From Halobacteriovorax sp. (GTDB taxonomy: Bacteria > Bdellovibrionota > Bacteriovoracia > Bacteriovoracales > Bacteriovoracaceae), in contig NZAF01000179.1 of assembly GCA_002686115.1 (NCBI GenBank), forward strand, positions 1 to 35,611: a stretch of DNA of 35,611 nucleotides, given 5' to 3'. A program made the position numbers and the translations under genes. The stretch's first letter is position 1. The number at the start of each line of letters is the position of its first letter. The notes beneath the pieces are model-generated. The model was not told the DNA's origin. It ran no database searches and worked only from the letters and a program-made list of their open reading frames with translations. This document shows positions 1 through 35,611 of this stretch, in pieces.

Positions 1-452
1 CTTATATTATCAGAATAAGTCGATAGTTTTTTCTTATTTTCGACCTCTTCATTCATCGAAGACACAACATCATTAAAGCCATTACTATAACTTGTCACTA
101 GCTTATCTATTGTTTCAATTTCTTCTTTTGAAATTACTTCTGTATCAAATTCTTTAAGTCTTGAAATCTCGTCTCGAATAGATTCAATATTTTTTTTAAA
201 ACTACTTAAATATTTTTCATCTTTTTTAATAATGAAATATTTCTCATCCTTTCTCGCTTCAAGAAGTTTTGTAAGAAGAATTCTTACTTCATCTTTAACC
301 TTAAGTTCTCCATTAACTTTACTTTCATAAGCATTAGAAATATATCGAATCGTTAACACTGAATAGGTCATCGAAAGTGTCGTGATGACAAAAACAATAC
401 CTAGAGCTAGCCATGTTTTCATTTTAAAACTTAACGCTTTCCACATTTTCAT
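1..452 (-). CDS. N-terminal part of a membrane-anchored sensor/chemoreceptor-like protein (truncated by the window edge)
   Basis: Not in the ORF track because it has no stop in the window. Reverse translation from the ATG at 452 gives MKMWKALSFKMKTWLALGIVFVITTLSMTYSVLTIRYISNAYESKVNGELKVKDEVRILLTKLLEARKDEKYF..., open to base 1: one N-terminal TM helix followed by a helical, 4HB-like extracytoplasmic region. Confidence 0.6.
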   Translation of the reverse strand, partial: MKMWKALSFKMKTWLALGIVFVITTLSMTYSVLTIRYISNAYESKVNGELKVKDEVRILLTKLLEARKDEKYFIIKKDEKYLSSFKKNIESIRDEISRLKEFDTEVISKEEIETIDKLVTSYSNGFNDVVSSMNEEVENKKKLSTYSDNI

Positions 453-471
453 AGGGCCTCTTTCTTTGATT

Positions 472-485
472 AAATACGCGTATTT
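472..485. promoter_or_regulatory. 14-bp perfect palindrome AAATACGCGTATTT upstream of the sensor gene, possible operator
   Basis: Read directly; 20 bp upstream of the ATG at 452. Confidence 0.35.
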
Positions 486-575
486 TATTTATTTTAGCAT
501 TATAAATGTATAGTTTTTATCGGCATAAAGTTCATATTTCTTGCCATTAAAGGAGCAGAAAGATAAATTTCTTAT

Positions 576-1118
576 ATGGACAAAAATACTACAGATTACA
601 AAGAAAACTATATCCAAGCTAAAAGTGCGGTTAATTGGGATGAATACTTCATGTTTCAAGCAATTATGGCGAGTTTTAAAAGTAAAGACCCTGCGACAAA
701 GGTTGGCTGTGTATTTGTTGACCAAAACAATCACCAAATTACATTTGGCTATAACGGTTTTGTAGCGGGAATTGATGAATCAAAACTTCCTTGGGGTAAA
801 CTTAAAACAGCTCCCCTAGAACATCAAAAATATGGGTACGTTGTTCATGCGGAAGCAAATGCAATTCTTCATAGCCCCGGCTCTTTAAAAGAATCAAAGT
901 GCTACGTAACTCTCTTCCCATGTCATGAATGCGCTAAACTTTTAGCGTCATCCAAAGTTCAAGAGATTATCTATCTCCAAGATAAGCATCAAGGGACTGA
1001 ATCAAACACTATTGCTAGAAAAATATTCGATCTAACAAATATTAAATACCGTCAATTAAAACTAGCCCCAGAGAAGATAGAACAGCTAACCGATCATTTT
1101 AAACTAATGACGGAATAA
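576..1118 (+). CDS. dCMP/cytidine deaminase family protein (zinc-dependent)
   Basis: Zinc-site motifs HAEANAILH and TLFPCHECAKLL typical of the deoxycytidylate deaminase (ComEB-like) family. Confidence 0.88.
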   Translation: MDKNTTDYKENYIQAKSAVNWDEYFMFQAIMASFKSKDPATKVGCVFVDQNNHQITFGYNGFVAGIDESKLPWGKLKTAPLEHQKYGYVVHAEANAILHSPGSLKESKCYVTLFPCHECAKLLASSKVQEIIYLQDKHQGTESNTIARKIFDLTNIKYRQLKLAPEKIEQLTDHFKLMTE

Positions 1119-2389
1119 AACTGGCTTCTTTTTTTAACTTAATTTCAAAAGTAGTGTGACCATTCTTTAAAAGATATCCAAGCTCCCCACTCATACTTTC
1201 AATATTTGCCTTGGCCACAGAAAGCCCAAAACCTAGAGAGTTATTTAGATCTGTTGAAGTAAAAAAGGGATCAAACATATTTTTTATAATGTGATCTTCT
1301 ATTCCTTTTCCAGAGTCAGAGATGAATAAACTATAATGAGACTCTTGATTTTCAATTGATATTGAAACCCATTTCTTTTCATTAACTGAAGCAAAGTCTT
1401 GAGCATTTTTTAAAAGGTTTATGAGAGACTGTGTTAACAATCCCTTATGACAAAGAGCACTTACATCAAATTCGCTCTTATTATAATTTAAATCAATTGA
1501 ATGATTTGCATAGCTTCTCTCTACGACTGTTATCGCCATCATGATTGCCTCGCCTATATTTGAGACTTCACAATTTTTATCTTTAATTTTTACTACATTA
1601 GACATTGTCTTAATTATTCGCCCTAATCTATTTGTAGTATTACTTAATTTTGAAAGAGTTTCATAAATATCTTTATCATTAATATTTTTTTTCTTCAAGA
1701 GTATTTGTTAGTCGATAAACTTGACCGTGAATCAGTTGTAAAGGGTTATTAATTTCATGGGCAATAGCCCCTGCCATCTCTCCAAGAGCGGCGAATCTCT
1801 CTGCTTGAGCATTCTTCTCTTGCTTCAATTGCATTTCATAAAATAACTTAGAACGTGATTCTTCTATATAATTTACTAGATAATTTAGAGTAGAAGAAAT
1901 GATGATCCAGCCAAAAAGAGTTCTAAATTCAAGAGGATCAAAAGGCTCTAGTGGAAATGAACTTAGACCATTTGACTTAATGACTATTACCGCAACGGAA
2001 ACCTCTATCACCATAAGCCCAAAAACAATCCAGGAGGTTTTTGAGTTGTAGAATACAGATGCCATGACTGGTAAGATCATAAACCACATAAGAGTTGGAG
2101 AAATAACCTGGCCAATGCTCACATACTTTAGAGGCAAATGGTAAAGCGAAATAAAAACTAAAAAATAAACTCTATTACGATGGCACTTAGAAAACTTTGA
2201 AAATTGAAATATGAGCAAGATGACAAGGGATGTCCCCTGTATCCAAAAACCGTGGGCCACCCCATCCTTTACATAATCAAGCATAACAAGAACAAAGGTT
2301 AACGGAATTAATATCTTTATTAATGACTCTGAAATGACACCTAAATACTCATCTTTAACAATTTTTTCCATAGATTCTCTCAACGACAT
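1099..2389 (-). pseudogene. Membrane histidine kinase split into two frames (N-terminal TM + HisKA H-box in 1679..2389; HATPase in 1099..1698)
   Basis: ORF1 ends RFAALGEMAGAIAHEINNPLQLIHGQ...LEEKKY*. ORF2 continues DKDIYETLSKLSNTTNRLGRIIKTM... with N-box and G-box (LLKNAQDF, DSGKGI, GFGLSVAKANIE). The frames meet at an A8 tract (minus strand; T8 at 1685..1692). Confidence 0.75.
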
Positions 2390-2425
2390 TTATCGGTGAA
2401 GGTTAAAGAAATATTATAGAAAAAA

Positions 2426-3037
2426 TTAAAGTGCAACGATCTTTCTTGGAATCGAAAATTCCTTATTCAATTGGTGTGTTACTTGGATTGAACTTATATT
2501 AAACTCATTTAAAAGCTCATAAGTTAAAAGCTCAAGCTCTTCTCTAAGCTCTGGATCCAAACTTGAAAAAGGTTCATCTAAAAGTACAAGCCTAGGTTTA
2601 GCGGCAAGAGTTCGAACAAGTGCAACTCGTTGCTGCTCTCCCCCAGACAATTCTCTTGGATAACTATTGAGCCTATTTTCTAGTTTAACTTTTCTAAGCC
2701 ATTCCTGCGCCTGAATGAGACGTGGATTTGCATACTCTACATTTTCTTTAATCGTCATATGAGGAAAAAGAGCATAATCCTGAAAAACCATACCAATTTC
2801 TCTTTCATGTGGTGCAACTACATTTGAGTCATCAAATAATGTTCTGCCACTTAACTTGATTTGTCCCTGATCAGGATTTTCTAATCCTGCGAGAATTCTT
2901 AGTAGAGTAGACTTGCCTCTTCCCGATGCTCCTGTAACTACTAAATGATCACCTTTCTCTAGAGATAGAGAGAAGTTCGAAAATATATTTTTCTTATTAT
3001 AAGAGAATGACATATCTAATATTTCTAAAAAACTCAT
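2426..3037 (-). CDS. ABC transporter ATP-binding protein, iron(III)-type
   Basis: Walker A GASGRGKST, signature LSGGEQQRVALVRTLA, Walker B LVLLDEPFSSLD; adjacent to permease and binding protein. Confidence 0.88.
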   Translation of the reverse strand: MSFLEILDMSFSYNKKNIFSNFSLSLEKGDHLVVTGASGRGKSTLLRILAGLENPDQGQIKLSGRTLFDDSNVVAPHEREIGMVFQDYALFPHMTIKENVEYANPRLIQAQEWLRKVKLENRLNSYPRELSGGEQQRVALVRTLAAKPRLVLLDEPFSSLDPELREELELLTYELLNEFNISSIQVTHQLNKEFSIPRKIVAL

Positions 3038-4564
3038 CTAATTTTCTCCAAGTCCCACTTTATCAAGTTTTTTTCCAAGTAGAAATAATGGAACAAGCCC
3101 TGACAGAAGGATAAAAAGTGCTGAAGGTGCAGACTCAACAAGTCTTTCATCACTTGCAAGAGTATAAATACTTACTGATAAAGTTTGAAAATTTAAAGGT
3201 GAAAGAATCATTGTTGCTGGAAGCTCTTTTAACACATCTACAAATACGATAACAAAAGATGTAAGCATCGCAGCCTTCGCATATGGAAAGTACAAGTCTT
3301 TACTCTTTTTAAAGAATGAACCTGTTTGCAAGTTTATATAAGACATTAAATTTCGAGGTATGTGCTCTTGTGAGGACCTGATATTTTCATAGGCAACTGC
3401 AAAAAAACGACAGACGAGACTATAAACCAATAACAGCTTTCCACCGACAACCAGACTCTTTCCTGCTAGATCATCTACATTTTGAAATACAACAATTATT
3501 GCAATCGCTATAATACTCCCAGGAATAGCATAGCCAAGGGCACTTAATCTGATTAAGAACCTACTAATCTTATTTTTAAAAAGAGAATGGCTAAAACCAT
3601 TAACAAGAGCGAGTGCCAGACAAATAAAGCTTACAATAAACGCCATCGAAAAACTGTTAAACAAGAGGCTCAAAAATTCACTGTTAAAATATTCATACCC
3701 ACCATGAACAGTAATTTGCTTGATACAATAACTAATTGGAAAAATAAATCCTATGAGAAATGGCGTTAATACAAAGATCATTAAAAGAGAATGATTTGTA
3801 AGACTAACTTCTTTTTCCTTTAGAAGCTTCATCTTTGAAGTTGTATTATAAAAACTCTTATTTCTTCTTCCCCAACTTTCAAGAAATAAACCTGAGGCCG
3901 TAAATAGAAGAAGAATCATACTTAAATTCACTGATGCTGGTAGAGAGTAAAAGCCAAACCAAGCTCTATAAATCCCTGTGGTAAAAGTATCTATTGCAAA
4001 GTGATCAGCAACACCATAATCATTTAAAGTCTCCATACAGACAAGACCGAGTCCAGCAGCATAATATGGGCGAATCCCTTTAAGTGTTATATGAAAAAAA
4101 GTATATAACGGTGAGCGCCCTAGAGTCAGAGAAGCCTCTTCTAAATCAATATTTCTAACTGAAAATCCTGCAAGACATGACATATAAACATATGGGTAAA
4201 GTGAAATACCCATCACAAAAGATGCCCAAAATATATTTCTAGTTGAAAAAGTAAATTGAAAAGTATCTACAAAGTAATAACCCAATAGATAACCAGGACA
4301 AGCAAAGGGTAACATCATGGCTACTTTTAAAAGAGATCTTTTCGCTATTTTAAAAGAAGACAATATATAGGCCGTACCTACTCCCCACAAACTTGCCCAA
4401 AAGCATGTAAGCACAAGGAGCATTAATGTGTTTGAAACATAATGAGAAAGAACTGTGTTAACAATATGAGAAAAGGTTTCATTATAACTAAAAGCCCCAC
4501 GCGAAGGTAGGGCCATCAAAGGTAAAATTAAAATCAAGCTTATTACAGAAGCAATGATTTTCAT
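3038..4564 (-). CDS. ABC transporter permease, FbpB-like (two fused permease halves)
   Basis: Many TM segments with two permease-type modules. The ORF track starts at 4633, but an internal ATG at 4564 (MKIIASVISL) avoids overlap with the upstream gene. Confidence 0.85.
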   Translation of the reverse strand: MKIIASVISLILILPLMALPSRGAFSYNETFSHIVNTVLSHYVSNTLMLLVLTCFWASLWGVGTAYILSSFKIAKRSLLKVAMMLPFACPGYLLGYYFVDTFQFTFSTRNIFWASFVMGISLYPYVYMSCLAGFSVRNIDLEEASLTLGRSPLYTFFHITLKGIRPYYAAGLGLVCMETLNDYGVADHFAIDTFTTGIYRAWFGFYSLPASVNLSMILLLFTASGLFLESWGRRNKSFYNTTSKMKLLKEKEVSLTNHSLLMIFVLTPFLIGFIFPISYCIKQITVHGGYEYFNSEFLSLLFNSFSMAFIVSFICLALALVNGFSHSLFKNKISRFLIRLSALGYAIPGSIIAIAIIVVFQNVDDLAGKSLVVGGKLLLVYSLVCRFFAVAYENIRSSQEHIPRNLMSYINLQTGSFFKKSKDLYFPYAKAAMLTSFVIVFVDVLKELPATMILSPLNFQTLSVSIYTLASDERLVESAPSALFILLSGLVPLFLLGKKLDKVGLGEN

Positions 4565-4577
4565 AAGGTAAACTCGC

Positions 4578-5591
4578 TTATCTCCAACTTGCCAGATCCA
4601 TAAGCTTAATGGCCTTAGGAGTGTTTTCTCCAATTTTCGTTAGAGAAAGTTGGTCAAATTTCATGTCTTGAAATTTTGCCATAAGACCAGTGATTTTAAC
4701 ATCTTTTCTTGCAGGGAATTCAAAATTTGCTTCAGCGAATTGCTTTTGAGCTTTCTTTGAAATCATATACTTTATAAAAGTTCGCGCATTCTCTAAATTT
4801 GGAGCATATTTACCAATACCTAAACCAGAGATATTGATATGCGCCCCTCTTCCACTCTGATTAGGAAAGATTAATTCAACATCTTTCATCACCTTAATGT
4901 CACTTTCTTTCTTTGAAGCCCACATCTTTCCAGCGTAGTAAGAATTTACAACGGCAATAGCTCCTTGACCGTTACCCATTGCTCTTAGCTGATCTCGGTC
5001 TCCACCTTGAGGTTTTCTTGCAAAGTTTTTGACAAATCCTTTAAGCCATTTACTTGTTTTTTCCTCACCATTATTTGCAACCATCGAAGCAATAAGAGAT
5101 TGGTTATAAACATTACTTGAAGATCTTATAAGGATTTTGTCCTTATACTTCTCATCATTTAGCTGCTCATAAGTCGTAATAGTAGAGGGATCAATCTTTG
5201 ATTTATTAACTGCAAGTACTCTTGCTCTAACACTTATTGCCGCCCATAGGTCATTCTTATCTTTTAGGTGTGACGGAATAGCCGAATCAAGTTCTTTCAT
5301 CTTCAATGGTTGTAAAAGATTATAACTTGCAGCTTTCCACAGATTACCAACATCAACAGTTAAGATAATATCTGCCCCTGCTTTTTCTTTTTGAATCTTT
5401 AACCTCTCTATTAATTGAGAAGCTTTCTTAATATAGACAAGATTTACTTTAATGCCTGATTCTTTTTCAAAATCTTTTAAGATTTCTTTATCAACTGGAT
5501 AATGTCGTGACGTGTAAAGATTTAGCTCTCCAGCTGCGATTGAACACATTGCAAACATCATAAAAACGAGTATCTTTGATATATTCTTCAT
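4578..5591 (-). CDS. Fe(3+) ABC transporter periplasmic binding protein, FbpA/FutA-like
   Basis: Signal peptide, LNLYTSRHYPVDKEIL..., GQGAIAVVNSYYAGKM, HINISGLGIGKYAPN motifs of the FutA/FbpA family. Confidence 0.87.
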   Translation of the reverse strand: MKNISKILVFMMFAMCSIAAGELNLYTSRHYPVDKEILKDFEKESGIKVNLVYIKKASQLIERLKIQKEKAGADIILTVDVGNLWKAASYNLLQPLKMKELDSAIPSHLKDKNDLWAAISVRARVLAVNKSKIDPSTITTYEQLNDEKYKDKILIRSSSNVYNQSLIASMVANNGEEKTSKWLKGFVKNFARKPQGGDRDQLRAMGNGQGAIAVVNSYYAGKMWASKKESDIKVMKDVELIFPNQSGRGAHINISGLGIGKYAPNLENARTFIKYMISKKAQKQFAEANFEFPARKDVKITGLMAKFQDMKFDQLSLTKIGENTPKAIKLMDLASWR

Positions 5592-5694
5592 TAATTCTCC
5601 TATACATTTATAAGAATAAACTTGCTTAAATATTGGTTCTCAATTATCGTACATGCAGTTTGAATGGTCAAACACCGGAAGTCTAGGAGCTTTA

Positions 5695-6168
5695 ATGAAA
5701 TTGTTTAGTTCTATTATCGTATCAATTTGTCTAATGTCTTGTGCCTCTTCAAAGAAGGCTCACATCACTATGGATAAATACAATAAAGACGCCTCAGAAA
5801 TTATTAAACTTGCAAAGAGTAATGCTGACAAAGAACTGGTTAAGAAAAAAGCACTTGATCTTATTGAGACTGCTACGACTTTGCTGAGGGAATATAAAAC
5901 TGAAAACCCTGAGTGTAACACAATGCTTAACTTTATGATTGAGTCGCGAAAAGAGATGACAAAATTATCATTAGAGAAAATTGAAAAAGATTTTCATGAA
6001 GGAGAAGCCCTACCTGCCGCTCCAGATAAGTGCTATGAGCCAAAAGAACTTATTATTCACCCAGCAACTGTTGTTATCTTAACCAATGTTAAATACAACG
6101 AAGAAGGTAGACATCAGATAGTTGAAGAACTTGAAGAAGTTATTGCTCACACTGAAGTTATTGAATAG
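5695..6168 (+). CDS. Small hypothetical lipoprotein
   Basis: MKLFSSIIVSICLMSCASSKK: lipobox LMSC; AGGAG upstream of the ATG at 5695. Confidence 0.7.
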   Translation: MKLFSSIIVSICLMSCASSKKAHITMDKYNKDASEIIKLAKSNADKELVKKKALDLIETATTLLREYKTENPECNTMLNFMIESRKEMTKLSLEKIEKDFHEGEALPAAPDKCYEPKELIIHPATVVILTNVKYNEEGRHQIVEELEEVIAHTEVIE

Positions 6169-6180
6169 CCCAAAATAGAA

Positions 6181-6231
6181 AGGGGGCCCTGCAACAAGCC
6201 CCCTGACTTTTAGCCTTCCTGGCTATTTTTT
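6181..6231. terminator. Tandem hairpins between convergent genes; rho-independent terminator
   Basis: AGGGGGC(6181-6187)/GCCCCCT(6198-6204), then TAGCC-TTCCT-GGCTA (6211-6225) followed by T6. Confidence 0.8.
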
Positions 6232-6251
6232 ACATTAAGAGTAACTTCCTA

Positions 6252-7532
6252 TTACCTCTTAATTTGGAAAATCTCTTGTAACATCTGATCAGCTGTAGAA
6301 ATCGTCTTCGCGTTTGCTTGGAAATTTCTTTGTGCTGTCATTAAATTAACAAATTCATTTGCAATATCAACGTTTGAAAGTTCAATTGATTTTGAAAGAA
6401 CTTCTCCACGTCCTGCTTCTCCTGGTTTACCCATTGCTGGTTGACCAGATTTTCTAGACTCTTTAAAAAGGTTTTTACCAACCTTAAAAAGACCTTCGTT
6501 ATTTTCAAATTTTGCGACTGCAATTTGAGCAACATCTCTAGCTTCACCGTTATCGTAAACTGCTGTTAAGATCCCATCATCGTTAAAAGAAAGTGATGTT
6601 AACGTTGCTGCTGATGCACCATCTTGAGTGTGTCTCGCGATAGCTGAACCAGAACCGTATTGAGTTGAAGCATCTGTACCGTCACCACCTTCAATGATTG
6701 ATTCACCAAAGTTAAAAGCAATCTTTTGATCAGGTGCTGCACCTTTATTAAAGTTAAATGAGTTTGAACCTTCACTTTCTTGTTGTAATTGACCTTTGTC
6801 ATTAAAGATAAGTGTACCTTGTGCCATTTGCATCATCTTACCTGGTTCTCCACCTTCTGCATCAGCTCCATCAACCATTGCACGGTAAGTCCAGTTATTA
6901 TCTTCATTTTTGTTATAGTAAAGAGTGACAAGTCTTGCTGTCCCCACATTATCATAAACAGTCATTGAGTGAGAAAAGTTAGATGTTTCTTCTGGCTCAA
7001 GAGGATTGAATTCTTTTACTTCAGCTCTTGAATCAAGGTTCATTGATACATTTACCTTTTCTGTAGCTTTCGCTGCGATTGTTGTATTACCAAGTCTGAT
7101 TGGACCTTCTTTAGTAGTTATCTTACCATCTTGATTGGCTTGAAAACCTCTTACTTTATATCCATCAGCATTAACGAGATTACCTTCTTTATCAAAGTGC
7201 ATTGAACCATCTCTTGTAAACCCTGGTCCAAATGGAGCATCAACTTTAAAGAAACCGTCACCTGCAATTGCAAGGTCAGTAATTGATTCTGTTCTTGTGA
7301 CATCACCTTGAGTCATTAGTGGTTTAATGTGTGAAAGCTTAACACCTGCACCAAACTGATCACCACCATCGATACCTCTTAATGATAAGGCTAAAACATC
7401 TTGGAATTCTGCTCTAGAAGCTTTAAATCCGTTTGTTCCTGAGTTGGCGATGTTATCAGATACGACACCCATTCCTTGTCCAACTGCGTTTAAACCAGAT
7501 ACACCAATGTTAAAAGATCTTAAAATACCCAT
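6252..7532 (-). CDS. flgE: Flagellar hook protein FlgE
   Basis: MGILRSFNIGVSGLNAVGQGMGVVSDNIANSGTNGFKASRAEFQDVL N-terminus and ELSNVDIANEFVNLMTAQRNFQANAKTISTADQMLQEIFQIKR C-terminus. ATG at 7532 preceded by AGGAGGG. Confidence 0.95.
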   Translation of the reverse strand: MGILRSFNIGVSGLNAVGQGMGVVSDNIANSGTNGFKASRAEFQDVLALSLRGIDGGDQFGAGVKLSHIKPLMTQGDVTRTESITDLAIAGDGFFKVDAPFGPGFTRDGSMHFDKEGNLVNADGYKVRGFQANQDGKITTKEGPIRLGNTTIAAKATEKVNVSMNLDSRAEVKEFNPLEPEETSNFSHSMTVYDNVGTARLVTLYYNKNEDNNWTYRAMVDGADAEGGEPGKMMQMAQGTLIFNDKGQLQQESEGSNSFNFNKGAAPDQKIAFNFGESIIEGGDGTDASTQYGSGSAIARHTQDGASAATLTSLSFNDDGILTAVYDNGEARDVAQIAVAKFENNEGLFKVGKNLFKESRKSGQPAMGKPGEAGRGEVLSKSIELSNVDIANEFVNLMTAQRNFQANAKTISTADQMLQEIFQIKR

Positions 7533-7684
7533 CCTATTGTCCCTCCTAGACATTAAATTCTAGTAGAGTGTGAAATGAAAAAGAGACTAAGTCTGAAACA
7601 AAAATTCCTTTTCTGCTTCAAGGTAAGTTTACAACGACGGGCAAACTTAAGAGGTTTCCGTTAGGACCAACCACTACCTTTTCA

Positions 7685-8104
7685 TCAAACAACTACTGTC
7701 GAATCTATTTTTGTAAATACGTTTTCCTGTATGCTTCCCTTATCAATGGCCGTCACAACTTTATTTGAAGGCACATCAACAATGTAAGCAGCTTTATCTG
7801 TTATAACTAAAGAATCCCTTCCTCCTTTGGATCTAAGCTTATCCATTGCTCCTCTAAGCTTAAAGTATTCATCAGTATCAATATCTAAATTTCTTTCTTG
7901 TAATCTTTTTGCAGCATGGACGCTAAGAGAAATGCCATGCTCTTGTTGGACATCACTAATTTGTTCTTTAAGTAAGTTTTTAAATTCGTCTTGATTCTTA
8001 ACGCTTGATTCACCACCAAGTCTATCTCTAAGGTCGACCTTCTTTTGGCCTGGCACCTTATTGATGTTGGGGATAAAATAATTGTTTACGTTATTATCAA
8101 CCAA
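7685..8104 (-). CDS. TIGR02530-like flagellar operon protein
   Basis: GISLSVHAAKRLQERNLDIDTDEYFKLRGAMDKLRSKGGRDSLVITDKAAYIVDVPSNKVVTAID; position between flgD and flgE. Confidence 0.8.
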   Translation of the reverse strand: MVDNNVNNYFIPNINKVPGQKKVDLRDRLGGESSVKNQDEFKNLLKEQISDVQQEHGISLSVHAAKRLQERNLDIDTDEYFKLRGAMDKLRSKGGRDSLVITDKAAYIVDVPSNKVVTAIDKGSIQENVFTKIDSTVVV

Positions 8105-8121
8105 TTTCTTTCCTTTAAGAA

Positions 8122-8988
8122 CTACAGTTGTTCGTTAATATTATTGTACGCTTGCTTTGCAGCTTTTTGCAATCTAGGAACATTTTGCTGCGGTGCAGCC
8201 GTGTTGTTATTTTTAGGTAATTTAAAACTATCAACATCCCTTAAAAAAACTTTTTTTCCATTTTCAAGAGTTAATATCGTTTCACCATTTTCAAAATCAA
8301 CTCCGTGAACAACACCTTTAGACTTTGTCTCTGCTTTAAATTGTTGCATCTGTGAGTCCCATGCTCTTACTTCGATTCTATAGTCATCTTTAACAGCACG
8401 GATCCCATCATTTTGTTTTCCATTCCAAGAAATAGTTTGTTGTCCCTGCCCCATACTCTCTCTTTCAATTTGAGTAATAAGTTGTCCCTTTGAATCATAG
8501 ATATTTAAAAGGACATTCTTAGCAGGTTTCTCTAAGAAGAATGGAACATTCACATCACGGGACTCTCCATCATAATGAATCGAAGAACCTTTTGTTAAAA
8601 TTTCTTTTCCAAGAAAACTTGCTCCATAGAACTTAGTTTCACTTGGAGCATTACTTCCAAGGTTATCAAGTTTTGTATTCATATTTGTCATTTGTTCGAG
8701 TTGAGAAAATTGAGCAAGATCAGCTGCGAATTGTTTTTGATCCATTGGCTTCATAGGATCTTGATTAGCAAGTTGATGAGAAAGAAGTTTTAAGAATCCA
8801 TCTTTCCCCATTTTATTATGGGTTTTCTTATCGACGAATTTCCTCTCTTCCATATCCACGCCAGCAAGATCGTTAAGTTGTTCACCAACTTTTCTCGCTT
8901 CAGCACTTTTTTGCTTCACCCTCTGTGAGGCCATCTGAATATTTGAAAATGAATTTGGACCTTTGGAAGGTTTTCCTATTCCAGGCAT
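8122..8988 (-). CDS. flgD: Flagellar hook capping protein FlgD
   Basis: MGKDGFLKLLSHQLANQDPMKPMDQKQFAADLAQFSQLEQMTNMNTKL signature. Confidence 0.93.
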   Translation of the reverse strand: MPGIGKPSKGPNSFSNIQMASQRVKQKSAEARKVGEQLNDLAGVDMEERKFVDKKTHNKMGKDGFLKLLSHQLANQDPMKPMDQKQFAADLAQFSQLEQMTNMNTKLDNLGSNAPSETKFYGASFLGKEILTKGSSIHYDGESRDVNVPFFLEKPAKNVLLNIYDSKGQLITQIERESMGQGQQTISWNGKQNDGIRAVKDDYRIEVRAWDSQMQQFKAETKSKGVVHGVDFENGETILTLENGKKVFLRDVDSFKLPKNNNTAAPQQNVPRLQKAAKQAYNNINEQL

Positions 8989-9010
8989 TCTACCCTCTTG
9001 ATGTTAGTAG

Positions 9011-10462
9011 TTAGGCGCTCATTGAGTCATTGAATTTTTCTCTGTACTGACTCCAGAGCTCTTCTCTTCTTTCACGTCCATTGCCGCTGAAAGAACTATT
9101 ACCACTATATTGTCTCGAATTTTGGCCCTCGGCGCCAGAGTTATTCGATCCGGAAAAATTGTCCTGCCCACTACCTGAATTTGAACTATTAGAAGCTGAA
9201 CTTGAGTTCATTGAAAGCTTAAAGTCAGATACCTTTACTCCATTATTATTTAAAGATTTTAAAAGGTTTACTTCTTGAGCTTCAAAAAACTTTTGACCTT
9301 CAGCACTTGCAGTCATGATTTTTAAATCAACCATATCTCCACCTGACTTTTGTGCGTGAACTTTAAATTGACCTAAGTCTTTATGGTTCACAACAACCTC
9401 GAGTTCAGTTTGAGAATTAATTTTGTTTGCTTCGATATAGTTTGTAACTTCTTGAATGATTTTTTCTGGAGAGCTTACATTACTTAAATCAAGTACCTTT
9501 ACTGATTGAGACTTTGAATTTACTTCAAAACTCATCTCTTTAGGACTTACACTTTCAAGATTTAAAACGTTATCAGCTAACATCTCTGGACTAAGCTCTG
9601 TCTGCCCTACACCCTGTGATTTTGTTTGATTAAAATCTGCTTTAAGTGTTTCCTTTGCTTTATTGTCAAAACTCATTTTTCCAGTCTTCATATCAGTTTC
9701 AACGGCTCGCTTTAAAATACCGCCTTCACCAATTTGAGACTGTTCTTTTTGAAAAAGACTAACAGCTGATCTATTTGCTTTTATTTGTGGTTTAGAACCA
9801 TTCTTAGATACTTTAGAAGAAACAAAGTCTTCAGAGAACTGTATTGAAGTTTTCACATTAGATTTTGTCTGCCCTTCTTTACCTTTAGCGATCGCAGCTT
9901 TCATCGCTGCAATATTTGTCTGAGGAAGTCTGCTAAGGAACTGAGTATCTGCATTGCCTTTTTTCGCCCCAATTGTTTTGACATCCGATTTAGGGTTTTC
10001 AAGCATCATCGTTTCAGGATTAAGAACCTTTCCTTTTCCTACTTGTAGACCATTTTTTGCAAGCTCCTCACTAGGATTTGAAACATGATTCATACCTGTA
10101 AGTTTAGAGTCGACAACGTCTGTCTGATCACTTCCCTTCAGAATGCTCATCAGGCTTTGGTTTTGTCCGTTTTTTACAAGTCCGGCACCGTCACCTTTTT
10201 TACTTAGTGTAGAAAGTAGATCTTTTTCTTCGCTCGTAAGGTGATCTGTATTTTCTGGTAAGGAGTTTAATAAGTTCTGAGCATTTTCATTTTGAGATTT
10301 ACCCTTAACCTCATTCACTAGCATGGCCTTAAAAAGCTCAGCATTTTGTGCATTTACTTTATTACCTGTCTTTGCATTTTCGTTATTTAATAAAGCCTCT
10401 GAAAAGCCTTTTACACCCTCAGTATTTGCCTTACCTAAATTTTGAAAAACATTTAACATCAT
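9011..10462 (-). CDS. fliK: Flagellar hook-length control protein FliK-like
   Basis: C-terminal TELEVVVNHKDLGQFKVHAQKSGGDMVDLKIMTASAEGQKFFEAQEVNLLKSLNNNGVKVSDFKLSM (Flg_hook type), low-complexity S/G/N tail, position before flgD. Confidence 0.82.
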   Translation of the reverse strand: MMLNVFQNLGKANTEGVKGFSEALLNNENAKTGNKVNAQNAELFKAMLVNEVKGKSQNENAQNLLNSLPENTDHLTSEEKDLLSTLSKKGDGAGLVKNGQNQSLMSILKGSDQTDVVDSKLTGMNHVSNPSEELAKNGLQVGKGKVLNPETMMLENPKSDVKTIGAKKGNADTQFLSRLPQTNIAAMKAAIAKGKEGQTKSNVKTSIQFSEDFVSSKVSKNGSKPQIKANRSAVSLFQKEQSQIGEGGILKRAVETDMKTGKMSFDNKAKETLKADFNQTKSQGVGQTELSPEMLADNVLNLESVSPKEMSFEVNSKSQSVKVLDLSNVSSPEKIIQEVTNYIEANKINSQTELEVVVNHKDLGQFKVHAQKSGGDMVDLKIMTASAEGQKFFEAQEVNLLKSLNNNGVKVSDFKLSMNSSSASNSSNSGSGQDNFSGSNNSGAEGQNSRQYSGNSSFSGNGRERREELWSQYREKFNDSMSA

Positions 10463-10560
10463 AAAATTTACACTCCACGCACATTGCGCACAGTGTTATT
10501 TTTTCATAAATATTAGCTGAATATAAGTGGTGGAAAGATATTCCACCAAGGCCGACAAGA

Positions 10561-10995
10561 TTACTCTGTTAATACTAAGCTTGCTTCATATTGGTAACCA
10601 CAGCCTTCACCATTTGGCTCAGAAGCCTCTAACCACCTGATATCATAGATATCGCTAACGATTATTCGTTCACTATTCTTGTCTAAAATCTCAAGATGAA
10701 GACTGTAGGGATAATTACTTTGTTGGAGAAATAAACTAAAACTTAGTAAGTTATCATCAGATAGTTTCATTCCATACTTATTTAGTGAAGAGAAAGACTC
10801 GACGTATTCTTTATTATTAATATAGATGACAAGATCATCAAACTTTACAGTTTCTTTTAAAGCAATTGAGACGCTTAGAGTGTCATAGACAAACATCATT
10901 GTACACGCTGGTAAATAGCCAACACTTTTGTATGATTTATCCATATTACATGAGGAAAAAAAGAGAGAGAAAAGTAAGAGCGTAAATGTTCTCAT
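10561..10995 (-). CDS. Hypothetical lipoprotein
   Basis: MRTFTLLLFSLFFSSCNMDKS lipobox. The ORF-track start (11139) overlaps the upstream gene; ATG at 10995 fits better. Confidence 0.65.
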   Translation of the reverse strand: MRTFTLLLFSLFFSSCNMDKSYKSVGYLPACTMMFVYDTLSVSIALKETVKFDDLVIYINNKEYVESFSSLNKYGMKLSDDNLLSFSLFLQQSNYPYSLHLEILDKNSERIIVSDIYDIRWLEASEPNGEGCGYQYEASLVLTE

Positions 10996-11008
10996 CAAAA
11001 CTTCCTTT

Positions 11009-12166
11009 TTACTTATCCACAGATCTAAAAAATGTTTTAATGGCACTATTTTGTTTTTTAATGTCATTAAGTCTATTTCTATCAGTTTCATTGATTTTTC
11101 TAATGGGAGCTTCTGAAGACTCTCGACTTCTAATGCCATACTTCTTTTCTCCTCTCACACTTTTTGCAAGATCGAGACATTGCCTTAGAACTTTTCCATT
11201 TTCTGCAGCGTCTGAAATAAGTTGTGTTGAACTTTGGTATTCTTTTACACAATTTGGATTATTTTTGATATCTTCAACGACATAGCCCCTGCTGTCTTTA
11301 AATATAGGCTCCTCTTCAGAACATGTGTCTATTAAGCGCTGAGTATTATCAAGTATGTATTCTCTCTCATTTTCTGAAAGCTCTTCTAATTCATGAAAGT
11401 CAGAATAGATATTTTCCATCTCGCGAAATGTTCTTAAGTCTTCGAGACTTTCTAAACTAACACTAGTGTCTGAATTAAAAGTGCGATGCATATCTAAGAT
11501 ACATGCGCTTGAGTGATCTTGAAGTTCGTAGCCTTTCTTCTTTGCGTTTTCAACAAGCTCACAACAAAAATCTCCACCAATTTTTTGCTTAATTAACCAC
11601 TCTAGGCCGGCTTCAAAAAGAAGACTCGTAATCATAGCAGCGGCAATAACAATAAATGTTCCTAACATAACAGCTAACATAAAAAGATCTGCATGAGCAT
11701 CGTTTAAAAACAAATGTCGATATGTATGTAACTGCCCTCTACTGATGTTGGTCAATTTTTTTGGAGAGAAAGGATTTTTCTTATTAAAGTGAAATGTTTT
11801 TCCATCAATGCTCCCCTTTATTGATCGTTCATTAACTTCATATAAGTTAAAAACATGCTCTTTATTTTCGATGGTCATTTTAGCACAAAGGACACAACCA
11901 TCATTGTCTTGAAACTGCAATCTATCAAGATATGAGAGGGCTTTAGAAATTTCACCTTCTGAAATCTTTTGCGCTTTCTTTAAGTAACTTATAATAATTT
12001 GTTTATTTCGAGCGTTACTAAATCGAGAGAGACTACTTTTTATTAATGTCGGTAATATCTTCGTTTGATTATCATGTTGAGCCTTGGCATGAGCAACTGG
12101 TAAGAAGCCTAGGTGTAGTACTGAAAAAAAGAAAAATGTCTTTAAAATAGAACTTATATATTTCAT
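11009..12166 (-). CDS. Hypothetical secreted/membrane protein with Cys-pair motifs
   Basis: Signal peptide MKYISSILKTFFFFSVLHLGFLPVAHAKA; internal TM LFMLAVMLGTFIVIAAAMITSLLF; CVLC and FCCE motifs. Confidence 0.65.
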   Translation of the reverse strand: MKYISSILKTFFFFSVLHLGFLPVAHAKAQHDNQTKILPTLIKSSLSRFSNARNKQIIISYLKKAQKISEGEISKALSYLDRLQFQDNDGCVLCAKMTIENKEHVFNLYEVNERSIKGSIDGKTFHFNKKNPFSPKKLTNISRGQLHTYRHLFLNDAHADLFMLAVMLGTFIVIAAAMITSLLFEAGLEWLIKQKIGGDFCCELVENAKKKGYELQDHSSACILDMHRTFNSDTSVSLESLEDLRTFREMENIYSDFHELEELSENEREYILDNTQRLIDTCSEEEPIFKDSRGYVVEDIKNNPNCVKEYQSSTQLISDAAENGKVLRQCLDLAKSVRGEKKYGIRSRESSEAPIRKINETDRNRLNDIKKQNSAIKTFFRSVDK

Positions 12167-12245
12167 AAAAACCTCTTATATAAGTCATTTCGACGAAATA
12201 AAAAGATTATTTAGTAAAATGGACGAGTATTCATCATTAAAAGTT

Positions 12246-12266
12246 GAGCAAAAAGCTTTCCTGCTC
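12246..12266 (-). terminator. Weak hairpin immediately after the DCC gene, possible terminator/processing site
   Basis: GAGCA(12246-12250)...TGCTC(12262-12266), adjacent to the stop codon at 12267. Confidence 0.3.
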
Positions 12267-12668
12267 TTACTTTAAAAAAAAGTAGCGTAATTCATTTGGA
12301 AGGATGGGGCATGTTTTCGCCTGCCCAAAAATCTTATACCTCGTTTTTGCAACAAAGTCGTAGAAGAAGTTTAGTAAGCCTAGAGGTAATAATCTAAGGA
12401 TAAAACGAATCCAAGATAAGCGCGTATATTTTATAATTTCTAAAACAGCCTTTGCTTTTACTGTCATTTTACCTTTTTCAAAGAATATAACGGCATCAAT
12501 ATGTTTGAACTCCTCATCAAGACCTAATTGTTTATATGACTCGCCATTTACTGGAGCATAAAAAAAATCACGACATTTAAGTTTAAAGAGTAGAAAATTT
12601 ACAAATGAATTGCAAATAAGACATTGATCATCAAAGAAAACAATTTTCTTTTCCTTAAGATTTTCCAT
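12267..12668 (-). CDS. DCC-family thiol-disulfide oxidoreductase (DUF393)
   Basis: IVFFDDQCLICNSFVNFLLFKL (DxxCxxC) and overall DCC-family layout. Confidence 0.85.
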   Translation of the reverse strand: MENLKEKKIVFFDDQCLICNSFVNFLLFKLKCRDFFYAPVNGESYKQLGLDEEFKHIDAVIFFEKGKMTVKAKAVLEIIKYTRLSWIRFILRLLPLGLLNFFYDFVAKTRYKIFGQAKTCPILPNELRYFFLK

Positions 12669-12672
12669 CTAA

Positions 12673-13212
12673 TTATTTTTTTAATGTCATATATTGTTTT
12701 TGTAATTTTGCTGAAATTTCTTTTTTCATGAGGTTGAAAATTTTAGCGACCTTGACCGCATCAAGTTCCCCCATAATTTTCACTGCAAGACTTGGATCTT
12801 GTTGAGATAATAAATCAGCTGCAGTCTGTGGCTTCATCCCAGATACAACATCGACCATATGTCTTAGTCTTCTCTCTACTTTCTTATCTTCTTTATCAAG
12901 ACAAGCTAAAAAATTCTTTTGTTCTTTATTAAATTCAGCGAATCTATTTTTAAGCTCTTTTTCATTGAGTTTTAACTGTTCTTCTCTTTTACTTAGAAGC
13001 TTCTCTTTTTCAAGTAGAGCCTCTTCTTTCTTTAGAAGTTCATTTGAAAACTCAATCAGATTGGATCTACCAACCTTCTTCATTCTTTTTTCAAACTCAT
13101 CTTGTACAGCTTTTTTAAAATCTTCCTCACTATATTTTAAGTCTTTATCTTTATTCTCTTGTCCAAAAACTGTTAAAGAAAGCAAGAGAATTAACACTGC
13201 ATAAATTTTCAT
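12673..13212 (-). CDS. MotE-like flagellar protein (MgtE intracellular N-domain-like C-terminus)
   Basis: Signal/TM N-terminus, coiled coil, then VVSGMKPQTAADLLSQQDPSLAVKIMGELDAVKVAKIFNLM; directly downstream of fliJ. Confidence 0.8.
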   Translation of the reverse strand: MKIYAVLILLLSLTVFGQENKDKDLKYSEEDFKKAVQDEFEKRMKKVGRSNLIEFSNELLKKEEALLEKEKLLSKREEQLKLNEKELKNRFAEFNKEQKNFLACLDKEDKKVERRLRHMVDVVSGMKPQTAADLLSQQDPSLAVKIMGELDAVKVAKIFNLMKKEISAKLQKQYMTLKK

Positions 13213-13661
13213 AATAACTTCTCTCTGTGTCTTTTAGCCTGCATAAGTTCATCGATAGCTTCTTGACGTTTTTTCTCTGTACTCTTTTCAAAAGCTGTTT
13301 TATTTTTTTCTTTCAAGTTTTCAATTACCTTTACATCACCTTTCGCCTCAGCAAGTTCTCTTCTTTTTTCTTCATACTTTCTTTGAAGGCTATAAAGTAT
13401 ATTTTCTTGCGCTTTATAGTCCTCAGTTTTTGCCTCAATGAACTGAGGAAAAAACTGAACCATACTTGCTCCCGCAGGCTCGTTTAGAAAGGCTTCTTGG
13501 GCCTTATAACATTCTTCTATATCTAATTTAGCTTTATCTATATTTGCCTTAGTCTGTTCAATATCTTTGAGAATCTCACCGAGCTCGACTTTTATACGCT
13601 TCTCTTTAAATTCTCTAACCTTGAGAAGTCCATCAAGTTTGAATTTAAATTTCTTGGCCAT
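13209..13661 (-). CDS. fliJ: Flagellar export chaperone FliJ
   Basis: Coiled-coil protein MAKKFKFKLDGLLKVREFKEKRIKVELGEIL...; follows fliI. Confidence 0.85.
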   Translation of the reverse strand: MAKKFKFKLDGLLKVREFKEKRIKVELGEILKDIEQTKANIDKAKLDIEECYKAQEAFLNEPAGASMVQFFPQFIEAKTEDYKAQENILYSLQRKYEEKRRELAEAKGDVKVIENLKEKNKTAFEKSTEKKRQEAIDELMQAKRHREKLL

Positions 13662-13669
13662 CTAAAATC

Positions 13670-15034
13670 CTAATCTTCTTCTCTGGCTGGCGGATTTATT
13701 GAATCCTCAGCATATTTCGCTAGAGATACCATATTATCATATAATTCATCTGTACTCATAGGCTCACTCAGCCCTTGATATTGCTTTAATAGATCCATTA
13801 GCTGATCATGAATAACAAGAGCTTTATCAACCTTAGGATTAGAGCCTTTAGCATAAGCCCCAACATTAATTAAGTCTTCATTATCTCTATATGCTGCCAT
13901 AAGATCTCGAAGATGTCCGGCAACTACTTGATGTTCTCTTGTCACAACTTTATTCATGACCCTTGATAATGACTGTAATACGTCAATTGCTGGAAATTGG
14001 TTTTTAGAGGCAAGCTCACGTGAGAGAATAATGTGACCATCACTAATACCTCTAACAGCATCAGCAATCGGCTCATCCATATCTCCCCCCTCAACAAGAA
14101 CAGTATATATTCCTGTGATCGTACCCGCTTTAGTAGTTCCTGCTCTTTCTAAAAGTTTAGGTAATTGAGCAAACACTGTAGGAGTATAACCTTTTTGACC
14201 TGGTGGCTCTCCAGCACTAAGTGAAATTTCTCTATAGGCCATCGCAAAACGAGTAACAGAGTCCATCATAAGTAGAACATCTTTGCTTTCATCCCTAAAA
14301 TGCTCAGCAATGGTTGTCGCAACAAATGCAGCTTTGGCACGAATTAGGGCGGAAGTATCAGAAGTTGCTACAACCACAATTGACTTTGCAAGTCCCTCTG
14401 GTCCAAGATCATTTTCAATAAATTCTCTAACCTCTCTACCCCTTTCTCCAATTAATGCAATGACATTAATATCTGCAGAAGAGCTCTGTGCGATCATCCC
14501 AAGAGTTACGGACTTACCCACACCAGAACCTGCCATAATAGCAAGTCTTTGACCTTTTCCAACAGTCATAAATGCATTAATAGCATTTACTCCAGAATCT
14601 AAACTTTCTTTAATCGGAGGTCTTTCTAAAGGATTTATAGGTGCACCATATATAGATCTAACTGTTCGAGACTTTTCAATTGCACCCTTACCGTCAATAG
14701 GATTTCCCTGAAAGTCTATCACTCGACCTATTAATTCAGGTCCAACATGTATTTTTGTTGTTAAATCTTTTAAGTACACCTTCGTTTCAGAATTAATCCC
14801 TGTTAGTTCTTCATAAGGCATCGTAAGACACTTGTTGCCATCAATTGAAACAACTTCTCCAAGGCATGAGTCGCCAAATTCTGTCACAAATTCTACGTTA
14901 CTACCAATAACAGCTCTTGCCAGGTTAACCTCATAGAGCATACCTTTTGAAGAGACGACCTTTCCTATTTTTTGATACGGAGAAGAATACTCGTAAGTTT
15001 TATGAATAGTTTCTATATCGAGGGATTTACTCAT
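13670..15034 (-). CDS. fliI: Flagellum-specific ATPase FliI
   Basis: Walker A MAGSGVGKSVTLGMIAQ, ALIGERGREVREFIE, LLMMDSVTRFAMAYREISLSAGEPPGQKGYTPTVFAQLP. Likely start ATG 15034/15037. Confidence 0.95.
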   Translation of the reverse strand: MSKSLDIETIHKTYEYSSPYQKIGKVVSSKGMLYEVNLARAVIGSNVEFVTEFGDSCLGEVVSIDGNKCLTMPYEELTGINSETKVYLKDLTTKIHVGPELIGRVIDFQGNPIDGKGAIEKSRTVRSIYGAPINPLERPPIKESLDSGVNAINAFMTVGKGQRLAIMAGSGVGKSVTLGMIAQSSSADINVIALIGERGREVREFIENDLGPEGLAKSIVVVATSDTSALIRAKAAFVATTIAEHFRDESKDVLLMMDSVTRFAMAYREISLSAGEPPGQKGYTPTVFAQLPKLLERAGTTKAGTITGIYTVLVEGGDMDEPIADAVRGISDGHIILSRELASKNQFPAIDVLQSLSRVMNKVVTREHQVVAGHLRDLMAAYRDNEDLINVGAYAKGSNPKVDKALVIHDQLMDLLKQYQGLSEPMSTDELYDNMVSLAKYAEDSINPPAREED

Positions 15035-15890
15035 CATCGCCAGAGTCCACCTCATCTACATCATTGACGACAAGATTATCTTCATGATGACCTTCTACAC
15101 CAACAGATTCAAAGATTTTATCTAGGCTTTTAAATTGCTCATAAAGAGAGCCGTTGATAATTCCATTTGAGGTTTCTAAGACAATACCTGTACCTTGTAT
15201 ATCAAAGTCCGATTCGACTCTTACATTTGTTAGTTTTCCAAGATTATCTTGAATTGTTTCTAGAACGTCTGGCATCATTTCAAAATGTTTTTGATCTACT
15301 TGAATTAGGAGGTTTGATTTAACACCTGCTTCAACGATTAACTTTTCTAACAGTCTTTCAATATACTTTCCATCGTCTTTTAACTCACGTAAAACAATCC
15401 ACTTTGAAAGATTTTTAAGCATTATATAAAGTTGATTCTTTTGACTCTTAAGTATCTCTTCTTTAGTAGAGAGAACATCGTTGATCATTTCATTAAGAAT
15501 GATCATCTTCTCTTCTGTCTGAGCTCTTGTTTGTTCATAAATGTCTTGACGACCTTTTTCAATGCCTTCTTCATAACCCTTTTTATAAGCATTCTCTTCC
15601 ATTTTAGAGACACGCTTACGGACTTCATTTTCTACAGCTTCTTCTCTTTCGACATCTTCTTGTTTTTTTATTCCACGGTGTTGACGTACAATTGGAGAGA
15701 TATCAAAGCCATTGAGTTCAGACTGTGTTCTTTCTAGCTTTATAGATTTTTGATGAGCTTCTCGAATAATAGGAGTATTAATATCGAGTTCATTAAAGTT
15801 AAAACTCTTAACTTCTCCATCATCAAACTTATCTGAAAATGACTGAAACTCATATTCTTGTACTTCTAATTCTAGGTCTTTACTTAACAT
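15027..15890 (-). CDS. fliH: Flagellar assembly protein FliH
   Basis: Position between fliG and fliI; coiled coil plus C-terminal FliH-like domain (VRVESDFDIQGTGIVLETSNGIINGSLYEQFKSL). Confidence 0.83.
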   Translation of the reverse strand: MLSKDLELEVQEYEFQSFSDKFDDGEVKSFNFNELDINTPIIREAHQKSIKLERTQSELNGFDISPIVRQHRGIKKQEDVEREEAVENEVRKRVSKMEENAYKKGYEEGIEKGRQDIYEQTRAQTEEKMIILNEMINDVLSTKEEILKSQKNQLYIMLKNLSKWIVLRELKDDGKYIERLLEKLIVEAGVKSNLLIQVDQKHFEMMPDVLETIQDNLGKLTNVRVESDFDIQGTGIVLETSNGIINGSLYEQFKSLDKIFESVGVEGHHEDNLVVNDVDEVDSGDDE

Positions 15891-15916
15891 ATCTATTCCC
15901 CTAAGCAGCTAAACCA

Positions 15917-16945
15917 TTAAACAAGAGCATCTCCTTCTCCACCTCTAGAAATAAAGGCTTTCCCTTGAGATTCAAGCTCTTTACATTTTTGAACGATTTC
16001 AGCTTGTGCTTTTTCAACATCTGAAAGCTTTGTTGGCCCAAGAGCATCAAGGTCTTCGTTAAGAAGAGTTGCCGCTCTGTTTGACATATTTTTAAAGAGT
16101 TTAGCTTTAATTTCTTCTGGTGCTGTTTTAAGAGCAATAACAAGCTTCTGTTGATCAACTTCTTTAAGAAGTGCTTGGATACCACGATCATCAACATAGA
16201 CAAGATCTTCGAAAACAAACATAAGTTTTCTAATCTCTTCAGCAAGTTCTGGATCTTTTTCTTCAACTCTTCCCATGATATTTTTCTCAGAGTTTTTATC
16301 CATGAGGTTAAGCATATCAGCAATCGGCTCAACACCACCAAGCTGATTAGTATCAATTGACCCAAGTGTACTAAGCTCTGTTTTAAGAACATCATCAAGT
16401 TGTGCGATAAGCTCAGGAGATACAAAGTCAAGATTAGCAACCCTTAGAACAACTTCAGCCTGAAGTCCTTCTGGCAGACGTCTTAAGACATCCACTTTTC
16501 TCTCACTATTTAAGTGAGCGACAATTAATGCAATAGTTTGCGGGTGCTCGTTGATTAAAAAGTTTGCTAAGGTTCTTGTATCAACTAACTCTAGTGACTC
16601 AAGAGTGTTCGCAGTTCCAACATCAACAATTTGTCCAAGAAGTTGTTTTGCTCTATCTTCTCCAAGAGCATTCACGATAAAATCTCTACCTGAGTTTTCA
16701 GAGAAAAGTAGATCATTTTCTTCATTCAGTTGAGAATAGAATTCTTCCAGAACTCTTTTGATCATCCAAATTGGAGCTCTTTTAATATTTCCCATGGCAT
16801 TGATCATACGCTTGACATCATTATCTCTCATATAAGAGAAGATAAGTTGTGTCGTCTGAACACCAAGGGAACTTAATAGAAGTGCCGCCTTGTCCTGACC
16901 ATTTAACAACGAATATTCTACATCTGGATCTAGTGAATCTGCCAC
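15917..16945 (-). CDS. fliG: Flagellar motor switch protein FliG
   Basis: LNGQDKAALLLSSLG, INEHPQTIALIVAHL, MFVFEDLVYVDDRGIQALLKEVDQQKLVIALKTAPEEIKAKLFKNMSNRAA. GTG start. Confidence 0.96.
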   Translation of the reverse strand: MADSLDPDVEYSLLNGQDKAALLLSSLGVQTTQLIFSYMRDNDVKRMINAMGNIKRAPIWMIKRVLEEFYSQLNEENDLLFSENSGRDFIVNALGEDRAKQLLGQIVDVGTANTLESLELVDTRTLANFLINEHPQTIALIVAHLNSERKVDVLRRLPEGLQAEVVLRVANLDFVSPELIAQLDDVLKTELSTLGSIDTNQLGGVEPIADMLNLMDKNSEKNIMGRVEEKDPELAEEIRKLMFVFEDLVYVDDRGIQALLKEVDQQKLVIALKTAPEEIKAKLFKNMSNRAATLLNEDLDALGPTKLSDVEKAQAEIVQKCKELESQGKAFISRGGEGDALV

Positions 16946-16961
16946 GCTATTCTCCTAACTC

Positions 16962-18623
16962 TTAAGCGATCTGTTTATCTGATTCATTTGTGTGGATCAT
17001 CTCATGTAAGATCTGAGCTGCCTTACTTGGATTCCCCTCAACAAGTGATACAATCTTTTCTCTAAGCATATTACCCTCAATCTTTTCGGGATTGAGCTTC
17101 TCTTCAATTTGCGGAAGTGCATCCTCCAGTCCTGGTAACTTTTGATTTGCCTGAACTTTTTCAAGCTCTTCAAGAGTTTTAGGTAGGAAGTCTTCAACTG
17201 TTTCAACTGTGTTGTCAGTAACCCACTGTATGAATGGTCTCACAACGATAAAGAAAAATAGAGAGATCGCTAAACCAACAACTGTATACTTAATAAAGTT
17301 CTTAATAAGCTCTCTATTCTCTTTCTCTCTCATTAGTGCTTCTACTGATGAAAGATCTTCTTGGTGAAACTCCATGTTCTTAATTGTTATCTGGTCACCT
17401 CTTTTTTCAGAGATACCAAGTGCTGAAGCAACAACCGCCTGAAAGTTTGCGATATCAGCATCAGACCATGGCTCATACTTCATTGTTGTCACACCATCAG
17501 CTGTTATCGGCACTCTCTTTCCATCAACCATCACGGCTGCAGAAATCTTTGCAACTCTTCCTGTAGGATTTTTTGATTTCGTTACTTTTGTTGGAACATT
17601 ATAATTCCTAGTCGAAAGCTCTTTATCCACATCATTTCTAGTCTCAGGTATTCCTGGCTGAGGTGTTTCTCCTGGTAGATTAGCTCTTGCCCCAGGTATT
17701 CCCTGTGGAGAAGGTCTAGACCCCTGAAGAACTTGTTTATTCTTCACTTCAGAAAGTACTGCCTTTGATTCATCATCATATGAAGTTTGCGTTGAAACTG
17801 ACTCCGTAAAGTCCATATCAACTGAAACCTTAGCAATAACCTTTCCTGCACCTACAACTTTAGATAGTATTTCTTCAATTTGTGCTTCGTACTTTCTATT
17901 AAGCTTTGATTGCAAGGCCAACTTATTAGCAGTATTTGCAGTAACAGAATCCCCAATATTATCTGAGAGCTTCTTCCCTCTATGATCTAAAATAACGACA
18001 GCTTCAGGTCTCATACCTTCTACAGAACTTGCTACGAGTGAGCCGATACCTTTAATTTCCATCTCTGTTAGAGAGACTCCTCTTCCAAGCTCTAAAACAA
18101 CAGAAGCTGTTGGTGGTTTTTTCTCCGACACAAATGGTGAACTCTCTGGGATGTTTAAGTGAACCCTTGCTCTTTTAACACCTCTTAAGTGCTTAATCGT
18201 TTTAACAAGTTCACCTTCAAGAGCTCTTTGTTTATTTACCTTTTGAACAAAGCTTGTTGTCCCAAAAGACTGTTTATCAAAGACCTCATAACCAACAGTA
18301 CCTGAAAATGTAAAACCAGAAGTCATCATTTTAAGTCTTACAACTTCAACCATGTCTTCAGGTACACTAACAGACTTTTCATCTGAAGATGTTTGGACAG
18401 AGATTCCATTTTCTTTTAAGAAGATTTGAACCTTTCTCGAGTCTTCTTTGTTTAGATCGTTATAGAGAGCCTTATACCTAGTCTTTGATGCCCAAAGAAC
18501 AACGGCAAGGAGCCCTATTACAATGAATGCTCCGACTGAAATCAAACTGATCTTTTTACCAGAATCTAGACTCTGATAAAACTCAGTAAAATTTCGAATC
18601 ACCTTTTCTATTAAATCTTTCAA
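16962..18623 (-). CDS. fliF: Flagellar MS-ring protein FliF
   Basis: LYNDLNKEDSRKVQIFLKENGI, QRALEGELVKTIKHLRGVKRARVHLNIPE, C-terminal TM. TTG start with SD AGGAGG. Confidence 0.95.
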   Translation of the reverse strand: MKDLIEKVIRNFTEFYQSLDSGKKISLISVGAFIVIGLLAVVLWASKTRYKALYNDLNKEDSRKVQIFLKENGISVQTSSDEKSVSVPEDMVEVVRLKMMTSGFTFSGTVGYEVFDKQSFGTTSFVQKVNKQRALEGELVKTIKHLRGVKRARVHLNIPESSPFVSEKKPPTASVVLELGRGVSLTEMEIKGIGSLVASSVEGMRPEAVVILDHRGKKLSDNIGDSVTANTANKLALQSKLNRKYEAQIEEILSKVVGAGKVIAKVSVDMDFTESVSTQTSYDDESKAVLSEVKNKQVLQGSRPSPQGIPGARANLPGETPQPGIPETRNDVDKELSTRNYNVPTKVTKSKNPTGRVAKISAAVMVDGKRVPITADGVTTMKYEPWSDADIANFQAVVASALGISEKRGDQITIKNMEFHQEDLSSVEALMREKENRELIKNFIKYTVVGLAISLFFFIVVRPFIQWVTDNTVETVEDFLPKTLEELEKVQANQKLPGLEDALPQIEEKLNPEKIEGNMLREKIVSLVEGNPSKAAQILHEMIHTNESDKQIA

Positions 18624-18691
18624 GTGAATCCTCCTGACTCAACTCTCCTGTAGGAAACATCCTATTCCCTACATCCCCCAAAACTTATATG

Positions 18692-19051
18692 TTAAACCTG
18701 CATACGCATAACTTCACGATATGCCTCAATAACCTTCGTTCTTATTTGATTCATCGTCTTAAAGGCAATCTCTGCCTTTTCAACTGCAAGCATCGTCTCA
18801 TGAAGGTTTTTACTCTTTCCCGAGACAAGCTTTTGTACTGCCACATCAGCTTCTTTTTGTAGACTATTAACGTCCATAATCTGAGTGGCAAGTAACTCAC
18901 TAAAACTTTTATTCTTCTCTGTAGGCGAAAGTTTCGTCCCTTCGAAGTCTTTAAAGTCAATGGCACCTTCTAGGTCAGCACTAGAAGCCCATTTCTTCAT
19001 ATCATGCTGATTAAAAATGTCATTCATCATCTGTAAGTTGCTTATAGCCAT
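18692..19051 (-). CDS. fliE: Flagellar hook-basal body protein FliE
   Basis: C-terminal LHETMLAVEKAEIAFKTMNQIRTKVIEAYREVMRMQV; synteny flgB-flgC-fliE-fliF. Confidence 0.93.
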   Translation of the reverse strand: MAISNLQMMNDIFNQHDMKKWASSADLEGAIDFKDFEGTKLSPTEKNKSFSELLATQIMDVNSLQKEADVAVQKLVSGKSKNLHETMLAVEKAEIAFKTMNQIRTKVIEAYREVMRMQV

Positions 19052-19072
19052 GCTTACTCCTCATTCAAAACT

Positions 19073-19132
19073 TAAGGCTTCGCCTTATATCAGTCGCTAT
19101 CGCGGCTGATGCCTAGAATCTCACGATTCTAG
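19073..19132 (-). promoter_or_regulatory. Three consecutive hairpins in the flgC-fliE intercistronic region
   Basis: TAAGGC-TTC-GCCTTA (19073-19087); ATCAGTCGC-TATC-GCGGCTGAT (19089-19110, one T/G position); CTAGAATC-TCAC-GATTCTAG (19113-19132). Confidence 0.75.
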
Positions 19133-19569
19133 TTATTTCCAATTTCCAGCGCTTTCATGGCCATGCCTTTTGTTGTATTCATGACATTGATATTGGCCTC
19201 ATAAGCTCGAGATGCTGAGATCATATTTGCCATCTCTTCCATCACATTAATATTTGGATATGCTACATACCCTTGCTCGTTTGCTTCAGGGTGATTTGGT
19301 TCATACTTTAAAATCGGTGGATTATCAGTAGAGATTACTTCCGTTGCATGAACTTGCTCAGCCTGAGCGTCTAATTCACCTTCAAGAATTTCAGAGAAAC
19401 TCTCTCTTGCTGGCTCACTTCCAAAGACAACTTCTTTCTTCCTATAAGGACCACCTTCAGCAGTTCTAGTGGTCTGAGCATTCGCAATATTAGATGAAAT
19501 AGCTGCCATTCTCTTCTTTTGAGCAGCGATTCCAGATGAACTAATTTTTAAGGTCGTCAAAAGGTCCAT
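19129..19569 (-). CDS. flgC: Flagellar basal-body rod protein FlgC
   Basis: TLKISSSGIAAQKKRMAAISSNIANAQTTRTAEGGPYRKKEVVF...GYVAYPNINVMEEMANMISASRAYEANINVMNTTKGMAMKALEIG. Confidence 0.95.
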   Translation of the reverse strand: MDLLTTLKISSSGIAAQKKRMAAISSNIANAQTTRTAEGGPYRKKEVVFGSEPARESFSEILEGELDAQAEQVHATEVISTDNPPILKYEPNHPEANEQGYVAYPNINVMEEMANMISASRAYEANINVMNTTKGMAMKALEIGNN

Positions 19570-19580
19570 TCAGTCCCCCC

Positions 19581-19988
19581 CTATTTTTCACTTTGTATTG
19601 TGTACTTAAGAAGCCCTAGCTTCTTATTTAAAAGCTTTACAGACGCATCATATAAAACTTTATTATCGACCATTCTGGCCATTTCAGCGTCGCGATCAAC
19701 AGTGTTTCCATCATCGCTCACGACGCCGTTTGGATCTTCATAGATTTCTGGTTTGAGGTTATCAAAGCCACCACTTCCCACATCATAATGACGCTCATCG
19801 GAGGCAAGCATCTCCAGGTTCCCATCCACATCTAATGCTCTCTGGAGTGCCGCTTCAAAATCTAATCTCTTAGCTTTGAAGTTAGGCGTATCAGCATTAC
19901 TGATATTCGACGTGATCAGTTGTTGCCTCATCTCTCTCATTTTAAGAGATGCTGCAAGTGCCTTCATTGTTTTATCCTCAATTCTCAT
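19581..19988 (-). CDS. flgB: Flagellar basal-body rod protein FlgB
   Basis: LKMREMRQQLITSNISNADTPNFKAKRLDFEAALQRAL; VDRDAEMARMVDNKVLYDASVKLLNKKLGLLKYTIQ. Confidence 0.94.
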   Translation of the reverse strand: MRIEDKTMKALAASLKMREMRQQLITSNISNADTPNFKAKRLDFEAALQRALDVDGNLEMLASDERHYDVGSGGFDNLKPEIYEDPNGVVSDDGNTVDRDAEMARMVDNKVLYDASVKLLNKKLGLLKYTIQSEK

Positions 19989-20004
19989 AAAACCTCTGTG
20001 CTCC

Positions 20005-20022
20005 CTTAAGAGTTATCTTAAG
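20005..20022 (-). promoter_or_regulatory. 7-bp perfect hairpin at the regulator-flgB junction
   Basis: CTTAAGA-GTTA-TCTTAAG; the loop overlaps the regulator stop codon (20013-20015), 17 bp before the flgB ATG. Confidence 0.5.
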
Positions 20023-20942
20023 TTTACGAAGTATGAGTTACCTTCATTTCTGTATTCATTGATCTTATTTCTAAGTGTTCTAATTGATACACCTAAGATC
20101 TTCGCTGCCTGTGTTCTATTTTCTGAAGTATGAACAAGTGCTTTCTTAATAAGAAGTCTTTCAGCTTCCTTAAGTGACATAAGTCTGATTCCTTCACTAT
20201 CATCATCAGAGATAATATTAACGGCTTTCTTCTCACCAATTTCAAGAAGCTCTTCAGTAATCACTTCACCTTCAATATTTTGAAGAGTACTTTCGATGAT
20301 TGCTTTAAGTTCTTTTACATTGTGGGTCCAGTAATGACCTACAATCTTCTTCATTGCTTCTTCACTTACTGTGATATTTGCACTTTCAGTGATTTCAGAA
20401 ATAATATTTTTTGCGATTAACTCAATATCACCAACTCTCTCTCTAAGTGGAGTAAGAGTAATTGAGTTACTTGATATTAATGTATAAAGACCTCTGTAGA
20501 ATCTTCCAGCACCAACAAGCTTTGAAAGATTTTTTGTTGTTGTAGCAACAAGTCTTACATCAATTTCATAATCTTCTAATTCACCAAGAATTTTATGTAA
20601 TTTCTTTTGAAAAACGTCTTCTAGACCATCGACGTTAACAAGAACAATTGTTCCTCCGTTACCATTCTCTAGAACACCTTTAACAAATCTTCCTGTTTCT
20701 GGGTCTCTGTATCCTAAGATTTGATTTTCAACGTCAACAGTTTCTTTAGAACAATCAACCATATAAATAGGCTTATTTCCTCTTGTAGAGTTAGCGTGAA
20801 TGTACTCTGCTAATGTTTTCTTTCCGATCCCAGCTTCACCTACTACTAAAACTGGTGTTTTTGTGACGGCTACGTTCTTTGCAACCTTTAGAGACTTTAC
20901 GATTTTAGGATCTTGTCCAAAGTACTCTGCTGATGTGTTCAT
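20013..20942 (-). CDS. NtrC/bEBP-type AAA+ regulator-like protein lacking GAFTGA, with Fis-type HTH
   Basis: Walker A VGEAGIGKKTLAEYIH; C-terminal HTH NRTQAAKILGVSIRTLRNKINEYR; no GAFTGA and degenerate Walker B (GGTIVLVNVDGLE). ATG at 20942 preceded by AGGAGGT. Confidence 0.85.
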   Translation of the reverse strand: MNTSAEYFGQDPKIVKSLKVAKNVAVTKTPVLVVGEAGIGKKTLAEYIHANSTRGNKPIYMVDCSKETVDVENQILGYRDPETGRFVKGVLENGNGGTIVLVNVDGLEDVFQKKLHKILGELEDYEIDVRLVATTTKNLSKLVGAGRFYRGLYTLISSNSITLTPLRERVGDIELIAKNIISEITESANITVSEEAMKKIVGHYWTHNVKELKAIIESTLQNIEGEVITEELLEIGEKKAVNIISDDDSEGIRLMSLKEAERLLIKKALVHTSENRTQAAKILGVSIRTLRNKINEYRNEGNSYFVNLR

Positions 20943-20987
20943 TTGACCTCCTGTCGTCATTTTTTAACTCTCATTCCATGAGCTAAT

Positions 20988-23630
20988 TTAAATTGATCTA
21001 TTCCTTAAGTTTAATAATGTTAACTCTGACTTTGCCATTTCTTTTATGTATGGCTCTGTGTCTTTATCATTTACAAGCTCATTTAAGAATTTCTTTCCTT
21101 CGTCATCCTTATTAACCTTGATTAAATGTCTTCCATATAGATACTTCACTCTATTGCGATACTCTGAATTTTCATATTCTTTTAAAAAAGTCTTTGCTTC
21201 TGTCTCTGCCTTTGGACTTAAACTAGAAAATAATATTTCAGATCTCAGGTATCCAACTCTTTCTTTTAAGTTTTGAAGAGCTTGTGCATTATCACCAATC
21301 TTTTGAACATCTTTAAGAAGAGCTTGGCTGACTTCTAAAAACTTATCTTTCTTGATTAGCTTATAAATACTCTCCAAATAATTCCCTACAGATAAAATTA
21401 GGTCATTACCGTCAATAGAATTAAAATTTGAACTCTTTGCAAAGAATGTCTCAAAGCTAGACTCAGCATCTTTATATTTTTTCATCTCAAAGCTTGCTAG
21501 AGCTTGATAAAAAATAGCTTTTGCAGATGATGACTTTCTTGATTTCATCTGAGAGATAAGTCTAGATACTGTATCCCAATTCTTTAGCTTGATGTTTCTG
21601 ATGAGCTTTAACTCTGACAAGATGGCATTGCGACCGTCAATTTCTTGTCTCTTAAGCCAAATTGGGTATGATCTCACTTTTACATTATCAGCACTCGCTA
21701 GATTAGAATAAATTCTTTCAAATCCATCCCAAAGTCCTAAGTTAAGATAAGACTTAGCAATGATAAACTGAATACTTGGATCCATAGCAACTTTAGAGAA
21801 ATAAATCTCTTTATAAATTTCCCACGCTCTAATGGCCCTAGAAAACTTGTTTTGGTTATAATTCTTTTGAATAATTCCAAAAACAATCTCTGCTCCGTCA
21901 CCATGAAATACTTTTTTAATCTCAGCCTTCATTGATGTTAAAGGGAGTGCCGTTAGAAAACTTAAAGCCTTATTATATTCTTTATCAACGATAAATGTTC
22001 TAAGTCTCACAAGCCATAATAGTTCTTGAAGATCATCATTTAATTTAGTTTTATCATCAGCCTCAATAAAGACACGTGTCTCAATGTCTTCTTTCGTTGG
22101 CTCTTTTTTTCTAATCGTTCTAAGTGCAACATATCTGAGCTTTGCTTCAAAGCTAGCGTCTTTATCCTGTGAACGATTAATTGCGTTCTTATATAGAGCG
22201 AGAGTTTCACTAAAGTTTTTACCGAGAATCTCGTATGCATGAGCGATACGAACACGAGCTTTCGAAGAGCCTGAATGATAGGAATGCTTATCTAGAAGTT
22301 CATCATAAATCTTAATTGCCTTATCATAATCAGAGTTTCTAAAATATGCTTCCCCTACATTGAAGTAGATTGAAGGAAGTAAAACTCCAGTATTCTTTGC
22401 AACAAATTTCTCGTAATTTGAAATCGCTTGATCTTCTTTATTATTATTTAATAGTGAATAAAGTTCATAAGCTAGAATCTTTTGCTTTGAGATAATCTTA
22501 TTTATCGTTTTCTCTCTCGCAAGCTCTTCAATTTGTTCTGTCTGGTTTAATTTCGCTAAACAATGAAACATTAACTCTGAAGCATGCTCAAGTTCTTCAT
22601 AGTCAAAGTTTTCTTTTGCATCAGCAAAGAATCTCTTCGCATACTTTAAGGTTTGTATATAATCATCCTTTGCAAGAAAGAATTGAATCATATACTTTGA
22701 AAGACCTTTTCTAAGTTCATAATCTTTTGTTCTATCAACGATATTAGAAAACATTGAGATTGAAGTTTGAATAGGCTTTAAGTCACCCTTGTCTCTACTT
22801 TCTCTTAATAAAGCATTGGCCTTCAGATACTCGTTAAATGAATAGTTTTCATCTTCACCGTATTTTTTCTCGTATAGCTTTATCGACTTATACATTAGTC
22901 CATACTTTCTCTTCTTATAGAAGTTTACTGAAAGCTGCATATGAGCTTCTTTATCACTCTCTTCAAAATTTCTATCTTTTATTGGGTAGAAATATTCAGG
23001 AGTTTTCCTTGAAAGATCAATAAAATCTTTAAGGTCTGGAATCAATGCTTCGTAATTATAAATAAATGGTGCTCCATAACGATAGTCTCGATATGGTAGT
23101 TCTTTATTAACAACTATTTTTACCTTTGATGGCTTAAGCCTTACTACTCTTTTCTTTTGAACTTTTGCAATTTTCTTTGCAGGGCTTTGTTTAACAACCT
23201 TAGGCGCTGGAGCTTTAACAGCTGCAGACTTTTGAGAAACCTCATTTTCATCTTTCCACAAGTCTACAAAGTATGCTTTTTCTCTTTCTTTATAGAAAGT
23301 AAAAATTTCGATGTCTTCATTTAAAGTAATCGTAAAACCAAATACATTGTTACCTTCTGAAGGAAGATTCTTTTCAATGCTTTTAATTTTAGAGTTCTTT
23401 AAATTCATTAAATCTTTTTTGAGGTTTTGGTATAGGTCATTATTAAGAGTCTTAACGTATATCTTGTTGTTGATCTTATTAACTTTTAAAAGTTCTTTTG
23501 AAGAATAAAATTTCATTCGGAAGTAATCACCTGCTTCTTCTTTTAAGAAAACCTTTTCAGCAAGAGCCGAAGCACTAATGATAAATGCTATAAAAGTGAT
23601 TAATGTGAAATTAACTGATCTTTTTTTCAT
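20988..23630 (-). CDS. Large secreted/periplasmic TPR-repeat protein heading the flagellar cluster
   Basis: Signal peptide MKKRSVNFTLITFIAFIISASALA; TPR-like repeats (e.g. PSIYFNVGEAYFRNSDYDKAIKIYDELLDKHSYHSGSSKARVRIAHAYEILGKN). Confidence 0.75.
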   Translation of the reverse strand: MKKRSVNFTLITFIAFIISASALAEKVFLKEEAGDYFRMKFYSSKELLKVNKINNKIYVKTLNNDLYQNLKKDLMNLKNSKIKSIEKNLPSEGNNVFGFTITLNEDIEIFTFYKEREKAYFVDLWKDENEVSQKSAAVKAPAPKVVKQSPAKKIAKVQKKRVVRLKPSKVKIVVNKELPYRDYRYGAPFIYNYEALIPDLKDFIDLSRKTPEYFYPIKDRNFEESDKEAHMQLSVNFYKKRKYGLMYKSIKLYEKKYGEDENYSFNEYLKANALLRESRDKGDLKPIQTSISMFSNIVDRTKDYELRKGLSKYMIQFFLAKDDYIQTLKYAKRFFADAKENFDYEELEHASELMFHCLAKLNQTEQIEELAREKTINKIISKQKILAYELYSLLNNNKEDQAISNYEKFVAKNTGVLLPSIYFNVGEAYFRNSDYDKAIKIYDELLDKHSYHSGSSKARVRIAHAYEILGKNFSETLALYKNAINRSQDKDASFEAKLRYVALRTIRKKEPTKEDIETRVFIEADDKTKLNDDLQELLWLVRLRTFIVDKEYNKALSFLTALPLTSMKAEIKKVFHGDGAEIVFGIIQKNYNQNKFSRAIRAWEIYKEIYFSKVAMDPSIQFIIAKSYLNLGLWDGFERIYSNLASADNVKVRSYPIWLKRQEIDGRNAILSELKLIRNIKLKNWDTVSRLISQMKSRKSSSAKAIFYQALASFEMKKYKDAESSFETFFAKSSNFNSIDGNDLILSVGNYLESIYKLIKKDKFLEVSQALLKDVQKIGDNAQALQNLKERVGYLRSEILFSSLSPKAETEAKTFLKEYENSEYRNRVKYLYGRHLIKVNKDDEGKKFLNELVNDKDTEPYIKEMAKSELTLLNLRNRSI

Positions 23631-23673
23631 TTAGGTAGAAACTTCCTGTTTCAAATTGTTACTGTCAAAAAAC

Positions 23674-23705
23674 TGTTAGTTCATTCCTCCTGAATTTAAC
23701 TAACA
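23674..23705 (-). promoter_or_regulatory. 8-bp perfect inverted repeat flanking an SD and a two-codon ORF in the TPR-gene leader
   Basis: TGTTAGTT (23674-23681) and AACTAACA (23698-23705). Minus strand: TGTTAGTTAAATTCAGGAGGAATGAACTAACA. Confidence 0.5.
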
Positions 23706-23801
23706 TAGTTATTCTACCGTTTTTTGAAAAATTTAAAAGGAAAATTTTTCTCATAGGAGATTTTTTCCATGTCAATCTTCTAACAGCTATAAATTGTGAG
23801 A

Positions 23802-23831
23802 AACCCGAGTGTCCTACTAGGACAGGTGGTT
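23802..23831 (+). promoter_or_regulatory. Compact two-stem hairpin upstream of a small membrane-protein gene
   Basis: Inner stem TGTCCT-ACT-AGGACA (23810-23824), outer AACC/GGTT (23802-23805/23828-23831). Confidence 0.4.
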
Positions 23832-23876
23832 ACCTTTTGACCCTGAATCGAATAAAATATCTTTATATAGAGGTTC

Positions 23877-24101
23877 ATGATGAAGAAGATGGGATTTATG
23901 TTTTTGGCCATAGGCTTGTTTGCCGCCTATGGAACATATAACTTAAAAACAACTAAAAAATTTAATTATAGAAATACACAGTTTACTGGTACTGCAAATA
24001 GTGACCCCGAAACATATCAAGGCACTGTGAATATAGCGATGATTCTATCAGTTGTTGGTATTGGTGGTGGTTTAATTATGATTATGAAAGGAAAATCTTA
24101 A
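23877..24101 (+). CDS. Small hypothetical membrane protein
   Basis: 74 aa, two hydrophobic segments (MGFMFLAIGLFAAYGTY; NIAMILSVVGIGGGLIMIM). Confidence 0.6.
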   Translation: MMKKMGFMFLAIGLFAAYGTYNLKTTKKFNYRNTQFTGTANSDPETYQGTVNIAMILSVVGIGGGLIMIMKGKS

Positions 24102-24105
24102 CCAA

Positions 24106-25635
24106 TTATTGAGTCATTCCAAATTCAGATAGATTTCTCTTTTTCATTTTTTCAATAAGAGTTGTTCTATTCATCTGTAAAAGCTTTGAAGCTTGGTTCT
24201 TATTTCCAGAAGTTCTTTCAAGAGCTTGTTTAATTAAAGACTCTTCTACTTGATTTAAAAATCCCTTAAGATTTAGTCCTTCATCAGGTAGAGAAACTAC
24301 TTCTTCAAATTGAATCAGTTTATGATTAGTAAGTGCTAAAACCTTTGGAGGTAAGTCTTCAACCTCTATTGTTCCACCACCTTTTAAGATAACAAGGCGT
24401 TCAATTAAGTTTTCAAGCTCTCTAACATTTCCAGGCCATTCGTAGCTCATTAATATCTCTAGCACCTGATCATTAAACTTAATTGCATTTCTTCCATCAG
24501 CACTAACAAACCTAGATAAGAAGTATGAAATAAGAAGTGGAATATCTTCTCTTCTCTCTTTTAGCGCTGGTAACCTTACAGGAATAACATTTAGACGATA
24601 GAAGAGATCTTCTCTAAAGTTTCCATCACTCACAGACTTTTCAAGATCACGGTGAGTTGCTGTTATAATTCTAACGTTAATAGGAATTGGACTTGTTGAT
24701 CCAACTCTTTCGATTTCTCTATTCTGTAAAACTCTTAATAGTTTAACTTGTAATAAAAGTGGCATATCGCCAATTTCATCCAAGAAGATCGAACCTTTAT
24801 CAGCGACCTCAAATCTTCCAATTCGAGTTGAAACAGCACCTGTAAATGCTCCTTTCTCATGACCAAAAAGTTCACTTTCAAGAAGATCACCAGGTATTGC
24901 CCCACAATTTACAGAGATACAATTTTGATTATTTCTATTTGATAATTCATGAATGGCCTTAGCAACTAGCTCTTTACCTGTACCAGAGGGACCTCCGATC
25001 AGAATTGTAGAGTCAGAATTAGCGACTTTTTTAATTCGATCAAAGATTTTTCGCATAATCTTTGATCTTCCAATCATGCCGCAGAACATGTCATCTTCAG
25101 TAGGCTCGATAAGTTCGAATTTATGAAGTCCTGGTTTGGCATTTTCCTTTCTTTCTATATTGAAAAGCCTTGGATCAACATTCATCTTCTGAGTCATCAC
25201 TCTTACGACAAGATCTTTTAATACTGTTAATTCAAAAGGCTTTGTAAGATAGTGGAAAACACCTTTTTTAGTAGCAGCGATTGCTGTTTCAATAGATGCA
25301 AAACCAGTCATAACAATTGAGATAAAATTATAATTTTTTTCTTTAAGAATATCTAAAAGATAAAGACCATCATTATTAGAGTTTTCAAAGCTAATATCCG
25401 TAATTAAGCAAAATGGCTTATTTTCAGCCCTTTGCTCAAGAAATTCTAGTAACTCGTTAGGTCCTACAAAGGATTTAACAGAAAGGCCGACAACTTTTAC
25501 TAAGTACTGATGAATACTTCTTGAAAGTAGTTTGTCATCTTCAACAAGGTAGATCTCAGGGATTTCTCCAACACTTGTTTTCGTAGCATCGTTATCAATA
25601 TCAAATGATTGGTTTAAAAAGTTAATGTCTTCCAT
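24106..25635 (-). CDS. Sigma54-dependent NtrC-family response regulator (FlrC/FleQ-like HTH)
   Basis: Receiver ([10 protein letters not shown]...ITDISF...KPFEL), AAA+ with Walker [79 protein letters not shown]. Confidence 0.93.
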
Positions 25636-25680
25636 GTGTTCTGTGTCTCCATAAAGAATTCGTTGAATTCTCTCTTAAAA

Positions 25681-25709
25681 ATCGTATCTACAGAACTTAT
25701 ATGTGTCAA
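25681..25709 (-). promoter_or_regulatory. Sigma70-like promoter for the sigma54-dependent regulator gene
   Basis: Minus strand TTGACA (25709-25704), 17-bp spacer, TACGAT (25686-25681). Confidence 0.5.
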
Positions 25710-25772
25710 ATAATCGACGCTCGACAATTTTGCCCAGGTATTTCTAAGCTATTGAATATATTGACTTCGTTT

Positions 25773-26003
25773 CTAAAAAGATCTTACGGCATTAATAAAG
25801 TTCTGAACTGCGACATCTGGGCCCCCGGAATATGCCCAATAAAACACAAATAAAGAGCAAACGAGACCACAGGCAAAGAAAAATGCAGCAAGACTTCTTA
25901 TATCCTTAAGCCAAAAAAGATAACCAAAGGGCATAAAGATAAAAAATCCTGGAACACACCAAAAAGGAATGTATCTCACCATAAATTGAAGAAACTCATA
26001 CAT
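25773..26003 (-). CDS. Small hypothetical membrane protein
   Basis: 76 aa, hydrophobic; 10 bp downstream of lepB. Confidence 0.6.
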   Translation of the reverse strand: MYEFLQFMVRYIPFWCVPGFFIFMPFGYLFWLKDIRSLAAFFFACGLVCSLFVFYWAYSGGPDVAVQNFINAVRSF

Positions 26004-26012
26004 GGCCTCTCC

Positions 26013-26864
26013 TTAGATGCGCGTTCCAATTCTTGAAGGTCTAAAATGAAATGGCTCTTGTGACCAAGGATAAACAAGTGACATCCATACGAAGAATGCC
26101 TTACCTCTTACGAGTTCAAGAGGCACCGTTCCCCAGTATCTGGAGTCCGCAGAGAAATCTCTATTATCACCTAGAACAAAGACATGTCCTTCTGGAACAA
26201 TATACTTTTGAGGTGGATCAGCTTTTTTTCTAGAGTCTTGACCTGTTATAAATTCCTTATCTCCAATTTTTTGGCGATAAAAAACCATTTGTTCTGGATC
26301 GAAACCTGGCTTAGGGTCGTAGAGCTCACGATACTTTGCATCGTCTTTTACAACCTCTCTTTCTATCTTCTTCCCATTGATATAAAGATCATTATCAAAA
26401 ATCTCTATGACATCTCCAGGAATACCAATCGTTCTTTTAACAAAGAGAATACTTTTATCTCTTGGAAATTCAAAAACAATGATATCTCCTCGCTCTGGAA
26501 CCTCTTGCTCACCGAAGTAAATTGGTTCCCACCTCTTATCTAATCCAAGCCAATCAGAATATGTTCCAAAAAACTCAGAGAAAGGAACTTTAAAACCATA
26601 GCTCATTTTATTTACAACAATAGAGTCACCAATTGCGTTTGTTGGCAAAAGTGAACCTGAGGGAATATGGTAGTGATCAATAAAGGTTGATCTAAAACCA
26701 AAAACGATAAAGAAGATATAAATCCAAGACCAAGTCTCATATAAGAACCATTCTTTTGTCCAAGCCTTTGGTTTTTCTTTTGTCTTAGTCTCTTGATTTG
26801 ATGAAGTATTATCTAAAACTTCAGGTGTGTTTTCTGTTTGCTCTTCGCTCAAAGTTATCTCCAA
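26013..26864 (-). CDS. lepB: Signal peptidase I
   Basis: TM, HIPSGSLLPTNAIGDSIVVNK (Ser box), RGDIIVFEFPRDKSILFVKRTIGIPGD (Lys box), VLGDNRDFSADSRYWG. Confidence 0.95.
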   Translation of the reverse strand: MEITLSEEQTENTPEVLDNTSSNQETKTKEKPKAWTKEWFLYETWSWIYIFFIVFGFRSTFIDHYHIPSGSLLPTNAIGDSIVVNKMSYGFKVPFSEFFGTYSDWLGLDKRWEPIYFGEQEVPERGDIIVFEFPRDKSILFVKRTIGIPGDVIEIFDNDLYINGKKIEREVVKDDAKYRELYDPKPGFDPEQMVFYRQKIGDKEFITGQDSRKKADPPQKYIVPEGHVFVLGDNRDFSADSRYWGTVPLELVRGKAFFVWMSLVYPWSQEPFHFRPSRIGTRI

Positions 26865-26898
26865 ATCATTTAAAATAAAGACTATTCTATCTGAAAAT

Positions 26899-26928
26899 TG
26901 ACGAGTGTTCTAGTGTGGAGATAGTATC
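26899..26928 (+). promoter_or_regulatory. Sigma70-like promoter for the Cys-repeat protein gene
   Basis: TTGACG, 18-bp spacer, TAGTAT; SD GGAGG at 26949-26953 before the ATG at 26958. Confidence 0.45.
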
Positions 26929-26957
26929 AAGTAATAAATTAAATTCACGGAGGAATT

Positions 26958-27332
26958 ATGAAGCGTCTTGTTATTTTACTTTCTTTATCCTTACCTGCTT
27001 TTTCAGCGCCAATTCTAAGTTGTTTTAATAACTCACCTACTGGTGGTGTTGGTTTCTCATATGAAAATTGTGTGAATAGAAACTTTAGAGAAATTAGATA
27101 TCAGCTCAACTTAAGACTTGATACTTGTACTAACTGGGGAACTCAAGTGAATCCAAGTTATCCTTATTGTATAGATAGAAATTTTAGAGAGATCAGGAGA
27201 GAGTTTCCATCATACTTTATGCGTTCATGTACTAATTATGGTCCTAATCTTAGCTGGTTTTTTCAAAACTGTGTAAACGACAACTTTAGAACTGCTGAAA
27301 GAATCATTAGAGAGCTGGACTTAGAGCCTTAA
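26958..27332 (+). CDS. Small secreted protein with three Cys-containing repeats
   Basis: Signal peptide MKRLVILLSLSLPAFSA, then three units: C-x15-CVNRNFREIR / C-x13-CIDRNFREIR / C-x13-CVNDNFRTAE. Confidence 0.75.
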   Translation: MKRLVILLSLSLPAFSAPILSCFNNSPTGGVGFSYENCVNRNFREIRYQLNLRLDTCTNWGTQVNPSYPYCIDRNFREIRREFPSYFMRSCTNYGPNLSWFFQNCVNDNFRTAERIIRELDLEP

Positions 27333-27341
27333 GACTCTTAA

Positions 27342-29105
27342 TTAATCCTGAGATAAAAGATAAGACCTTTTTATCTCTGCTAACTCTTGTGCCGTTAAGG
27401 TACTCTTGGAAGATGAGCCTTGAAGCTTATAGATTCTATTAATAAAACGTCTCATGGCCATCTTCCTTGACTCATCTAAGCAGTGAATGATTCCACGAAA
27501 ACAGCCAGGTTTTCTTTCTTCCTCAGACCCCTCTGGATGTGGAACAATGACTATTTGAAAGGCAATTGGATGAGTGACCCAAAAAATAGAACCGATCTTT
27601 AAGGGCTTATCTGAAGTAAATACAATATCAAATTCTGAAATACTCATTACTTCAAAGTCAACTTCTACAGAAATATTACCTTCATCTGAATCAAAAGGAA
27701 TGATCACCTCATGTTCAAAGATGTACTTAGGTAACACTTCTTTTTCCAAACTTGCCGTTGGTATCTTTTTTAATCTTTTAGTACTTCTATTTTCTTCTGC
27801 TTCGATCTTCTTTTTCTTATAAAGAATCATCACTTTATCAATAAATGATTGATTGATGGACTCTGGGTTTTGAATCACAAAATGATATTCTAGATAATGT
27901 TGAAGTTCTCGAAATCCGAGACCTTTGTAATTAAAGATTAAGACATATGGAAAGTAGTTTCTATGATGTACAAAGTTAGAAGTATATTCTTTAATTTGCT
28001 CTAAGTCATCAAAGTCATTCCAGTCAAAGACAACAACACTTGGATAATCCTCTGAGACTTCCTCGAACGAGTCCTTGATTTCAGACCTAAAATATAAATT
28101 GTACTTATAATCTTTAAACTGATCATATGTCTTTGAAGACTTGCTATAAACAACTAAAACCTCTGTTTTAAAATCTAGAAGAGATGAATTTTTAAAAAGA
28201 TAATTTTGAAAAATCGATCTTGCCATCCACTCGTATTTTTCATCAGGCTGAACAAAGTCAGTCTTTTCATCTTCTGGCACTTCTTCTGGCTCTTGTGTCT
28301 TAGCTGAAGTAATCAAGAGGTTTTTTTGCTTTTTTTCTACTGCAAACCATTCTTTTACAAACTCTGGCTCAACAACAGAATCATTGGAGTCATAGCTTAG
28401 CTGATTTAAAAACATATGAGCGGAGTCTTTTTTGAATGGTTTTAAAAAGTACTTAAACTCAAGTTCATAAATATTATTAAAGTGAAAGCTACTTATTTTC
28501 TTTTTAACATCTTTCATTCTATGCATATGTGAATGAAAAAAGTCTTGAGGAAAATTAGGTTGAATCATCGTCATTTTATCTATTTCAAAATCATAGTCAG
28601 TTTCTAAAATAGCAAAGTCTCTTTGAACACTTCTAACTTTAACTAATTGTTTAAAAGTCATTATATCTGTGTAATATACTCGGACATACTTACTCATGTT
28701 AACAGGCTTCATGAATACCGCTCTCATCAGATAAACAATAATATCTGTATTCTCAACTCCCTTATAAAAGTAGATAAATTCGCCTGTTGAAGGGTTTTGT
28801 TTGGTGTAAGCTGGAACAGAGTCAGGTGTCATAAGTACTAAAAAATGCTTAATTTTTTTAGAGACACCAACGAGAGATCTTTTAAAATTTCTAAGATCTG
28901 TCTTAGCTTTAAAGAAATCAAGAATAATAACATCAGCTTCTAAATTATAACAATATTTAAGAACAGAGTCTGTGTCTGTTAATTCTACATGAATGAACTC
29001 AAGTTCATTCTCCTCTTCTTCTCCACTCTCATCTATGGCCTTAATCTCATCGCCAAGCTTAGTTGAGTATTCTGATTCTGTACCAAAGTAGATAATTTTT
29101 TTCAT
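27342..29105 (-). CDS. Large cytoplasmic regulator with two receiver-like (pseudo-receiver) segments and a PilZ-like C-terminus
   Basis: MKKIIYFGTES...ADVIILDFF and EVLVVYSKS...SVVVFDWNDF segments resemble receiver beta1/beta3; C-terminal IPFDSDEGNISVEVDFEVMSISEFDIVFTSDKPLKIGSIFWVTHP resembles PilZ-type beta barrels (weak). Confidence 0.5.
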   Translation of the reverse strand: MKKIIYFGTESEYSTKLGDEIKAIDESGEEEENELEFIHVELTDTDSVLKYCYNLEADVIILDFFKAKTDLRNFKRSLVGVSKKIKHFLVLMTPDSVPAYTKQNPSTGEFIYFYKGVENTDIIVYLMRAVFMKPVNMSKYVRVYYTDIMTFKQLVKVRSVQRDFAILETDYDFEIDKMTMIQPNFPQDFFHSHMHRMKDVKKKISSFHFNNIYELEFKYFLKPFKKDSAHMFLNQLSYDSNDSVVEPEFVKEWFAVEKKQKNLLITSAKTQEPEEVPEDEKTDFVQPDEKYEWMARSIFQNYLFKNSSLLDFKTEVLVVYSKSSKTYDQFKDYKYNLYFRSEIKDSFEEVSEDYPSVVVFDWNDFDDLEQIKEYTSNFVHHRNYFPYVLIFNYKGLGFRELQHYLEYHFVIQNPESINQSFIDKVMILYKKKKIEAEENRSTKRLKKIPTASLEKEVLPKYIFEHEVIIPFDSDEGNISVEVDFEVMSISEFDIVFTSDKPLKIGSIFWVTHPIAFQIVIVPHPEGSEEERKPGCFRGIIHCLDESRKMAMRRFINRIYKLQGSSSKSTLTAQELAEIKRSYLLSQD

Positions 29106-29170
29106 ATATAAATCTTTTAATCTTAGTATATAATATAAACGTATTTTTAATTATATTAAAGAGGTAAGAA

Positions 29171-29560
29171 ATGTTAAAACCTGAAACTCATTTTTTAATT
29201 GTAGATGACTATTCGACAATAAGAAATCTCGTGACATCGCAGCTATTAGACTTTGGTTTTTCAGGAAATTTTTCTGAAGCAGAGAATGTCGATGAAGCAA
29301 TAGAAATTATGGGTGAAACACCTGTTGATTTTATTATTTCGGACTGGAATATGCCTGGTAAAACGGGCTTTGAATTCTTAAAGTGGGTTCGTGCTCAGGA
29401 CAAATATGCAAAACTTCCATTTCTCATTCTAACAACTGAAAATGAACAAGAAAAAATCCTTGATGCTATCAGTGAAGGAGCCTCAAACTTTCTCTTAAAG
29501 CCTTGGGAAGAAGAGGATCTGAGTGAGAAAATCCAGTTGGCCTTTCAACAACATAACTAA
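29171..29560 (+). CDS. CheY-like single-domain response regulator
   Basis: HFLIVDDYSTIRNLV...DFIISDWNMPGKTGFEFLKWVR...LILTTEN...ASNFLLKPW: complete acidic pocket, phospho-Asp, T and K. Confidence 0.93.
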   Translation: MLKPETHFLIVDDYSTIRNLVTSQLLDFGFSGNFSEAENVDEAIEIMGETPVDFIISDWNMPGKTGFEFLKWVRAQDKYAKLPFLILTTENEQEKILDAISEGASNFLLKPWEEEDLSEKIQLAFQQHN

Positions 29561-29565
29561 ACAAA

Positions 29566-30177
29566 TTATTTATTGATAATTGGAGCTTCTCCAAAGCTCA
29601 TATAAGCCTGCCTATCACCTATGCAGTGATACGTGTATATAGTTTCATCATATAACGACATTTTTGTTTGACGACATTCTTTATTTTCACCATTAATCTT
29701 TAATGTTGTTTTTTGAGCGCCAAGAACTCTCACATCCGAAGCACAGGCTTCATGTAGATGAATTGATGTCTCCAGTGAGTTGTAAGCTGTAACCTGTTGT
29801 CCTTTATTTGTAAAAGTAAATTTCGGAAGAGCTAGATGATAAGGCTTATGATAACTTTCTAATTTAGCTATTCCCTCTGCTTCTAACTGAGGGTGAATAA
29901 GAGTTCTAGAATATATCGCCTCTTTTAAAAGAACGTTACTATCCTCATATTCTAATTGAAGAGCATTCATATGCTCTATACATTCTTGTTTATTCTTAAG
30001 TTTAAACTGTGGTTCAACTCGATTGAACAGCCCGAAGAAATCAAAGCCTGAAGATGACCTTGACGATTGGCATGATGCAAAGCTTTCTCTTATTTTACTT
30101 CCAAGGAGGTTGTCCATACCGCATAGACCACCAGAGAAAGTATTTAAGGTCAATAAAATGGGAATTAATATTTTCAC
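29566..30177 (-). CDS. Hypothetical secreted protein
   Basis: Signal peptide MKILIPILLTLNTFSGGLC; several Cys; 13 bp downstream of the 704-aa gene. Confidence 0.6.
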   Translation of the reverse strand: MKILIPILLTLNTFSGGLCGMDNLLGSKIRESFASCQSSRSSSGFDFFGLFNRVEPQFKLKNKQECIEHMNALQLEYEDSNVLLKEAIYSRTLIHPQLEAEGIAKLESYHKPYHLALPKFTFTNKGQQVTAYNSLETSIHLHEACASDVRVLGAQKTTLKINGENKECRQTKMSLYDETIYTYHCIGDRQAYMSFGEAPIINK

Positions 30178-30190
30178 TTTGCGCCTTCCT

Positions 30191-32305
30191 TTAGTTTAAA
30201 CGAATTCTTGCTGTATCACATGAATACTCTTCATAAGTTCTTGCAAGAAAAGATGCTCTATCTTTATTATCGTCGATATCAACCATAACTGGTCCATGAT
30301 ATCTTGAGTACTCATCTTTAAGATATTTCTCAGCTTCTTTTATCGTCATCGTCTTCTTGTAAAACTGAATTTTATTAATTTCTTCTTGTGCTCTATCGAG
30401 AGGGAGCTCTTTGCCTCTAACGACCATCGTTTCCTTTCCTAAATTACGATAGTTTTTTAACTTTTTTTCAAAATTCTTAGCAGAGATAATTCTTCTTGCA
30501 AGAATTGTACTATCAAGATGCTTGATGATATCTTCACGATCTCTTACTCCTTCGTGGTCACCAAATATGTCCTGATTCGTTACAAGGAAGTCATAGCCAA
30601 GCTCTGATAAAACATGAGAATAGTTCCAAACTTTATTAAGAGCATCGATATCTATACATAAACTCGCAAGTGTATCTTTATCAAAATGCTCAACTGGATA
30701 TCTCATAAGATATTTTTCATCTCTCACACCGAAATACTTCTCTTCGATCTCATCAAAGCGATCAAAGAAGTTTTCATTTTGAGACTTAGCTCTTTTAGTC
30801 ATCGACTTGATAAACTTTTCTCCAAAATCTCCATATGTATAATTAGTTGCTTTATCATCTAGTTCTATAATCTCTAGTAGTCCATTTGTATGACTGTCTT
30901 TTGCTGAATATCTATTTTTTGTTGTGAATGTATTAAGACGATCATCAATATTTGATGCCCTGTTAAATAACTTAAAGAAGTTTTCTTCAACTTTTTTAAA
31001 TTCTTTACCTTTTAAATAGTCCATGACTTCTTTAGAAGTTAAGCTTGTTCCAGAAATGACCGCGACATCAACATTAGCAAAATCTTTTGCATCCTGTTCC
31101 TTCATCTTCTTAATGTCACTAAGCACTCTATTAAATGAAGTCTTTAAGTCATTATAAAACTTTTTATTAAATTCTTTTTCATCTAATTGATACAAGCTCA
31201 TGGGATCATCGAGCTTTGCGATTGAGTCAGAAAACATCTTGTTAGTAAAACTAATTTTATCTGGATGAACAAGAAGATAAGGCTCAAGAACCGCTAATAA
31301 TAATTCTTTATTTAAAAGTAGAGCATCAAGCACTTGTGCTTTTTGAGCGTTGGCACTAAAGCCAGGCTGATCTGAAATTACTTCGGGTAATTTTTGTGCA
31401 ATAGGTAGAACAACCTTTTCTAGATTACTGGCAACTTCTTTAATGTATTCAGTTTTCTTTTTTTCTAACCCTTTTTGTAATTCTTCAAGGGCCTTAGTAT
31501 ATTCTTCTAATTGTTCTACTAACTCTTTCTTTAAACTCGTAGAAACGATGGCATCTTTATAGTGCTCAGAATCTTCCACTGCATAGAGTTCCATTTTTTC
31601 AATTTGTCTTCGAATATCATAGAATGAACAATTTAATTTTTTGAATGTATTTATTTCTGCAGCAGTTTTAAACTCAAAACGACCATTTAGTATACTATCA
31701 ATAAATCTCAATATTGAAGATACAGCAAGTCCTCCAAAAGCATAAGTTGCACCACTTTCAGAATACAGTCCAATCTGCGAAAAGGTTTGAATCACATTTG
31801 CAGATCTAACAAGAAATGTTTCTTTATCTAAATCAGAACACTTATTACCAAAGAGTTCATTAATTCCACTACTAATACCGTTAACAAGTTCAGCGACAGG
31901 AATTCCATCCACCTCAACTTCACTTAAGGTCTTAACCTCATTTTTCTTAGCAACGTCTTCGCCTTTTTCTTTTTCAATTTCACTTAATTCATTTTCTAAT
32001 TCTTTGGAGCTATCTAGGAGTTTTGTCACAAGAGACTGATCATTATCAAAACAGTCACTTTCAAATACCTTAGCAAGGGCCCTAAGGCTTTCAACTGTTT
32101 CTTTACTAGCATCACTTGAATTCATGGGACAAAATTCTGCCATTGTCTTAGGAACTGGGTTTTTCTTTTCGAGAAGCTCCAGAGTCTCAACTTGCTCTTT
32201 GGACACTTTAAGCTCTTTGATTGTCTTTAAATATCCTGATAAGTCTGTTGATGCATATGCTGTTTGAAATGTTAGCAATGTCGCCATAACAAAATGAAAT
32301 CTCAT
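30191..32305 (-). CDS. Large hypothetical secreted protein, coiled-coil-rich
   Basis: Signal peptide MRFHFVMATLLTFQTAYA; long helical/charged segments; no family recognised. Confidence 0.65.
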   Translation of the reverse strand: MRFHFVMATLLTFQTAYASTDLSGYLKTIKELKVSKEQVETLELLEKKNPVPKTMAEFCPMNSSDASKETVESLRALAKVFESDCFDNDQSLVTKLLDSSKELENELSEIEKEKGEDVAKKNEVKTLSEVEVDGIPVAELVNGISSGINELFGNKCSDLDKETFLVRSANVIQTFSQIGLYSESGATYAFGGLAVSSILRFIDSILNGRFEFKTAAEINTFKKLNCSFYDIRRQIEKMELYAVEDSEHYKDAIVSTSLKKELVEQLEEYTKALEELQKGLEKKKTEYIKEVASNLEKVVLPIAQKLPEVISDQPGFSANAQKAQVLDALLLNKELLLAVLEPYLLVHPDKISFTNKMFSDSIAKLDDPMSLYQLDEKEFNKKFYNDLKTSFNRVLSDIKKMKEQDAKDFANVDVAVISGTSLTSKEVMDYLKGKEFKKVEENFFKLFNRASNIDDRLNTFTTKNRYSAKDSHTNGLLEIIELDDKATNYTYGDFGEKFIKSMTKRAKSQNENFFDRFDEIEEKYFGVRDEKYLMRYPVEHFDKDTLASLCIDIDALNKVWNYSHVLSELGYDFLVTNQDIFGDHEGVRDREDIIKHLDSTILARRIISAKNFEKKLKNYRNLGKETMVVRGKELPLDRAQEEINKIQFYKKTMTIKEAEKYLKDEYSRYHGPVMVDIDDNKDRASFLARTYEEYSCDTARIRLN

Positions 32306-32471
32306 ATAATAATCCTTAAGCGTTTATTCTTTTTGCTAACATGATAGTAAATAGAAGAGATTATTGAGGACTTTTAATAGAAATTACATTCCTGTCAAAA
32401 GTTTATACGGCCAAAAAATAGAAGTTATTTATCAAAAAAAGTGTTCTAATCTGTTGAAAATACGATAGATA

Positions 32472-32514
32472 ATAGTACTAATTGGGTACTATCAGCATTG
32501 TCGAATAAGACAAT
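32472..32514. promoter_or_regulatory. Two adjacent perfect dyads upstream of the MFS gene, possible operators
   Basis: ATAGTAC-TAATTGG-GTACTAT (32472-32492) and ATTGTC-GAATAA-GACAAT (32497-32514). Confidence 0.45.
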
Positions 32515-32574
32515 AATGTTTTACAGATAATTGAAATAGACATCACCATTTATAACGGCTAACTTTGGCCAACT

Positions 32575-33807
32575 ATGAAATTAAAAAAAATTGCACCTCA
32601 CCCACAACACGAAATTAGATATATCTTAATCCTCGCGGCCATTCAGATTGTTAACGTTATTGACTTTGTCATCATGATGCCTCTTGGGCCAACTCTCATG
32701 GATGGGCTAAGTATCACCCCACCACAATTTAGTACATTAATCTCTTCCTATAGTTTTTCTGGCGCCATCATCGGTTTTATCTTTGGCATGTTCGCGGATA
32801 AGTACGATCGTAAAAATCTTCTCATCATTACAATGATTGGATTTATTGTCACAACACTTGGCTGTGGTCTATCCAATAGTTTTACAACACTTTTAACGAT
32901 GAGAACATTAACAGGTGTTTTTGCAGGTACCTTAACAACGATTGTCTTTGCCCTCGTTAGTGACCTTATTCCTTTTGAAAGAAGAGGAAAGGCAATGGGA
33001 ATTATCATGAGTTCATTTTCTGTTGCCTCAGTACTGGGAGTTCCACTTGGGCTTGCTATTGCAGATGCGACGAATTGGCAAAACTCATTTCACTTTATCG
33101 TACTTATCTCAATACCTATTCTTCTTTTAATTATTCTAACATTTCCAAATGTTTTTATCGAAAAAGAAAATGAAACAAATATGGTAAAAGATTTAAAAGT
33201 TCTTTTTACAAAATCAAAGAATACGATTTCTTTTCTTCTCATTTTTTGTGTCAGTGGATCAATGTTTCTTCTTATTCCTTTCCTTAGTACTTATGCAGTT
33301 AAAAATATCGAAGTAGATACTACTGATCTAAAATGGGCATATATGGTTGGTGGAGTCTTCACTATCATCACTTCTAGAATAATTGGTATCTGTACAGACA
33401 AGTTTGGTGGTTTTAAAGTTTTCTTTGCCCTCGTTATGTTTTCAACAGTACCAATACTCTGGTTTACACATTCTGGACCTTTAAGTTTATCAGGTTTTCT
33501 AGCACTACAAACATTCTTTATGACAACAGTCTCTGGAAGACTGATCCCTGTCATGACTTTAATCTCAGAGGTTCCAAAGCCTGAGGAGAGGGGCCTATTT
33601 ATGGGAATGCTTAATTCAGTACGTGCCCTCGGTCGAGGTATCATGACTTTCTTATCTGGTTTTGTCATCACAACAACAGCAACAGGAAAGCTTATAGGCT
33701 ATGGAACTGCAGGAATCATCTCAATCTCGATCGCTTTGATAACTATTTTATTTGCCTATACTATTGCATCGAAGGTCTCTTCTCAATATCAAAAGGTGTC
33801 AATCTAA
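32575..33807 (+). CDS. MFS transporter (AraJ/drug-efflux type)
   Basis: 12-TM MFS layout; GFIFGMFADKYDRKNLLI motif-A-like loop; TLTGVFAGTLTTIVFALVSDLIPFERRGKAMGI. Confidence 0.9.
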   Translation: MKLKKIAPHPQHEIRYILILAAIQIVNVIDFVIMMPLGPTLMDGLSITPPQFSTLISSYSFSGAIIGFIFGMFADKYDRKNLLIITMIGFIVTTLGCGLSNSFTTLLTMRTLTGVFAGTLTTIVFALVSDLIPFERRGKAMGIIMSSFSVASVLGVPLGLAIADATNWQNSFHFIVLISIPILLLIILTFPNVFIEKENETNMVKDLKVLFTKSKNTISFLLIFCVSGSMFLLIPFLSTYAVKNIEVDTTDLKWAYMVGGVFTIITSRIIGICTDKFGGFKVFFALVMFSTVPILWFTHSGPLSLSGFLALQTFFMTTVSGRLIPVMTLISEVPKPEERGLFMGMLNSVRALGRGIMTFLSGFVITTTATGKLIGYGTAGIISISIALITILFAYTIASKVSSQYQKVSI

Positions 33808-33809
33808 TT

Positions 33810-35411
33810 CTAGTTAACTTCACAAGACAGTTTTAGCATCATCAAAAGCACAGGTTTTTTAATATGAGTATTAACACCTGGAGTGAGGAAGTGATCAAAA
33901 TTAGTCGTTATCAACGGTTCTTTGAAAAGAGAAATATATCGTATAAACTTACCGTCTATAGAAAAGAATTTAGCTGAGTTATGGTTATGAGTATAATCTT
34001 CTTTAGTGCTGATTTTATTCAAAAAACCAAAAGTTGTATGAATTGAGACTATAAAACCTTCGGAGTTTCTTAGTTTAGTATAATTAATAAAAGGGCTAAA
34101 GTTAATATTACCATAATGGCTACTATAGTAATGAAAGTCATCGGGAAAATATTTTTTAATATGTTTATTGGTCAAACCATAATCATCAGAGTTTAAAAAT
34201 GTATTTAAAAAGTATTCTGATGTACCTTCTCCATAATTTCTAAAAGAACTGTTTTGTACAACACTTTTACCAGCTAAATCAGTTAACTTGCATTTAACTT
34301 CTTTTTTATCTAATGGATTATAATAGTTATAGTTATCGTCAGTTCTTTCTAATGCTTTCACTTCAGAGAAATCTGGTCTTAAACCATTAATTATTGAATA
34401 AACTCCGTTATTTAAATCTAGACGAGGATATATATATCTGAGAAAAGAGTTAATGAATTCATTTCGTTTCGAAGCGGCGAGAGTAATACTGTTAAAAAGC
34501 TTTTTCTTGTCTTCAGCCGTTAACTCTTTTTCAGAATCAACATCCTCACATATATTCATATTCTCGAGTAGAATATTACTATGTTCTTTTATATCTAAAT
34601 CAAAAAATGATGGAGGCGTTAAAAAGTACGATTTAGACTCTCTGTAGTTTACAAGATAATTATAAACAAGAGAGCGACATGCAAGTTTATAAAGTCCTTT
34701 ATTGAAACTGCTCACAATAAAGTTAAAATCTTTTGTTTTCTGATTAATGTAATTAAAATACTCATCAAAAAGACTGTTGTTAAATAATATCATATGCTTA
34801 CCATGCTGATATTCGAAAAAATATTGAACAACTGAAGCCTGTTCTTCATTATAGCCGATATAATGAGACAGCTCGTGCATAGAAATTATTAACAAATTTT
34901 TTAATAAAGCCTCATTCTTAAACCTTTTGAATGAACCATATGAGAAACACATTTCTCCACTTTCATTTATCGCAGCATCACTTTTCCCCTCATGATTACT
35001 AGATACACAGTGCTCTTCTTTAGCAACAAAATTTAACTTATTATCAAGATCGTCTAGCCTATTCTTATAATCAATAAATAGCTTCTGTACTACTGGATCG
35101 ATTTGATCGAGTGGACTTCCAAAAATATCTCTTACGTCTTTTATCTGCTCAAAGTAAAAAAGGGCTCTTTCTGTTGTATCTATAAGATGATATTTGAGCT
35201 GATTTTCTACAATATCTTTAAACTCATTAAAATCTGTTCTCGCAATATTTCCTCCAGAACCATCGACAACCCCGCTATTCTTTTTCACTTCGTTAGAAGT
35301 ATTCTTCTCAGGTAAAGAAGGTGCTGGACTAACTTCAATGTACTCTGTTCTAGTCTTTTCTTTGCAAGCTGAAAAAATCAAAACAATCAATATAAATAGT
35401 CTAAATCGCAT
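33810..35411 (-). CDS. Large hypothetical lipoprotein with HExxH putative zinc-peptidase motif
   Basis: MRFRLFILIVLIFSACKEK lipobox; LLIISMHELSHYIGYNEEQASVVQYFFEY contains HELSH in a helical context. Confidence 0.65.
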   Translation of the reverse strand: MRFRLFILIVLIFSACKEKTRTEYIEVSPAPSLPEKNTSNEVKKNSGVVDGSGGNIARTDFNEFKDIVENQLKYHLIDTTERALFYFEQIKDVRDIFGSPLDQIDPVVQKLFIDYKNRLDDLDNKLNFVAKEEHCVSSNHEGKSDAAINESGEMCFSYGSFKRFKNEALLKNLLIISMHELSHYIGYNEEQASVVQYFFEYQHGKHMILFNNSLFDEYFNYINQKTKDFNFIVSSFNKGLYKLACRSLVYNYLVNYRESKSYFLTPPSFFDLDIKEHSNILLENMNICEDVDSEKELTAEDKKKLFNSITLAASKRNEFINSFLRYIYPRLDLNNGVYSIINGLRPDFSEVKALERTDDNYNYYNPLDKKEVKCKLTDLAGKSVVQNSSFRNYGEGTSEYFLNTFLNSDDYGLTNKHIKKYFPDDFHYYSSHYGNINFSPFINYTKLRNSEGFIVSIHTTFGFLNKISTKEDYTHNHNSAKFFSIDGKFIRYISLFKEPLITTNFDHFLTPGVNTHIKKPVLLMMLKLSCEVN

Positions 35412-35611
35412 AGTATAAGATTACAAAATAAGAGTATAAAATTGTGAAAATATATATTTTTTATTCTATGTAAAAAAACAATACGAATTTAAGTGTCTTT
35501 CCCAAATAAGTTTAAGTATTTAAAATTCCATAGGTACATATCTAGAGTTTAAAAAACCACAAACCTGCATAATCTTAAGCTTAAAATAAGTCATATTTCG
35601 ATAACCAAAAC

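Follow-up and report, generated by a model that had tools for sequence, protein, structure and literature searches.

A degenerate, receiver-less relative of sigma54 activators at the head of the flagellar flgB operon in Bacteriovorax/Halobacteriovorax-type bacteria

The window, meaning the whole 35,611-nucleotide stretch of Halobacteriovorax sp. DNA that was analysed (contig NZAF01000179.1), carries a flagellar core operon on its minus strand (Table 1). The operon begins with a gene for a TPR protein, followed by a gene for a degenerate AAA+/Fis-type regulator and by flgB, and the order TPR gene, regulator, flgB, flgC, fliE, fliF and fliG recurs in further families of this phylum. The regulator gene is preceded by AGGAGG upstream of its start at 20942 on inspection of the ORF, and an in-frame ATG at 20960, 18 nt upstream, is a less likely start. 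A second regulator, at 24106–25635, is the canonical GAFTGA-containing protein described in the initial annotation and is FleQ-like. Beyond the flagellar operon, at 2426–5591, inspection of the translations identified iron-type ABC transporter genes encoding a substrate-binding protein, a permease and an ATPase.

Table 1. Features of the flgB operon head and related loci
Feature	Position	Strand	Remarks
Degenerate receiver-less AAA+/Fis-HTH regulator	20013..20942	minus	309 aa; ORF, Pfam, alignment, AlphaFold2
Walker A GEAGIGKK, residues 35–42	20817..20840	minus	G/G/GK invariant in family f1
Loop in place of the GAFTGA (L1) region, ILGYRDPETGRFVKGVLE	20667..20720	minus	about 6 residues shorter
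Walker B segment GGTIVLVNV	20631..20657	minus	D replaced by V102, E by N103
R-finger segment RFYRGLYTLI	20475..20504	minus	Y149 and L155 at the canonical Arg positions
Fis-type helix-turn-helix NRTQAAKILGVSIRTLRNKINEYR	20049..20120	minus	alignment of 44 sequences
flgB, with which the flagellar structural genes begin	19581..19988	minus	then flgC, fliE, fliF, fliG, fliH, fliI, fliJ
TPR protein with a probable signal peptide, encoded at the operon start	20988..23630	minus	equivalent position in most phylum members sampled
GAAAC-AGGAA-GTTTC hairpin around the TPR gene Shine-Dalgarno	23638..23652	minus	CsrA-site-like
f1-specific promoter module TCTCC...AGAAAAATTTTCC-N21-GTAGAAT	23711..23760	minus	predicted; with TAGAAT as the -10, AAAA/TTTT is centred near -40
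FleQ-type box TGTTAGAAGATTGAC	23771..23785	minus	weak copy in the window, with strong ones in relatives (TGTCATAAGCTCGAC, TGTCAAAGTTTTGAG)
FleQ-like response regulator, intact GAFTGA	24106..25635	minus	probable binder of the FleQ-type box
FliF/YscJ-like protein, flagellum-less relatives	L097 3642-5135; L098 3532-4824; L099 915-2411; L100 5170-6438; L101 5596-7191		

The regulator matches the Pfam families Sigma54_activat (7e-22), AAA_lid_14 and HTH_8, and Pfam, the AlphaFold2 model (mean pLDDT 79.7) and fold matches all indicate that the AAA+ fold, the lid and the Fis-type HTH are present. The best fold matches of the model are NtrC1, ZraR, FlrC, FleQ, PspF and VpsR (7v2b). The peptides quoted in the initial annotation, including Walker A and the Fis-type HTH, all lie within this ORF, and the protein is receiver-less as was stated there. 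In the model the Walker-B strand consists of residues 98–102 with V102 and N103 filling the positions of the catalytic Asp and Glu, so that this pair is predicted to be lost rather than displaced, the distinction that a structure prediction had been proposed to settle. The sensor-II Arg is also missing from the alignment, and the sensor-I Thr is present. The R-finger segment had likewise been described as lost, which holds for both canonical positions but has to be qualified by R150, an invariant arginine one residue past the canonical R-finger-1 position. It is possible that this shifted arginine acts as an R-finger, though restored hydrolysis would not be expected without the Walker-B pair. 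With Walker A and a conserved arginine beside the R-finger position, the protein may retain some nucleotide chemistry. Residues 46–47, which align with the Arg-Asn pair that follows Walker A in FleQ-like, c-di-GMP-binding regulators, are variable (E, N, Q or R, then Y or F).

Forty-three orthologs of the regulator were found and aligned in Bacteriovorax/Halobacteriovorax-type genomes, here termed family f1; the family names are partly inferred, and the other families of the phylum were sampled rather than exhaustively counted. GAFTGA, the Walker-B Asp-Glu pair, the sensor-II Arg and an Arg at both canonical R-finger positions are absent from all 43, and the losses of GAFTGA and Walker B reported in the initial annotation are thus a property of the whole family, as the alignment proposed there has now established. 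The Walker-B Asp position is V102 here and A, S, K or E elsewhere in f1, and the Glu position is a nearly invariant Asn (N103). The shorter L1 loop is itself conserved as ILGxRDEETGRFNKGxLE, and no variation is seen at R147, R150, the glycines and the lysine of Walker A or the sensor-I Thr. Within the 24-residue HTH, 2/44 sequences have R in place of K at a single position, and no other substitution occurs. The dN/dS ratio is about 0.01–0.13 for the AAA core and, where synonymous sites are unsaturated, at most 0.08 for the HTH; both are rough values given the high dS of many pairs. By these ratios the f1 regulator is under strong purifying selection. Since the losses are common to every f1 ortholog and dN/dS is low, they are neither sporadic nor sequencing errors, and these conserved residue losses support the earlier suggestion of a regulator that would not function as an ATPase.

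At the same locus, other families encode a receiver-less bacterial enhancer-binding protein (bEBP) of 310–335 aa with GAFTGA (or GSFTGA), LLDE, FREDLYYRL and GNxREx, and in most of the families outside f1 the ortholog keeps GAFTGA, LLDE and FREDLYYRL intact. The HTH of these intact flgB-linked proteins reads NRTQAARLLGISIRTLRNKINEYR. In a tree of the AAA+ and HTH regions all flgB-linked proteins group apart from the FleQ-like regulators with a support of 91, and the degenerate branches are long. Synteny and this tree grouping together identify the degenerate regulator as an ortholog of the intact receiver-less flgB-linked activator. Degenerate flgB-linked versions occur in families f1, f6, f23 and f12/f20, the versions in f12 and f20 coming from one genome each. 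A tree built on FliF, FliG, FlgC and FlgB places intact clades between f1, f6, f12 and f23, with f20 outside that tree, which implies, provided that decay cannot be reversed, a minimum of four independent occurrences. Neither the intact position-matched orthologs nor this recurrent decay figured in the earlier reading of the locus, nor did the missing sigma54 promoter of the operon described below.

Family f6, which is probably Bdellovibrionaceae, contains a size gradient that runs from regulators of 278–288 aa without GAFTGA through 234–241 aa to 137–141 aa with lid and HTH only, and on to loci with no HTH-encoding ORF. The 137–141 aa forms, barely more than lid and HTH, are flgB-linked in two f6 genomes (L187, 87-500; L188, 73-498). 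In the lineages represented by L107, L109, L116, L179 and L192, the interval from the TPR gene to flgB yielded no HTH-bearing flgB-linked regulator. The HTH and the helix preceding it are the constant part in all degenerate lineages, and repeated loss of the AAA+ core with retention of the HTH points to DNA binding as the retained function. Across the phylum, intact activator, pseudo-ATPase, bare lid-HTH protein and gene loss can be read as a natural series.

Outside f1, a strong -24/-12 sigma54 site lies near the TPR gene start at about 25 of 30 loci, and the degenerate families f6, f20 and f23 are among those keeping it. The corresponding site is found at 0/41 f1 loci, where the best score (9.2) equals the control level; the matrix was built from general consensus frequencies, and promoter assignments here are made from sequence. 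The rpoN gene is present in f1, and a scan of the genome to which the window belongs gave 68 sigma54-like sites, compared with 21 in a reversed-pattern control, with no excess over shuffles inside the window. No consistent internal sigma54 promoter was found from flgB to flgE in any lineage, so this is not a lineage difference. Upstream of flhA the other families sampled lack a strong sigma54 site, and the genome of the window has one imperfect site there. The region ahead of the TPR-flgB operon was also searched against Rfam, without a hit.

In place of the sigma54 site, the 34 f1 upstream regions examined contain a new element, AAAATTTTCC, which in most of them is followed at 20–22 bp by GTARAAT or a close variant. 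With TARAAT taken as the -10, the centre of the element falls at about -40, where a class II activator site would lie, and recognition of the module by a sigma70-type factor is predicted. The module is essentially unique in each genome, with 16 exact matches in 25 genomes, of which 15 are at the TPR-flgB operon, and 1 for the control. One genome has a second copy with no gene downstream of it. The -40 element is absent from the other families examined despite a nearly identical HTH there. The protein that binds it could be the FleQ-like regulator or another factor.

In other families the sequence TGTCA-N4-TTTGNC lies about 75–110 bp (in some cases 160–240 bp) upstream of the sigma54 site, and it matches the published FleQ box, GTCAAT-N2-ATTGAC (PMC10723142). 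A search of f1 with a matrix trained on the other families only places this FleQ-type box at a fixed -35 to -37 from the new element, with 25/34 regions above the 95% null. The -40/-10 module and TGTCA-N4-TTTGNC were discovered and described on the same sequences, and the f1 FleQ-type box and the genome-wide uniqueness of the module are the two properties tested on sequence outside the motif definition. A role of GTCA-N4-TTTGNC as the binding site for the degenerate regulator was rejected on the grounds that lineages without the gene retain the box, which is clearly kept at 3 of the 5 loci examined that have lost the flgB-linked gene. This persistence assigns the box to another protein, and the likely binder is the FleQ-like regulator, whose HTH has FleQ as its best match among PDB structures and differs in type from that of the degenerate regulator. 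The FleQ-like protein is conserved throughout the phylum, including lineages without the flgB-linked protein, and orthologs with intact GAFTGA occur in the other families examined. As far as promoter motifs can show, the head of the f1 operon has left sigma54 control and kept its FleQ-type box, and its promoter has been replaced.

The leader of the TPR gene carries a further conserved feature. About 30 of 34 f1 members have GAAAC-AGGA(A/T)-GTTTC at the TPR gene start, with variants that are mostly G-U compatible, and the sequence in flagellum-less relatives is AAAACAAGGATGTTTT. It looks like a CsrA-binding hairpin, and csrA is present in 17/17 genomes tested. A DNA operator of the form GAAAC-N5-GTTTC was considered and rejected in favour of an RNA hairpin, as the repeat encloses the Shine-Dalgarno sequence and changes in its arms are mostly G-U compatible; its single-strand fold is no better than that of shuffles. 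A second candidate with GGA in a loop, GAC-AGGAG-GTC, surrounds the Shine-Dalgarno sequence at the regulator start (20940–20965, minus strand), and codons for TGGQM upstream of that start are conserved in many f1 members.

Five f1 genomes (G067, G096, G147, G230 and G196; completeness 88–99%) have neither FlgB nor FlhA, and all five retain the degenerate regulator, rpoN, a FliF-like protein and a TPR protein. In 4/5 the FleQ-like gene and the promoter module have also survived, with a FleQ-type box that is poorly recognisable. One of the flagellum-less genomes (91% complete) keeps the degenerate regulator with no FleQ-like ortholog found, and in one the module is weak and the degenerate protein still present. 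The FliF/YscJ-like protein of these relatives is encoded directly after the degenerate regulator, with Pfam matches of 6e-16 (L101), 1e-7 (L098) and weaker (L097 and L100). Retention of the regulator without flagella indicates that its role is not solely in flagellum building, and suggests targets outside the flagellum.

The regulator is probably a sigma54-independent, non-hydrolysing DNA-binding protein descended from a receiver-less FlrC/FleR/FlbD-like sigma54 activator. Such an activator heads the flgB operon across the phylum, and in f1 it would have lost its contact with sigma54 and, judging from the missing residues, ATP hydrolysis. The AAA+ fold may have been kept as an oligomerisation scaffold, as a dimer or a ring, and may bind nucleotide; a selected core that retains Walker A and lacks the catalytic acids fits such a scaffold. 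The Fis-type HTH would do the regulatory work by binding DNA, most likely at housekeeping-type promoters, where the protein would be an activator or a repressor. Its own operon is plausibly among the targets through the -40 element, which would make it autoregulatory. The existence of GAFTGA-less relatives, such as NtrC of R. capsulatus and Caulobacter, that work at sigma70 promoters favours a sigma54-independent regulator. It is suggested only tentatively that the ATPase was converted to an activator of the housekeeping polymerase, with a class II-like -40 site gained on its own operon and the sigma54 promoter lost. Possibly, the FleQ-like regulator works the -40 module and the box alone and the degenerate protein is a sigma54-independent regulator of other genes rather than of its own operon, an arrangement that overlaps with the preferred explanation. 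The presence of the FleQ-type box in lineages lacking the flgB-linked gene speaks for this, as does the flagellum-less genome in which the module is weak and the degenerate protein retained, but the module is limited to f1 and persists together with the degenerate protein in a flagellum-less genus.

The initial annotation had also proposed an anti-activator that opposes the 24106–25635 product; it would form mixed rings or compete for sites with that protein and so lower flagellar sigma54 transcription. No positive evidence for this or sign of an interaction emerged, and it is considered unlikely. In its favour, the AAA+ fold and Walker A are under selection in f1, and the two genes lie side by side and have both survived in one genus of flagellum-less relatives, but the two HTHs are of different types and the operon headed by the regulator has no sigma54 promoter to oppose. 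Milder objections come from the two Bdellovibrio-like genomes that keep lid and HTH without the core a mixed ring needs, and from the 91% complete genome with no FleQ-like ortholog found. A functionless relic, held in place by operon structure or translational coupling, is very improbable given dN/dS values of 0.01–0.13, a near-invariant HTH and survival of the gene after flagellum loss, even though several other lineages have lost the gene outright. That the protein is still a sigma54 activator with non-canonical residues is the least credible of these readings: its fold does match the AAA+ domains of NtrC1, FlrC, FleQ and PspF and it keeps Walker A and the sensor-I Thr, but the full set of losses is shared by 43/43 orthologs and the operon head is without a sigma54 site.

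The usual picture of flagellar gene control in polar flagellates is a sigma54 cascade. In this case an entire family of predatory bacteria appears to have taken the head promoter of its core flagellar operon off sigma54 and kept the disarmed activator. The recurrent, graded loss of the motor with the DNA-binding part kept amounts to a natural experiment on regulators without ATP hydrolysis. Among the papers searched, none dealt with a flagellar regulator of Bdellovibrio-like bacteria that lacks GAFTGA.

Among known systems, the regulator resembles the second-tier flagellar sigma54 activators FlrC, FleR and FlbD in combining AAA+ and Fis-type HTH domains and in lying beside basal-body genes, and FlbD is among its best NCBIfam profiles. 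It differs from them in lacking GAFTGA, Walker B, the R-fingers, a receiver domain and a sigma54 promoter for its operon, which has instead the -10-like TARAAT of the module. With the GAFTGA-less NtrC of Rhodobacter capsulatus and Caulobacter, VpsR and TyrR it shares the absence of GAFTGA and a conserved DNA-binding domain. VpsR of Vibrio cholerae has a GAFTGA-less bEBP fold and is reported to be active without sigma54; it has a receiver-like domain and binds c-di-GMP, whereas the present regulator has no such domain. TyrR is a non-sigma54 bEBP relative whose ligand-sensing N-terminal domains are absent here and whose locus differs, and its NCBIfam profile scores 115 bits on the regulator against a cut-off of 576. 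The NtrC proteins of R. capsulatus and Caulobacter carry a deletion of GAFTGA (the L1 loop) and regulate sigma70 promoters, and some GAFTGA-less regulators at such promoters are reported to work without ATP hydrolysis (PMC10274813). These NtrC proteins are nitrogen regulators that keep a receiver domain and need phosphorylation for activation, whereas the present regulator also lacks Walker B and the R-fingers and its gene heads a flagellar operon. FleQ of Pseudomonas employs one box type in dual sigma54/sigma70 use (PMC10723142), and the degenerate regulator differs from it in having another HTH type and no REC domain. GAFTGA-less regulators as such are already known; what appears to be new is their occurrence in a flagellar setting, the recurrence of the decay and the exchange of the promoter.
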